Below are positions 1-55,749 of a stretch of DNA of 55,749 bases, one piece after another. Location: the NCBI GenBank assembly GCA_017517865.1, contig JAFWYB010000064.1:1-55749 (forward strand), in the 5' to 3' direction. A program made the position numbers and the translations under genes. The stretch comes from Clostridia bacterium. GTDB taxonomy: Bacteria; Bacillota; Clostridia; Oscillospirales; Acutalibacteraceae. The first letter of the stretch is position 1. Every line of letters starts with the position of its first letter. A model generated the notes under the pieces. That model worked only from the letters and a program-made list of their open reading frames with translations, was not told the origin of the DNA and made no database searches.

Positions 1-41
1 ATTCGCAAATGGGTACATTCTGCGAAAAAGCGGAGGCAACT

Positions 42-1127
42 ATGGCACATTCGAATCTTAGAGAAGCAAACAAAGCAAAAAACGATGAGTTTTATACACT
101 TTATTCAGACATCCAAAAAGAAATAAATGCTTATATTGAATTTAATCCTGATGTGTTCAGAGACAAAACAATTCTTTTGCCTTGTGATGACCCTGAATGG
201 AGTAACTTTACAAAATTTTTTGCTCAGAATTTTGAAAACTTTGGAGTTAAAAAGTTAATCAGCACAAGCTATGCTTATGAAAGCAAAAAGTTAAATACTC
301 CGTACCAATATAGTTTGTTCGAAAGTGAAGCGCCGCAGTTTGATGAGAGTAAAACAAAAACGCATGGAAAGATATTTACTCTTACAAGGGATAGCAACAG
401 TTCAGGTACAATAGATATTGATGACCTTGAATGGCAGTATCTTGAGGGTGACGGTGATTTCAGAAGTGACGAAGTTAAAGCATTGCGAGATGAGGCTGAT
501 TTCATCGTAACCAATCCACCATTTTCATTGTTCAGAGAATTTTTTTCATGGTTATTTGAAACTGAGAAAAAGTTTTTAATAATAGGAAACATCAATTGCA
601 TTTCATATAGAGAAATTTTCACAAAAATCAAAGAAAACAAAGCGTGGCTTGGCAATGGAATGGGCCGATGGATTTCTGGATTTATTGTACCATCAGAATA
701 TCAATTATATGGTTCAGAGGCAAGGATAGATGAAGAAGGAAATAGAATTGTTTCCACCAACAATTGTCTTTGGTTAACAAACATTGACCATGGCAGAAGA
801 CATCAACCATTACAACTTATGACAATGGCAGATAATAGAAAATTCAGTAAACACAAGCAAGTACGCGAAGAAGGGTACCCTCACTACGATTATTATGATG
901 CTATTGATGTTCCTTTTACTGATGCAATTCCAAGTGATTATGATGGGTTAATGGGAGTCCCTATAACTTTTTTAGATAAATTCAATCCTGACCAGTTTGA
1001 AATTGTAGATGGAATAGGCAGATATAGTATGCTAACGGGTCCTACGACAGAAACACAAGGCACCTATTTAACCAAGGTACATGGAAAACCAAGATATGCG
1101 AGAATAGTTATTAGGAGGAAAAAATGA
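42..1127 (+). CDS. EcoRI-family adenine-specific DNA methyltransferase
   Basis: Predicted N6-adenine methyltransferase of the EcoRI methylase family, transferring methyl from SAM to adenine in a specific DNA site. The N-terminal stretch with KNDEFYT and the following CDDPEWSNF segment are typical of this family. The catalytic NPPF motif is at about residues 158-161. ATG at 42 is preferred over the in-frame upstream start at 9 because GGAGG lies at 32-36. The stop overlaps the next start (ATGA), so it is translationally coupled to the DUF262-HNH gene. The two probably form a restriction-modification pair in which this protein protects the host DNA. Family assignment is firm; the recognition site is unknown. 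The window begins just upstream, so any promoter or specificity partner may lie outside. Confidence 0.88.
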   Translation: MAHSNLREANKAKNDEFYTLYSDIQKEINAYIEFNPDVFRDKTILLPCDDPEWSNFTKFFAQNFENFGVKKLISTSYAYESKKLNTPYQYSLFESEAPQFDESKTKTHGKIFTLTRDSNSSGTIDIDDLEWQYLEGDGDFRSDEVKALRDEADFIVTNPPFSLFREFFSWLFETEKKFLIIGNINCISYREIFTKIKENKAWLGNGMGRWISGFIVPSEYQLYGSEARIDEEGNRIVSTNNCLWLTNIDHGRRHQPLQLMTMADNRKFSKHKQVREEGYPHYDYYDAIDVPFTDAIPSDYDGLMGVPITFLDKFNPDQFEIVDGIGRYSMLTGPTTETQGTYLTKVHGKPRYARIVIRRKK

Positions 1128-2287
1128 ATACTACTCTACGAACCGATATAACAGTTGAAGATCTTTGCAAAGGTTTTGTTTACAACGAATACGAAGGCAA
1201 AGGTTTGTTCGGTCTTTCAGGTAAGCTGACCATTCAGCCTGAATACCAACGTAATTACATATATGCCGACGGTAAAAAAGATGTTGCAGTTATCGACTCT
1301 CTTCTCAAAAAGTACCCGTTAGGTCTTATCTACTTCACAAAGGTTGGTGAAGATAAATATGAAGTTCTCGACGGTCAGCAGCGTATAACAAGCTTCGGTA
1401 GATTTATAACAGGTAAATTTGCCATTAAAGACGAAAATGGTATGGAGCGCTATTTCAGCGGTCTTGCCGACGATAAGAAAAAGACTATTTTAGAAACGCC
1501 GCTTACTATTTATATTTGCGAAGGCACCGAAAGCGAAATCAAGGAATGGTTTAAGACAATAAATATAGCAGGTGTACCTCTTAACGAGCAAGAACTCTCA
1601 AACGCTATTCATTCCGGCCCATTTGTTACAAAAGCAAAAGAAGAGTTCAGTAACAGTCAGAATGCCAATATTCAAAAGTGGAGTGCTTATATTTCAGGCA
1701 ATGTGTTAAGGCAAGATTATCTTCGCACTGCTTTAGATTGGGTAAGTCACGGTCATATAGATGCTTATATGAGTATGCACCGATACGATGATAATATTAC
1801 AGAGCTTAAGACATATTTCAATTCGGTAATTAATTGGATTTCAAGTGTTTTTATTGATGTTGACAGCAAGATGTGCGGTCTTAAATGGGGCGATTTGTAC
1901 GAAAGATACCACAGTACCCCTTATGACCCGCAAGCAGTTTCGGATAAAGTACGTGAGCTTCTTGAGGATACTTATGTAAGCGACAAGAAAGGCATTTGGG
2001 AATATGTTTTGGGTGGCTGTGAACATAACGAGCTATTAAATGTTCGTGTATTTGACGAAGCTACCAAAAAGACAGTTTACGCAAGACAGACATCAGATGC
2101 TCAGACTAAAGGTGTTTCAAACTGTCCACTTTGTGCTTTAGGTAGCGACAGTAACAATAAACGGATATGGAAGCAGAATGAAATGGATGCTGACCATGTT
2201 GCCGCTTGGAGTAAAGGCGGTGCAACTGATATAAATAACTGTCAGATGCTTTGCAAGACACATAACAGAGCAAAGGGTAACAGATGA
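1124..2287 (+). CDS. DUF262 (GmrS/ParB-like) plus HNH endonuclease
   Basis: A 387-residue putative nuclease. The N-terminal half is a DUF262 domain, a ParB/GmrSD-type NTP-binding fold, with PEYQRNY near residue 40 and the hallmark DGQQR at 83-87. The C-terminal end is an HNH/McrA-like zinc nuclease: CPLC near 334, then DADH and a distal NNCQMLCKTHNRAKG. GGAGG at 1113-1117 precedes the ATG, which overlaps the methyltransferase stop by ATGA. DUF262 nucleases are best known as modification-dependent (type IV) or phosphorothioate-linked enzymes, so coupling to a methyltransferase suggests it may instead act as the restriction half of a two-gene system. That role is inferred; the domains are clear. 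Confidence 0.85.
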   Translation: MNTTLRTDITVEDLCKGFVYNEYEGKGLFGLSGKLTIQPEYQRNYIYADGKKDVAVIDSLLKKYPLGLIYFTKVGEDKYEVLDGQQRITSFGRFITGKFAIKDENGMERYFSGLADDKKKTILETPLTIYICEGTESEIKEWFKTINIAGVPLNEQELSNAIHSGPFVTKAKEEFSNSQNANIQKWSAYISGNVLRQDYLRTALDWVSHGHIDAYMSMHRYDDNITELKTYFNSVINWISSVFIDVDSKMCGLKWGDLYERYHSTPYDPQAVSDKVRELLEDTYVSDKKGIWEYVLGGCEHNELLNVRVFDEATKKTVYARQTSDAQTKGVSNCPLCALGSDSNNKRIWKQNEMDADHVAAWSKGGATDINNCQMLCKTHNRAKGNR

Positions 2288-2296
2288 CATAGATTC

Positions 2297-2328
2297 ACGG
2301 CAGAGGGTGCAGTTAAACTCTCTGCCGT
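2297..2328 (+). terminator. Terminator after the restriction-modification pair
   Basis: The arms ACGGCAGAG and CTCTGCCGT flank a 14-base loop and are followed by TTTTGTGCTTTT. It lies 10 bases after the DUF262-HNH stop and separates that pair from the CBASS operon. Confidence 0.7.
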
Positions 2329-2383
2329 TTTGTGCTTTTATACACAAGATATTGTGTTTTTTATATTATTCAATCACCACTAC

Positions 2384-2412
2384 TTGACTTTTTAATGTTT
2401 TCAGCATATAAT
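2384..2412 (+). promoter_or_regulatory. Promoter of the CBASS operon
   Basis: TTGACT at 2384-2389 and a perfect TATAAT at 2407-2412 with a 17-base spacer. The leader to the CD-NTase start is about 140 bases, AT-rich, and contains an imperfect hairpin at 2476-2503 (AAGGTT/AACCTT arms). GGAGG at 2544-2548 serves the first gene. Confidence 0.6.
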
Positions 2413-2557
2413 AAAAACAAATGTTCGACGGAAAATATTGTTACTTTTAACAAATTTTGACACTGTATATATGTAAAGGTTTTCATTCATGTGTGTGAAC
2501 CTTAATTATATGTAAATAATTTAAAAATCAATTAATCTGAATCAGGAGGATTTATAA

Positions 2558-3796
2558 ATGACAGATAAATTCAAACTTATTGAAAGACAAGAAGACTTGG
2601 TCAAACTTTTAGAGGATGCAGACATAACTTATTCTATGTACAAAAATGCTGTTGAAAAATATACTGCCGTAGTTGATTTATTGAGCAGTAACGGCATTGA
2701 TTCACATATTTATCCTCAAGGTTCTTTTGCTATTGGTACAGTAGTCAAACCTTTAAGACGAAATAAAGATGCAGATTATGATTTAGATGTAATCTGTGAA
2801 GTATCATGTTCAAAAGCTGAAACCACTGCTCCTCAACTTTACAAAAAAATAAAAGATGCATTAGAATCAAGTGGTAGGTATGATAAAAAACTGCACTTTT
2901 TTGAAGAATGCATCAGAATCGAATACGCAGATGTTGGCGGGTATAAATTTAGTATGGATATAGTACCTTCGGTTCCAGAAGAAATTAGGGAAATACTAAA
3001 AATGAAGTCTTTTACGCAACGTCCTGACTTATGCGATACAGCAATCGCTATAACTGAGCTTGATAATGATTCTCTTGGTTGGGGAAAAAGCAATCCGAAA
3101 GGTTATGAAAAATGGTTTTCTGAAATAAATGAAAGATTTCACAACTATGATTTTGGCGTAAATACAAATAGACAGCAAATCTTTCAGAATAACCTAACTG
3201 TGTTCTCATCGGCAGACGAGATTCCTCTTCAAATTGTAAGAACCCCTTTACAAAGAGTAGTACAGTTACTGAAATTGCACAAGGCATCATACTTTTCGAA
3301 TCCTAATGTTAAAGACTTTTCTGTTAAAAGCGTAATTATCGCAACTTTAGCAGCTCATAGTGCCCAAAAAGCTCCAGCACACTATAATACATTTGAGTTA
3401 TTAGATTTTGTTCTTAAAGATTTGCAAAAGTATTCTACATTAAAAGACAACCCTACATTGTTCAAAGCATTAAATCCCGACAAAGGAATTATTGAGTTTG
3501 ATGGTACAGAATGGAAAATAGAAAACCCTTCAAATCCTATGGACAACCTGGCTAACAGTTGGAACGAGGATAATGAGTATGTTAAGTATTTCTTTATGTG
3601 GGTAAACTCAGCTATAAAAGATTTTGACACAATTATCGGTGACCAAGATTTGGTATATGGTTCGGTATTATCTAAGATGTTTGGCGAAGGAAAAGTAAAA
3701 GATTTTGGGTATGACAGAAAATATAAGCTTGTTTCACCAACACCAATTGAACCCCATGTACAACATAAGCCGTGGTTAGATTATGAAAATGCTTGA
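2558..3796 (+). CDS. CBASS CD-NTase (cyclic oligonucleotide synthase, SMODS)
   Basis: A 412-residue nucleotidyltransferase of the cGAS/DncV-like (SMODS) class. It should make a cyclic di- or trinucleotide alarm signal on phage infection. The polymerase-beta-type G-S motif is at residues 55-56 (QGSFAIGT), the paired metal-binding aspartates fall in DYDLDV (D75, D77), and a third acidic residue lies in SMDIVPS (D134). The remaining C-terminal region is mostly helical, as expected of the family. Start ATG has GGAGG about nine bases upstream. The 3' end overlaps the E2-like gene by 14 bases. In short type II CBASS the synthase C-terminus is the site of E2-dependent conjugation; here the protein ends DYENA. 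Nucleotide product cannot be read from sequence. Confidence 0.85.
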   Translation: MTDKFKLIERQEDLVKLLEDADITYSMYKNAVEKYTAVVDLLSSNGIDSHIYPQGSFAIGTVVKPLRRNKDADYDLDVICEVSCSKAETTAPQLYKKIKDALESSGRYDKKLHFFEECIRIEYADVGGYKFSMDIVPSVPEEIREILKMKSFTQRPDLCDTAIAITELDNDSLGWGKSNPKGYEKWFSEINERFHNYDFGVNTNRQQIFQNNLTVFSSADEIPLQIVRTPLQRVVQLLKLHKASYFSNPNVKDFSVKSVIIATLAAHSAQKAPAHYNTFELLDFVLKDLQKYSTLKDNPTLFKALNPDKGIIEFDGTEWKIENPSNPMDNLANSWNEDNEYVKYFFMWVNSAIKDFDTIIGDQDLVYGSVLSKMFGEGKVKDFGYDRKYKLVSPTPIEPHVQHKPWLDYENA

Positions 3797-4448
3797 TACA
3801 AGTATTAAAGAACTATTGGCTTATCAAAATGATTTGGATGTCATATACGAGAAAGACGGCAATGTTTCTTTAGAAGGTAAAATATTTGTAAATATGGTTT
3901 ATGACCACTTTCCAGTTCAAAGATATTATGATATTAAAATCATTGTAAATCCCGAGTCTGTATACTTATCTGATGTATACGAAACAGGCGGATACATAGG
4001 CAATTATTGTCATAAGTACAAAGACAATCGTCTTTGTTTAGCAACCAATATAGACCTTGTAATATCAAACGCCGACAACAATTCTCTGGTGAACTTCTGC
4101 AGAGAATATATTGAACAATATTTTTTCATATATGAGTATTATACAACTTATGGCTTTTTCCCATATGGTGACAGAGCCCATGATTTAGAAGGTGTAAAAA
4201 GTTCTTACAAAGAAATCACAGGCATAAAGGACGATTTGGATCTTGCAAGGTTTCTTTTACAAATATGTAGAAAGGAATATCATTATCGTGGGCATTTACC
4301 CTGCCCTTGTGGGAGTGGTGAACGAACAAGAAAATGTCACCCCAAAATCCTAAAGTTAATGACTGATGAATTAGTCTACAAACAAATATGTATAGATTTT
4401 ATCGGGATGGTGAAAGAATTTGACGAGCATAAAAGAAAAGCAAAATGA
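3783..4448 (+). CDS. Stand-alone E2-like protein with SEC-C zinc motif (CBASS)
   Basis: A 221-residue protein whose first ~130 residues look like a ubiquitin-conjugating E2 (UBC) fold. A histidine-containing segment leads into NRLCLATN, where C85 is the expected catalytic cysteine. The C-terminal part carries an SEC-C type zinc-binding motif, CPCGSGERTRKCH, at about residues 174-186. Its position between a CD-NTase and a membrane effector, with no E1 or JAB gene, matches the short type II CBASS layout in which an E2 alone modifies and primes the synthase. It overlaps its neighbours on both sides, so the three genes are one transcript. The E2 call comes from local motif and context, not an alignment. 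Confidence 0.68.
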   Translation: MKMLDTSIKELLAYQNDLDVIYEKDGNVSLEGKIFVNMVYDHFPVQRYYDIKIIVNPESVYLSDVYETGGYIGNYCHKYKDNRLCLATNIDLVISNADNNSLVNFCREYIEQYFFIYEYYTTYGFFPYGDRAHDLEGVKSSYKEITGIKDDLDLARFLLQICRKEYHYRGHLPCPCGSGERTRKCHPKILKLMTDELVYKQICIDFIGMVKEFDEHKRKAK

Positions 4449-5259
4449 AACACAAATACTAAAGAAACAGTATGCCGCTCGCCATTGCTATAATTGCGCT
4501 GAATTATTTGGAGTATTGTCTTGGATATGTTGTATAGTTATTGCCATTGTTCCTTTTATTTTTGAAAATGATACAACAAATAGCAGTGCATATTTAATAG
4601 CTTTATTAACTGTTTTCGAATTTAGCTTCGACAATATATGTCAATGGTATATTAAAATTGGAGCAGCTTTAAGAATATACATAGACAATTATCTGTTTAA
4701 TTTCGGTGAACAAGAGTATTACGGGGAAATGTCGTTGAATGTTTTAGATTATATAACAAATATTGTAATACACTTACACAAAAAAACTTATAAAAAGCAA
4801 ATTGAAAACTCTGAAACCGATAAAACTAGAGGTGTTAAAGATTGGTATGTCTTTGACGAAAGCCTTACACCTTACGATGCAATTAAATCATGTCAACTAA
4901 GCAATATTAACTATGATTCGGTTATTACAAAAATTCATTGCATATTGACGATTTCTTTAATAATTGGTTTTATCGCAGCAATTTTCAAGGCGGATAACCA
5001 TGGATTGTTATTGTGTGCTTTTTTATCCATAGTGATAAAAATAGTAAATTATATTATCGATATCAACAGGTATAATAAATGTAAAAAGCACATTGAGCAT
5101 ATTTTATCACAAATTGAGGTTGTTGAATATAACGTTGAAATTGCCAAAAAACTACAAGAAGCAATCAATCATCGCAGACAACTAAATGTTGTTCCCTTTT
5201 CTTTCATTTATTATGGTTATTTAAATTTAAAAGAAAAGATATGTTCAGACATAAATTAA
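4420..5259 (+). CDS. Four-helix membrane effector (S-4TM-type) of CBASS
   Basis: A 279-residue integral membrane protein with four predicted hydrophobic segments in two pairs (about residues 24-48, 55-85, 168-190 and 194-213), separated by a ~80-residue polar loop and ending in a basic/helical tail. This matches the SMODS-associated 4TM effector class, thought to damage the inner membrane when the cyclic nucleotide signal binds, causing abortive infection. The reading frame has no early ATG: it begins with TTG at 4420, inside the E2-like gene (29-base overlap), so translational coupling is likely. An ATG at 4445 overlapping the previous stop is out of frame. The family call rests on topology and neighbours. 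Confidence 0.7.
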   Translation: MTSIKEKQNETQILKKQYAARHCYNCAELFGVLSWICCIVIAIVPFIFENDTTNSSAYLIALLTVFEFSFDNICQWYIKIGAALRIYIDNYLFNFGEQEYYGEMSLNVLDYITNIVIHLHKKTYKKQIENSETDKTRGVKDWYVFDESLTPYDAIKSCQLSNINYDSVITKIHCILTISLIIGFIAAIFKADNHGLLLCAFLSIVIKIVNYIIDINRYNKCKKHIEHILSQIEVVEYNVEIAKKLQEAINHRRQLNVVPFSFIYYGYLNLKEKICSDIN

Positions 5260-5260
5260 T

Positions 5261-5313
5261 ATTATAAAAAACAATCAGTAATTTAGATTTGCAACTGGTT
5301 TGTTTTTTATAAT
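5261..5313 (+). terminator. AT-rich hairpin ending the CBASS operon
   Basis: A perfect 14-base inverted repeat, ATTATAAAAAACAA at 5261-5274 and TTGTTTTTTATAAT at 5300-5313, directly after the effector stop. Its downstream arm contains a T6 run. The 266 bases from 5314 to 5579 show no gene that I can support. Confidence 0.55.
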
Positions 5314-5579
5314 AACAAATCATCCGTCTTAAATATCCGAATGCACTGCTATTACACTCGTTTTAAACGAGTTGAACTCTCCAACTATATAAAAAGCATA
5401 TCCAATAAGCTGAAAAATCATACCATATATTCCAAAATCAACCAACATCGACCACAACATATTGTATGATTTTTTTGAATTTTGCTCTGTATTCGATAGA
5501 AATTCCCGGAATGATCCAAGCTATTATCCAAGAAAATTAACGAACAAAAGTTATTTTTTTGAGAAAACACCAAAAATTG

Positions 5580-5608
5580 AGCACGACCTACAATCTGTAT
5601 GTCGTGCT
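5580..5608 (-). terminator. Terminator after tnpV (copy 1)
   Basis: Inverted repeat AGCACGAC/GTCGTGCT just past the tnpV stop on the minus strand, followed there by CAATTTTTGG. A closely related hairpin (AGCACG/CGTGCT around a similar ACTTACA..TGTAGG core) recurs at 34551-34580 next to a cassette remnant. Confidence 0.65.
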
Positions 5609-5627
5609 TTGCTATATCAAATTCAAT

Positions 5628-5993
5628 TTAACTGTATATCAGCTCACTACATACAATCTCTCTTGCACGTTGCTGAATGTTTCCCATCCTCTGCACCCAC
5701 TCAAGCTGGTCTTGTTCTTTCAATTCTTCGTTTACTCCTTCAGATACCTTCATTTGCTCAATCAAAAGGTCATACATTTCATTTGCCTGACGGTCAATAT
5801 CTGCAAGATAAGGCCAAAGTGTGCATTTAGTTATCATCAGCATAAACAGACCTCGTTTGTTGTGCTCAAGGTAATCTTTATGCATCATTCCCCATTTACC
5901 AAGGGTAATATTTGCTTGTTCGGGAGGCAGGATAATATTAGGAATTTTATAGTCGCCAACCTGTCGATAAGTTATCTTTGTTTTGTTTGACAT
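5628..5993 (-). CDS. tnpV: TnpV family transposon-associated protein (copy 1)
   Basis: A small protein of about 121 residues with the TnpV signature near its start (ITYRQVGDYKIP), a central LWPYLADIDRQANEMYDLL, and a C-terminal WVQRMGNIQQRAREIV. TnpV is carried on mobile elements of Clostridia; its biochemical role is not established. ATG at 5993 is chosen because AAGGAGG lies eight bases upstream, rather than the in-frame start at 6026, which would overlap the preceding small gene. Its closest relative in this window is the second copy at 53649-54014, with nearly the same sequence throughout. It is the last gene of a three-gene minus-strand cassette. Confidence 0.85.
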   Translation of the reverse strand: MSNKTKITYRQVGDYKIPNIILPPEQANITLGKWGMMHKDYLEHNKRGLFMLMITKCTLWPYLADIDRQANEMYDLLIEQMKVSEGVNEELKEQDQLEWVQRMGNIQQRAREIVCSELIYS

Positions 5994-6006
5994 AGTTCTA
6001 TCCTCC

Positions 6007-6165
6007 TTATTTTTCATAAGTATCAATGAGTTTTAAAAGCAGTTCGTCAACATCCTCGGTGGGTAAATCCTCCGCTAAAAGCATATTGCGAAACTCATTC
6101 ATACCATTGATAAGTAAATTACATTCAAAGCTGTCAAGTTTAAGTTTGATTTTTTTGCTGAACAT
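6007..6165 (-). CDS. Small conserved cassette protein (52 aa, copy 1)
   Basis: A 52-residue ORF whose core (FECNLL.NGMNEFRN, then LPTEDV) is closely matched by the 51-residue ORF at 53198-53353. Conservation of protein sequence between two diverged copies shows it is a real gene. It is charged and helical, without a recognised domain, and could be a small DNA-binding or partner protein of TnpV/DUF6809, but nothing shows which. Its GGAGG is buried in an 11-base-pair hairpin directly upstream. Its stop lies 13 bases before the tnpV start. Confidence 0.75.
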   Translation of the reverse strand: MFSKKIKLKLDSFECNLLINGMNEFRNMLLAEDLPTEDVDELLLKLIDTYEK

Positions 6166-6173
6166 AAAATTTT

Positions 6174-6211
6174 ACCTCCTTGTATTTTGTAATTAAATTG
6201 TACAAGGAGGT
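6174..6211 (-). promoter_or_regulatory. Leader hairpin hiding the ribosome site (cassette copy 1)
   Basis: Read on the minus strand, ACCTCCTTGTA pairs perfectly with TACAAGGAGGT across a 16-base AT-rich loop. The second arm contains the GGAGG of the 52-aa gene, eight to nine bases from its ATG, so the folded leader would block initiation. Upstream at 6221-6229 is ACATTCGAC, also found just before the equivalent hairpin of copy 2. Confidence 0.7.
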
Positions 6212-6238
6212 GCGACTTTTGTCGAATGTGTGAGATTA

Positions 6239-6505
6239 CTATTTTATAAAAGTATCATAAGCAAATCTCGCACCGAATCTAAATCCTGATATGAAACTGT
6301 CAGAATTACTGATACTTGAAAATTCGTTGTAAGCACAAGTATAGTTCGAAAAAAGTTCTTTCTCTTCTTCAGATAGCTTAGAAGTCAGTTCTTCCTCTTT
6401 CTTTACAAGCTCACTTAATTTCTTTTTGAGTCTTGGTGTAATTTCAGTAGTAAGCTCTTGCGGTTCAAGATTCCCGTAGAATAATTCTTCTATTATATTT
6501 GACAT
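6239..6505 (-). CDS. DUF6809-like cassette protein (copy 1)
   Basis: An 88-residue protein with a charged, probably coiled-coil middle (ITPRLKKKL followed by an EEEL/SEEEKEL stretch) and a glycine/aromatic C-terminus (FISGFRFGARFAYDTF). Most positions are shared with 53365-53643. I place it in the DUF6809 family from memory of such proteins; function unknown. ATG at 6505 is chosen over 6544 because GGAGG is eight bases upstream. In this copy it precedes the small gene; in copy 2 it follows it. Confidence 0.75.
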   Translation of the reverse strand: MSNIIEELFYGNLEPQELTTEITPRLKKKLSELVKKEEELTSKLSEEEKELFSNYTCAYNEFSSISNSDSFISGFRFGARFAYDTFIK

Positions 6506-6599
6506 TATGTATTCCTCCGCGTATGAGGAAAATCTATATAGCACGGTGAATGTGTGTTACCGGAGAATTGAACTTGTGTTATGAATATCCGCACCATAG

Positions 6600-6635
6600 T
6601 GAGTATTCATAAGGGATTTGACCTGTGAATACTCA
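6600..6635. repeat. Inverted repeat at the cassette edge (copy 1)
   Basis: Arms TGAGTATTCA and TGAATACTCA surround 16 bases, followed on the plus strand by a T-rich run. The same arms, extended to 12 perfect base pairs, recur at 16768-16800 beside a cassette remnant. It may be a terminator or an end of the mobile cassette. The stretch to 6847 shows no other supported feature. Confidence 0.55.
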
Positions 6636-6847
6636 ATTTTTTTGCTCTTTTTCGCTGTTTTCCCAAGTGTTTTTTCACTTGCACAACTGAAATTTTACAT
6701 AAAAAATCCTTGTACCGGAACTAAACGTACAAGGATTTTAATGTATTCAGATTGGTTTGTTTGGCAGGACTTTGCAGATTCATTCCTACAAACTAAAATT
6801 TGATATAGTTGGGTTGGAACATACTTTTAACGTTACAACACAAAAAA

Positions 6848-7393
6848 TCACATAATATCTGTGTTATATACCGCTCTCTCTCCGCCGATGAATTTGGGCC
6901 TTGTTCTGGCTGCCACAATCAAGGCTTCGCCTATTCTGTTGTTTTCAAGGCGCAAGGGTACTGCAACCTTTTTCAGATTCATACCTATCAGGGTCAGTCC
7001 TATATCTATACCGGCATCGGCTTTTATTTCTTCAAGAAGCACAGGCTCTTTAAAATGCCCGTATGCCTGAGCAGCCATTGAGCCGCCTGCCTTGGGCTGC
7101 GGTACAACATTAACATATTCCGCATACGGTACAGCTTCTTTTTCTATAACTATGGCACGGTTAAGATGCTCACAGCATTGAATTGCTAAATACCACTCAT
7201 TTTTGAGCGCGACTTCATATAAAGCTTCAAAAACAATCTTTGCCGTATCGGGTGAAGAATTAGTGCCTATACTTGAGCCTGTTATTTCACTTGTTGAGCA
7301 GCCTATTATAACAATGCTTCCTGCAGTCAACCTTGCTTTATTTCCTAATTCTTCCAGAACAGCCTTTGCCTGAAGATACAGTTTTTTATCCAT
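6848..7393 (-). CDS. ywlG: DUF436 / TIGR01440 (UPF0340) protein
   Basis: A 181-residue protein of the UPF0340 (YwlG, TIGR01440) family, recognisable by GCSTSEI.GSSIGTNSS near residues 31-47, CCEHLNRA, VNVVPQPKAGGS and GIDIGLTLIGM. The length equals the family norm. No activity is established for the family. Here it is the last gene of the NAD biosynthesis operon, 15 bases after niaR, which hints at a NAD-linked or housekeeping role, though position alone is weak evidence. Confidence 0.82.
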   Translation of the reverse strand: MDKKLYLQAKAVLEELGNKARLTAGSIVIIGCSTSEITGSSIGTNSSPDTAKIVFEALYEVALKNEWYLAIQCCEHLNRAIVIEKEAVPYAEYVNVVPQPKAGGSMAAQAYGHFKEPVLLEEIKADAGIDIGLTLIGMNLKKVAVPLRLENNRIGEALIVAARTRPKFIGGERAVYNTDIM

Positions 7394-7408
7394 ATTATTC
7401 GTCTCCTT

Positions 7409-7921
7409 TTAAATTCCGGGAGCGATAAAGCCCTTGCTGTTTAGAGCAAATTCAATTTTGTCAAGAATCTCTTCCTTTTCAGCACGGACAGTGTGATAAT
7501 GATAACCGCCGGTTATGTTCATAAGCTCCGTTGACTTTCCGCTTCTTACACCTTCAATAAACTGCTTAATCTGAAGTGCGGAGAAAATATTTAGGGGTGC
7601 AACCATTTTTCCGTAAACCTTATGCCAGACGAAAACATCAACCACGGTACCGCCGAGTTCAACAATGGTGTTAAGCTCGTCCTCTGTTTCCTCAGTGGTG
7701 TGCTTCAGCTTGAAAACCCTCTCCTTCAGAGGTGACTTCTGAAGAATGTAACCGTTATGGGTTGAAAGAATATCGAAGCCCTGACCCTTAAGCACAGAAA
7801 TATCCTGTACGATTATCTGTCTGGATACTCCGCACTTTTCCGAAAACTCTCCTCCGGATATTGGTCTGTCTACTGAAAGCAGAAGGTTTATAATAGATTT
7901 TCTTCTTTCCTGTGCCTTCAT
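7409..7921 (-). CDS. niaR: NiaR-type transcription repressor (HTH plus 3H domain)
   Basis: A 170-residue regulator. An N-terminal helix-turn-helix of the HTH_11 type (about residues 1-60, CGVSRQIIVQDISVLK) is followed by a 3H ligand domain with conserved histidines in VWHKVYGK and GGYHYHTVRAEKEE. NiaR (YrxA) proteins bind nicotinic acid and repress NAD biosynthesis genes. Encoded in the nadABC operon itself, 21 bases after nadC, it probably autoregulates through the operator upstream of nadA. Identification is strong from both domain pattern and context. Confidence 0.9.
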   Translation of the reverse strand: MKAQERRKSIINLLLSVDRPISGGEFSEKCGVSRQIIVQDISVLKGQGFDILSTHNGYILQKSPLKERVFKLKHTTEETEDELNTIVELGGTVVDVFVWHKVYGKMVAPLNIFSALQIKQFIEGVRSGKSTELMNITGGYHYHTVRAEKEEILDKIEFALNSKGFIAPGI

Positions 7922-7942
7922 AATATTCTCCTTGAATTAAAA

Positions 7943-8794
7943 TTATATTGCATGAAGGTTTTTGAGTGAGAGGTCAAGAATTGGTGAAGAATGTGTGAGA
8001 GCACCGCTTGAAATGTAGTCAACTCCGATGTCAACGAGTCGTGCAACATTTTCCTTGGTAACATTACCGCTGCACTCAGTTTCAGCCTTGCCCTTGCAAA
8101 GCAGAACGGCTTCCTTCATATCTTCAACACTCATATTGTCAAGCATTATAATATCTGCACCGGCCTCAAGAGCTTCTCTGAGCATATCAAGATTTTCAAC
8201 CTCAACCTCGATTTTGCGTACAAAGGGTGCGTACTCTTTGGCCATGGTAACAGCTTCTTTTACACCGCCTGCGGCTCCGATATGGTTATCCTTAAGGAGA
8301 ATACCGTCGCTTAAATTATAGCGGTGATTGTAACCTCCGCCGACCTTAACTGCGTACTTTTCAAAAATTCTCATATTCGGTGTAGTCTTACGGGTATCAA
8401 GAAGCTTTGTTGATGTACCTTTGAGAAGGTCAGCTGTTTTTCTTGTATAAGTGGCAATGCCGCTCATTCTCTGAAGATAGTTGAGTGCTGTTCTTTCACC
8501 CGAAAGGAGCACCCTGATATCACCTTTGACAAGACCGATTTTCTGTCCGTTTGCAACAAAGTCACCGTCTTTTACGGTAAAGCTGACCTCAGTATTTTCA
8601 TCGAGCAACTCAAATACTCTTTTGAAGACATCAAGACCTGCAATAACACCGTCTTCCTTACAGATAAGGTCAACCTCACCGAGCTGATAGCACGGCATAA
8701 CGGAATTGGTTGTAATATCCTCGCTTGTTATATCCTCCTGTAAGGCACTTAAAATAAGATTATCTGCATTGAGCTTCATTGAAATATCATTCAT
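7943..8794 (-). CDS. nadC: Nicotinate-nucleotide diphosphorylase (quinolinate phosphoribosyltransferase)
   Basis: A 283-residue enzyme converting quinolinate and PRPP to nicotinate mononucleotide, CO2 and pyrophosphate, the third step of de novo NAD synthesis. Visible signatures are LSGERTALNYLQRMSGIAT, LLDTRKTTPNMR, GGGYNHRYNLSDGILLKDNH and, near the C-terminus, DIIMLDNMS. Full family length. The start overlaps the nadB stop region by eight bases, so translation is coupled. Standard housekeeping assignment. Confidence 0.95.
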   Translation of the reverse strand: MNDISMKLNADNLILSALQEDITSEDITTNSVMPCYQLGEVDLICKEDGVIAGLDVFKRVFELLDENTEVSFTVKDGDFVANGQKIGLVKGDIRVLLSGERTALNYLQRMSGIATYTRKTADLLKGTSTKLLDTRKTTPNMRIFEKYAVKVGGGYNHRYNLSDGILLKDNHIGAAGGVKEAVTMAKEYAPFVRKIEVEVENLDMLREALEAGADIIMLDNMSVEDMKEAVLLCKGKAETECSGNVTKENVARLVDIGVDYISSGALTHSSPILDLSLKNLHAI

Positions 8795-10061
8795 GGCTTT
8801 TTCTCTCCTTTTCTATCGCTTCAAGAACCGAAGCTTTGTATTTATCCTCGTAGCCTTCATAGGCTGAAGGGTCGACCATTATTTCTTTTTTATCATCTGA
8901 AACGGTGTAATTTTTCACAATGTCGGTTGCGGCTCGTTTTGCAAAAACAAGGCTTTCAAGAAGAGAATTACTTGCCAATCTGTTTTTGCCGTGAACACCG
9001 TTGCAGGCTGTTTCACCCACAGCGTAAAGTCTATCCATAGATGTTTTGCTGAAGGCATCAACATCAATACCGCCCATAAAATAATGCTGTGAGGGCACGA
9101 CCGGAATGGGCTCTTTGGTTACATCATAGCCTTCTTCAAGACAACGCTGATAAATATTAGGGAAATGGGCTCTGATTTCCTTTTCGGAAATGGGAGCAAG
9201 GGATAACCAAACATGCTCGCTGCCCTCTTTTTTCATCTCATCAAAAATGGCGTTTGCGACCACATCTCTCGGAAGAAGCTCGTTTACAAATCTTTCTCCC
9301 TTTGAGTTGAGAAGGATTGCACCCTCACCTCTTACTGATTCGGATATGAGAAACTCTCTGCCGTGCTTTTCGGTGTAGAGGGTTGTAGGATGAATCTGTA
9401 TGTAATCAATATGCTTAAGCCTTATTCCGTGCTTCAAGGCTACCGCCAAAGCGTCGCCCGTCAGGTGTCGGTAATTGGTTGAATGCTTGAACAAACCGCC
9501 TATACCGCCCGTAGCAAGAACCGTGTAATCTGCACTTATGCTTATATACTCACCCTTCTCATTGTGACCTATAATGCCTTTACACTCATCATTATTGCAG
9601 ATAAGGTCTACCATTGTAAAGTTTTCTATAAGAGTAATATTTCTTCTGTTTCTTACAGTGTTAAGTAAATTCTGTGTAATTTCCTTGCCCGTTTCATCCT
9701 CGTGGAACAAAATTCTCGGATTTGAATGAGCTCCTTCACGGGTATATGTAAATTCTTCACCGTCTTTTTCAAATTTAGCACCGAAGAAAACAAGGTCCCT
9801 TATTACCTCCTGAGAGGACCGAATCATAATTTCTACAGAATCCGGGTTGTTTTCATAGTGACCTGCTCTCATCGTATCTTCATAAAAGGCATTGAAATCC
9901 GATTCATCACGCAGAACACATATACCGCCTTGTGCAAGGAATGAGTCACTTTTAGGAGCTTCATCCTTTGTTACAATAGTAATCTTTTTATATTCAGGCA
10001 GATTGAGTGCACAGTAAAGCCCTGCTACACCGCTGCCTACAATAATAACATCTGTATTCAT
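8787..10061 (-). CDS. nadB: L-aspartate oxidase
   Basis: A 424-residue flavoprotein that oxidises L-aspartate to iminoaspartate for quinolinate synthesis. The FAD-binding VIIVGSGVAGLYCAL lies at the N-terminus. The substrate region includes LAQGGICVLRD, HEDETGKEI, IQIHPTTLY, SVRGEGAILLN and GVHGKNRLASNSLLES. It is about 100 residues shorter than enterobacterial NadB, apparently lacking most of the C-terminal helical domain. In an anaerobe fumarate rather than oxygen is the likely electron acceptor (inference). Confidence 0.94.
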   Translation of the reverse strand: MNTDVIIVGSGVAGLYCALNLPEYKKITIVTKDEAPKSDSFLAQGGICVLRDESDFNAFYEDTMRAGHYENNPDSVEIMIRSSQEVIRDLVFFGAKFEKDGEEFTYTREGAHSNPRILFHEDETGKEITQNLLNTVRNRRNITLIENFTMVDLICNNDECKGIIGHNEKGEYISISADYTVLATGGIGGLFKHSTNYRHLTGDALAVALKHGIRLKHIDYIQIHPTTLYTEKHGREFLISESVRGEGAILLNSKGERFVNELLPRDVVANAIFDEMKKEGSEHVWLSLAPISEKEIRAHFPNIYQRCLEEGYDVTKEPIPVVPSQHYFMGGIDVDAFSKTSMDRLYAVGETACNGVHGKNRLASNSLLESLVFAKRAATDIVKNYTVSDDKKEIMVDPSAYEGYEDKYKASVLEAIEKERKSHE

Positions 10062-10067
10062 TTAATA

Positions 10068-10967
10068 TCATCTCGCAAGTTCAAGCATTTTATCAAGTGG
10101 AAGCAAAGCCCTGTGACAGGTTTCTTCATCAATTGTTATTTCATTCGTTTCCTTTTCAAGTACATCGAGGATTGCTTTCAATGAATTAAGCTTCATATCA
10201 ACACAGCACGGACAAGGATCAGGGAAGATGAATGTTTTATCGGGACCATCTCCCATAAGCCTACAGCTTACACCCTCTTCCGTACAGATAATGAATTCCT
10301 CCGCATCAGCACCTTTGGCATAATCTATAATCTCAGCCGTACTGCCGATAAAATCAGATATCCCGAGCACCTCTTTTTCGCATTCGGGATGAGTAAGCAC
10401 AAGTGCAAAAGGATGCTTCTCTTTTTCCTCAAGAACCTGCTTTGCGGTAATTCTTGCGTGTATGGGACAGAAGCCGTCGTTTATTATTATGTTTTTTTCT
10501 GGTACCTGCTTGGCAACAAATGAGCCGAGATTTTTATCGGGAATGAAAAATATGTTTTTGTTTTTTAGTGCTTTTACTATCTTAACGGCATTTGAGGATG
10601 TTACGCAAACATCACTCTGACATTTGAGTTCGGCCGTTGAATTTATGTAGCATACAACAGCCAGGTCATCGTATTGTCTGCGCATTTCGGCTATCTTGCC
10701 CTTGGCAACCATGTGAGCCATAGGACAGTCGGCAGTAAGGTCGGGCACAAGGACCTTTTTATCAAAGTTCAGTATCTTTGCACTCTCACCCATAAAGCGT
10801 ACACCGCAGAAAACTATTATGTCAACTTCTATGCTTTTGGCAATTTTGGCAAGATAAAAGGAATCTCCAACATAGTCTGCAAGCTCCTGTACATCTGCAG
10901 GGGTATAATAATGAGCAAGAATAACTGCATTTTTTTCTTTTTTCAGCTTTAAAATTTTATTTTTCAT
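10068..10967 (-). CDS. nadA: Quinolinate synthase
   Basis: A 299-residue [4Fe-4S] enzyme condensing iminoaspartate with DHAP to quinolinate. The early ILAHYYTPADVQELADYVGD motif and cysteines in VFCGVRFMGES, VCVTSSNA and DPCPCCVDMKLN mark the family and its cluster ligands. First gene of the minus-strand nad operon; its stop is six bases before the nadB start. Transcription starts at the consensus promoter 11004-11032, overlapped by a likely NiaR site. Confidence 0.95.
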   Translation of the reverse strand: MKNKILKLKKEKNAVILAHYYTPADVQELADYVGDSFYLAKIAKSIEVDIIVFCGVRFMGESAKILNFDKKVLVPDLTADCPMAHMVAKGKIAEMRRQYDDLAVVCYINSTAELKCQSDVCVTSSNAVKIVKALKNKNIFFIPDKNLGSFVAKQVPEKNIIINDGFCPIHARITAKQVLEEKEKHPFALVLTHPECEKEVLGISDFIGSTAEIIDYAKGADAEEFIICTEEGVSCRLMGDGPDKTFIFPDPCPCCVDMKLNSLKAILDVLEKETNEITIDEETCHRALLPLDKMLELAR

Positions 10968-11003
10968 TTTTTGCTTCCTTGATTTAATTTTGTTGCGATG
11001 TGA

Positions 11004-11045
11004 ATTATATCACTCTGCTTTACATCTGTCAACTTATCTGTAAAG
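11004..11045 (-). promoter_or_regulatory. nad operon promoter with putative NiaR operator
   Basis: On the minus strand a perfect TTGACA (11027-11032), 17-base spacer and perfect TATAAT (11004-11009). Overlapping the -35 is the inverted repeat CTTTACA (minus) / TGTAAAG with an internal TTGACAGATGT, plus a second TTTACAGAT half twelve bases upstream. ACAGATGT/ACATCTGT-like sites resemble operators reported for NiaR in Firmicutes; the exact motif is recalled, not computed. Confidence 0.7.
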
Positions 11046-11105
11046 TTTTGCTGTTAGAATTTTACAAAAGAAAACGGATGCATTATGTGCAAATCAGCTA
11101 AACAA

Positions 11106-11136
11106 GAGACACCACACGTAAAACTTGCGGTGTCTC
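11106..11136. terminator. Hairpin between nadA and the giant secreted-protein gene
   Basis: GAGACACC and GGTGTCTC arms around 15 bases. On the minus strand it is followed by TTGTTTAG. It lies 118-148 bases beyond the end of the minus-strand gene at 11254 and could be a backup terminator. Confidence 0.5.
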
Positions 11137-11154
11137 CGGATAACAAATACAACA

Positions 11155-11182
11155 GCGATAAGTGTAAGCATCCACTTATCGC
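11155..11182 (-). terminator. Terminator of the giant secreted-protein gene
   Basis: Perfect 10-base arms GCGATAAGTG and CACTTATCGC with an 8-base loop, followed on the minus strand by TGTTGTATTTGTT. It sits about 70 bases past the stop of the large minus-strand gene. Confidence 0.6.
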
Positions 11183-11253
11183 CGCTTTGTTGTGTATTGA
11201 ACTTTTTACAGCTTTGTTTTAAATAAACAATCTGCATTGACGGTTAAAATCTT

Positions 11254-14200
11254 TTACTTAAACCAACTGCCAATCATAGCAAAGAAATCTCTGATAGCCT
11301 TGATGAGCTTCTCAAACCAGTTCAAGGATTCCTCGACATCGGGCACATCAATTTTATACCCAAGTGCACCTATAAGCATATAACGATCAACTGTTACAAC
11401 AAGATTGCCATTATCATCGGGCTTGACTGCATTACCGTTCACATAGAAGGTGAAAGCATTACCCATAAGGTCACCGACCTTAATAATAAGCTGCGTTCCT
11501 TCGGGCACTTCAAGAGTAGAGTTACCGAAAACTATCTGGTATGTTTCTCCGCCGTCCATTGACACATTGTACCAACCGATACCGTCAGTTTTACCGAATA
11601 CGATATAATGTTTTCTGTCGCTGTTTACTCCGCCGTTACCGCCGGGAGCATCAGGATTGTCAGGATTATCCGGGTCAGTCGGTTCATCGGGATCGTCGGG
11701 GTTATCAGGCTCTTCCGGATCAACGGGAATATCGGGATTTTCGGGTTCAGTTGTCTTTTCCGCAAATACAAAGGTATATTTAACCTCATCAGTTCCGCTT
11801 ACAGCAGAGGGAGGAATAACTATCCAGTTGCCGTCCTCAAAACCTTCATCGGCCTTCATACCTTCAGGTGCTACAAGCTCTGCAGAACCGTTTACATCCC
11901 ACTTGCCGTCTGTCAGAAGGGTAGCATAAACTGAAATGTTCTCTGTTGTATCATCTGACCATTTACCGTTTATAACCTCGAAGATAATCTTTTTCTGATA
12001 CTTGTCAGGGATACCGTCACCTGCTTCGCCGTTTTCACCGCCGCCAAGTTTATCGGCAGTATAGTAGAAGCTGATTACATTGTTTTCCGTATCGATTGTA
12101 ATTGATTTACTGCCCTCACTGCAAAGAATATAGCCGTCAATTACAATAGCACTTTCCGTTACGGCTTCGCCATAAAGAGCACTCGCAATTTTACTGTCAG
12201 CAAGAATATTTTCTGCGTCTTCTTCAAGGTAGTTTACTGTATAGCCGTAAGAATTCGCCGCGTAGTAAAGAGTTATCTCATTGTTTTCAGTGCCGATTGT
12301 AACACTGTCAGCACTTGCACTGTCATAGGAATAGCCTGCAAAATCTCTCATAAGGCTTTCCGCAGTAATTATATCACCAAAGGTCTGGCTCGTTTTTGTT
12401 TCTGTACAAATAACAGTGCCCGTGTTCTTAACAACATGGTTAACCGTAAACTCTAAATCACTTCTCTTTTCCCACTTTGCGTAAAGAGTTGTGTCAGCGT
12501 GAACAGAAGCATCAATTTTTGTAATTATCTCACCGCTGCAAGACTCATCAGCATACCAACCGCTGAAAATATAACCCTCCTTTTCAGGAACATACGTGAT
12601 TGCGGTTTCGTGGCTCCAGATGTGGCCTCTGGATACTGTTTCCTCGGAGCTGTCCCATTTATATGTGATGTTGTACCACATAGGAATTACCGTAACCTTA
12701 AGATTATCCGTAGGAGCCTGATTGTAGGGACTCCAGCGTACGCTGTCACCGTAAACAACAATTACGGGCCATTCATCTGTTTCTTTGCCGTCAAGCTTTG
12801 TAAGATTAGCCTGATAATCGTAAAGGTTACCGTTGAAGTTCTTTTTCCAGATTTTCTCACCGTAAGACACATCATTCTTACCTGTAACAGTATCTATACC
12901 TACAACTACACCGTAGGGATCTGCCTTGTGCTGAATGATTACACTGTAATCATTGTCTGTACCAATCTCTTTGCCTAAATACTCAACAAGAGCACTTTCG
13001 GGTCTGAAATTATCACCGATAAGGCTTGTGTCAACCTCAACATTCTGCATATAGGCTTCAGGCTCAAAATGCAGATATGTATTTACGAAGGTTTCCCATC
13101 TGCTGCTTTCGGAATAAACGGCAGTATAATCCGTTGCATTATAATCGTCGTGAATATCACCGTTACCGTTGATAACCGTTGTTGAGTTCTGATAAGCAGC
13201 CTCATAGTTCATAAGGTAAACACAAATACGGTATGTCTTATCGGGATCAAGACCTGTGAATTTGTAAGGTGCAGGATTGCTGAAATGCTGATTATTTGAC
13301 CAATCTATTTCAACCGTCTGACCGGCAATATTGTAGGTGCCGTCAGGAGTAATTTCCTCAAGCTCAACAAGAGCGTGAGTTGCTCTGTCGGAATCATTAA
13401 CCTTGTGCTCACTGTCGAGATAACCGTCAACTACAAGTGTACCGGTGAGCACTCTGTCCCATTCGGCATAAAGTGTAATATCCTGAGTGAGAAGCACGCC
13501 CTCTTTTGCAGAAATTGTGCACTCCTTGTCGAGATACCATCCAAGGAAATTGTGATCTTGCATTACGGGCTCATATACGTCAAAGGAGGGTACATAATAC
13601 TGTTCCCGTGCCGTGTCGGTATCCTTGCCGTTAACCTTACCTCCCTGAGCATCAAAGGTCACATTATACTTTTCAACGGTGATTACACCGTCAAGAGTAC
13701 CCTTCTGTCCCTCAGTTGCATCGTCATAATAAGCACCGAAAAGAGATGTGCTGTACTTTTTACCGTCTGCTACATCACCCATTGTTGCGGTGTAGTTTCC
13801 GTCGGTATAAGCAACAACAACAGTATTATCATCCTTCATATGATCTTTTTCTGTGGGTACAACAATGGTTGAGTCTCTATAGATAAAGCCTGTTACAACA
13901 GCTCTGTAGCCGTAAGGGTTATTGGCAGCATCATGCTTCCATACAGGATACGAACCAAAGCCCTCACCTGTTACAGGATCAATATCAACTCTCACACCGG
14001 GTCTAACGGTGTTTTCCGTAGTTCTCTGCTGAGTGATAATCACCCATTCGTTTTTATCTGCATTCCAACAGGCAACCTTTACAATTACAGCATCGGGATA
14101 AAGCTCCGTGGGAACATCATCAGCCATTCTGACGCTGAATTCAAGATCGAAATCATCAGGGTTGTATGTAAGCTTAATATCAATTGTCCAGTTACCATTT

Positions 14201-16131
14201 TCATCCTGAGTCTTATCAACAACTGCATCATATCCCGATTTATTAAAGGACACACCGAAAGCAGAGCTTTCAAGAAGTCCTGAATAAGTAGGAGCAGTAG
14301 CGGTGTATCTTGTTGCAAGAATTTCACTACCGGCAACATCCGCAGTGTAAGTATAAGCCTTATCGTTGCCGTTTTCATCAGTTTGGCTATCCTTTGAGAA
14401 GAAAAGCTTATCACCCGTTTCAACAAGAGCCTGTGAGCCTGCCTTCATTTCAAGAAAATCTACAACAAGCTCATCCTTATTTGCATTTGAATCAAAGCCG
14501 CCGTCAACCTTATGGTCAATGGTAACATTGATTGTAACATTTACTTCCTTTTCCCATTTTGCTTTAAGAACAATTGGAGTTGAAATTGATGAGGTTACTT
14601 CAGAGTCGGATGCATAAGTATTACCTTCAAATTCCCAACCTGCAAAAACATACCCCTCACGTACGGGAACATTATCAGTTGTATATACGGCTGCCATTGA
14701 AGAATAAACCTCTTTTTTGACCTCTTCGCCTACTTTGAAAGCACCGCCGTTTGTGTTATATATAACGCTGTAATGGTGAAGGTTCAGCTCGCCGTTGGCA
14801 TTTTCAATAATCAGCTTATACTCTCTTGCCTGATGATAGTGGTCGCCTGCCTCAATATGCCAAGGATAATAGATACCATTGGTTACAGCAGCTGTATATG
14901 TACCCTTATCTGTTCTGCCAAGGCTGATATATTCTGCGTTTTCCTTGTCCTCATGAAGATAAAGAGTAACATCCTCCCCGTGAATATCAGCTATATCTGT
15001 AAGTGCACCGTCAAGATATGTGTAAACCGTAGCCTGATAAACAGGCTTTGTGGTATCGTAAACATAGGCATAAGCGTACTTGGTGTTGCTCTCGTTATCC
15101 TTATACTCGCCACGAACCTCAACATTGTATGTTGTATTGGGAGTAAGACCTGTAAAGAGGATTGTACCGTCAGCCTGCTTTGTACCTTCAACGCCGCCGA
15201 TGAAATAATCACAGCGATCATCAAGATTACCTGTAAGTGTAAGAGTTGTTGTGGTTGTATCTGTTGCAGGCTTTTTAAAAACAAAAACCGTAGTTATGGC
15301 ATCACCGCTTGATTCGTTATGAAACTTACAGTTACCCTTTGAAATATCAAGCTCAACCTGTGCATCACCTGTTGTGTCGGTGCTTGTACCGGCAACGGTG
15401 CCTTCAATGTAATAGTCGCCGCTTTCCTTGGTAAGCTCAATATGATCTGTACCGCTGATGATTTTACCGTTATCAACAAAGGATTCAACGCAGGTAATGT
15501 GAACAACGGCACTTTCACCTAATAGGTCAAGTACATTTCTTTTGTCGCCCTCGAACAAGCCTATAACAACATTATCCATATCCTTATCGAGGTTATATGT
15601 AACAAAACCAGAATTCTTTCTGTTGGTATACTTACCCTCGTGGCTGTCAGAACAAAGAAGGTTACCGTTTGCATCGTAAACCTCAACGGTAAGAACACCT
15701 ACAAGCGAAGTGCTCGCCTTGAGACCTGCACCGTACACCGAAGCCCAAGCATAACCAACGCCCGAAAATTCTTTATTATATGTTCTGCCGACCATATTTG
15801 AAAGTCCGGAGAGACTTTTATCCTTGTTGTGGATTTCGATTTCACCGTCAGTATTATTTATGCCGTACATATTGTGGGAATTATATACATAAACATATGT
15901 ACCGAGAGTACTTTTCCACTTATAGGTAAGCTCACGAACATTACCGTTATAGCCTTCAACACGTGCCTCTAAAAGCTCACTTGAACGAAGGTCTGTCTGC
16001 TCACCGCGCATAAAACTTACGATAGCGACTGAAGGTGTTGTTTCTGCTGCAAAAACCGATACGGGAACCATACCTGCAATCATAATAAAAGCAAGAAACA
16101 ATGAAAGAATTTTTTGAGCATTCTTTTTCAT
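11254..16131 (-). CDS. Giant secreted multi-repeat (InlB B-repeat/MucBP-like) protein
   Basis: A 1625-residue exported protein. Residues 1-29 form a signal peptide ending SVFAAE. At least three Listeria-Bacteroides (InlB B-type, Flg_new) repeats are visible, each with a YxVxF..NGG-like start and a GYxFxGW..ALYAKW-type end. Two tandem MucBP-like repeats follow (FTVNHVVKNTG and YTVNYLEEDAE starts, each ending ITLYY or ISFYY). Then comes a Pro/Asp/Glu-rich linker (about residues 1460-1500), a ~90-residue domain, and a short amphipathic tail ending WFEKLIKAIRDFF..WFK. There is no LPXTG sorting motif. It is likely an extracellular or surface protein for adhesion or glycan contact. GGAGG precedes the start, and a perfect promoter lies at 16177-16205. 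Confidence 0.85.
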   Translation of the reverse strand: MKKNAQKILSLFLAFIMIAGMVPVSVFAAETTPSVAIVSFMRGEQTDLRSSELLEARVEGYNGNVRELTYKWKSTLGTYVYVYNSHNMYGINNTDGEIEIHNKDKSLSGLSNMVGRTYNKEFSGVGYAWASVYGAGLKASTSLVGVLTVEVYDANGNLLCSDSHEGKYTNRKNSGFVTYNLDKDMDNVVIGLFEGDKRNVLDLLGESAVVHITCVESFVDNGKIISGTDHIELTKESGDYYIEGTVAGTSTDTTGDAQVELDISKGNCKFHNESSGDAITTVFVFKKPATDTTTTTLTLTGNLDDRCDYFIGGVEGTKQADGTILFTGLTPNTTYNVEVRGEYKDNESNTKYAYAYVYDTTKPVYQATVYTYLDGALTDIADIHGEDVTLYLHEDKENAEYISLGRTDKGTYTAAVTNGIYYPWHIEAGDHYHQAREYKLIIENANGELNLHHYSVIYNTNGGAFKVGEEVKKEVYSSMAAVYTTDNVPVREGYVFAGWEFEGNTYASDSEVTSSISTPIVLKAKWEKEVNVTINVTIDHKVDGGFDSNANKDELVVDFLEMKAGSQALVETGDKLFFSKDSQTDENGNDKAYTYTADVAGSEILATRYTATAPTYSGLLESSAFGVSFNKSGYDAVVDKTQDENGNWTIDIKLTYNPDDFDLEFSVRMADDVPTELYPDAVIVKVACWNADKNEWVIITQQRTTENTVRPGVRVDIDPVTGEGFGSYPVWKHDAANNPYGYRAVVTGFIYRDSTIVVPTEKDHMKDDNTVVVAYTDGNYTATMGDVADGKKYSTSLFGAYYDDATEGQKGTLDGVITVEKYNVTFDAQGGKVNGKDTDTAREQYYVPSFDVYEPVMQDHNFLGWYLDKECTISAKEGVLLTQDITLYAEWDRVLTGTLVVDGYLDSEHKVNDSDRATHALVELEEITPDGTYNIAGQTVEIDWSNNQHFSNPAPYKFTGLDPDKTYRICVYLMNYEAAYQNSTTVINGNGDIHDDYNATDYTAVYSESSRWETFVNTYLHFEPEAYMQNVEVDTSLIGDNFRPESALVEYLGKEIGTDNDYSVIIQHKADPYGVVVGIDTVTGKNDVSYGEKIWKKNFNGNLYDYQANLTKLDGKETDEWPVIVVYGDSVRWSPYNQAPTDNLKVTVIPMWYNITYKWDSSEETVSRGHIWSHETAITYVPEKEGYIFSGWYADESCSGEIITKIDASVHADTTLYAKWEKRSDLEFTVNHVVKNTGTVICTETKTSQTFGDIITAESLMRDFAGYSYDSASADSVTIGTENNEITLYYAANSYGYTVNYLEEDAENILADSKIASALYGEAVTESAIVIDGYILCSEGSKSITIDTENNVISFYYTADKLGGGENGEAGDGIPDKYQKKIIFEVINGKWSDDTTENISVYATLLTDGKWDVNGSAELVAPEGMKADEGFEDGNWIVIPPSAVSGTDEVKYTFVFAEKTTEPENPDIPVDPEEPDNPDDPDEPTDPDNPDNPDAPGGNGGVNSDRKHYIVFGKTDGIGWYNVSMDGGETYQIVFGNSTLEVPEGTQLIIKVGDLMGNAFTFYVNGNAVKPDDNGNLVVTVDRYMLIGALGYKIDVPDVEESLNWFEKLIKAIRDFFAMIGSWFK

Positions 16132-16176
16132 TTTTGTATACCTCCTAATACAATCTTTTAATGAAAATATGGAATA

Positions 16177-16205
16177 ATTATACTCCTAACAGTTGTAACT
16201 GTCAA
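16177..16205 (-). promoter_or_regulatory. Promoter of the giant secreted-protein gene
   Basis: Minus-strand TTGACA (16200-16205), 17-base spacer and TATAAT (16177-16182): both hexamers match consensus perfectly. It lies about 45 bases upstream of the start codon. Confidence 0.75.
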
Positions 16206-16368
16206 TAAAAACTCTCAAGAAGAGACATCACAATACACAAGAAAAAATCACGGTAAGGCTGCCGGGATACAGAAACATATAATTGCATTAAAAATCCGCT
16301 TTTTGAGTCTTCGTGTGAGCTCTGTTGTAAGTTTCTGCATAAAGAGGCTCGAGTCAGATTTTAACTGT

Positions 16369-16399
16369 TATATTTGACATTATGTATTTCTCCGTGTGA
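16369..16399 (-). pseudogene. Remnant of the DUF6809 gene start (cassette copy 3)
   Basis: These 31 bases match the start region of the DUF6809 gene at 6493-6523 at all but two positions, including the ribosome site, the ATG and codons for MSNI. The similarity stops after that and no open frame follows. The MITE-like element begins eight bases beyond. The distance from this start to the hairpin at 16768, after removing the 279-base element, is about 101 bases, against 95 in copy 1, so this appears to be a decayed cassette edge split by an insertion. Confidence 0.65.
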
Positions 16400-16406
16400 A
16401 CCCTTC

Positions 16407-16685
16407 TTAGGGTGACGAGTATAATCCGAACTCGCCTGAAAGAGTGAATTTTCACGCCTCTTTCGGCAATTCGGATTAGAAAGGCGACAGCCTGTCGGCA
16501 TCCTCATTATCCAAAATAGCCGCAAAAATTTACACTTTCAGGTCAAAGATTTTTTGCGGAGCGGATTTTTGGCAAGACAAGACACAAAACGCAGTAAATC
16601 CTATCGGATTTACGAGTATTTTAACGAAGTATTGGCGGAAATCCGCCCGTAAAAAACGGGGTTCGGATTATGCTCGCCACCCTAA
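16407..16685. mobile_element. MITE-like non-coding element with 25-bp terminal inverted repeats
   Basis: The ends at 16407-16431 and 16661-16685 are inverted repeats matching at 23 of 25 positions (TTAGGGTG.CGAG.ATAATC core, continuing CGAAC). The 279-base element codes for nothing I can support. Inside are further hairpins: a TAATCCGAA/TTCGGATTA pair near the left end, TAAATCC/GGATTTA, and GGCGGA/TCCGCC near the right end. No clear target-site duplication is visible. It could be a miniature transposable element moved by a transposase elsewhere, or a repeated structured RNA locus. Confidence 0.65.
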
Positions 16686-16767
16686 CTTTGTGCGGTGATG
16701 CTGAATATATAATGTCTGTGTCGGTTTTAATCCGTGCGGGGTAAATCTATTATAAGCACATACCGGC

Positions 16768-16800
16768 AGTGAGTATTCATTACACAAGTGAATACTCACT
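16768..16800. repeat. Perfect 12-bp inverted repeat, shared with cassette copy 1
   Basis: AGTGAGTATTCA and TGAATACTCACT around nine bases, followed by TTTCTTTT. The arms match the hairpin at 6600-6635. It probably acts as a terminator or marks the cassette end. The rest of 16801-17009 is AT-rich; a weak TTGACT...AATAAT promoter for ldh may lie at 16952-16980. Confidence 0.6.
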
Positions 16801-17009
16801 TTTCTTTTATGATTATATATTTCTAACGCAGGTACCGACATAAGCATTTTCACGAGTAAACAGCGTTAATACAGTTTATTGCCATTTCACTTTGCAGATA
16901 ACATTATGACTAATTTGCATATCATAATTCATTATACAAATTATATGCATATTGACTTTTTCTTTTTAATCTGTAATAATATATATAAAAATTTTTTAAG
17001 GTGTTGCTT

Positions 17010-17957
17010 ATGAATAAAGTTACAATTATCGGTACGGGAAGCGTTGGCTCAACAATCGCCTATACACTGGCAGCAACTGGTATTGCAACCGATATAGTTA
17101 TGATTGATGTGAACGTTAAAAAAGCTATGGGTGAGGCTCTCGACATTCGTCAGGGTACTCCTTTTTTCGGTTCTTGCTCGGTTTATGCGGGTAGCTATGC
17201 CGATGCAAAGGATTCTGACATTGTAATAATTACATCAGGCCTGGCAAGAAAGCCGGGTCAGACAAGATTGGATCTTGCACAGACAAACGTTGATGTCCTG
17301 AAAAGTATTATACCCCAGATAACAAAATACGCACCTGAGTCAACATATATAATTGTAAGTAATCCGGTAGATATTCTTACTTACACCTTCTGCAAATGCT
17401 CAGGAATTCCCGAAGAAAGAATCATAGGTTCAGGCACTATTCTTGACACGGCAAGACTCAGAAGCCGCATAGCTGAATACTATTCACTTAACCAGCAGAA
17501 CATTCACGCCTATGTTCTCGGCGAGCACGGCGATTCATCAATCATCCCCTGGTCAACGGCAAATATTTCAAATATACCCGTGCAGGAATACAGTCGTTCA
17601 TTTGTACGTCCCGGAATCGTCATACCTCCCGAGATAAATATACAGGAGGTTGAGGATTACGTAAGAAAATCCGGTGCCAGAGTTATTGAAAGAAAAGGCG
17701 CCACATATTACGCTGTTTCAATGTCTGTATGTCATATATGTAAATGTATTCTGAGCGGTATTGATACCACAATGACTGTTTCAACAATGCTTCACGGCGA
17801 ATACGATATAGATGATGTTTGTCTGAGTCTGCTTAACGTAGTAGGACATAATGGTGCTCACAGCAAAATAATGCTGCCACTCTCAGACTCAGAGGTATCA
17901 GCACTTCAAAAGAGTGCCGAAAGCCTTAAATCAATTATTAAACAAACAAAAATCTGA
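17010..17957 (+). CDS. ldh: L-lactate dehydrogenase
   Basis: A 315-residue NAD-dependent enzyme reducing pyruvate to L-lactate. The N-terminal Rossmann motif is VTIIGTGSVGSTIAYTL, the mobile-loop arginines lie in LARKPGQTRLDLAQTN, NAD contacts in VSNPVDILTY, and the catalytic histidine in LGEHGDSS. The arginine-rich loop favours LDH over malate dehydrogenase. ATG at 17010 is preferred over GTG at 17001 because AAGGTG at 16998-17003 then has normal spacing. The 18-base gap to the next gene suggests co-transcription with the phosphoesterase. Confidence 0.9.
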   Translation: MNKVTIIGTGSVGSTIAYTLAATGIATDIVMIDVNVKKAMGEALDIRQGTPFFGSCSVYAGSYADAKDSDIVIITSGLARKPGQTRLDLAQTNVDVLKSIIPQITKYAPESTYIIVSNPVDILTYTFCKCSGIPEERIIGSGTILDTARLRSRIAEYYSLNQQNIHAYVLGEHGDSSIIPWSTANISNIPVQEYSRSFVRPGIVIPPEINIQEVEDYVRKSGARVIERKGATYYAVSMSVCHICKCILSGIDTTMTVSTMLHGEYDIDDVCLSLLNVVGHNGAHSKIMLPLSDSEVSALQKSAESLKSIIKQTKI

Positions 17958-17975
17958 TAAAGGACGGTAACGGAT

Positions 17976-18929
17976 ATGTCTCTTGCAACATTCATTGATA
18001 AGTATAAAAAACAGTTCAAGGCTATGAATCCCAAGTATGATATTTTTTATTCTGTTTCTAAGGATTCTCCCATCGTTTTTGAAAATAGCGATGATGTAAA
18101 GCTTTCTATGGCTATCATCGCCGACACCCATCTTCCAAACAGAGAAAGCGCGGAAAAAAACCTTGCCAATACATTTGAGGATCTTGCAAACTCACCTGAA
18201 AAATTTGATGCATTCCTTATGGCGGGTGATATTGCAGATTACGGAACAAACAACGAATACGAAAGATTTTTCAGAGTGCTTGACAGTCAGAAAGCGGTAA
18301 AGAATCTCTTGGTAACTATGGGCAATCACGATGCACGTATTTTCTTCAAAAAAAGCAGCCGTATTGTTATTAAAAAAACTGAAGAGTACCTTGGAATAAA
18401 CTGCAACAACAAGCCCTTTTATTCATACGATATAAACGGCTATACCTTCATCGTTCTTTGCACGGAAAAGCGCATTCTTGAAAAGGCTTATATTTCCGAT
18501 GAACAGATTGCTTTTCTTGACAAGGAGCTCGCGAGAGCCACCGAAAACGGACTTCCTGCATTTGTTATGTGCCATCAGCCCTTTGCAGAAACCCACGGAC
18601 TTCCTGAGGTATGGAAAACAGGTGATATGGGCGAACAGAACGACCTGGTAAGAGCTGTTATGGAAAAATACCGCAATGTATTCTTTATAAACGGACATCT
18701 TCACGGCGGTATCTTTGAAAAAATCGCAGAAACAATAAACGAAGAAAACGGTGTTTACTCAATAAGTATTCCCGGTTACAGAAAAGAAAACAATTTCGGT
18801 ATTACCGACTGCGGTGTAGGTTACTATTGTGAAGTTTACAAGGACAAGGTTATTTTCAAGGCAAGAAACTTCCTTAAGGGTGAATACGTTCACGGTGACC
18901 TTACAAGACTTGAATATGCACTTAAATAA
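17976..18929 (+). CDS. Calcineurin-like metallophosphoesterase
   Basis: A 317-residue cytosolic phosphoesterase with the full dimetal motif set: IIADTHLP near residue 48, GDIADYG, GNHD, the histidine in MCHQPF, and NGHLHGG. No signal peptide or membrane segment. Substrate unknown; such proteins include cyclic-nucleotide and nucleotide phosphodiesterases. It follows ldh closely and is followed by a hairpin that also covers the ribosome site of the next gene. Confidence 0.85.
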   Translation: MSLATFIDKYKKQFKAMNPKYDIFYSVSKDSPIVFENSDDVKLSMAIIADTHLPNRESAEKNLANTFEDLANSPEKFDAFLMAGDIADYGTNNEYERFFRVLDSQKAVKNLLVTMGNHDARIFFKKSSRIVIKKTEEYLGINCNNKPFYSYDINGYTFIVLCTEKRILEKAYISDEQIAFLDKELARATENGLPAFVMCHQPFAETHGLPEVWKTGDMGEQNDLVRAVMEKYRNVFFINGHLHGGIFEKIAETINEENGVYSISIPGYRKENNFGITDCGVGYYCEVYKDKVIFKARNFLKGEYVHGDLTRLEYALK

Positions 18930-18950
18930 AACAATATTTTTATAATAATA

Positions 18951-18988
18951 AACTTCACCTTTGGGAAAGATAACCCTGAGGTGAAGTT
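18951..18988 (+). promoter_or_regulatory. Hairpin overlapping the sleB-like ribosome site
   Basis: AACTTCACCT pairs perfectly with AGGTGAAGTT; inside, GGG pairs with CCC. The downstream arm contains the GAGGTG ribosome site and ends one base before the ATG at 18990. It could limit translation initiation, or serve as a terminator for the upstream gene. It lacks a strong T-run. Confidence 0.5.
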
Positions 18989-18989
18989 T

Positions 18990-19679
18990 ATGCTTTTTAA
19001 GAATAGCAGTAAAATAAAAAAGATTATTTCATTTATTGCCGTATTTGTTCTCATTTTTTCCTGCACGGTCATATTTTCAGACGGAAATTCAGTAAGCACG
19101 CTTTCAAAACTCGGTTCAAGAGGAAACGAGGTAAGACGAATACAATCAAAGCTGAAGCAGTTGGGTTACTATAATGGTGCGGTTGACGGTATTTACGGCA
19201 TTGCAACACAGAAGGCAGTCCGTTCATTTCAGAAAAACTGCGGTATTAAAGTTGACGGAATAGCAGGACCCAAAACCCTGAAATTTCTGGGACTCGATTC
19301 GTCAGCAGGCAGTGCAGGCGGTTATTCAAGCAGCGATATCAATCTGCTTGCAAAGCTGATTGCAGCCGAAGCCCGCGGAGAAAGCTACCGCGGTCAGGTT
19401 GCAGTAGGTGCAGTTGTACTTAACCGTGTTGAGCATTCGTCCTTTCCCGACACAATAGCCGGTGTAATTTATCAACGAGGAGCCTTTTCATGCGTTAACG
19501 ACAGTAACTGGTATGTATCGCCCGATTCAACATCTGTAAAAGCGGCAAGAGATTGCATAAACGGTTGGGATCCGAGCGGAGGAGCAATTTATTATTACAA
19601 TCCTTCCAAAACCTCAAACAGCTTTATGCATTCAAGGCCTGTAATTACAACAATAGGTAATCACGTTTTCTGCAGATGA
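18990..19679 (+). CDS. sleB: SleB-like cell wall hydrolase with peptidoglycan-binding domain
   Basis: A 229-residue exported protein: an N-terminal signal or anchor helix (about residues 8-28), a PG_binding_1 domain (LGSRGNEVRRIQSKL to IAGPKTLKFLG), then a Hydrolase_2/SleB catalytic domain (LLAKLIAAEARGESYRGQVAVGAVVLNRV, with the glutamate in AEARGES, ending near NHVFCR). SleB enzymes are lytic transglycosylases that open spore cortex during germination, so this supports spore formation. ATG at 18990 fits GAGGTG spacing better than GTG at 18981. It could instead be a vegetative SleB-like hydrolase. Confidence 0.85.
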   Translation: MLFKNSSKIKKIISFIAVFVLIFSCTVIFSDGNSVSTLSKLGSRGNEVRRIQSKLKQLGYYNGAVDGIYGIATQKAVRSFQKNCGIKVDGIAGPKTLKFLGLDSSAGSAGGYSSSDINLLAKLIAAEARGESYRGQVAVGAVVLNRVEHSSFPDTIAGVIYQRGAFSCVNDSNWYVSPDSTSVKAARDCINGWDPSGGAIYYYNPSKTSNSFMHSRPVITTIGNHVFCR

Positions 19680-19687
19680 TAACAGTA

Positions 19688-19719
19688 AAGCCGACGAAGG
19701 ATACATCCTTCGTCGGCTT
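19688..19719. terminator. Bidirectional terminator between convergent genes
   Basis: A 15-base-pair stem with a short loop (AAGCCGACGAAGGAT and its complement), lying between the stops of the plus-strand sleB-like gene and the minus-strand GH43-like gene. Confidence 0.8.
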
Positions 19720-19726
19720 AGATATG

Positions 19727-21937
19727 TCAGTTTCTGATAGCTTTGATAATTTCATCTACACAAGCGTCAATCTGCCCCTGTGAGGGGTTAGCGCTGAGAA
19801 TTTCAAGCTTCTTTGCAAAGGTTTCGGCAGTTACGCCCTCACACTTGGAATAAACGTGGTCAAGTGTAGCCGTGTAAAGTCCCATAGTTGTTGAAAGCTT
19901 CTTTTTAGCCCATATTGCAGTACCGTCGGAACCGGTTCCCGTGAAGACGATGCTACCCTCCTTGAGCTCCCAATCCCATACAGCATAGGGATATACCGTA
20001 AACTCAACAGAATCGATCGTAACAGTAAAACCTTCACCGCTCTGCTTAAAGGATCCGCCGTAAATAAGTGCGTTGGAATTATTGATGTCGCTCTGCGAAA
20101 TTACGGTATCCTCAAGAATAGAAACTATCTGAGAGCATTTTCTGTCGGTCGCGTAACGATCTTCCGTATCCGTACCGTTGCGCAAGACAATAACGTCCCA
20201 ATTGCCGTAAAGCTCTTCGGGCTTGAAGCTATGCTCTGTCGATTTGCCCGAATACACCTCAGGAAGAGCCATAGGCCAACCGTTATCGTCCCATAAAAGT
20301 CTTCTTATTTCAAGTGCAGGTGCTGCACTTATCATAAGTGAATGCTCATCTGCCGCCTTTACACCTGTCTTTATTTCAGTTTCGGCCTTGAAATAAAGCT
20401 GCGACTGAGAGGCTATGTACCAGTTACCCGAATCAGACTTAATTACATTAGGCGAACCGATGCTTGCTCTGCCAACATCTGTATAAGAAACATTACCCTT
20501 TGCGCTGTTAACAAAGTTATAACCTGCCAAAAGGAGATAGCCCTTGTCAAACATATTATCGGAATATGAGGCCATATCGTTGCCGTTAAAATCAACATAA
20601 GGCCCTGCAACATCCTTAGAGTGGGAAACGACGATACTGCTGTTTATTTCGTCGTAGCCGTAGGTTACAAAGAGATAGTAATAGCCGTTATCATCGTTAT
20701 ATACAATTTCAGCGCCGCTTACAAGACTACCGTCCGCTCTGTCCATTGAAGGCACACTGCCGGGGTCAGCAACAAGCGTACCTGCTCTGAAGCGTTCTGA
20801 GCCGTGCATTGTCGATACCTCATCACCGGACAGTGAAGAAGAAAGAAGTCCGGTTTCGGGGTTAAGCTCAACAAGATATATTTCACCGCCAAGGCTGTTA
20901 TCACCGTAATAACCGCCGTAAACCATATACATCCTCTTTCCGTCGTATACAACCGAAGGATGCACCGCATTTGCGGCATCGTATTTACTCGCAACTGTTT
21001 CGGTTTTTCTGTTGCCGTCAGTATCAACAACAGTTCTCGAGCCGCCATTTGTGCCGCAGGTGCTTATAACGAGACCTACATCGGTCCACTCCTTGTTTTC
21101 AACCGCTTCAGCAAGATTATCAGTCTTTACGCAGAAGATAGCGGCTTCATTTGCATTCTGCTCTTTCACGATGCTGAAATACATATAGTAGGTATCCCCT
21201 ACCTTGACTATTTCAGGAGCAACGGGGCTTCTGCCCTGAAGCTTGTCAGTATAGCTTTCGTCGCCGCCGTAGCCGTGCTCACCTGCCCAGTTATCAACAG
21301 ATTCAAACTGACTGAAGCTCATAATCGTGTTGCTTGTTGCATTTTCAGGGTGCTTAAAGTAGGTTGTACGGTTAGTCCAGTTTACAAGGTCAGTAGACCT
21401 TACCACAACATTATTTGAACCGAAGCAGTAATAAACCTTGCTCTCAGAATCAAAGAAAACGGTGGGATCCTCAAGATTGTATGCCGAAAAGGAGCCGAGA
21501 TAGGCATTGTCGGCGTACTTTTCAATATCAGGCTTTGTAACATCAAGCTTAAGAGGCTCCGGATCAGATTCGGGACGCTTGCCCTTTTTAAAAGTTGCAA
21601 CCACAGTGAGCTTCTGTGTAACAACCGTCTTATACTGAAGCATATTTACCTGCTCAGTTACATCAACTCCGTTAACCGTAAGCTTTTCAAGATTATAGAA
21701 GGTGCTGTCCGTTCTTTCGGGATTAACGCTAATTGTAATCTCAGAATCCTTTTTGCACATTAACTTGTATTTACTGTCGTTGCCCATTGCACCCTCAGCA
21801 TTGACACTTACCGTACCGTGCTCGTAGCTTTCAATAAATACCGGATATTCGGATATGTGTATATATTCCATATACATTGCAAAAACTGCACCGAAAAGCA
21901 CAAGAGTTGTTGTAAGAAAAAATAAAAACTTTTTCAT
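19727..21937 (-). CDS. Secreted GH43-like glycosidase with lipocalin-like C-terminal domain
   Basis: A 736-residue exported protein. An N-terminal hydrophobic segment (about residues 4-22) anchors or exports it. Residues ~33-115 resemble an InlB-type beta-repeat (EHGTVSVNAEG to LTVVATF). The central part is a five-bladed propeller of the GH43 type: LEDPTVFFDSESKVYYCFGS gives the first catalytic Asp region, APEIVKVGDTYYMYFS the next blade, and an EIVYNDDNGYYYLF segment follows. A C-terminal domain (LYGNWDVIVL onward, about 570-690) resembles those of endo-arabinanases. Likely substrate is an arabinan or xylan side chain. DUF4364 lies 18 bases upstream in the same operon. Confidence 0.75.
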   Translation of the reverse strand: MKKFLFFLTTTLVLFGAVFAMYMEYIHISEYPVFIESYEHGTVSVNAEGAMGNDSKYKLMCKKDSEITISVNPERTDSTFYNLEKLTVNGVDVTEQVNMLQYKTVVTQKLTVVATFKKGKRPESDPEPLKLDVTKPDIEKYADNAYLGSFSAYNLEDPTVFFDSESKVYYCFGSNNVVVRSTDLVNWTNRTTYFKHPENATSNTIMSFSQFESVDNWAGEHGYGGDESYTDKLQGRSPVAPEIVKVGDTYYMYFSIVKEQNANEAAIFCVKTDNLAEAVENKEWTDVGLVISTCGTNGGSRTVVDTDGNRKTETVASKYDAANAVHPSVVYDGKRMYMVYGGYYGDNSLGGEIYLVELNPETGLLSSSLSGDEVSTMHGSERFRAGTLVADPGSVPSMDRADGSLVSGAEIVYNDDNGYYYLFVTYGYDEINSSIVVSHSKDVAGPYVDFNGNDMASYSDNMFDKGYLLLAGYNFVNSAKGNVSYTDVGRASIGSPNVIKSDSGNWYIASQSQLYFKAETEIKTGVKAADEHSLMISAAPALEIRRLLWDDNGWPMALPEVYSGKSTEHSFKPEELYGNWDVIVLRNGTDTEDRYATDRKCSQIVSILEDTVISQSDINNSNALIYGGSFKQSGEGFTVTIDSVEFTVYPYAVWDWELKEGSIVFTGTGSDGTAIWAKKKLSTTMGLYTATLDHVYSKCEGVTAETFAKKLEILSANPSQGQIDACVDEIIKAIRN

Positions 21938-21955
21938 TTATCGGTCCTCACTTTC

Positions 21956-22510
21956 TTATTCTACCGTAAGAGACGATATTACGCCTGAGTATATTTCGGT
22001 AGCATTGCTGTAAAAATTTCGCTTGGCTATTTCAATCTGGCTTTCGTCGGCAACGTAAACCGTAATTTTTAACAGCTCTGTTTCTCTGTCTTTTACGGTA
22101 AAGCAGACGTGATAGCCGTGTTCAAGAGGTAAAACCTCAACTATACTCTCTTTTTCAATTCTTTCTCTCTGCAGAATTTTGAGAGCGCTTTTCATTGCCT
22201 TTTCTCTGATACTTCTAGGCAAATCTCTTTCCAGAAGCTTAACATCAAGCCTTGCCCTGCCTGTAATTGTTATTTCTTCGTCGCCGTTTGAAAGATCCGA
22301 TGTAAGCTGCCCTGCCGTTACCAGTTCGCTTATAGCAGTATTGACCTCAAAATAGTTGGCAATTCTGTACTCCTGCAATATCTCGTTAATCTGCGTTCTT
22401 GAAAGAGACCTGTCAAGAGCCTTGAGTATATAACAGATAAGCAGCTTGATTTCTGTTTTTTCTCTTAATCCGCCGGGTGCAACACCCTGACTGAAGGTAC
22501 TGTTTTCCAT
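21956..22510 (-). CDS. DUF4364 family protein
   Basis: A 184-residue cytosolic protein of the DUF4364 family, recognised from its N-terminal KTEIKLLICYILKAL and the winged-helix-like first half, followed by ITGRARLDVKL and a C-terminal alpha/beta region. Widespread in Clostridia; possibly a transcriptional regulator because of the HTH-like N-terminus, but no function is established. It starts the minus-strand transcript leading into the GH43-like gene; a possible promoter TTTACT/TAGAAT lies about 90 bases upstream. Confidence 0.8.
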   Translation of the reverse strand: MENSTFSQGVAPGGLREKTEIKLLICYILKALDRSLSRTQINEILQEYRIANYFEVNTAISELVTAGQLTSDLSNGDEEITITGRARLDVKLLERDLPRSIREKAMKSALKILQRERIEKESIVEVLPLEHGYHVCFTVKDRETELLKITVYVADESQIEIAKRNFYSNATEIYSGVISSLTVE

Positions 22511-22655
22511 ACTGTTTCTTTAAAGGGAAACCCTTTCGCCTTTCTTCATATTCAGCCGTAAATACAGCCGAGCACAAATATACAACTATAATTCTACCAC
22601 AAGTATCAAAAAAGTAAATAGATTTCATTGAAAATTATCAAATTCTTAATTGTGA

Positions 22656-22684
22656 TTGACACATAAGAAGAATTATAATAAAAT
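22656..22684 (+). promoter_or_regulatory. Promoter of the HAD phosphatase gene
   Basis: TTGACA at 22656-22661 and TAAAAT at 22679-22684 with a 17-base spacer, 23 bases before the start codon. AAGGAG follows. Confidence 0.6.
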
Positions 22685-22706
22685 TGTTATAAGGAGTTGA
22701 CGGAAA

Positions 22707-23405
22707 ATGGAAAGAAGATATACAACAATACTCTTTGATGCAGATAATACATTGCTTGATTTCAGCCTTTCCGAAAACAGATCTATAGTGAAAACTCTTG
22801 AATATTACGGTGTTGAAGCAAGCAGTGAAAATGTAAAGACTTATGTTGAAATAAATCTGGCGCTTTGGAAGCAGCTTGAAAAAAAGGAAATTACAAAGTC
22901 TGAACTTAAGCAGATAAGATTCAAACGCTTTTTTGACACAATCGGATTCAGCTTCGACGGTGACACCTTCGAGGTGAACGAGCATTATCTTGCTCTGCTC
23001 AGCGAGTGCGGCTACACAATATCAGGCGCCAAGGAGCTTTGTGAGAAGCTCACCGATGCGGGATATAAGCTTTACATAGTAACAAACGGTATTGCGAAAA
23101 CCCAGGCAAAAAGGCTTAGCAAAAGCGGACTTTTACCATCCGTAAGTGATGTCTTCGTTTCAGAAGCCGTCGGATTCCCGAAACCGGACAAACGTTTTTT
23201 TGACTATGTACTTGACAGAATTGATGAAAGGGATAAAAGCAAGGTTATAGTTATCGGGGACTCACTTTCTTCCGATATAAAAGGAGCCTGCGACAGCGGC
23301 CTTGACAGCATATGGCTGAATTCCAACGGTGCCCCATCCCCTGACGGCTTTTCTGCAACCTATACGGTAACTTGCCTGAAGGAGCTTGAAAGCATTCTTT
23401 TCTGA
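22707..23405 (+). CDS. yjjG: YjjG-type HAD nucleotidase
   Basis: A 232-residue haloacid dehalogenase-superfamily phosphatase. Motif I is ILFDADNTLLDF with the DxD nucleophile pair, motif II lies in IVTNGIAKTQAKRL, motif III is the lysine in GFPKPDKRFFDYVL, and motif IV is VIGDSLSSDIKGA. The cap and the KTQAKRL sequence fit the YjjG family, which dephosphorylates non-canonical pyrimidine nucleotides as a housecleaning function. Specificity is inferred from family. Confidence 0.82.
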   Translation: MERRYTTILFDADNTLLDFSLSENRSIVKTLEYYGVEASSENVKTYVEINLALWKQLEKKEITKSELKQIRFKRFFDTIGFSFDGDTFEVNEHYLALLSECGYTISGAKELCEKLTDAGYKLYIVTNGIAKTQAKRLSKSGLLPSVSDVFVSEAVGFPKPDKRFFDYVLDRIDERDKSKVIVIGDSLSSDIKGACDSGLDSIWLNSNGAPSPDGFSATYTVTCLKELESILF

Positions 23406-23453
23406 TGTTATTTTAATAATATACAATTATAATTACTCTCAGGAGGTGTTATT

Positions 23454-24125
23454 ATGCGCATTCTTATTGCAGAGGACGAAAAAAGCCTGAACAGAATACT
23501 TGTTAAGCAGTTCACAAAAGCAGGCTACAGTGTTGACAGCTGCTTTGACGGTGAAAGCGTTTTCGATTACACCGCAAATGCGATATACGATGTTATTATT
23601 CTTGATATAATGATGCCGAAAAAAGACGGTCTTCAGGTGCTCACAGAAATGAGGAACAAGGGAGATTCTACGCCGGTTATTTTTCTTACGGCTAAATCAG
23701 AGATTGAAGACCGCGTAACCGGTCTTGATATGGGTGCCAACGATTACGTTGTAAAGCCCTTTTCCTTTGATGAGCTTGCAGCAAGAGTAAGAATGGTCAC
23801 AAGAAAAGCAGCAGGAATCAGCACAAATATTTACACCGTCGCAGACCTTACTGTTGACGTAAAATCACGCGAGGTTACAAGAGCCGGTGTAAAAATTGAC
23901 CTTTCCGCCCGGGAATATACTATACTTGAAACACTGATAAGAAATGCCGGCACCGTAATGTCACGCGAAAAAATTGAATCGAGCGTATGGAATTACGATT
24001 ATCTCGGCGGTACCAATGTTATTGACGTATATATAAGATATCTCAGAAAGAAAATAGACGACAATCACGAATTGAAGCTTATTCGTACCGTAAGAGGTGC
24101 CGGCTATGTTTTGAAGGGAGAATGA
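23454..24125 (+). CDS. OmpR/PhoB-family response regulator
   Basis: A 223-residue two-component regulator: receiver domain with acidic pocket (AEDE at 6-9), phosphoacceptor D51 in IILDIMMPKKDG, T in FLTAKSE and K in VVKPFSFDELAAR, then a winged-helix DNA-binding domain (residues ~125-222, including YLGGTNVIDVYIRYLRKKID). GGAGG precedes the ATG. The histidine kinase follows after one base. Direct repeats 11 bases apart before the PepSY gene are a possible target. Confidence 0.92.
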   Translation: MRILIAEDEKSLNRILVKQFTKAGYSVDSCFDGESVFDYTANAIYDVIILDIMMPKKDGLQVLTEMRNKGDSTPVIFLTAKSEIEDRVTGLDMGANDYVVKPFSFDELAARVRMVTRKAAGISTNIYTVADLTVDVKSREVTRAGVKIDLSAREYTILETLIRNAGTVMSREKIESSVWNYDYLGGTNVIDVYIRYLRKKIDDNHELKLIRTVRGAGYVLKGE

Positions 24126-24126
24126 T

Positions 24127-25719
24127 ATGAAGGGAAAATCACTTCGTTTCAGAATAAACCTCTGGTATACAATACTGATGTGTGTTGTTTCAACAGCCTT
24201 AATCGTATGCACTGTTGTTACTGCAAGAACCACCGAAAAATCTGAGGCTCAGCAAAACCTTATAAGAAGTGTTGAGCGCAATATTGATGAAATTGAAGTT
24301 GAAAACGGTATACTTGATATTGAATCGGACTTTGCATATATAAACGACGGAGTTTATGCCATCGTTTTCAACAGCGAAGGCAATATTATCGGCGGAAGCT
24401 ATCCGGATGGCTTTGCCACCGATACGGAGCTGAAAAACGGCCGCTTTGCACTCGAAGGCGATTATTATTTTTATGACAGTAAGATTGAGTTTCTCAAGTA
24501 TGAATACAAAATACACGGCATAAGCGGTGAAATACTCAGCAGTGAATGTGACGGCCTTGATTCATATACTCCCTTTGACGGTGACACAGATGTTGTGGGA
24601 GAAGGCTGCACACTTACATACGAGGAGGCCTACAGCATTGCTCTTGAACACAGCGGCATCAACAGAGAGCATGCGGAGCTTATGATGGCTCGCTCATATG
24701 AATACAATGAGGAACAGCTCTATGAAATTGAGTTTTACTGTCCTGAAAAAGGCTACGAGGACATATGGATAAGAGGTGTCACTCTTTCGGCTGACCTCGG
24801 CGGCGTATGGGATACCATAGCTAAGCTTGCTACAATTCTTGTTCCCCTTGTTGTTATTCTTGCAGCTGCAGTCGGAAGTATTCTTTCTAAAAAAGCCCTG
24901 TCGCCCATCGGCCGTCTTAGCGATGCCGTTTCCGAAACGCGCTCAGGCAACGACCTTTCAAAGCGTATTGAGCTTACCGACAGCGACAAAACTCTGACCG
25001 TGCTTACTGAAAACATCAATGCAATGTTTGAGCGACTGCAAAGCTCATTTGAATCTGAAAAGCAATTCAGCTCAGACGTATCTCACGAGCTTCGCACTCC
25101 TACAGCCGTGATTCTTGCTGAATGTGAATACCAGCTCAGCCGTAACGATATAGACAAAGAAGCGGCAGAGGGCTTTGAAACACTAAAAAAGCAAGCAATT
25201 TCTATAAGAGATATTATTTCGCAGCTTCTCTATTTTGCATCAATTGAACAAGGCAGAGAAAAGCCCGCTTTTGCTCGGGAAAATCTCAGCGAGCTTGTTT
25301 TAGCAGTGTGTGATGACATTCAGCAAATAGACCAAAAAGGCATCACACTGAAAAGAGAAATCAGCGACGATATATATATGCCTTTTGACATATCAATGAT
25401 AACGAGACTTGTAACGAATCTGCTTTCAAACGCTTTCGTTTATTCTCCCGAAAACAGTGCAGTAACCGTCGGGCTTAAAAAAGAAGATAAAAATGTTGTT
25501 TTTACCGTTAAGGATAACGGTATAGGAATCGCCCCGGAGCATATAGATAAAATATGGAACAGATTTTACCGTGTGGATAAATCCCGTTCACGCAGTGAGG
25601 GCTGCTCAGGGCTCGGACTCGCAATGGTGAAACAGATTGCTGAACTTCACGGAGCAAAGGTAAGCGTTGAAAGCGAAGTGGGAAAGGGAAGCACTTTTAC
25701 TGTTGAATTTATTTTATAG
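24127..25719 (+). CDS. Sensor histidine kinase with PepSY-like extracellular domain
   Basis: A 530-residue membrane kinase: TM1 at about residues 12-34, an extracytoplasmic sensor to about 235, TM2 at about 236-257, HAMP, then HisKA with H320 in SSDVSHELRTPTAVI, and HATPase with an N-box (TRLVTNLLSNAF), DNGIGIAP and GCSGLGLAMV. The membrane-proximal sensor part contains LTYEEAYSIALEHSGI, resembling the start of a PepSY repeat and echoing the secreted PepSY protein encoded next. The pair may sense a related protein, peptide or envelope state. Confidence 0.9.
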   Translation: MKGKSLRFRINLWYTILMCVVSTALIVCTVVTARTTEKSEAQQNLIRSVERNIDEIEVENGILDIESDFAYINDGVYAIVFNSEGNIIGGSYPDGFATDTELKNGRFALEGDYYFYDSKIEFLKYEYKIHGISGEILSSECDGLDSYTPFDGDTDVVGEGCTLTYEEAYSIALEHSGINREHAELMMARSYEYNEEQLYEIEFYCPEKGYEDIWIRGVTLSADLGGVWDTIAKLATILVPLVVILAAAVGSILSKKALSPIGRLSDAVSETRSGNDLSKRIELTDSDKTLTVLTENINAMFERLQSSFESEKQFSSDVSHELRTPTAVILAECEYQLSRNDIDKEAAEGFETLKKQAISIRDIISQLLYFASIEQGREKPAFARENLSELVLAVCDDIQQIDQKGITLKREISDDIYMPFDISMITRLVTNLLSNAFVYSPENSAVTVGLKKEDKNVVFTVKDNGIGIAPEHIDKIWNRFYRVDKSRSRSEGCSGLGLAMVKQIAELHGAKVSVESEVGKGSTFTVEFIL

Positions 25720-25727
25720 TATTTTTC

Positions 25728-25760
25728 GGTGTCATCTTTTAAAAGATGGCACCATTTTTT
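25728..25760 (+). terminator. Terminator after the two-component genes
   Basis: GGTGTCATCTTTTAAAAGAT-type stem, 11-12 base pairs with one mismatch, ending GGCACC at 25753 and followed by ATTTTTT. It separates the kinase gene from the PepSY gene. Confidence 0.8.
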
Positions 25761-25777
25761 ATAAAAAGTTAATTTTT

Positions 25778-25799
25778 CTAATCATTCTTTAATCTTTTC
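25778..25799 (+). promoter_or_regulatory. Putative response-regulator direct repeats before the PepSY gene
   Basis: CTAATCATTCT and TTAATCTTTTC are adjacent 11-base repeats sharing TAATC at an 11-base period, typical spacing for OmpR/PhoB-family binding. A likely -10 (TATTAT) follows at about 25804-25809. The repeat then covers the -35 position, as in activator-dependent promoters. Confidence 0.45.
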
Positions 25800-25859
25800 T
25801 GTGTATTATATAGGTGTAAACAGAAAACACAGATAAATAAAAAAAGGAAAGGTGATATT

Positions 25860-26462
25860 ATGAAAAAATCATTTAAAAAACTGTTTGCTGTTTTAACCGC
25901 CATTACAATTATTCTTTCTCTTTCGGTACCTGCTCTTGCCGCCTCGGTAAACAGGGATCAGGCAAAAACAATAGCGCTTGAGGATTCGGGTTTCAAAACA
26001 GATGACCTGATATATATCAAAGTAACAAGCGACAGCGAAGACGGAACAGCCGTCTGGGATGTTGAGTTTACAGCAGAAGCCCTCGGATTATACCACGAAT
26101 TTGATTACACAGTAAGAAAATCCGACGGTAAGATTCTTGACAAGGAATATGAGCTTGAAGCAATCCCCTTCTCCGGTACTGACGAAGTAATTGACAAAGA
26201 AGTAGCAAAGGGACTTGCGGTAAAAGAATTCAATATTCCTCTTGCAGAAGCAAAGTTTATTAAGGCTGAGACTGACATTGACGACGGTAATAAGGTTTAC
26301 GAAATAGAATTTGTCAGCGGTGACGTCAAGTACTCATGCGAAATAAATAAAAACGGCAGAGTAATTGAAAAAGAGGTTGACAGCATTGACACCTTTGAAG
26401 AAAAGCTTGAGATTACCTTTGCTCTCATCATTGCATGGATTCTTTCAATTTTCGGGAAATAA
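25860..26462 (+). CDS. Secreted PepSY-domain protein with C-terminal hydrophobic tail
   Basis: A 200-residue exported protein: signal peptide with cleavage near VPALAA (residue ~28), then two PepSY-type repeats (VNRDQAKTIALEDSGF and VIDKEVAKGLAVKEFNI starts). PepSY domains are often protease inhibitors or envelope regulators. The end, TFALIIAWILSIFGK, is hydrophobic and could anchor the protein. It sits downstream of the two-component pair after a terminator, with its own AAGGAAAGGTG ribosome site, and is plausibly that system's target. Confidence 0.82.
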   Translation: MKKSFKKLFAVLTAITIILSLSVPALAASVNRDQAKTIALEDSGFKTDDLIYIKVTSDSEDGTAVWDVEFTAEALGLYHEFDYTVRKSDGKILDKEYELEAIPFSGTDEVIDKEVAKGLAVKEFNIPLAEAKFIKAETDIDDGNKVYEIEFVSGDVKYSCEINKNGRVIEKEVDSIDTFEEKLEITFALIIAWILSIFGK

Positions 26463-26476
26463 TAAGAATTTATTTG

Positions 26477-26501
26477 AGGCGTCGGAATTTATCCGACGCC
26501 T
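26477..26501 (+). terminator. Terminator after the PepSY gene
   Basis: AGGCGTCGGA and TCCGACGCCT arms, 5-base loop, followed by TTACTGT. It lies 15 bases past the stop. Confidence 0.75.
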
Positions 26502-26564
26502 TTACTGTATATATGATACTGTACCGGTTGCAGAATCATAAGCTGAAAAAATTTTTAAAAACTA

Positions 26565-26626
26565 TTGACAATCAGATGTGTATGTGATATATTATAGTCA
26601 AGTTAACGATAATGATTATCATTATC
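26565..26626 (+). promoter_or_regulatory. perR promoter with Fur/Per box
   Basis: TTGACA (26565-26570), 17-base spacer, TATATT (26588-26593). At 26608-26626 is GATAATGATTATCATTATC, an essentially perfect palindromic Fur-family box, itself bracketed by two GTTAAC sites. Its position at the transcription start predicts autorepression of the downstream oxidative-stress operon. Confidence 0.8.
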
Positions 26627-26656
26627 AATTAAGTTAACAAAGAACGGAGTGATAAA

Positions 26657-27037
26657 ATGTCAGCTCTGCGAAATTCAAAGCAGCGCGACGCCGTACTCCG
26701 TGTTCTGAGCGAAAGGTATGACCACCCGACAGCCGAAGAGGTTTATATCTCAGTAAAAAAGGTTATTCCCTCGGTAAGTCTGGCGACGGTCTATCGAAAT
26801 CTGAAGCTTCTCGAAAGTGAAGGTATGATAATAAAAATCACCACACCTGAAAGCGACAGATTCGACGGTCACACCCACGAGCACTATCATTTCACCTGTA
26901 ACGAATGTAAACGGGTAATTGATCTGGAGCTTAGTGAGGGCTTAAACGTAAACGCCCTGCCGAAAAGCTTCGGCGGCAAAATAACCGGCCATGAGCTTAT
27001 GTTTTACGGATTATGCGAAGGCTGCAACAAAATCTAA
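26657..27037 (+). CDS. perR: Fur-family regulator, PerR-like
   Basis: A 126-residue Fur-family repressor: winged helix with [10 protein letters not shown], then metal site [14 protein letters not shown] with an aspartate in RFD and two histidines in HYH, ID in CKRVIDLE, and structural zinc cysteines in CNEC and CEGC. The RFD...HYH...(V/I)D pattern resembles the peroxide sensor PerR more than Fur. It is transcribed with a reverse rubrerythrin, which supports peroxide control. Fur proper remains possible, since the box upstream is Fur-like. Confidence 0.82.
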
Positions 27038-27066
27038 AAAATTATAATTTATCGGAGGAAAAAGAA

Positions 27067-27606
27067 ATGAAAAAGTATTATTGTCCCGTATGCGGTTATG
27101 AAAGTGATGAAGCAATCGAAAAGTGCCCCATCTGTAAGGCAGCTATGAAGCAGAGAGAAGAAGGCGCAGGTATGGTCTGGGCTGCAGAGCACATCCTCGG
27201 CGTTGGTAAGGAAGCAAATGTACCCGAAGAAATTGTTATGGGTCTTCGCGATAACTTCAACGGCGAATGCTCAGAGGTTGGTATGTATCTCGCAATGGCT
27301 CGCGTTGCTCACAGAGAGGGATATCCCGAAATCGGTCTTTACTGGGAAAAGGCAGCTTATGAAGAAGCAGAACATGCAGCAAAGTTTGCTGAGCTTCTCG
27401 GTGAGGTTGTAACTGCAAGCACAAAGAAAAACCTTGAAATGAGAGTCGCTGCCGAAAACGGTGCAACTCAGGGTAAATTTGATCTTGCTAAAATGGCTAA
27501 GGAGCACGGTCTTGATGCTATACACGATACCGTTCATGAAATGGCACGTGACGAAGCAAGACACGGTAAGGCTTTCGAAGGTCTTCTTAACAGATATTTC
27601 AAATAA
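27067..27606 (+). CDS. rbr: Reverse rubrerythrin
   Basis: A 179-residue peroxidase reducing hydrogen peroxide to water with rubredoxin-delivered electrons. The rubredoxin-like [Fe(SCys)4] domain comes first (C6, C9, C20, C23), followed by a ferritin-like diiron domain with EXXH-type motifs (EEAEHAAKF and [14 protein letters not shown]). This order is the reverse of classical rubrerythrin and typical of clostridial revRbr. ATG at 27067 has GGAGG ten bases upstream; it lies 29 bases after the perR stop. The rubredoxin encoded at 28872 is a likely partner. Confidence 0.93.
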
Positions 27607-27618
27607 GCAATAACTGAT

Positions 27619-28080
27619 ATGGATTTTTTCAAAAGAAAGCATCAGCCATCTGAGAAAACGGAGATTTTGTTCGTTCAATGCGGTTCAAGTTTTTTCAGAA
27701 TATGCGAAAAATCCGACGGAACACACAGCATATTATTTTGTGCAGGGCATTTATTTAAAAATAGTTTTTATGAAAATGCAATGGAAGAACTGCTTTGCCC
27801 TGACATCGTAGTGAACGAAGCGTTTAGACTCATTAAAAAACATTCGGTGTTTGACATACTTGATGGCGTTAAGCGGAGCGAATACAGAGATATTGAGTGT
27901 TATATGGGTTATACCCTGGCTGTTCGTTGTAACTACGCTGATTTACAATACGAATTCTGCGATACAACCGGCTCCTGCTACGAAAAATCCTCTGATAAAG
28001 ATACTCAGCTTTGTATGTTACGTCTTATATCAGAGCTTACAGAGTTATATTTCCTTGTTCAACAAAAGAAAATTGCTTAG
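27619..28080 (+). CDS. Hypothetical protein in the oxidative-stress operon
   Basis: A 153-residue soluble protein without a recognised domain. It is rich in cysteine and aromatic residues: single cysteines in FVQCGSSFF, ILFCAGHLF, ELLCPDIV, IECYMGY, AVRCNY and CDTTGSC, but no CXXC pair typical of zinc or iron-sulfur sites. It begins 12 bases after the reverse rubrerythrin stop, so it is probably co-transcribed. The ribosome site is weak. Function unknown. Confidence 0.6.
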   Translation: MDFFKRKHQPSEKTEILFVQCGSSFFRICEKSDGTHSILFCAGHLFKNSFYENAMEELLCPDIVVNEAFRLIKKHSVFDILDGVKRSEYRDIECYMGYTLAVRCNYADLQYEFCDTTGSCYEKSSDKDTQLCMLRLISELTELYFLVQQKKIA

Positions 28081-28106
28081 TAAGCATGAGTCTTTGGAAA
28101 CTGTAT

Positions 28107-28214
28107 AGCTTAAGGGCATCTTAAGCTCCGTCAGACACTCGGTCATTTAACTTATACGGGAAAATACAATCCCTGCATAAGAAAAGCAAGCGGGGATACG
28201 TAAAACGTATCCCC
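28107..28214 (+). terminator. Two hairpins between the rubrerythrin and desulfoferrodoxin gene groups
   Basis: AGCTTAAG/CTTAAGCT at 28107-28127 with a 5-base loop, and GGGGATACG/CGTATCCCC at 28192-28214 followed by TATTTACTTT. The second looks like a terminator, so the genes from 28239 may have their own promoter. No gene is supported in 28081-28238. Confidence 0.6.
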
Positions 28215-28238
28215 TATTTACTTTAAGGAGTGTAAATT

Positions 28239-28433
28239 ATGTTTGATTATACTATCTGCAACTGCAAGAAGGTTACTTATTTCGATGTCGAAGATGCATT
28301 AAGAAACTTCAAAAATTTTAATGACGTAGAAAAAAACTTCGAAGAGGTTCAGAAAATCACCCACTGCACAACCGGTTGCGGCGGTTGCCACGAAAAAATA
28401 CTTGATGCTATTTCTGAAATAATGAGTAAATAA
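28239..28433 (+). CDS. BFD-like [2Fe-2S]-binding small protein
   Basis: A 64-residue protein of the BFD-like [2Fe-2S] domain family. Four cysteines are arranged as CNC near residues 8-10 and CTTGCGGC near 43-50, where C-x-C plus C-x2-C ligation is expected. In other bacteria such domains deliver or store iron or pass electrons. AAGGAG precedes the ATG. Placed before desulfoferrodoxin and rubredoxin, it likely takes part in iron or redox handling during oxygen stress. Confidence 0.78.
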   Translation: MFDYTICNCKKVTYFDVEDALRNFKNFNDVEKNFEEVQKITHCTTGCGGCHEKILDAISEIMSK

Positions 28434-28470
28434 CCCGAATCTGATTAAAATATACCAGGAGGTAATAATT

Positions 28471-28851
28471 ATGAATGATATAAAATTCTTTGTTTGTGAG
28501 CATTGCGGCAACCTTGTTGCAGTTATCAACGATGCAAAGGTACCGATGATGTGCTGCGGTCAAAAAATGACACAGCTTATCCCCGGCACTGTTGAAGCAA
28601 GTGTAGAAAAGCACCTTCCCGTTGCCGTAATTGACGGCAACAAGGTAAAGGTTGAAATCGGTTCTGTTTCACATCCAATGACTGAAGAGCACAGCATACT
28701 TTGGGTATATCTCCTAACCGATAAAGGCGGCCAGCTGAAGTTCCTCTCAGCAGGTGAGGCTCCGTGTGCAGAGTTTGCACTTCTTAACGAAAAAGCTGTT
28801 GCGGTTTATGCTTACTGCAACCTTCACGGCTTGTGGAAAACCGAAATATAA
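28471..28851 (+). CDS. dfx: Desulfoferrodoxin / superoxide reductase
   Basis: A 126-residue superoxide reductase. The N-terminal desulforedoxin-type centre I has C9, C12, C28, C29. The catalytic Fe(His)4(Cys) centre II ligands lie in EKHLPV, GSVSHPMTEEHSI and CNLHGLW. It reduces superoxide to peroxide without making oxygen, suiting an anaerobe; peroxide would then go to the reverse rubrerythrin. GGAGG precedes the start; rubredoxin follows 20 bases after the stop. Confidence 0.94.
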   Translation: MNDIKFFVCEHCGNLVAVINDAKVPMMCCGQKMTQLIPGTVEASVEKHLPVAVIDGNKVKVEIGSVSHPMTEEHSILWVYLLTDKGGQLKFLSAGEAPCAEFALLNEKAVAVYAYCNLHGLWKTEI

Positions 28852-28871
28852 ACTGAACAGGAGGATATTTT

Positions 28872-29027
28872 ATGAAAAAATACATTTGCCCCTGCGGATA
28901 TGTTTACGACCCTGAGCTCGGTGACCCGGAAAACGGTGTGGCACCCGGCACACTGTGGGAAAACGTACCAGAGGATTGGGTTTGTCCTACTTGCGGACTG
29001 GGTAAAGATATGTTTGAGGAAGAATAA
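28872..29027 (+). CDS. rd: Rubredoxin
   Basis: A 51-residue electron carrier, typical length, with the iron ligands C6 and C8 and C38 and C41 ([12 protein letters not shown] and WVCPTCGLG). Note the first pair is C-x-C rather than the usual C-x2-C: one residue between the two cysteines is missing compared with standard rubredoxin. GAGG precedes the ATG by about eight bases. Last gene of the desulfoferrodoxin group, likely supplying electrons to superoxide reductase and rubrerythrin. Confidence 0.9.
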
Positions 29028-29060
29028 TAACATATTTGAACAGCAGCTATATTATACTGA

Positions 29061-29085
29061 AAGACGGCTCAGCTTGAGCCGTCTT
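29061..29085 (+). terminator. Terminator after rubredoxin
   Basis: AAGACGGCTCA and TGAGCCGTCTT, a perfect 11-base-pair stem with a 3-base loop, followed by CAGCTTTT. Confidence 0.82.
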
Positions 29086-29212
29086 CAGCTTTTAAAAGCT
29101 TTGTTATTCCGTTTGAACAGTTTACAGTTTGTACACAATATCGAAATAATCTAATCTAATTTAAATGATATTTTTATTGTGTATAGATATTTCCAATATG
29201 GAGGTAGTTAAA

Positions 29213-30760
29213 ATGAAACATTTTAAACAAATTGTCAGTGTTATGCTTACTTTGCTTGTAATTTTTTCTTGTTGCAGCTCAGCATTAGCAGTGGCAGCAG
29301 AGGTACAGCCCGAGGAAAAACAGTATCCGATAGTTTATGTTACAGGCTTCGGTACAACAAATCTCTATTATGCAGATGATCCTGAAAAGAAATCTCTTTT
29401 CTACCCGATTGATACCGACAGAATTTTAGGTAATCTCGGTAATGTTGGCGATTACATAATGACATCTATCATAAACCTTGAGCCCGATCTTCTTTACACG
29501 GTACTTTATGAATTCCTTATGGACAGCTGCGGAATGCTTTCTATGGGTGATGACGGTAAATCACCTGTTGACGGTGTTACAGTTGATCCTCTCACACTTA
29601 ATTACGAGGAGTCCGGCGGCGGAAAGTATGCTTTCCATTACGATTTCCGTCTCAATCCTTACGATATTCTTCCTCGCCTGAGAGAGCATATTGCAATGGT
29701 TAAGGAAGCAACAGGTGCCGAGAAGGTTGAGCTTGTTGCATCAAGCTACGGTGCAACAGTTGCAATGACATATCTCGACGAATATAAGGATGACCTTGAT
29801 GACATTGATTCAGTTCTTTTCTGCGTACCCACTCTTGGCGGTATCGACTTCCTGAGTGAAATCTTCTGTGACGAATTATATGTTGATCCCCTTGCAGTAC
29901 AGGACTTTGTAAGCGGTACAATCGGTGCGGAAGGCTTCGGAATTTATCTTAGCATTCTCGACAAAGCAGGCCTTCTTGACATTATTGTTCAGGCTCTTCT
30001 CGTTCCCGTTTTACGCGAGGCTGTTCTTGATGCATTGGTAGCTTTTGCCCGTGATTGCGTAGCCACTATCCCTGCCGCATGGACCTGTGTTCGTGATAAG
30101 AACTTTGATAAGGCACTCGCTACTATGTTCGGCGAAGATTATGCTGACGAAAACCACAAAAACGCTGTTCTTGTTGAAGGCGTTCAGAAATTCCGTAAGA
30201 ACATTATGCTCAGACAGACCGAAATTATCGATCAGACAATTGCAAACTATTCTGATATGCATGTGGCAGTTATCAGTAAGTACGGTTCAGCCCCTATCCC
30301 CATCGGTAGTGACGGAGATAAGATGAATGACGGTCTTGTAACACTGGAAAGCTCAAGCTTTGGTGCAACCTGAGGCCTTAATGCAGAAAAGCTTCCCGAC
30401 GGATATGAGCAGGCCCTTTATACAGATTACAACTTCATTTCACCTGACGGCTGGCTTGATGTTTCAACAGGTAAGCTTCCCTTCACAACCTGGTATCTCA
30501 AGGGTCTTGGCCATATGAAACAGAATGACGGATATTGGGTACTTATCAACAAGATAGTACACCGAGACCTCACCGTGTTTACAGACCCGAATACTCCCCA
30601 GTTCCAGGAGGTTCCCGAAGATGATCCTCAGGCACTTGTGTCCATGAAGGATGCTGAGTCAAAGAAAAATACAACAATTTTCGAAGACATCATTGCTCTC
30701 ATCAAGCATTTAATCTCAAAGGTTTTTGATCCGATCCGAAAGCTGTTCAACAAAATATAA
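29213..30760 (+). pseudogene. Secreted alpha/beta-hydrolase (lipase-like) interrupted by an in-frame TGA
   Basis: An exported lipase-like protein of 515 codons with an in-frame TGA at 30371-30373 (codon 387). The reading frame continues in phase afterwards with clearly coding sequence. Signal peptide: residues ~1-30 (LLVIFSCCSSALAVAAEV). The hydrolase domain opens with PIVYVTGFGTTN and has a nucleophile elbow VASSYGATVAM with S178. A histidine in LKGLGHMKQN, a candidate for the catalytic triad, lies after the TGA, so the truncated product would probably be inactive. The end, IIALIKHLISKVFDPIRKLF, is an amphipathic tail like that of the giant secreted protein. ATG at 29213 has GGAGG nine bases upstream. 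A sequencing error or true nonsense mutation is likelier than recoding. Confidence 0.75.
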
Positions 30761-30783
30761 GCTAATTAAAACTAAATAATTTA

Positions 30784-30813
30784 ACAACCGTCTTTCAAAC
30801 GAAAGACGGTTGT
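30784..30813. terminator. Bidirectional terminator after the lipase gene
   Basis: A 13-base-pair perfect stem (ACAACCGTCTTTC and complement) with loop AAAC, followed by TCTCTTT. It also lies downstream of the minus-strand beta-helix gene. Confidence 0.8.
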
Positions 30814-30914
30814 TCTCTTTGCAAAAACTACCCTTGACAGCATACTGACCTTCTGAGTAAGTGAAAAATTAGCTGAACGTTATGTCAGTCTCTGTTGTTT
30901 AAAAAATAAACATA

Positions 30915-31838
30915 TCAATCATCTGCATTGACAGAATCTACAAAAATATTATCTTCAGAAGACAAAGCCGTTTTTTTCGGATTATCAAAAATGATACTGT
31001 AATTCGGGGAATCGGTTTGCTTATTTAAAATAAATATATTTTTCTTTATTTCTACGTTGTAAACCATCGATCTGAAGGTTATATATCCCCTGCTTTTTCC
31101 GTTCAGACTGCAAGGACCGTCAAAAATATTGTTTTCAATCAGAATATTGTTGTGCCCACAGTCTCCGTGATGTCCGATTGCGGGAAAACCTGCACATTTA
31201 AATATGTTATTTCTGATAGTGATATTACAGCAAACCGTATCATCCTTGCAAAAGTCTACAAGAGTACCCCGGCAATTATAAACGGGGCCGTAAGAGCCGT
31301 CACGTGCAAGATCGAGCTGTATCTGTTCATTGTAAAGATTTTCAGCTGTTACCGTATATGTAGGTCCATCAAAAACACAGTTTTTGATAACTGCATTCTC
31401 TGTTGAATTTATCTCAATCATATGCCACAAAGCACAGTTGCGAAAACGGCATCCGTCAATGCAAATATTTCTGCAATGAACCGTATTCAAAAGCGTAGAG
31501 TGCTCAGTAAGGTTTTTATTACCGTCAAATACTCCCCCGCTGATCAGCACATCGTGAGTTCCCTCATAACCGCCCCATTCCGGTTCCGAATATGAAGCGA
31601 GCAGATATCTTGTAAGCGAATCACACTTATCACTTCTCAGAATTACAGCATTGTCAGACAGCTTAAAAACCTGATCGGAATAAAATATAAGCGTAGCAGA
31701 AACCAGATAAGTTCCGTCCGGAAAATATACCGTCCCTCCGTCCTTGACGGAATCTATACATTCCTGCAATGCCTTGGTATCATCGTGTATACCGTCACCG
31801 TAAACGTTTTTGTTATCCGTTACCTTTATAAAATTCAT
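30915..31838 (-). CDS. Right-handed beta-helix (pectate-lyase/GH28-like) protein
   Basis: A 307-residue protein of the pectate_lyase_3 type. The N-terminus VYGDGIHDDTKALQECID and VYFPDGTYLVS are diagnostic. The remainder is a parallel beta-helix with repeated rungs (ISGGVFDGN, IDGCRFRNC, IKNCVFDGP, IRNNIFKC, IENNIFDGP, IKKNIFIL). No signal peptide, so it acts inside the cell or leaves by another route. GH28-type Asp clusters are not obvious, so it may be a lyase, epimerase or lectin-like scaffold. Next to it lies a dead sugar symporter, suggesting a partly decayed carbohydrate locus. Confidence 0.78.
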   Translation of the reverse strand: MNFIKVTDNKNVYGDGIHDDTKALQECIDSVKDGGTVYFPDGTYLVSATLIFYSDQVFKLSDNAVILRSDKCDSLTRYLLASYSEPEWGGYEGTHDVLISGGVFDGNKNLTEHSTLLNTVHCRNICIDGCRFRNCALWHMIEINSTENAVIKNCVFDGPTYTVTAENLYNEQIQLDLARDGSYGPVYNCRGTLVDFCKDDTVCCNITIRNNIFKCAGFPAIGHHGDCGHNNILIENNIFDGPCSLNGKSRGYITFRSMVYNVEIKKNIFILNKQTDSPNYSIIFDNPKKTALSSEDNIFVDSVNADD

Positions 31839-31942
31839 AATTGATACCTCTTATTATAACATCTTTAGCCGTGAGTTACCTCAGTAACTGCTGCTTCCTC
31901 AAAAAACGGCTGTCAAGTTTACAGCCTTTTTTAATCTTAATA

Positions 31943-32808
31943 TCAGTTAGCCTTCTCAGACTCAATAACAATATTTTCTTTGTGGCGTTTGGCTCTGATT
32001 TCATCAAGCTCGCGGTACATCTGCTCTTTCTTTTCTCCTTCAACGTTGTAGAAGAACTTAAGAATAAGTGCCTTAAGAACATTAGCTGTTGTATATCCGA
32101 AGAGAAGGAAGCCGAGAATCCATAAGCAAACATTAAGATAATTGGGCTGAGCTTGCATTGTCTTAACAAGATCCTTTTCGTTTGAGGAAAGATATCCTAC
32201 TGCGGCAACATAAAGGGAAGAGATACATCCTTGACGTAGTTACAGAATGTGTTGATCCAACCGGGAACGATGCCCTGAACGGCTTCGATTCTGTCGCCCG
32301 TCTGCCATTCAAGATAGTCGAGAAATTCAACGTCGAAGTGAGATTTTGAAAGTTCCTGAATACCAATACCGATACCGAAAACGAAATAGAATACGTAGAA
32401 GAATATGCTGTTCCATCCCTCAGGCACATAGAAATATAGTGCCGTAATTGCAAAGATAGGAATAAGACAGATGAAATACCAATGACGGTAGCGTCCGAAG
32501 CGGGTTTTCCAATGCTGAACAACATAACCGGTAACAACACCCATTACAAGACCCAAAATCATCGTAAGTGTAGTTTAAAAAGCTGAGATCGATGCAATTT
32601 ACGTTGCACTTACACCGAAGGGACCGAAGTAAAGCTCGAGAAGGAAGGTTGTTGCAAGTGTACCTGTAAGAGTTGTACCGAACTGACTTCCTGCTCGTGA
32701 AAGCATAATACAAATATACTCAAGCCTTGTTATATACTTACCATCGTTGCCTGAAAGAGCACCTTCAGGCGCTTCAGATAAGGTTTTGGGTTTGTTCTTA
32801 GACATCAT
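31943..32808 (-). pseudogene. Decayed GPH/MFS-type sugar:cation symporter
   Basis: Fragments of one transporter gene. The N-terminal piece (to 32599) reads into FGPFGVSAT, then in-frame TAA codons at 32599-32601 and 32575-32577 interrupt it. The frame continues as LGLVMGVVTGYVVQHWKTRFGRYRHW with more membrane helices to a TAG at 32197. A frameshift near 32200-32230 leads into the last piece, VGYLSSNEKDL to the charged C-terminus at 31943. At about 288 codons it lacks roughly a third of a normal ~450-residue GPH symporter, so there is also an internal deletion. Not functional as read. Confidence 0.75.
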
Positions 32809-32904
32809 ATCAACTCAGATAACATAATTTAGTTAATATTAACATTATTTTTCATAACAATCAAGTAATTTGGTAAATTAACACAATAAATTAAAAATTA
32901 TTGA

Positions 32905-32933
32905 TTGTATAACTCTGACAGCTGTGGTATAAT
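32905..32933 (+). promoter_or_regulatory. Promoter of the phosphoesterase gene
   Basis: TTGTAT at 32905-32910, 17-base spacer, TATAAT at 32928-32933; the start codon is about 90 bases downstream. Confidence 0.55.
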
Positions 32934-33024
32934 GGCTTAAAATCATAGTAAAAACACCGTTTCCTGTTAAGCTGTGATTAACCGTAGTATAAGCTTTATT
33001 GCTTTTATAATAAAGGAGTTCAAT

Positions 33025-34425
33025 ATGATTTACAGTTTTTATCACATCACCGATGTTCATTATTACAGCAAAAGAAACTTTGCTTGCGACTGGCGCACAT
33101 TTCCTCAACCTAATTCCCAGGTTTGCATACTTAAAAGCGAAGAAGCCTTTAAAAAAGCTCTTGAAACAGTTGAAGCGGATAAGGATACGAGCACCGTTAT
33201 TATAACAGGTGACCTTACAAATCACGGCGAGTCCTACAGCCACGAGGAGGTGCGGAATTTACTTCAGAAATTTACTGAAGGCGGAGGCAATCCCTACGTT
33301 TACACAGACAATCACGACTATCCTTATTTCCCTATATACGGCTACGGTGAAAACGGAGAAAAGGTACCTACAGAGCATCTTCCCGAAAAAGAAGTAAAAG
33401 AAATGTACCGCCCATACGGCAGAGATAAAGCCTTTGATACGTATGAAGGCGACGACACTACATATATTGCTGAAATTTTACCCGGTCTTTATTATATTGC
33501 TATGGGCTACTGTGCAGAGGATGACGAAGAGTATTACAATCCATATTTCACCGACGAGCTTATGAACTGGGTCAAAGGTCATATAGAAAAGGTCAAGGAA
33601 AAAGGCGGCACTGTTATCTGCAGTACCCACAGACCCGTTATTGCACCATCCCCCGCTTATGCAATTGTCGGCAAAGGACACTGTTTCCCTGACGGTGAAA
33701 GAAGAATGAAGGAGCTTGCCGATATGGGTATAAGGCTCTTTTTCAGCGGTCATTCACACATTCAGTGTATGAAAGAAATCACAAGCGAAAAGGGCAACAG
33801 AATTTACAGCGTACAAACCTCTTCCATTGCCGCCTTTCCGCCTAAAATGAGAAAGATAACCATTGATACGGATAAAGCTACAGCAGACATTAAAACTATA
33901 GATATAGAGCTTTCCGGCCTTGGAATGAGCTTCACAGAATATGCTAAAAAAGGTTTTCTCGGTATAATTGAAAAAATTCCCTATAATATGGAGCACGATG
34001 TTGAGGCTTTCGCAAATACCGACGGCGGTATTTCAGTTCCCAAGGATCTCATTTTAAAGCATCCGAAAACAGTAATGTTCCTCGGCAGAAAACTTAACGG
34101 TCTTACCTATGCAAAGGTGGCAAAATTTTCAAAGAAATATCACGACCTTAAGGAAAATGACCTTGCAGATAAAAAAGACAAAAAGTTTGTAGACCTTGTA
34201 TTAGAGCTTGTGACTAACCTTTACCGCGGCAACGCCTCTTATTCGCACGATACAGTTGAATATAAAATAACTATGGGTACCTTCAGAAAAATCGAAAAGC
34301 TGCTTTCGGTTTTACGCATAGATTCAAAAAAACTTCTGAACGGATACAGCTTAGAAGAATTTATTGAGCCTCTGCTTTATAAGAACGGTCCGGACGACGA
34401 TAACGCTACGGTTGACATAAAATAA
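33025..34425 (+). CDS. Calcineurin-like metallophosphoesterase (large)
   Basis: A 466-residue cytosolic phosphoesterase. Metal-binding motifs are ITDVHYY near residue 8, GDLTNHGES, DNHDYPY (with D replacing the usual G of GNHD), the histidine in CSTHRPV, and SGHSHIQ. A ~150-residue C-terminal region without obvious domain follows. No signal peptide. ATG at 33025 is chosen because AAAGGAG is seven bases upstream; an in-frame start at 32974 has none. Substrate unknown. Confidence 0.82.
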   Translation: MIYSFYHITDVHYYSKRNFACDWRTFPQPNSQVCILKSEEAFKKALETVEADKDTSTVIITGDLTNHGESYSHEEVRNLLQKFTEGGGNPYVYTDNHDYPYFPIYGYGENGEKVPTEHLPEKEVKEMYRPYGRDKAFDTYEGDDTTYIAEILPGLYYIAMGYCAEDDEEYYNPYFTDELMNWVKGHIEKVKEKGGTVICSTHRPVIAPSPAYAIVGKGHCFPDGERRMKELADMGIRLFFSGHSHIQCMKEITSEKGNRIYSVQTSSIAAFPPKMRKITIDTDKATADIKTIDIELSGLGMSFTEYAKKGFLGIIEKIPYNMEHDVEAFANTDGGISVPKDLILKHPKTVMFLGRKLNGLTYAKVAKFSKKYHDLKENDLADKKDKKFVDLVLELVTNLYRGNASYSHDTVEYKITMGTFRKIEKLLSVLRIDSKKLLNGYSLEEFIEPLLYKNGPDDDNATVDIK

Positions 34426-34440
34426 GAAGCATTAAACAAG

Positions 34441-34580
34441 TTACCCGAAAAGGAAAAAGCGCTGTTGCCAATTATGCACTTACTTACACAAGCACCGGCA
34501 ATTCTGACAGCTTCATATACGATATATTTAAAATGAAAATGATAGTGAAAAGCACGACTTACAACAATGTAGGCCGTGCT
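34441..34580 (+). pseudogene. Remnant of DUF6809 gene and cassette terminator (cassette copy 4)
   Basis: Bases 34444-34459 are identical to part of the DUF6809 gene of copy 2 (CCCGAAAAGGAAAAAG), and AATTCTGACAGCTTCATAT at about 34500-34518 matches copy 1 at 18 of 19 positions. Between them codons have been lost and changed. It is followed at 34551-34580 by a hairpin (AGCACG/CGTGCT, then TTACTTTTT) resembling the tnpV terminator of copy 1. So the middle of the cassette, including tnpV, has been deleted here. No other gene is supported in 34426-34807. Confidence 0.65.
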
Positions 34581-34756
34581 TACTTTTTGTGTTAAAAATA
34601 CCTTTTTATGGGCTTTATCCGGAAGATTGTTCAGATATTCCGGAAGCTGTCTAAGATGAATCCCGTACGCGAATGCGGTGCAGCTCATTATTGATAAACC
34701 AGATAAAATAATTACCGCCGGGGAGAAATCCCCTGCGTGGTTTTCGTATACAAAAA

Positions 34757-34801
34757 AAGACATCCCTGTCGAACCGAATCGGTTCTGACTTGAGATGTCT
34801 T
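34757..34801 (-). terminator. Terminator of the 2-oxoacid oxidoreductase operon
   Basis: On the minus strand AAGACATC/GATGTCTT arms close a structure with an inner GAACCGA/TCGGTTC stem and run into T7. It lies just past the DUF1858 gene. Confidence 0.8.
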
Positions 34802-34807
34802 CCGTTT

Positions 34808-35029
34808 TTATTCAATTTCTGAAAGTCTCCGTCTGAATTCTTCGATCTTTTCTTTTGAATACATCTTGCTGAGAACGACCATAGCCATATTTGGTGTGAA
34901 GCCCATTGCAAGAGCCATGTTCTTCATGGGGTGGTTAACGAGATCGGGACAAAGATCGTCAACGATTTTCATAACCTCCGGGTCCTTCATAAGTACACTT
35001 AATTTTGTGTCAAAAGAATATTTTGCCAT
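34808..35029 (-). CDS. DUF1858-domain small protein
   Basis: A 73-residue protein with the DUF1858 pattern (VLMKDPEVMKIVDDLCPDL, then MKNMALAMGFTPNMA). Such domains occur alone or in hydrid-cluster-linked redox proteins; no activity is known. ATG at 35029 has GGAG about ten bases upstream (minus strand). It closes the oxidoreductase operon, 54 bases after the gamma-subunit gene, and is followed by the operon terminator. Confidence 0.75.
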   Translation of the reverse strand: MAKYSFDTKLSVLMKDPEVMKIVDDLCPDLVNHPMKNMALAMGFTPNMAMVVLSKMYSKEKIEEFRRRLSEIE

Positions 35030-35083
35030 ATATTTTTCTCCTTTTCTGTTATTTGTATTATTAATAATAATAGTACACAAACT

Positions 35084-35629
35084 TTACTTATCTGCACCTT
35101 TGCCAAGGGTAATACCTTTTTCAATAGCGGCGATATTGAGCTGCATAATTTGAGGGCTTTTTTCTTTAAACTTTTCCTCAAGAGAAGCTATAACCGCCTC
35201 TTTGCTTACGATACCCGTAGCTCCTATAAGAGCACCTATAAGAACCGTATTGGCAACCTTAACATTACCGAGCTCAAGAGCCACGTCATCCACGGGAACG
35301 GAGACAGTCTTTACATCCTCTCTTTCCGTTTCATTTACACGGCTGGAATTAACAACAACCGTACCACCCTCTTTAACATCGTTGATGAATTTACTGTATG
35401 CCTGTTCATTCATAGCTACGAGGATGTCACACTTTTTCGGAAGTGGTGAGATAATATCTGCATCGCTTATGATAACCGTACACTTGGCACTGCCGCCACG
35501 CTGTTCGGGGCCGTATTCAGGGAGAAATGTTGAATGCTTACCCATAACAATAGCAGTCTGAGCAAGAGTAATACCCGCACTCATAATACCCTGGCCGCCT
35601 GAACCGGAAAATACAAATGACTGTTTCAT
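35084..35629 (-). CDS. 2-oxoacid:ferredoxin oxidoreductase, gamma subunit
   Basis: A 181-residue POR gamma-type domain: SGSGGQGIMSAGITLAQTA at the N-terminus, EYGPEQRGGSAKCTVIISD, and NTVLIGALIGATG. With the neighbouring beta, alpha and ferredoxin subunits it forms a four-part enzyme converting a 2-oxo acid, CoA and oxidised ferredoxin to acyl-CoA, CO2 and reduced ferredoxin. The gene abuts the beta gene (one shared base). Confidence 0.92.
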   Translation of the reverse strand: MKQSFVFSGSGGQGIMSAGITLAQTAIVMGKHSTFLPEYGPEQRGGSAKCTVIISDADIISPLPKKCDILVAMNEQAYSKFINDVKEGGTVVVNSSRVNETEREDVKTVSVPVDDVALELGNVKVANTVLIGALIGATGIVSKEAVIASLEEKFKEKSPQIMQLNIAAIEKGITLGKGADK

Positions 35630-36372
35630 TATTTGTCGCCCTCCTTATCTTTATAAACACCGGGTTTGAAATAAGGAATGGTGTTGCCGGTCATATAATC
35701 GAGAGTATCAAGGGGACTCATACCCCAGTTTGTGGGACAGTTTGTAAGAAGCTCAATGAAAGTGAAGCCCTTGCCTGCCATCTGAAGCTCAAAAGCTTTT
35801 TTGATACCCTTTTTTGCATCCATTACACCCTTTGGTGAGTTGAGAGCATATCTTGCTACAAATACAGGAGCCTCGAGTACGGAAATAAGCTCACACATCT
35901 TAAGAGGATAGCCTGTTGTCATCGGGTCTCTGCCGAAAGGTGTGGTAGTTGATTTCTGACCCACCAGAGTAGTGGGAGCCATCTGTCCTCCGGTCATACC
36001 ATAGGTCTGATTGTTGGCAAAAATAACAGTGAAGTTTTCTCCTCTGTTTGCTGCAGACATAATTTCCGCAAGTCCGATAGCCGCGAGGTCGCCGTCACCC
36101 TGATAAGTGAAAACCAACCTTTCCGGGAGGCATCTTTTTATGCCTGTCGCAACTGCAGGAGCCCTGCCGTGAGCAGCACCGATATCGTCGCCACTCCATG
36201 AATAAAGGTTAAGAGCACTACAACCTACGGAAATAACATTTATTGCATTTTGCTGCTGATTAAGCTCTTCAATAACGTCAGCTACAAGTCTTGTTGCAAG
36301 TGCATGAAGACATCCCGGGCAGTAACCCGTAGACATAGGCATCAGTGCACTTGGTCTTTTATAAGTTGCCAT
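35629..36372 (-). CDS. 2-oxoacid:ferredoxin oxidoreductase, beta (TPP-binding) subunit
   Basis: A 247-residue thiamine-diphosphate subunit: YCPGCLHALATRL near the N-terminus, HGRAPAVATGIKR, and the TPP/Mg site YQGDGDLAAIGLAEIM...NNQTYGMTGGQMAPTT. It holds the TPP that decarboxylates the 2-oxo acid. Sequence resembles the VOR/KOR class more than pyruvate oxidoreductase. Confidence 0.92.
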   Translation of the reverse strand: MATYKRPSALMPMSTGYCPGCLHALATRLVADVIEELNQQQNAINVISVGCSALNLYSWSGDDIGAAHGRAPAVATGIKRCLPERLVFTYQGDGDLAAIGLAEIMSAANRGENFTVIFANNQTYGMTGGQMAPTTLVGQKSTTTPFGRDPMTTGYPLKMCELISVLEAPVFVARYALNSPKGVMDAKKGIKKAFELQMAGKGFTFIELLTNCPTNWGMSPLDTLDYMTGNTIPYFKPGVYKDKEGDK

Positions 36373-36374
36373 AA

Positions 36375-37442
36375 TTATGCTCCTCCTTTCACTATCTGCC
36401 CGATAGCCTCATATACACCTTCGTCGTCAAGGAGAACACCGCCTGAACGTCCGTATTCATGTACGGGACAGCGTTCTTTTACCTGAAGCTCGATATCGTC
36501 ACGCATCTGAGCAGGAATTGTCATTTCAATATCAATAATACCCTTTACCTTGCTGTAATCAAGATTGTCAAGGCTTGCCTTTGGGAAAGGATAAAGAGTA
36601 ATGGGTCTTATCATACCAACCTTGTATCCCTGCTCACGAAGTGTGTTGATTGCTTCCTTGGCAACTCTTGCAGCAATACCGTAAGCAACAACAACATATT
36701 CCGCATCCTCAAGCATATACTCTTCAACCTTAACATCTGACATTTCCCACATTTTATATGTCATACCCTTGAATTTGTTGAGCATTTCAAGAGCAAGTTC
36801 AGGAAGAATGGGTGTAATCATATGGCTTTCTTCGCGACCGTTAACTCGTGCAAGGCACCAGTCTTCAGTGTTGGTATAGGAAAGCTCCTTCATTTCGGGA
36901 AGCTCAACCTCTTCCATAATAGCACCGAGACAACCGTCCATCAGAATAACCACGGGGCCTCTGTCTCTTTCGGCATATTCCCAGGCGTTATATGTAAGGT
37001 CAACGGCCTCCTGTAATGAAGCAGGGGCAAAAACCATCGCTCTGAAGCCACCGTGACCGAGAGCCTTGGTTGCCTGAAGATAATCGGACTGAGCAGGCTG
37101 AATTGAGCCAAGGCCCGGACCGCCTCTGGAGATATTGACGATAACCGCGGGAAGCTGAGCCGAAGCAAGGTAAGAGATACCCTCCGCTTTAAGACTGATA
37201 CCGGGGCCCGAAGAACTGGTGAGAGCACGTGTGCCCGTTGCCGATGCACCGTATACCATATTGATTGAGGCTACTTCACTTTCACCCTGAACAAAAGCGC
37301 CTCCGACTTCGGGAAGTCTCCGGGAAAGATATTCAGGAATTTCGTTTTGCGGAGTGATGGGATAACCAGCAAAGAAACGGCATCCGCCTCTGACTGCTGC
37401 TTCAGCTATAGCTTCGCAGCCCTTCATAAATCTTTTTTCCAT
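36375..37442 (-). CDS. vorB: 2-oxoacid:ferredoxin oxidoreductase, alpha subunit (VorB-like)
   Basis: A 355-residue subunit with GGCRFFAGYPITPQNEI, FVQGESEVASINMVYGAS and TSSSGPGISLKAEGISY, typical of VorB (3-methyl-2-oxobutanoate oxidoreductase) proteins. The complex would oxidise branched-chain 2-oxo acids to acyl-CoA, or run in reverse for biosynthesis. The neighbouring acyl-CoA ligase fits use of organic or branched acids. Exact substrate (isovalerate-type versus 2-oxoglutarate) cannot be settled from motifs. Confidence 0.88.
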   Translation of the reverse strand: MEKRFMKGCEAIAEAAVRGGCRFFAGYPITPQNEIPEYLSRRLPEVGGAFVQGESEVASINMVYGASATGTRALTSSSGPGISLKAEGISYLASAQLPAVIVNISRGGPGLGSIQPAQSDYLQATKALGHGGFRAMVFAPASLQEAVDLTYNAWEYAERDRGPVVILMDGCLGAIMEEVELPEMKELSYTNTEDWCLARVNGREESHMITPILPELALEMLNKFKGMTYKMWEMSDVKVEEYMLEDAEYVVVAYGIAARVAKEAINTLREQGYKVGMIRPITLYPFPKASLDNLDYSKVKGIIDIEMTIPAQMRDDIELQVKERCPVHEYGRSGGVLLDDEGVYEAIGQIVKGGA

Positions 37443-37445
37443 AAA

Positions 37446-37652
37446 TTACGCCTCCTTATCTGTTACTTCAATAGCCGCCTCCGGGCACATCAAAGCACAA
37501 ATTGCACAAGCTGTGCAGGCATCTTTATTAATATTCACAGGGTAAAAATGACCTTTCTGAGATCTTTCTTTACCCATTTCCAATATATGCTTCGGGCAAA
37601 ATTTGATGCAGTATCCGCAACCCTTACACATAAGCTCATTAATGGTAATCAT
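37446..37652 (-). CDS. 2-oxoacid oxidoreductase delta subunit, 2[4Fe-4S] ferredoxin
   Basis: A 68-residue ferredoxin with two CxxCxxCxxxCP motifs: CKGCGYCIKFCPKH and CTACAICALMCPEA. First gene of the vor operon, it passes electrons from the catalytic core to soluble ferredoxin. A near-consensus promoter lies at 37704-37732. Confidence 0.92.
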   Translation of the reverse strand: MITINELMCKGCGYCIKFCPKHILEMGKERSQKGHFYPVNINKDACTACAICALMCPEAAIEVTDKEA

Positions 37653-37703
37653 TGTTCTTTCTCCTTTGTCTTAATCTCAAGAAGTATGTTTCCCATACAG
37701 AAG

Positions 37704-37732
37704 ATTATAGCACTTCAGATATAATTTGTAAA
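37704..37732 (-). promoter_or_regulatory. Promoter of the vor operon
   Basis: On the minus strand TTTACA (37727-37732), 17-base spacer, TATAAT (37704-37709); about 50 bases before the ferredoxin start. It lies between the ligase stop and the operon, so the operon need not depend on ligase transcription. Confidence 0.65.
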
Positions 37733-37747
37733 TTACTCTGAGAAAAA

Positions 37748-39415
37748 TTAATCTTTTATTTTTCTCTCGGCTCTTGCTCTTTCGGGGTCAGCAGCAGTAA
37801 CCTTCATAAAATCTATTTTCATAAGAGGAGTTTCAGGGAGCTTATCCATAAATATATAGTCATGAGGAACATAGAATTTTGAGTAGTTTTCTTCAAGCAT
37901 TTTGCCTATTTTAGCTTTAAGCTCTTCTGTTTCGTACTTCTTATCCTTAACAGTGAGATAAAGTCTAACCATTGAACGCTTGTTTTCCCAACCCTGAACA
38001 GCGCAGCATTCCTTAACCTCGGGAAGATCACCTACAACCTTTTCGATATCGGTCGGATAAACATTGTAGCCTGAAATGATAACCAATCTCTTTTTTCTGC
38101 CTGAGAAGAAGAAATATCCGTCTTTATCCTTATAGCCAAGATCACCGGAAAGAACCCACTTTTTGCCGTTTTCATCGATGTAAATTCCGTACTCCTTGTC
38201 TTCGCCGTCCATATAGTAGCCTTCCATTATAGTGGGACCTGCAATAGCAAATTCACCGATTTCACCGTCAGGAAGCTTATGGTGATCATCGTCCCAGATT
38301 TCGACTTCAACACCTCTTAGTGGTCTGCCTACACTGCCGTAACGGAAATCCTCGTTGGAGTTAGTGGTACAAACAGAGTTTGTCTCTGTAAGGCCGTAGC
38401 CCTGTCTGAGCCTGCCGACTGCTCCCCATTTTTCAAAGTATGAGTTGAATTCATCAAGGAAAGCATCTGACACATCATCGCCGCCACAGAACATTAAACG
38501 CACATTTTTAAGGTGAGGACCGTCAAAGCCCTTCTGACGCATAAGCTTCTGGAACATAAGAGGTATACCGATAAAGCCCACAACTCGGTTTTGTTTCAAA
38601 AGCTTGACAAAAATCTTTGCATCAAACTGCATCATGGGAATAATTCTCGCACTGTTGCACATTGCCATATGTATACCTATACAAAGACCGAAGCAGTGGA
38701 AGAGAGGAAGTACGATAACCTCTGCTTCTTCACCGGGAGCGTGAATCTCATCAAGGTCAGAAACACGCCAGACGAGCTCATTTATAGATTTTGATGTGAT
38801 TTTAATTGTTTTACTTTTGCCTGTAGTACCGCCGCCATTGAGATAAGCACCCAAATCGTCACCGTTACCCTTAACTCGCTCGGGCAAATAACATTTTGCA
38901 ATAACATCGTTATAATAATAAGCATTGTCATATTTGGGATAAAGCTTCTTAACAAGGCCCTCGCCCATCTTACAACCGAAGCCCTTTATGCCCTGCGAAT
39001 AGTCAGATGAGCAACATACAATACAGGGTACACCGCAATTATTGATTGTTTTTATGTGATCCTTAGCAAGAAGGTCAAGAATCATAACCGCTTTTGAATC
39101 AACCTCTTCAATTCTTTCTTTAAGAAAGTCCGTTGACATAAGAGGGTGAACAAAGTTGGTGATTGCACCAATGCTATTGAGAGCGTAAAAGGCAATAATA
39201 CTCTGTACGGTAGTGGGCATAAATACGGTGACTACATCGCCTCTCTTAATGCCAAGCTCTTTCTGAAGAAAGCCTGCAAGAGCATCCATATGTCTGAAAA
39301 TTTCTGATCTGTAATACTTAACACCGAAGTGCTGCATCATATAGACGTCATCATAAATTTCAGTACACTCTCTTAAGTACTCATAACAGTTTTTATTTTC
39401 GGGTGATTTCAACAT
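37748..39415 (-). CDS. AMP-forming acyl-CoA synthetase (FadD-like)
   Basis: A 555-residue class I adenylate-forming enzyme activating a carboxylic acid to acyl-AMP and then acyl-CoA. Core motifs: the P-loop LNGGGTTGKSKTIKIT, QGYGLTETNS, the aspartate in LSGDLGYKDKDGYFFFSGR, and the C-terminal catalytic lysine region ETPLMKIDFMK. The first position of the P-loop reads GGGTTGKSK rather than the common SGTTGxPK. Divergence from consensus makes the acid substrate uncertain. It has its own promoter with an operator-like palindrome upstream. Confidence 0.85.
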   Translation of the reverse strand: MLKSPENKNCYEYLRECTEIYDDVYMMQHFGVKYYRSEIFRHMDALAGFLQKELGIKRGDVVTVFMPTTVQSIIAFYALNSIGAITNFVHPLMSTDFLKERIEEVDSKAVMILDLLAKDHIKTINNCGVPCIVCCSSDYSQGIKGFGCKMGEGLVKKLYPKYDNAYYYNDVIAKCYLPERVKGNGDDLGAYLNGGGTTGKSKTIKITSKSINELVWRVSDLDEIHAPGEEAEVIVLPLFHCFGLCIGIHMAMCNSARIIPMMQFDAKIFVKLLKQNRVVGFIGIPLMFQKLMRQKGFDGPHLKNVRLMFCGGDDVSDAFLDEFNSYFEKWGAVGRLRQGYGLTETNSVCTTNSNEDFRYGSVGRPLRGVEVEIWDDDHHKLPDGEIGEFAIAGPTIMEGYYMDGEDKEYGIYIDENGKKWVLSGDLGYKDKDGYFFFSGRKKRLVIISGYNVYPTDIEKVVGDLPEVKECCAVQGWENKRSMVRLYLTVKDKKYETEELKAKIGKMLEENYSKFYVPHDYIFMDKLPETPLMKIDFMKVTAADPERARAERKIKD

Positions 39416-39458
39416 AATGTTTTCTCCTTACGGTATATTTTGTGTAAAAAACATACAG

Positions 39459-39504
39459 ATCGTATAGATATATTATAACATTGTCAACAAACTATTTGTT
39501 AACA
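39459..39504 (-). promoter_or_regulatory. Ligase promoter with palindromic operator
   Basis: Minus-strand TTGACA (39482-39487), 17-base spacer, TACGAT (39459-39464). A 23-base near-palindrome at 39482-39504 (TGTTAACAAA-TAG-TTTGTTGACA) covers the -35 box, nine of ten arm positions matching. This is a good candidate repressor site; the regulator is not identified. Confidence 0.6.
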
Positions 39505-39835
39505 TATTAGGTTTTTTTAAATAATTAATTTTAAAAATTATGAACCAGAAATAAAAAATTGTAGGTAAAAATGTATAAAGTGTATACAAATTTACATTTT
39601 ATAATGCTAATACATAAAAAAGACAATCGGCAAATGTTAATTCAAGCAATAAAAAGACCTGTTTTTATGAAATAAAGGTTCCGCAAAAACAAGTCAGATG
39701 TATATAATATTTAATTTGGAGTGATTTTCCGGTTCAATTCCGGGCGGTCTTAAAAATGGCGGTTTTTCTTCAGCAAACAACACTGGATTTTTCGTTCGAA
39801 ACCACTTGCTCTCAAAAACATCCGGACTTTTCTTT

Positions 39836-39923
39836 TGGCAGGGGCAGAAGGGCTCGTTCTCACCTGCCGGATCGGTCGGTGCTTCTGCTTCGCAGAGGTC
39901 TCCACCGGAGACCCGCACCCCAC
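39836..39923. repeat. Copy 1 of the tRNA-Trp-tail / GGTCTCC-palindrome repeat
   Basis: Two segments shared with 52761-52894. Bases 39836-39856 are identical over 21 positions to 52870-52890 and, on the minus strand, match the 3' acceptor end of a tRNA-Trp (TGCCCCTGCCA). Bases 39895-39923 contain the palindrome GGTCTCCaccGGAGACC and match 52761-52789 at 28 of 29 positions. The order of the two segments is swapped between the loci. 39505-39835 shows no supported gene. Confidence 0.65.
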
Positions 39924-40093
39924 TCGCGGTTGGTCATTGTGTTAATACCGAAGTGAATGAAATTATAGTTTTCAAGCTTCATAAACTCAAGCTGTCATTC
40001 GGTAGGGGTAACAATTTTATATCTTTCAACCTCTGCACCATTTGTCGGATATGAGTTATTGCCGAAACACCAGCCTTCTTTAATAACCTTCAT
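39921..40093 (-). pseudogene. N-terminal fragment of a GH29-type alpha-L-fucosidase
   Basis: A broken gene beginning at ATG 40093 (AAGAAGG upstream). The frame reads ...YKIVTPTE, an in-frame TGA at 39995-39997, then QLEFMKLENYNFIHFGINTM and TNREWG. PTE-x-QLE followed by NFIHFGxNT..REWG is the recognisable start of GH29 alpha-fucosidases (xFIHFGxNTF.D.EWG). The TGA could be a mutated CGA (Arg). The similarity ends exactly where the GGTCTCC palindrome begins, so about 90% of the gene is missing. It fits the neighbouring fucose catabolic operon, which has lost or moved its fucosidase. Confidence 0.65.
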
Positions 40094-40113
40094 AACGTGC
40101 CTTCTTTTTAAAA

Positions 40114-40146
40114 AGCCTCACACTGTTTTTTTTACAGTGTGAGGCT
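40114..40146 (-). terminator. Terminator of the GH18 gene
   Basis: AGCCTCACACTGT and ACAGTGTGAGGCT, a perfect 13-base-pair stem, followed on the minus strand by TTTTTAAA. It begins eight bases after the GH18 stop. Confidence 0.82.
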
Positions 40147-40153
40147 CGTTTAA

Positions 40154-41167
40154 TCAATAATGCTTATCAACCATTTCACCTATTGCTCTGAGGAGCGAAT
40201 CCTCGTGGCTTAACGAAAGATCACAGCTGTAATGCCATATCATAACACCGCCAAAACCGTTATTGATGGCATACTCGGTTTTCTGACTGATAACCTCAGA
40301 GGTGTTGAACCAGCAATCCTTGTTTATTTCATCGCAATGATACCAACCGTCCTTGTTCATTTTATCATAACAGTCAATAAAGTCATACCAATAAGGTGAC
40401 ATATCCTTCGGTCTTGAATAGAAAGGAAGGCCGATATTTATTTTGTCTTTAGGAACTCCTTTATACTTAAGCTTCTTAATCTGAGTGACGGTATCCTCAT
40501 AGGTTGCGTGCTTTCCGTTTGCATCAACATAATCATAGGTCATAAGCTCAAGGGTGTCAATAGCCGAAACAGCTCCGGAAGTCAAGGAAACATTCCAAGC
40601 ACTGAGTGCAACACCGAGGGTGTATTCGTCACGCAGATATGCTCTGAGTGAAACAAGAAATTTGTTAAAATAATGCCACGCATCATTTGTAATCGGGTAT
40701 TCATAATCAAAGTGAACGCCGTCAAAGCCATATTTTTTAAGAACATCAAGAACATTTCTTTCAAGAGCTCCGCTTTTAAAGGCTTTGTTGTGTTCCGTAC
40801 TCTGTACCTTCATCTGCTTCTTCCAATCATCGGAATCCGTGTTGCCCCGAGGACCAAGCAGATTGAGAGTAATGTGAATATCTCTGTCACCGATGACAGT
40901 ACGGACTGCAGACATAACTCTTTCCATTTTTGCTTCGTCATATTCGACCTCACCTTTACTGTTGAAGGTGGCACACTCAAAAATGATAAGGTCAGTTATA
41001 ATGTCGAAATCCTCTGAGTTAAGGTCGGCTGCAGAATGAACGCTGTCACCTCTTATATAGGATGTTACTTTGAAATTTTCCACTTTACCTTCAAATCTGA
41101 AGGGACGGGTAAAAAAAGCAATAACAAAGGTGAAAAAACGAAGTATCATCTGAATAATTGCCGCCAT
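40154..41167 (-). CDS. Membrane-anchored GH18 family glycosidase
   Basis: A 337-residue glycoside hydrolase family 18 protein, which cleaves chitin-like or GlcNAc-linked glycans (chitinase or endo-beta-N-acetylglucosaminidase). The catalytic strand is YGFDGVHFDYEYP with E156 as acid. LELMTYDYVD and FGGVMIWHYSCDLS match later barrel strands. An amphipathic hydrophobic N-terminus (IIQMILRFFTFVIAFF) could tether it to the membrane, though it is not a classical signal peptide. Preceded by GGAGA about eight bases upstream. Processing of host N-glycans or mucins fits the neighbouring fucose and galactosidase genes. Confidence 0.82.
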   Translation of the reverse strand: MAAIIQMILRFFTFVIAFFTRPFRFEGKVENFKVTSYIRGDSVHSAADLNSEDFDIITDLIIFECATFNSKGEVEYDEAKMERVMSAVRTVIGDRDIHITLNLLGPRGNTDSDDWKKQMKVQSTEHNKAFKSGALERNVLDVLKKYGFDGVHFDYEYPITNDAWHYFNKFLVSLRAYLRDEYTLGVALSAWNVSLTSGAVSAIDTLELMTYDYVDANGKHATYEDTVTQIKKLKYKGVPKDKINIGLPFYSRPKDMSPYWYDFIDCYDKMNKDGWYHCDEINKDCWFNTSEVISQKTEYAINNGFGGVMIWHYSCDLSLSHEDSLLRAIGEMVDKHY

Positions 41168-41193
41168 AAATTCATCTCCTTTTACATGTTTTC

Positions 41194-41927
41194 CTAATTT
41201 ATAACAAGCTCATCGCCAAGGGATGCACCGTTATTAGTGGGATACCACTTTTTGCCGAGAGTAATATCACTTTCATTACCTGACATATTGACCATAAGCA
41301 GTGATGTACAACTGTAAAAAGCATATTCGTCAATTCTTGTTACGCTTGCCGGAATAGTAACTCCTTCAGTGATGAACAAAAACCAAAGACATCCTTTCAG
41401 ATTGTTTCAAGCCCGTCGGGTAAAACGATTTCTTTGAGGCCGCATAAAAAGAAGGCTTTTTCTTCTATTGTTTTAAGAATAGAAGGAAGCTTAATTTCCT
41501 TAAGGTCCGAACACTTATAAAATGCCTTGGAGCGAATTGTCTCTACACCTTCAGGAATTTCATAAGAAACAGATTTAATTTCGTTACCGTTTTCATCCTT
41601 ATCAGTCACTACGCCTCTTTGCGGAGGGTAGAAAAGAACCGTTTTCATATCCTTGGTGTAAACAACACCGTCAACATCGCAGATATAGGGGTTGTTATCG
41701 TCAACTTCTGTTTTTGTCACTTTTTTGCTGTTGCCGAAAGCCCAGTCTGAAATCTTCCTGACATTTTTGCCTATGGTAATCTCTGTTACATATTCAAGGT
41801 TTGTGGCAGAAAAATCTACAATTTTTGTTACGGGTACACCTTCATATTCATCGGGGATAGCTATTTTGGTTACGATCGTTTTGTTGGGTACTTTTGTTAC
41901 GGTTGCTTCACTGTTTTTTGAATTATA
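41194..41927 (-). pseudogene. Decayed BspA-type leucine-rich repeat protein
   Basis: Two pieces of an LRR_5 (BspA-like) protein. The first is open from 41927 to 41397 with repeats such as IPEGVETIRSKAFYKCSDLKEI and LPDGLETI, but it has no start: a TGA at 41928-41930 precedes it and no ATG is near. It ends in a stop at 41397-41399. After a break of about 15 bases, a second piece in another frame (41194-41379, VTIPASVTRIDEYAFYSCTSL) continues the repeat. So the gene lacks its 5' end and signal peptide and carries a frameshift. It was probably a surface adhesin. Confidence 0.72.
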
Positions 41928-42047
41928 TCACGAAGTACAAATGCTGACAACTGTTTTAAAGAAAAAATAAATATCGGTTAGGATTACCGACTTTAATTTT
42001 TTGTCAACAGATTTTCTCTGAAAAAAAGAGTAAAAACTGCGTTTTTT

Positions 42048-42077
42048 ATTGAAATCTTTCAATAATTTTGATATAGT
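42048..42077 (+). promoter_or_regulatory. Promoter and palindromic operator of the fucose operon
   Basis: TTGAAA (42049-42054), 17-base spacer, TATAGT (42072-42077). The -35 lies inside the palindrome ATTGAAA-TC-TTTCAAT (42048-42063), a likely repressor site. The start codon is 36 bases downstream. Confidence 0.6.
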
Positions 42078-42112
42078 TAATAATAAAGAGTTTATTGCAA
42101 AGGAGAATTCAA

Positions 42113-42823
42113 ATGGATAACTTACAACAAATCAAAGATCAGATCTGCGACGTCTGCCATAAAATGTGGCAACTCGGCTGGGTTGCAGCAAATGACGGCA
42201 ATGTCAGCGCAAAACTTCCCGACGGAAGAGTAATCGCAACACCAACAGGTATCAGCAAATCATTCATCACTCCCGATAAGCTTGTTATTCTTGACAGAGA
42301 AGGTAACATTCTTGAAGCAGCAGAGGGTTACCGTCCTTCAAGTGAAATCAAAATGCACCTTCGATGCTACGATAAAAGAGAGGACGTATTCAGCGTAATT
42401 CACGCTCATCCCCCCGGAGCTACAGGCTTTGCCGTTGCACATAAGGCTATGGATATGTACAATATGATTGAAGATGTTGCGGCAATCGGCTCAGTACCTC
42501 TTACTCCTTACGGTACTCCCTCAACCTCAGAGGTGCCCGATTCAATTGAGCCTTATCTTGAAGAGCACGATGTAATGCTGCTTGAAAATCACGGAGCTCT
42601 TGCAGTGGGCAGTGATGTTATCACAGCCTTTTACAGAATGGAAAGCCTTGAGCTTTGGGCAAAAATCACAATCAATGCAGTAATTCTCGGCGGTAGCCGT
42701 GACATAAGCAAAGAGAATATTGATAAACTCATTGACCTTCGCAGCTACTACAGAATTACCGGCAGACATCCGGGTTATAAGGTATTCAATCCCGACGATG
42801 ACTTGCTTCACAAGAAAGATTAA
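42113..42823 (+). CDS. fucA: Class II aldolase, L-fuculose-1-phosphate aldolase type
   Basis: A 236-residue zinc-dependent aldolase predicted to split L-fuculose-1-phosphate into DHAP and L-lactaldehyde. Zinc ligands are seen in VIHAHPPGATGFA and the later ENHGALAVG, and N-terminal ANDGNVSAKL and TPTGISKSF are the family signature. ATG at 42113 has AAAGGAG eight bases upstream, preferable to the upstream TTG. First gene of the fucose operon, followed after 11 bases by fucU. A rhamnulose or ribulose phosphate aldolase is excluded mainly by the fucI/fucU context. Confidence 0.85.
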   Translation: MDNLQQIKDQICDVCHKMWQLGWVAANDGNVSAKLPDGRVIATPTGISKSFITPDKLVILDREGNILEAAEGYRPSSEIKMHLRCYDKREDVFSVIHAHPPGATGFAVAHKAMDMYNMIEDVAAIGSVPLTPYGTPSTSEVPDSIEPYLEEHDVMLLENHGALAVGSDVITAFYRMESLELWAKITINAVILGGSRDISKENIDKLIDLRSYYRITGRHPGYKVFNPDDDLLHKKD

Positions 42824-42834
42824 GAGGTGCCAAT

Positions 42835-43272
42835 ATGCTTAAAGGAATATCCCCGATAATTTCTCCCGAGCTCCTAAAGGCTCTTGCTGAAATGGGCCAC
42901 GGTGACGAGCTCGTAATTGCTGACGGCAACTTCCCTTGTCACAGTGTGGGAAAAAAATCCGTTGTTATCCGTGCTGACGGCCACGGTGTGCCCGAAATTC
43001 TCGATGCAATTTTAGAGCTTATTCCTCTTGATACATATACGGAAAAGCCTGTTGCACTTATGGAGGTCGTAAAGGGTGACACCTGCGGTACTCCCGAAAT
43101 ATGGGATACCTATGAAAAAATTCTCACAAAGCACGAGCCGACACATCACGAGATTGATTTTACAGAGCGCTTTGCCTTTTATGAAAGAGCAAAGGGAGCT
43201 TACCTTATTATTGCTACGGGCGAAAAGGCAATCTACGCCAACATTCTTCTTAAAAAGGGTGTGGTTAAATGA
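42835..43272 (+). CDS. fucU: L-fucose mutarotase (FucU/RbsD family)
   Basis: A 145-residue RbsD/FucU-fold protein interconverting alpha- and beta-L-fucose. Recognised by LAEMGHGDELVIADGNFPCHS near residues 17-38 (the HGD-ADGNFP motif), RADGHGVPEILDAIL and the C-terminal ATGEKAIYANILLKKGVV. Length matches FucU. The stop overlaps the kinase start by four bases. Confidence 0.88.
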   Translation: MLKGISPIISPELLKALAEMGHGDELVIADGNFPCHSVGKKSVVIRADGHGVPEILDAILELIPLDTYTEKPVALMEVVKGDTCGTPEIWDTYEKILTKHEPTHHEIDFTERFAFYERAKGAYLIIATGEKAIYANILLKKGVVK

Positions 43273-44681
43273 AAACGGTTTTAGCCTTTGATTTCGGTGC
43301 TTCAACGGGCAGAGCTATCAAAGCCACCTTTGACGGAAAAGAGATAAAATATGAAGAGATTCACCGCTTTGAAAATATTCCGAAAACCGTAGACGGTCAT
43401 GTGTGCCACGATGTCGAGATGATAATCAGTGAGGTTAAATCAGCCATAGAAAAGGCGGGAGAGATTGATTCTTTAGCCTTTGATACCTGGGGTGTTGATT
43501 ATGCTCTTTTGGATAAAGAGGGAAGGATAATCCACGAGCCTTACCACTACCGTGACGAAAGAACAAAAAATGCTCTGGAAAAAGCTTTCAGCAAAATGAA
43601 TGCAGAAGAAATTTATGCTGAAACGGGTAATCAGATAATGAATATAAATACCTTGTTTCAGTTAATATGTGACGAAAACAAAGATAAGGCAGAAACGCTT
43701 TTGTTTATGCCTGATTTGTTCGCTTATCTTCTCACAGGTAAAAAGGTCTGCGAAATGTCCATTGCCTCCACTTCTCAGATGTTTGATATGACAAACAAAA
43801 GTTGGAGCAAAAAGTTGCTTGATGCTTTTGACATCAAAGAAGAGCTTTTTCCGACAATAAAAGAAAGCGCAACCGTAAACGGCGAATATAAGGGAGTTCC
43901 CGTTATAAGCGTCGCGGGGCACGATACTCAGTGCGCCGTTGCCGCTATGCCGACTCTCAGCGAAAATGCAGCCTTTCTTTCCTGCGGCACATGGTCTCTT
44001 ATAGGCTGTGAGCTTGAAAGTCCCGTAATGACACAGGAAAGTAACACTCTGGAGCTTTCAAATGAAATGGGCGCTAACGGAAAAATCAACTTTCTCAAAA
44101 ACATCAGCGGTCTGTGGCTTATTCAGGAAACACGCCGTGACCTTGCTGTAACCGACAGAAGATACAGCTACAATGAGCTTGAAATGCTTGCAAGGGAAAG
44201 TGAAAAATTCCGCAGCTTTATTGACCCGGATGCACCTGAGCTTTCAGCCCACGGAAATCTTCCGGACAAAATCAGAGCGTACTGCATAAAAACAAATCAG
44301 CCCGTACCTGAAACAGTAGGGCAGGTTGTGAGATGCATCTATGAAAGCCTTGCTCTTAAATATAGACTTGCCTTGGAGCAAATCAGCAAGTGCACAGGAA
44401 AAAAGTTCGATGTACTTCACCTTATGGGTGGCGGAACAAAGGACGGCTTTTTGTGTGAGCTTTCTTCAGCAAGTCTTGGCATAGATGTTGTTGCGGGACC
44501 TGTTGAGGCTACTGCTCTCGGTAATATTATTCTTCAGCTTATTGCCCTCGGTGAGATTGAAAGTATCGAAAAGGGCAGAGAGATTATTGCCGAAACTGAA
44601 AAGGTGAAAAAATATGAACAAAAGCATACATCTGATTGGGATGCGGCTTTTGAAAGATTTTGTGAAATTTTAAAAAAATAA
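43269..44681 (+). CDS. FGGY-family sugar kinase (fuculokinase/rhamnulokinase)
   Basis: A 470-residue FGGY carbohydrate kinase. The N-terminal ATP fold is [16 protein letters not shown], with [11 protein letters not shown] and the substrate region. The C-terminal part has [34 protein letters not shown] and [13 protein letters not shown]. Sequence resembles rhamnulokinase (RhaB), but its place between fucU and fucI suggests it phosphorylates L-fuculose to L-fuculose-1-phosphate. It overlaps fucU by four bases. Specificity is from context. Confidence 0.85.
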
Positions 44682-44700
44682 ACATAAAGGAGAAAAGACC

Positions 44701-46485
44701 ATGTTATATCCCAAAATTGGTATAAGACCTGTAATTGACGGCCGTTGGGGCGGCGTAAGAGAAAGCCTTGAAAATCAGACAATGGGCATGGCTGAGGCGG
44801 CTGCAAAGCTCATCAGTGAAAACCTCAGATACCCCGACGGTACACCCGTTCAGTGCGTAATTTCAGAAACAACAATCGGCGGCGGTGCAGAGGCTGCAAA
44901 GTGCGAAGATCAGTTTTCAAAGGAAAATGTTGTTGCAACTCTCTCTGTAACTCCCTGCTGGTGCTACGGCTCAGAAACATTTGATATGAACCCCAACACA
45001 ATCAAGGCTGTATGGGGCTTTAACGGTACAGAAAGACCGGGTGCAGTTTATCTTGCAGCAGTTATGGCGGCTTACGCACAGAAGGGACTTCCCGCTTTCT
45101 CAATTTACGGCAGAGATGTTCAGGATATGGGCGACAAAACTGTACCTGAAGATGTAAAGGAAAAAATTCTCCGCTTTGCAAGAGCTTCAATTGCAGTAGG
45201 CTGGATGAAGAACAAGGCTTATGTAAACCTCGGCGGTATTTCAATGGGTATTGCGGGCAGCTACTGTGACGCAGCAATGTTCCAGAAATACTTCGGTATA
45301 CGTGCCGAATGGGTTGATATGAGTGACATTATAAGAAGAATCACTCTTGAAATTTACGATAAAGACGAATATGAAAAGGCACTCAGCTGGATTAAGGCAA
45401 ACTGCAAAGAGGGCTTTGACGTAAACGCAGGTAAGGACCTTCCCGAAATTATCAGAAAATCAAAGGTTGTTCCTGCTGACAAGGACTGGGAATTCATCGC
45501 AAAGTTCTCAATCATCGTAAGAGATATACTCTACGGCAACAAGAAGCTTGATGATCTCGGCTGGCACGAAGAAGCACTCGGCAAGAATGCAGTTGCAGGC
45601 GGTTTCCAGGGACAGAGAAACTGGACAGACTGGCTTCCCAATGCTGACTTTACTGAAGCAATTATGGCTTCAACCTTTGACTGGAACGGTCCCAAGGCTC
45701 CCACACCCTTTGCAACAGAAAACGATACACTCAACGGCGTTGCAATGATGCTTGGAACTCTCGTTTCGGGAAGTGCACCCTGTTTCCACGACGTGCGTAC
45801 ATACTGGAGTCCCGAGGCTTGTGAAAGAGTTACGGGCTATAGGCCTGAAGGCAAGGCTAAGGATGGCTTTATCCACCTTATCAACTCGGGTGCAACTGCT
45901 CTTGACGGCAGCGGCGCAGCAAAGAACGACAAGGGTGAAGGCTGCATGAAGCCTTTCTGGGAAATCACAGAGGATGATATGAAGGCTTGTCTTGAAGCAA
46001 CAGACTGGTGCAGAGCCAACTATGAATATTTCAGAGGCGGCGGATTTTCAAGCCACTTCCGTTGCAGAGCAGAAATGCCCGTTACAATGCTTCGTGTCAA
46101 TATCATCGACGGCATAGGACCCGTAATGCAGATTGCAGAGGGTTATACTGCTGACCTTCCTGATAAGGCACATACAACAATCGACGTAAGAACCGACCGC
46201 ACATGGCCCACAACCTGGTTTGTTCCCAACCTTACAGGAGAGGGTGCCTTCAAGGATGTATATTCAGTAATGGCTAACTGGGGCGCAAATCACGGCGTAA
46301 CCGTTTACGGTCACGTGGGCGATGACCTTATCACCCTTGCATCAATGCTCCGCATTCCCGTCAATATGCATAACGTACCTGCTGAGAGGATATTCCGTCC
46401 CCATTCATGGGCAGCTTTCGGCACAGAAGACAGCCAAAGTGCAGACTACAGAGCTTGCAGTACATACGGGCCTATTTATGGCTAA
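44701..46485 (+). CDS. fucI: L-fucose isomerase
   Basis: A 594-residue manganese-dependent isomerase converting L-fucose to L-fuculose, full family length. Hallmarks are [20 protein letters not shown] at the start, a glutamate-containing central region, [14 protein letters not shown], and a C-terminal [27 protein letters not shown] precedes the ATG. Last gene of this operon; a hairpin follows. Confidence 0.93.
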
Positions 46486-46552
46486 ATGAATACATAAAAG
46501 TATTTGCAAAGACGGAAACCATTTTAAAGTTATTATAATCTTTACTGTTTTT

Positions 46553-46588
46553 ATGGCGTAACACCGATTAAACTCTATGTTGCGCCAT
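46553..46588 (+). terminator. Terminator after fucI
   Basis: ATGGCGTAACA and TGTTGCGCCAT pair at ten of eleven positions, followed by ATTTTTTGTG. Confidence 0.72.
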
Positions 46589-46689
46589 ATTTTTTGTGTA
46601 TTCATAAGCTGAAAAATAACTCTTGGTTTATTATCTGGTCTTAACAACAGCAAAGAATGTACAAAATGATTTTTATTATCAAATATTTA

Positions 46690-46718
46690 TTGAATAATAT
46701 AGATTTTTTTGATATAAT
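46690..46718 (+). promoter_or_regulatory. Promoter of the galactoside/hexosamine operon
   Basis: TTGAAT (46690-46695), 17-base spacer, TATAAT (46713-46718), 31 bases before the start. A further ATTGAAAAC follows directly. Confidence 0.6.
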
Positions 46719-46748
46719 TATTGAAAACTACACAAAGGAGTTTGTATT

Positions 46749-47657
46749 ATGAAAGACATCACTTTAGTTATTATGGCTGCGGGTATGGGCAGCAGATACG
46801 GCGGTCTAAAGCAGATCGACCCTATCGGCGCAAATGGAGAAATTATTCTTGACTACTCTGTATACGATGCCATTGAGGCAGGCTTTGACAAGGTTGTTTT
46901 TGTAATCAAGCACGAAATCGAAGAGGATTTCAAGGAAATTATGCAAGGCAAGTATGAAGACAAAATCAAGGTTGAGTATGCTTATCAGGATATAAACAAT
47001 CTTCCCGAGGGATACAGCGTGCCTGAAGGCCGAACAAAGCCCTGGGGTACGGGTCATGCAGTGCTTTCTTGCGACGGCATCGTTGACGGACCCTTTGCAG
47101 TTATCAATGCCGATGACTATTACGGCAAAGAGACCTTCAGACTTATTTATAACGAGCTTAAAGAAAACAAAAACGATACCGAGTTCTGTATGGTAGGCTT
47201 TAAAATTGAAAACACCCTTACAGAAAACGGTCATGTTGCAAGAGGTGTATGCCAGACTAATGCAGAGGGCTATCTCACAGATATTGTTGAAAGAACAAAA
47301 ATTGCACTCAGAGACGGTAAAATTATGTTTACCGAAGATGACGGTGAAAGCTGGACGGAACTTCAGAGAGGCAGTACAGTTTCAATGAACTGCTGGGGCT
47401 TCAGCCGTATGATGATGCCCGAGCTCAGAAATCGCTTTTCTGCATTCCTTGACAGAAACACAGACAATATGCTTAAGTGTGAATACTTCCTGCCCTTTGT
47501 TGTTGACGACCTGTTGAAAGAGGGCAAAATCAGCGTTAAGGTTATGGATACCACAGAAAAATGGTACGGTGTTACATATAAAGAGGATAAGCAGCTTGTT
47601 GTAGATGCTATCAAAAAGAAAATTGAAGACGGCATTTATCCCGAAAAGCTTTGGTAA
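46749..47657 (+). CDS. NTP-transferase, sugar-1-phosphate nucleotidyltransferase
   Basis: A 302-residue nucleotidyltransferase. The nucleotide-binding loop is VIMAAGMGSRYGGLKQIDPIG, followed by PWGTGHAVL and the metal site INADDYYGKE. Product would be an NDP-hexose from a hexose- or hexosamine-1-phosphate. In the same operon a NahK-like kinase could supply GlcNAc-1-P, GalNAc-1-P or Gal-1-P, so this enzyme probably channels those into UDP-sugars, like the uridylyltransferase step of bifidobacterial lacto-N-biose metabolism. It is divergent from GalU/GlmU, so the nucleotide is uncertain. Confidence 0.8.
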   Translation: MKDITLVIMAAGMGSRYGGLKQIDPIGANGEIILDYSVYDAIEAGFDKVVFVIKHEIEEDFKEIMQGKYEDKIKVEYAYQDINNLPEGYSVPEGRTKPWGTGHAVLSCDGIVDGPFAVINADDYYGKETFRLIYNELKENKNDTEFCMVGFKIENTLTENGHVARGVCQTNAEGYLTDIVERTKIALRDGKIMFTEDDGESWTELQRGSTVSMNCWGFSRMMMPELRNRFSAFLDRNTDNMLKCEYFLPFVVDDLLKEGKISVKVMDTTEKWYGVTYKEDKQLVVDAIKKKIEDGIYPEKLW

Positions 47658-47685
47658 AAAATATCCTTGATAAAGGAGAAAATAA

Positions 47686-49452
47686 ATGGCAAATTCATTC
47701 GAAATCAAAGGCAACGAGTTTTATCTTGACTCAAAGCCCTTTAAAATCTATTCCGGTGCTATGCACTACTTCCGTACTCTCCCCGAATATTGGGAGGACA
47801 GACTTCTCAAGCTGAAGCTTGCGGGCTTCAATACAGTTGAAACCTATGTGTGCTGGAATCTTCACGAACCCCAAAAGGGAACCTTCAATTTCAGCGGTAT
47901 GCTTGATATCGTAAGATTTATCGAAACGGCTCAGAAGCTTGGATTATATGCAATCGTAAGACCCGGTCCGTACATCTGTGCAGAATGGGACTTCGGTGGT
48001 TTCCCTGCGTGGCTTTTAAAGGATAAGAATATTGAACTTCGCTGTAATAACGAAACCTATCTCGGACACGTAAGAGATTATCTTGAAAAACTTGTATCAA
48101 TTCTTAAACCGCATTTTATTACAAACGGCGGTAACATTATCGCAATGCAGGTTGAGAATGAATACGGCAGTTATTCCAACGATAAGAAGTATCTTAGTGC
48201 CCTTTGCGATATGTATAATGAGCTTGGCATAGACGTGCTCAAGTTCACCTCTGACGGAACTTGGTGCAATATGCTTTCGGGCGGTACAATTGACGGTGTG
48301 CTGCCTACCCTCAACTTTGGCTCACGTGCTTCAAGTGCCTTTAACGCTCTTAAACCCTATGGTGACATTCCGAAAATGTGTATGGAGTTCTGGTGCGGCT
48401 GGTTCGACCATTTCGGTGAAAAGCATCATACAAGAAAGGCTGACAATCTGGTCACCGAACTTGAAGAATTCCTTAAGCAGGGTGCTTCCTTTAATATGTA
48501 TATGTTTCTTGGTGGAACCAACTTTGGCTTCACGGCAGGTGCAAACCATATCAAACGCTATGAGCCTACGGTGACAAGCTATGATTACTGCGCTCCCTTA
48601 ACTGAATGGGGAGATTATACCGATACATACCACAAGATAAGAAAGCTCCTGTGTGAGCATCAGAATATTCCTATGGCTGAGTTACTTGCACCACCCATAA
48701 TGCAGAATATCGGCAAGGTAAAGTTTACGGAATCTGCAGATTTGTTTGATAATCTTGATAATATCGCACAGAAGCATTATTCTCCGCTTCCGAGAAGTAT
48801 GGAGGCTTACGGACAAAATTTCGGTCTGGTTTATTATGTGACAAAGCTTAAAGGCAAGTACGATGCCGGCTTTCTTTCGGTTGACGATGTGCACGATTAT
48901 GCACACGTTTATTTTGAGAAGAAAAAAATCGCAACGATAAACAGATGTAAGGAAAAATCATTCCTTAACAAGCTTAAGCTGAAAAAACAGCTTTTCGTCA
49001 AGGGCACAACCTCTGAAAGTGAAATAGGTGTTCTTGTTGAGGGTATGGGCAGAGTAAATTACGGCAAAGAGCTTTATGACCGCAAGGGTATTTCAAACAT
49101 ATACTTTGCGAATCAAGTGCTGACGGATTTTGATGTTTATACGATACCTCTTGACAATCTTGATTGTTTGAAATTTGGTGAGCTTAAAGCAGAAAATAAA
49201 AACGGTCCCGTCTTTCTTAAGGGTACGTTCAAAGCAGGTAAGGGTGAATGCTTTGTTGATATGAGCGGCTTTACAAAGGGCTATGTTTTTGTCAACGGTT
49301 TCAATCTCGGCAGATATTGGGATATCGGCCCGCAGAAGGCTCTTTACTTACCCGGCGCACTTCTTAAAGAGGAAAATGAAATTATAGTTTTTGAAATTGA
49401 AAAATATAAAACAGCTGAAATTGTTATCGGAGATACTCCGATGTTAGGTTAA
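47686..49452 (+). CDS. GH35 family beta-galactosidase
   Basis: A 588-residue glycoside hydrolase family 35 enzyme releasing beta-linked galactose (for example Gal-beta1,3-GalNAc or -GlcNAc). Signatures: ETYVCWNLHEPQKGTF, VRPGPYICAEWDFGGFPAWL, the acid/base E159 in MQVENEYGSY, and the nucleophile E234 in CMEFWCGWFDHFG. C-terminal beta-sandwich domains end with FVNGFNLGRYWDIGPQKALYLPGALL. No signal peptide, so it acts on imported oligosaccharides. AAAGGAG precedes the start. Confidence 0.93.
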   Translation: MANSFEIKGNEFYLDSKPFKIYSGAMHYFRTLPEYWEDRLLKLKLAGFNTVETYVCWNLHEPQKGTFNFSGMLDIVRFIETAQKLGLYAIVRPGPYICAEWDFGGFPAWLLKDKNIELRCNNETYLGHVRDYLEKLVSILKPHFITNGGNIIAMQVENEYGSYSNDKKYLSALCDMYNELGIDVLKFTSDGTWCNMLSGGTIDGVLPTLNFGSRASSAFNALKPYGDIPKMCMEFWCGWFDHFGEKHHTRKADNLVTELEEFLKQGASFNMYMFLGGTNFGFTAGANHIKRYEPTVTSYDYCAPLTEWGDYTDTYHKIRKLLCEHQNIPMAELLAPPIMQNIGKVKFTESADLFDNLDNIAQKHYSPLPRSMEAYGQNFGLVYYVTKLKGKYDAGFLSVDDVHDYAHVYFEKKKIATINRCKEKSFLNKLKLKKQLFVKGTTSESEIGVLVEGMGRVNYGKELYDRKGISNIYFANQVLTDFDVYTIPLDNLDCLKFGELKAENKNGPVFLKGTFKAGKGECFVDMSGFTKGYVFVNGFNLGRYWDIGPQKALYLPGALLKEENEIIVFEIEKYKTAEIVIGDTPMLG

Positions 49453-49465
49453 AGGAGAATAAAAA

Positions 49466-50572
49466 ATGGTAAATAAAGAAATCAAAACCGCATTTGAGGC
49501 ATTCGGAAGAGGCGGAAACATCATAAATGTAGAACAGTTTACTGCAGGTCTCATCAATGCAACTTATCTTATTGAAACTGACAAGGCTGAAAAGTACATA
49601 CTTCAGAAAATCAACACTTTTGTGTTTAAAAATCCTGCAGAGCTTATGTTTAACATTGTAGGTGTAACAAAGCATATCACAGAAAAGATCAAAGAAAACG
49701 GCGGAGATTACAAAAGAGAGAACCTCAATTTCCTTCCCTGCAACAGCGGTGAGTATTATTACCGTGACGAAAATGACGGTGCGTGGAGAATGTACATTTA
49801 TGTTGATGAGGCTCTGACCTATAACAAGCCCAAAGATGCTGACACCTTCAGAAATGCAGGCCGTTCCTTCGGCAGATTTATGAAGCTTCTTGACGGCTAT
49901 CCGGCTGAAACACTGCACGAAACAATTAAGAACTTTCATTACACTCCTGCAAGATATGATAATTTTCTCAAAGCAGTTGAAGCCGACATAAAAGGAAGAA
50001 AAGCAGTATGCGAAGAGGAAATCAAATTTGTAACTGACCGTAAGGCTGACACGCATAAGCTCACAGACCTTATTGCAGAAGGTGTTTTGCCACTCAGAGT
50101 TACTCATAACGATACGAAGCTCAACAATGTTCTTTTCGACATACATACAGATAAAGGTCTCTGTGTGATTGACCTTGACACAATTATGCCCGGACTTTCA
50201 CTTTATGATTTCGGTGACAGCATCCGTTCAGGAGCCAATAAAGCAGCAGAAGACGAAGCCGATCTTTCAAAGGTTGGCATTGACCTTGAGCTTTTTGAGG
50301 TTTATGTAGACGGCTTCTTAAGTGAAACAGCTGAAAGTCTTAATGATGCTGAAATTGAAAACCTTGCTTTCGGTGCAAAGCTGATGACTTTTGAATGCGG
50401 TATCAGGTTCCTTACTGACTACCTTGAAGGCGATGTTTATTTCAGAACAACACGCCCTGAGCACAATATCGAAAGAGCAAGAAATCAGTTTAAACTTGTT
50501 GCAGATATGGAAGCTCACATGGATGAGATGAATGCAATTGTGGCGAAGTATAAAGAAAAATACAAGAAATAA
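49466..50572 (+). CDS. nahK: NahK-like N-acetylhexosamine 1-kinase (APH-fold)
   Basis: A 368-residue phosphotransferase of the aminoglycoside phosphotransferase fold. Catalytic loop VTHNDTKLNNVLFD with D216 and the metal-binding VIDLDTIMPG are clear; the N-terminal FTAGLINATYLIETDKAEKYILQKIN and the overall length resemble NahK (anomeric kinase of GlcNAc/GalNAc from the lacto-N-biose pathway). It begins 14 bases after the GH35 gene, whose product releases the terminal galactose and exposes such a hexosamine. Substrate is inferred. Confidence 0.78.
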   Translation: MVNKEIKTAFEAFGRGGNIINVEQFTAGLINATYLIETDKAEKYILQKINTFVFKNPAELMFNIVGVTKHITEKIKENGGDYKRENLNFLPCNSGEYYYRDENDGAWRMYIYVDEALTYNKPKDADTFRNAGRSFGRFMKLLDGYPAETLHETIKNFHYTPARYDNFLKAVEADIKGRKAVCEEEIKFVTDRKADTHKLTDLIAEGVLPLRVTHNDTKLNNVLFDIHTDKGLCVIDLDTIMPGLSLYDFGDSIRSGANKAAEDEADLSKVGIDLELFEVYVDGFLSETAESLNDAEIENLAFGAKLMTFECGIRFLTDYLEGDVYFRTTRPEHNIERARNQFKLVADMEAHMDEMNAIVAKYKEKYKK

Positions 50573-50613
50573 TTAACGGCTCTTTACATAAAAGTATTAC
50601 ATTGAGGTGACCT

Positions 50614-52242
50614 ATGGCCAATATTGAAGAAATAAAAATCTTATCTTCTCTTGAAAAAATCTATGACAGCGACAAAATGCCAGCTGACGAATATAAAGGC
50701 TTTTCTATGCTTAAAAATGAAAAGAAGTCTTTTCAGCTTGCAATTGAAGCTGATGATGATTGCAAAGTGGATTTGATTTATGAAAGTACTGTTAAAAACA
50801 TACGTATTTACACAGTTGAGCATGTCAAATCTGATTTTCCGATGTGGAAGAAGGGTGCAGACGACTATTACAGATTCAGCGAAAGCGGATATTATCCCGA
50901 TTTGCTTTTACCTTTTGACGGCAAGGTTAATGCAAAAAAAGGCATAACTGTCCTTTGGTTTGAGGTTGATGCTGCTCAGAACGATGCAGGTAAACACAGA
51001 ATAGATTTTACTGTCGATGAGAAAAAGGCGAGCATTGAAATCGAAATTATAAATGCTGAGCTTGACTTTAAGGAATTTGTTTACACTTGTTGGTTCCACA
51101 CCGACTGCCTGATGTCTTACTATAAATTCGATGCGTTCTCTGATGAATATTGGAGAGTAACAGAAAACTTTCTTAAAACTGCAAGAGAATACGGAATGAA
51201 CTGTGTTCTTACACCGATTTTCACTCCTCCTCTTGACACACAGAAGGGCAAGGAAAGACCCACTGTTCAGCTTATTGATATAACAGTAAAAGGTGGTGTT
51301 TACTCCTTTAACTTTGATAAGCTTACACAGTGGATTGAAATGGCTCATCGCTGCGGTATTGAATATTTTGAGCTCGCTCATTTTTATACCCAGTGGGGTG
51401 CAAAGCATGCGCCGAAAATTATGGCAACAGTTGACGGTGCTTATAAGAAGATTTTTGGCTGGGAGACGAGAGCAAACTCACGCAAATATAAAGAATTTCT
51501 TACAGCTCTTTCCGTTGAGCTAAAAGAATATCTCGAAAAAAGAAATCTCAGGAACAAGGTGTTCATCCATGTAAGCGATGAACCTAATAAAGCTATGCTT
51601 CGTTCTTATAAAAAAGCTTCTATGCATATTCACAGCCTTTTTGAAGGTTATAAAATTCTAGATGCTCTTTCCGATTATTCTTTCTATGAAAAGAAAATCG
51701 TTTCGAATCCGATACCTGCCACTGACCATATAGATAAATTTATTGGTAAAGCGGATAATCTCTGGACATATTATTGCAGTGCTCAGAAAAACCACAATGT
51801 AGCCAACAGATTTTTCTGTAATGACTCAATAAGAACAAGGGTTATCGGTTATCAGATGTTCAAATTTGATATCAGGGGCTTTTTGCATTGGGGATATAAC
51901 TTCTATTACAAAAGGCTTTCAAAGGGTCTTGTTAATCCCTATGAGGTGACAGATGCAGGCAAAGAGTTTCCGTCGGGTGACAGCTTCATTGTATATCCCG
52001 CAGAAGACGGCACAGCATACCATTCACTCCGCCTTAAGGTTTTCTATGATGCTCTGCAGGATATGGCTGCACTTAATACTCTCGAAAAGCTTACGGATAA
52101 AAAGACTTGTCTGTCTATTATTGAAGAGAAGGGAAAGCACAACATAACATTCAGAGAATATCCTCACAGTGATGAATGGCTGCTTGCAACAAGAGAAGCG
52201 GTAAATGCCGCTATCAATGAAAAAGTACACAGCAAAAATTAA
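50614..52242 (+). CDS. GH123-like (DUF4091) glycoside hydrolase
   Basis: A 542-residue protein with the DUF4091 domain found at the C-terminus of GH123 N-acetyl-beta-galactosaminidases. The tandem acidic pair in FIHVSDEPN (D322, E323) matches the Asp-Glu pair used for substrate-assisted catalysis. The N-terminal ~170 residues form a beta-sandwich-like region; the barrel spans about 170-470. No signal peptide. Likely releases beta-linked GalNAc or GlcNAc from an imported glycan, feeding the NahK-like kinase. It follows nahK by 41 bases in the same operon. Confidence 0.75.
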   Translation: MANIEEIKILSSLEKIYDSDKMPADEYKGFSMLKNEKKSFQLAIEADDDCKVDLIYESTVKNIRIYTVEHVKSDFPMWKKGADDYYRFSESGYYPDLLLPFDGKVNAKKGITVLWFEVDAAQNDAGKHRIDFTVDEKKASIEIEIINAELDFKEFVYTCWFHTDCLMSYYKFDAFSDEYWRVTENFLKTAREYGMNCVLTPIFTPPLDTQKGKERPTVQLIDITVKGGVYSFNFDKLTQWIEMAHRCGIEYFELAHFYTQWGAKHAPKIMATVDGAYKKIFGWETRANSRKYKEFLTALSVELKEYLEKRNLRNKVFIHVSDEPNKAMLRSYKKASMHIHSLFEGYKILDALSDYSFYEKKIVSNPIPATDHIDKFIGKADNLWTYYCSAQKNHNVANRFFCNDSIRTRVIGYQMFKFDIRGFLHWGYNFYYKRLSKGLVNPYEVTDAGKEFPSGDSFIVYPAEDGTAYHSLRLKVFYDALQDMAALNTLEKLTDKKTCLSIIEEKGKHNITFREYPHSDEWLLATREAVNAAINEKVHSKN

Positions 52243-52256
52243 GCATAAAATATTAT

Positions 52257-52290
52257 AACCACCGATTCAGCTATAAATGAATCGGTGGTT
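52257..52290. terminator. Terminator after the glycan operon
   Basis: AACCACCGATTCA and TGAATCGGTGGTT, a perfect 13-base-pair stem with an 8-base loop, followed by TTTAT. Confidence 0.85.
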
Positions 52291-52330
52291 TTTATAGGCT
52301 CTATAATAAAAGGAGTGAACTTAAGCTGCT

Positions 52331-52759
52331 TTAAATACAACTAACCTCATATGTATTTTTATCCAAATCAATAACAACTGTTGTACCGTCAGAATAAGTT
52401 GCTTTTTGTTTACGGTAGCTGCCGAGAAATTCGTGCTTCACCATCTCCTTGTTGTAAAGCTTTGCTTGTAATTCGCAAAGAGGCTTAATACGTTCAAGTT
52501 CTTTTTTTAGATCTTCGTCAGCCATCATGTCTATATCTGCAGTGCGCTTATCTGTTCCGATTTTACAAAGTGAATTTCCGTAAGGGTGAATATACGGCAT
52601 ACCTGCATTCAAAGCTCCGTATAAATCTCCGTCTTCACCTTTAGGGATACCCCAGTTGTTAAACCAATTCCACGGAACCATTATACAATCATGGTACACA
52701 AGGTTTCCGAGAGGAATAGGAATACCCACGGCCTTGCCGTTTTCCTGAGGCTTTAATGC
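52331..52759 (-). pseudogene. C-terminal fragment of a large glycosidase-like gene
   Basis: About 140 codons of real coding sequence from LKPQENGKAVGIPIPLG to the stop (including HDCIMVPWNWFNNWGIP and GALNAGMPYIHPYG). It looks like the C-terminal part of a large carbohydrate-active protein, possibly the DUF5696/GH101-like group; I am not sure of the family. The 5' end stops where the GGTCTCC palindrome repeat begins at 52761. The frame runs a few codons into the repeat but has no real start. A gene truncated by the repeat. Confidence 0.6.
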
Positions 52760-52760
52760 G

Positions 52761-52894
52761 TGAGGTCTCCACCGGAGACCCGTACCCCACGACACGCTCC
52801 GCGTGCCTCGGGTTCTTGGTTCTGCTCGTATTTATAAAAAGTAAAGGACACCGCGTTAGCGATGTCCTTTGGCAGGGGCAGAAGGGCTCGAACC
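52761..52894. repeat. Copy 2 of the tRNA-Trp-tail / GGTCTCC-palindrome repeat
   Basis: Contains the palindrome GGTCTCCaccGGAGACC (52763-52779), a terminator-like stem AAAGGACA/TGTCCTTT (52843-52870), and a minus-strand tRNA 3' end (52870-52894: GGTTCGAGCC, then TGCCCCTGCCA). The stem directly follows the CCA on the minus strand, as a terminator after a tRNA gene. Same orientation as the copy at 39836-39923, 13 kb away. Confidence 0.65.
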
Positions 52895-53034
52895 ACTACG
52901 TGGCCCTCTTGCGGTTCCCGAAATTTCTTTCGGCTTGGTGCGCCGAGAAATTTCGACCGCTGCGCCATCCTCGCCTCGCTTCATCTCACACCGGGAGCGC
53001 TTCGCCGACGATGCCCGGCACGCGGTTTTGGAGG
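52870..53034 (-). other. Split tRNA-Trp-like sequence, possible integration (att) site
   Basis: On the minus strand 53019-53034 reads CCTCCAAAACCGCGTG, an anticodon arm with the CCA anticodon of tRNA-Trp. 124 bases later (52870-52894) comes a T-loop/acceptor end with TTCGAGC and TGCCCCTGCCA, as in Firmicute tRNA-Trp. No 5' half (AGGGGCA start, D-arm) is present, so this is not a working tRNA; a tRNA 3' half is a common integration core. The T-stem also fails to pair. The 124-base insert holds a hairpin (CGAAATTTCTTTCGGC with GCCGAGAAATTTCG). The rest of 52796-53134 shows no gene I can support. Confidence 0.5.
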
Positions 53035-53134
53035 ATAGTATTCTTTCCTTATTTGATGCGGTTTAGAGGGCTTCAGGGGGGCACATTGGGGGGCACATAG
53101 CTTTTACATTTTAGTATTTTATTGTGTTTTTCAT

Positions 53135-53192
53135 ACATTCGACTAACCTCCGGTTATGCGGTAGAATGAAGCTACCAAATAACAAGGAGGTT
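53135..53192 (+). promoter_or_regulatory. Leader hairpin hiding the ribosome site (cassette copy 2)
   Basis: ACATTCGAC at 53135-53143 matches copy 1. Next comes a nested hairpin: AACCTCC (53145-53151) with GGAGGTT (53186-53192), GTTAT (53153-53157) with ATAAC (53179-53183), and GGTA with TACC inside. The 3' arm is the ribosome site of the 51-aa gene. Apart from the outer ACCTCC/GGAGGT, the inner stem differs from copy 1 but still pairs. Confidence 0.72.
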
Positions 53193-53197
53193 TTATT

Positions 53198-53353
53198 ATG
53201 AGAAGAAAAGTAAAAATAAAATTCACGGATTTTGAGTGCAATTTACTTGTCAATGGTATGAATGAATTTCGTAATTTGCTCTTGGCGGAAGGTTTACCCA
53301 CTGAGGATGTTAATAAGCTATTACTGAAAATTATTGATAAAAGTGAAAGGTAA
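53198..53353 (+). CDS. Small conserved cassette protein (51 aa, copy 2)
   Basis: Counterpart of 6007-6165, sharing FECNLLVNGMNEFRN.LLAE.LPTEDV with only conservative changes. The N-terminus is basic (MRRKVKIK). GGAGG at 53186-53190 precedes the ATG, inside the leader hairpin. In this copy the gene comes first and DUF6809 follows after 11 bases. Function unknown. Confidence 0.75.
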   Translation: MRRKVKIKFTDFECNLLVNGMNEFRNLLLAEGLPTEDVNKLLLKIIDKSER

Positions 53354-53364
53354 GGTGTGATCTT

Positions 53365-53643
53365 ATGTCGAGCATTATAGAAGATTTTTATTACGGCAAC
53401 ATAGAGCCGCAGGCACTCTCAACAGAAATCACACCAAGACTCAAAAAGAAGCTGAATGTACTTGTGAAGAAAGAAGAAGAGCTTTCAGCAATGCTCCCCG
53501 AAAAGGAAAAAGAGCTGTTTGCAAATTATGTGTGCGCATATAATGAATTTTCAAGTATCAGCATTTCTGACGGTTTTATTTCGGGCTTCCGGCTCGGTGC
53601 AAGATTTACATACGATACTTTTATTGAAGCCAAGAAAGGATGA
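53365..53643 (+). CDS. DUF6809-like cassette protein (copy 2)
   Basis: A 92-residue counterpart of 6239-6505, with the same core (ITPRLKKKLNVLVKKEEELS, FANYVCAYNEFSSIS, FISGFRLGARFTYDTFIE). Helical and charged; no recognised activity. AAGGTG precedes the start. The stop lies five bases before the tnpV start. Confidence 0.75.
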   Translation: MSSIIEDFYYGNIEPQALSTEITPRLKKKLNVLVKKEEELSAMLPEKEKELFANYVCAYNEFSSISISDGFISGFRLGARFTYDTFIEAKKG

Positions 53644-53648
53644 CAATT

Positions 53649-54014
53649 ATGGAAAACAAATCAAAGATAACTTATCGACAGGTTGGCGACTATAAAATTC
53701 CGAACATTAACCTGCCGTCTGAACAAGCAAATATCATCATTGGCAAATGGGGTATGCTACACAAAAACTACCTTGAACATAACAAGCGAGGTATATTTAT
53801 GCTAATGGTAACCAAATGCACCCTTTGGCCTTATCTTGCAGATATTGACCGTCAGGCAAATGAAATGTACGACCTTTTGATTGAACAGATGAAAGAGGCG
53901 GAAGGTGTTACAGAAAAACTAAAAGAAGAAAATCAGATGGAGTGGGTGCAGAGAATGAGCAATATTCAGCAAAAGGCAAGAGAGATTGTTTGCAATGAAT
54001 TGATTTATAAATAA
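53649..54014 (+). CDS. tnpV: TnpV family transposon-associated protein (copy 2)
   Basis: Second tnpV copy, 121 residues, nearly identical to 5628-5993 (KITYRQVGDYKIPNINLP, LWPYLADIDRQANEMYDLL, WVQRMSNIQQKAREIV). ATG at 53649 is preferred to 53640 because GAAAGGA at 53634-53640 then has usual spacing. The whole cassette is on the plus strand here and the minus strand in copy 1. No transposase or recombinase is encoded with it. Confidence 0.85.
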   Translation: MENKSKITYRQVGDYKIPNINLPSEQANIIIGKWGMLHKNYLEHNKRGIFMLMVTKCTLWPYLADIDRQANEMYDLLIEQMKEAEGVTEKLKEENQMEWVQRMSNIQQKAREIVCNELIYK

Positions 54015-54019
54015 CAACA

Positions 54020-54047
54020 GAAGTGGCAGGGATGACTCTGCCACTTC
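54020..54047 (+). terminator. Terminator after tnpV (copy 2)
   Basis: GAAGTGGCAG and CTGCCACTTC, ten base pairs, eight-base loop, followed by GTTTGTATAAA. Sequence is unrelated to the terminator of copy 1. Confidence 0.75.
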
Positions 54048-54062
54048 GTTTGTATAAATCTG

Positions 54063-54812
54063 TTAGTTCTTTGGCTTTCTGATACGGTTTAACTGCTTGT
54101 TGATTTTAAGTAGCTCTTCCTTTGTAAAGTAAACATTACGCATCCCGAGCATACCTGTGAAACGAAGCACGGTGAAATTACCTATCATATTCATTACGCC
54201 ACTGTTCATTTCGGGATTCTTCGCTTTTTTCTTTTTCTTCTGTTTGTCCTTATCCTTGGACTGAGGCTGACCCTGACTCATTTTTTTAGCAAGAGTCATA
54301 AACAGACCTGCGAACCACAGCTTACCGCGGAATGTCTTTATAATGTCGCCGAGCTTATCATTGAGAGAGAAGCGTCCTTCAATTTCAACAATATCAAACC
54401 AGTTAAGAACTGCACCCTGCTCACGAAGAATATAGTCGGGATTCATTTTCTCAACCTTACGGATGCGGCTTTCATCCTTAAAATCACCGGCAACAGCAAC
54501 AAGGTCGGTTTCACCATTGTTGGGTACTTCAAAACAGAAGAAATGGTCCTCAGCGGAAATTTTACCTAAGGATTCACCGTTTGCAAAAAGCTCAACCTCG
54601 GGAAGATTTGAATATACCGTAACCTTTGTAACATCTTCAACACGGTCAACATAGCGTTTGCCGCAGATGTGAACGAAGGGCTCGTCAGAAAGCCATGCCT
54701 TATATGCATAGAAAGCATCCTTCTTATACCTACGGTCAATAGTAATAAGACCTTTGTGGTTCTGCCCGTTTTCGCCGCCTTCTGCTCTTGCATCTGCACC
54801 AAAATCAAACAT
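54063..54812 (-). pseudogene. C-terminal fragment of a GH2 beta-galactosidase-like gene
   Basis: 249 codons matching the part of a GH2 enzyme after the catalytic barrel: MFDFGADARAEGGENGQNHK, then TIDRRYKKDAFYAYKA and a beta-sandwich (VTVYSNLPEVELFANG, typical of DUF4982/GH2 C-terminal domains), ending in a lysine-rich linker and a ~50-residue helical tail. The catalytic domain (about 500-600 residues) is missing. Upstream there is no ribosome site, and the frame is closed by the TAA that ends the neighbouring unrecognised gene. Thus a 3' fragment created by recombination. Confidence 0.72.
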
Positions 54813-54830
54813 ATCGGGGAGCTTTTTCCG

Positions 54831-55688
54831 TTATAGATTAATCCTCACCGCTGACACACCGCCCATTTCAGGCTTTTTCTCCATAAAACCTTCGGGCATC
54901 TTGTTTTCATAGCTTTCCATATAAGTTGCAGAGCCGAGATAAGCAGAGATGTTAGTCCTTGGCATAATAATCCAATCACAGTCAGGCTCTTTGTTTGCAA
55001 TATAATATTCGGCAAGAGTTATCATAAGCCTTTCGGTTTTCGCATTTACACCGCAAGCCTTGATTTTTTGCAGAGTTTCATCGGGTAGCACAACCGCTTC
55101 AGTACGCAACGGACCGAGAACAAGTGCATCTGCAATAGCTGTATCAAAAAGCAACGGGAAATCAGCAGAAGACCTGTTATTGTATATCGAATACTGGTAC
55201 TGTATCAGCTTATTAACCCAAGTGACTTCAATAGCTTTTAAGGTCTTCTTTTCGGCAAAGCAATGAAGCTTTTTTGTAACATTTTCTTTGTTCTTTTTAA
55301 TGTAATCGGAAAGAGAATGCAAGTATCTGTAATACCATCCTGCACCGTTTTCATCAACGAGGTTCGGGAACTCGCTGTGAAGCTCAGGGAATGATGTGTG
55401 AAAAGCTAATGCCTTGTTTGATACTGTTTCATAAGGCAGACTGCACCATGCACATAAAAAACGCCGTGATTCTTCTGTTCTCTCATAAGGGTCATCAGTA
55501 CGAAGTGTACCGTCAGCATTATGAAAAAGATAACCTCTTGCCAGGATAGTAAATATGCGACTGAATCCCTTGTTCTGCTTAATCATTCTTACTGTAAATC
55601 TGCCTATGAAAGCAGTTGATTGCTTGTTTTCTGCAAGGAAAACGGGAGCATCTGTATATGCTTTGAATTCAAGCCATTCGTTAGTCAT
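54831..55688 (-). CDS. Unrecognised protein, possibly mobile-element linked
   Basis: A 285-residue soluble protein I do not recognise. Notable segments: AWCSLPYETVSNKALAFHT, PNLVDENGAGWYYRYLHSL, DYIKKNKENVTKKLHCF and a C-terminal VSAVRINL. No signal peptide, membrane helix or zinc pair. ATG at 55688 is chosen because GGAAGGGAG lies nine to ten bases upstream; an in-frame ATG at 55742 would add 18 residues and might run out of the window. Its TAA stop is in frame with the GH2 fragment that follows immediately. Confidence 0.6.
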   Translation of the reverse strand: MTNEWLEFKAYTDAPVFLAENKQSTAFIGRFTVRMIKQNKGFSRIFTILARGYLFHNADGTLRTDDPYERTEESRRFLCAWCSLPYETVSNKALAFHTSFPELHSEFPNLVDENGAGWYYRYLHSLSDYIKKNKENVTKKLHCFAEKKTLKAIEVTWVNKLIQYQYSIYNNRSSADFPLLFDTAIADALVLGPLRTEAVVLPDETLQKIKACGVNAKTERLMITLAEYYIANKEPDCDWIIMPRTNISAYLGSATYMESYENKMPEGFMEKKPEMGGVSAVRINL

Positions 55689-55749
55689 ATATTTTATCTC
55701 CCTTCCTTGCAAATCTGTTAATGTGCCTGTAATAGGCATCATAAAGAAA

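Follow-up and report, generated by a model that had tools for sequence, protein, structure and literature searches.

A candidate promoter with an anti-Shine-Dalgarno spacer as a possible read-through lock of TnpV cassettes in Clostridia

The DNA analysed here (hereafter the window) is a stretch of 55,749 nucleotides from a Clostridia bacterium of the Acutalibacteraceae (contig JAFWYB010000064.1). It contains two copies of a small gene cassette, each preceded by an inverted repeat that, when folded as RNA, covers the Shine-Dalgarno sequence of the first gene. This poses the question why a gene should be preceded by a structure that hides its own ribosome site. An earlier note interpreted the repeat as the regulatory leader of a 52-aa gene, to be opened by a protein, temperature, antisense RNA or transcription from a neighbour. 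We propose, with a probability of roughly 0.7, that the leader constitutes the promoter of a TnpV cassette and acts as a read-through lock, in which the promoter spacer would serve as anti-Shine-Dalgarno sequence.

In copy 1 (minus strand, 6229..6166), an 11-bp stem formed by ACCTCCTTGTA and TACAAGGAGGT spans the gene's own GGAGG, and the leader folds at -18.7 kcal/mol (z -6.15 against dinucleotide shuffles). Copy 2 (53135..53197) retains ACATTCGAC and the pairing ACCTCC/GGAGGT, its inner stem differs from that of copy 1 (GTTAT/ATAAC and GGTAG/CTACC), and it folds at -21.8 kcal/mol (z -4.50); for neither copy was any of 200 shuffles as good. The stems could thus be located in both copies, as the earlier note had claimed for a structure sequestering the ribosome site. 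By themselves, however, the two window copies do not prove covariation, because the fixed GGAGG forces part of the pairing. In copy 1 the ACATTCGAC box begins 9 nt past the end of a codirectional DUF6809 gene (Table 1). Rfam gave no match in the window at gathering scores and, in a search of eight loci with E values up to 1, the leaders remained unmatched, only two tRNAs exceeding the gathering score.

Table 1. Features of the two cassette copies in the window.
Feature	Position	Strand	Basis
Copy 1, -35-like box TTCGAC (inside ACATTCGAC, 6221-6229)	6221..6226	-	pattern match 6197-6229; fixed spacing to TAnnAT
Copy 1, 18-bp promoter spacer AAAAGTCGCACCTCCTTG, holding most of the 5' hairpin arm	6203..6220	-	sequence, pattern match
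Copy 1, 5' arm ACCTCCTTGTA (anti-Shine-Dalgarno)	6201..6211	-	sequence, folding
Copy 1, putative -10 box TACAAT; start site expected at ~6190	6197..6202	-	pattern, spacing
Copy 1, 3' arm TACAAGGAGGT with Shine-Dalgarno GGAGG (6175-6179)	6174..6184	-	sequence, folding
Copy 1, 52-aa gene, without Pfam or NCBIfam match	6007..6165	-	
Copy 1, TnpV (PF14198)	5628..5993	-	Pfam
Copy 1, DUF6809 gene (PF20648), upstream of leader, codirectional	6239..6505	-	Pfam
Copy 1, terminator-like hairpin after TnpV	5580..5608	-	by eye
Copy 2, -35-like box TTCGAC (inside ACATTCGAC, 53135-53143)	53138..53143	+	sequence, pattern match
Copy 2, 18-bp spacer TAACCTCCGGTTATGCGG with 5' arms AACCTCC and GTTAT	53144..53161	+	sequence, folding
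Copy 2, putative -10 box TAGAAT; start site expected at ~53174	53162..53167	+	pattern, spacing
Copy 2, 3' arms CTACC, ATAAC and GGAGGTT (Shine-Dalgarno GGAGG, 53186-53190)	53172..53192	+	sequence, folding
Copy 2, 51-aa gene	53198..53353	+	
Copy 2, DUF6809 gene (PF20648)	53365..53643	+	Pfam
Copy 2, TnpV (PF14198)	53640..54014	+	Pfam
Copy 2, terminator-like hairpin after TnpV	54020..54047	+	by eye

The leader goes with the TnpV cassette and not, as the earlier note assumed, with the 52-aa gene: the same leader also directly precedes TnpV where the 52-aa gene is missing. In the 89 leaders followed by sufficient DNA, the gene chains were 52-aa gene, DUF6809 and TnpV (32), 52-aa gene and TnpV (20), TnpV alone (12) and others, and eight of these 89 leaders lie behind an upstream DUF6809 gene. 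A terminator-like hairpin is frequent at the end of the cassettes, with differing sequences. The TnpV profile (PF14198) matched the two window copies at 138 and 142.5 bits (cut-off 27). For the cassette proteins, NCBIfam contained no usable name, PHROGs only families of unknown function and weak matches, and a PDB sequence search gave no match. A Pfam scan of six cassette proteins revealed no transposase homology, and no transposon-type terminal repeats were found at the cassettes. AlphaFold2 models the 51-aa protein (window 53198-53350) as a two-helix hairpin (mean pLDDT 86.3), for which Foldseek found no match in the PDB at E ≤0.001. In Tn4451, TnpV occurs in a mobilizable element alongside the large serine recombinase TnpX and a mob gene, and is postulated to act in excision through its homology with lambda Xis (PMC3158075). 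We found no mention of DUF6809 in the open-licence papers searched, and none of TnpV among the top-ranked open-licence papers matching hairpin, ribosome or promoter.

The genome that contains the window holds 8 matches of the 52-aa protein and 21 of TnpV. The 52-aa protein was found in 21 of 59 relatives and, with a profile search, in 42 of 391 class genomes. TnpV was present in 28 of 39 relatives and in 70 of 196 class genomes, and in none of 14 control genomes. Some of the genomes recur among named ones, and duplicates were removed by sequence. A scan of named genomes yielded 178 confirmed places, the best 80 of which lie in uncultured Clostridia, Oscillospiraceae and similar, mostly of animal guts. 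In viral contigs 25 stretches matched a pattern and none was confirmed, no cassette relatives were found in phage sequences, and the plasmids contained one distant match, by eye without leader. Two variants deserve mention. Some 52-aa relatives (L133-L140) lie directly behind another ORF without a promoter leader, possibly in operons of conjugative elements. DUF6809-first cassettes (window 6506-6545, minus strand; L029, L218, L287) possess a short hairpin, TTCCTC-loop-GGAGGAA, just before the start codon, and this hairpin may lie within their own mRNA.

Comparison of the regions upstream of 421 distinct gene starts (115 of the 52-aa family, 221 of TnpV and 85 of DUF6809) showed that CATTCG occurs within 160 nt of 77, 33 and 4 of them, respectively, and that TANNAT follows at exactly 18 bp past the ACATTCGAC-type box in 74 of the 77, all 33 and one of the four. 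The boxes are invariant and the sequence between them is variable; the -10 box reads TAAAAT, TACAAT or TAGAAT in 104 of the 114 unique leaders. In the genome of the window the pattern ACATTCGWC-N18-TANNAT has 11 matches, seven before the 52-aa gene and four directly before TnpV, against one in the reversed control. A stricter pattern gave 10 matches (two in the same genome) across seven of 148 class genomes, against one control match; eight are located ahead of 52-aa-family or TnpV genes, a contig end truncates one and one is due to chance. ACATTCGAC with TAnnAT at 18 bp looks like a candidate housekeeping-type promoter. The earlier note had overlooked that ACATTCGAC and TACAAT/TAGAAT at fixed spacing resemble a promoter whose spacer contains the 5' arm. 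Among 22 loci in the genome of the window, 12 have the leader (one of them, L002, without the anti-Shine-Dalgarno sequence), 8 are cassette genes without leader and 2 (L221, L222) are without a gene call. We also considered a Spo0A box, since ACATTCGACA in copy 1 holds the reverse of a Spo0A-like box as judged by the consensus; this candidate was dropped because many leaders read TTCGACT or TTCGTC.

The position of the hairpin relative to this candidate promoter is central to its interpretation. Its 5' arm sits inside the -35/-10 spacer, upstream of the expected start site; with transcription assumed to start approximately 7 nt after the -10 box (i.e., 11 nt before the Shine-Dalgarno sequence in 76 and 12 nt in 18 of 99 TTCG leaders), mRNA from the cassette's own promoter should be without that arm. 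Similarity between cassettes starts within 8 bp of ACATTCG in 936 of 1492 pairwise alignments (84 cassettes, the pairs being non-independent); 90 alignments extend at least 60 bp upstream and 49 start inside the leader. Because cassette similarity mostly ends at the box, transcripts bearing both arms probably originate outside the cassette. The nearest upstream ORF is codirectional for 63 of 92 leaders (crude ORFs of at least 90 codons, within 400 nt), and whole tRNAs occur within 600 nt upstream of 5 out of 102 leaders. In the window, a block of minus-strand ORFs (6848-10061), which we take to be NAD-synthesis-like, runs towards copy 1, and a terminator-like hairpin (6702-6739) precedes the cassette. 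The region upstream of copy 2 (52860-53130) resembles, by eye, the 3' end of a tRNA and the end of an integrase gene. One leader elsewhere (L120) directly follows a tRNA-like 3' end and looks intact, although the TnpV frame of its cassette is broken by an internal stop.

The same data bear on a conventional regulatory leader, i.e., a hairpin carried by the cassette's own mRNA and opened by a protein, temperature or antisense RNA. A stable, conserved hairpin over the ribosome site is what such a leader would display, but each of these triggers would require a transcript bearing both arms and thus a start upstream of ACATTCGAC, where cassette similarity has mostly ended; moreover, the box and TAnnAT, 18 bp apart, are arranged like a promoter. 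Given the expected start site, the own-promoter mRNA should not contain both arms of a switch. We consider such a leader improbable. Of the earlier note's regulatory leader, the paired structure over the ribosome site stands, whereas the hairpin itself is probably missing from the cassette's own mRNA, its 5' arm lying in the promoter spacer.

Whether the pairing has been maintained through sequence change was assessed on leaders selected by motif alone: 116 of the 421 starts carry the loose motif, of which 114 are unique, forming 35 clusters at 80% identity. Evident false members (e.g., L252, L265, L276, L280 and L288-like coding matches) were retained in the 35-cluster test, and true leaders (L027, L041, L074 and L080 among others) were missed by the strict motif. 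When spacers were combined with their own downstream arm, the mean predicted energy was -12.57 kcal/mol, compared to -9.26 kcal/mol when arms were swapped between clusters (z -7.9; no permutation out of 100,000 was as low), a difference that stems largely from positions outside GGAGG because most partners share GGAGG. The swap test gave z -7.2 for TTCG clusters only (n = 23) and z -2.4 (p = 0.012) for clusters with another -35 box (n = 12); the own arm was the single best partner in only 8 of the 35 rows. Ungapped Watson-Crick scores for 101 leaders were 10.5 for own, 8.1 for swapped and 4.6 for spacer-shuffled combinations. For 42 gap-free leaders in one register, the covariation score was 0.136 vs. 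0.080 after shuffling (reached by 0 of 500 shuffles) and 17 cells were altered on both sides vs. 3.9 (0 of 500). Five pairs showed a double change, a number reached by 24 of 500 shuffles, and a control slid by +2 gave six such pairs, although the remaining measures favour the structure. These 42 rows are the unique ones among 44 leaders with the register of L004 as their best, other registers and Shine-Dalgarno distances being left out, and since the rows were picked for this register the value for paired cells leans towards structure. The conservation tests were based on clusters and not on a tree-aware null.

At least five stem registers occur among the leaders; arm sequence and register vary and complementarity stays. 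Examples of altered but still paired stems are CCTCCTTTAGTTT/AAACTAAAGGAGG (L008), CTCCTGTTATTTGGT/ACCAAATAACAGGAG (L114), GTAAATGCCTTC/GGAGGCGTTTAC (L243, G.U included) and AATCCTC..TTTGC/GCAAAG..GAGGATT (L143). A strand comparison meant to tell RNA from DNA pairing counted 42 departures of the G.U type and 26 of the A.C type (p = 0.068); these events are non-independent and repeated in one sub-family, and we draw no support from them. As a negative control, 138 clusters of starts from the same families without the motif showed a small excess (z -2.9; 12 of 138 at or below -12 kcal/mol), which is at least partly explained by true leaders that the strict motif misses: at least 6 of the 13 strongest control starts are by eye the same leader. 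The tests support the view that the arms remain complementary despite sequence change across the leader family. The earlier note had claimed that pairing survives sequence change and had proposed to align many leaders and test for covariation; the larger set agrees with this claim.

Conserved complementarity also bears on readings in which the repeat acts as DNA. It could be an operator to which a repressor binds as a dimer; the 52-aa protein, DUF6809 and TnpV would be conceivable repressors, as the repeat overlaps the promoter and the small cassette proteins are functionally uncharacterized. Arms that vary freely in sequence and register with complementarity kept are, however, not what a repressor site would show, and the Shine-Dalgarno sequence is part of the 3' arm, so that we regard an operator as slightly less probable still than the conventional leader. 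Least probable of all is that the repeat serves as a site of recombination or of single-strand hairpin formation at the end of a mobile cassette, comparable to a folded integron attC: it does lie at the left edge of the cassette and varies in sequence while it stays paired, but the pairing is centred on the Shine-Dalgarno sequence, the spacing to the -35 box, the -10 box and the Shine-Dalgarno sequence is fixed, and at the right end we saw only terminator-like hairpins, which differ in sequence, and no counterpart of the repeat.

In the read-through lock, the -35/-10 spacer of the promoter is complementary to the Shine-Dalgarno sequence of the first gene. Polymerase starting from the cassette's own promoter would begin downstream of the spacer and produce a leader of approximately 24 nt with a free ribosome site, whereas RNA entering from a neighbouring gene would hold both arms, form the hairpin and be poorly translated. 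Expression of the cassette would thus depend on its own promoter, with adjoining transcription shut out. Folding predictions for 99 unique TTCG leaders are consistent with this: the mean unpaired probability of the Shine-Dalgarno sequence is 0.04 in read-through RNA, 0.27 with a shuffled spacer and 0.54 in own-promoter mRNA. It is predicted to fall below 0.2 in read-through RNA for 91 of the 99, and accessibility in the own mRNA is moderate (>0.5 in 63 of 99). For 15 leaders with another -35 box, read-through RNA (0.30) showed no extra closure over shuffled spacers (0.31; p = 0.80; own mRNA 0.62). Sequestration of the ribosome site in upstream-initiated transcripts, as in the phage T4 and sigG systems discussed below, is therefore predicted for the 99 TTCG leaders and not for the 15 others. 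The earlier note listed transcription from a neighbour among the events that open the stem; the predicted effect is the opposite, as neighbour RNA should close the ribosome site.

The surroundings of the leaders offer a further indication. A terminator-like hairpin lies upstream of 11 of 17 leaders predicted to be open in read-through RNA vs. 25 of 94 closed ones (p = 0.004), and by cluster of 7 of 13 open vs. 13 of 60 closed (p = 0.035). At the cluster level this link fades with stricter thresholds (p = 0.019, 0.035, 0.073, 0.142); it is an exploratory result, looked for once the data had been seen, and not independent of descent. Where a terminator precedes the leader the stems are weaker (-13.0 vs. 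-16.2, p = 0.02), and leaders of the L002/L011 type, preceded by a strong terminator, have kept the promoter spacing and lost the anti-Shine-Dalgarno sequence.

We infer three parts of the lock model, i.e., the start site, the translational block and the advantage. The latter may be that, within a moving or copied cassette, a relative of a proposed excision protein is kept under tight control; as TnpV is postulated to act in excision, silence under foreign promoters would be useful. Somewhat more tentatively, with the balance tipping only slightly in favour, the leaders may represent a class without Rfam match: a mobile-cassette promoter whose 18-bp spacer doubles as promoter geometry in DNA and as lock in read-through RNA. 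A multi-copy cassette of this kind (21 TnpV matches in the genome of the window) could land beside any gene, remain silent to its transcription and answer its own promoter only, the lock decaying where a terminator shields it.

If true, this would be a general way for small mobile gene units to shield themselves from transcription of the host, recurring in dozens of diverged leaders and hence open to comparative study, and a compact natural part combining promoter and read-through insulation in approximately 60 bp. For TnpV cassettes it makes a direct prediction: the same gene in two transcripts, only one of which is translated. A further lesson would be that a conserved hairpin in front of a gene may lie outside that gene's own mRNA.

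Protection from outside transcription is known for the transposase genes of Tn10/IS10 and other IS elements ("fold-back inhibition"), in the IS10 type for a transposase gene with terminal inverted repeats. The TnpV cassettes would likewise be mobile units silent in transcripts from outside, but TnpV does not belong to the transposases, and we found no terminal repeats of this kind. The wording "fold-back inhibition" was not found among the top-ranked open-licence literature matches. The ISPpu9 transposase gene also has a structured leader around the ribosome site of a mobile element (PMC8450116); unlike in the TnpV leaders, this structure lies in a long 5'-UTR of its own mRNA and is accompanied by regulating small RNAs.

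Closer counterparts occur in phages and Bacillus. The ribosome site of phage T4 genes e, soc, 49, I-TevI/II/III and segB and of Aeh1 mobE is sequestered in upstream-initiated transcripts, and for e and I-TevI a late promoter just upstream yields transcripts without the 5' strand; several of these genes are mobile elements (PMC3014915, PMC2988022). The likeness proposed for the TnpV leader is a ribosome site predicted to be shut in the long transcript and a local-promoter transcript that would lack the 5' strand. The difference is that the T4 genes serve phage timing via a late sigma factor, whereas the TnpV leader is part of a cassette present in many copies on clostridial chromosomes and has a candidate promoter of housekeeping type, the block being only predicted. 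In B. subtilis sigG, a hairpin has been proposed to block the translation of read-through transcripts from PspoIIG and to be unable to form in those from PsigG (PMC5942855); this concerns one sporulation gene and a hairpin of 20+ pairs, in contrast to a leader family with covarying arms in the promoter spacer. The best explanation, in our analysis, is that read-through locks, already known from single T4 and Bacillus genes, are here spread over a multi-copy cassette family.
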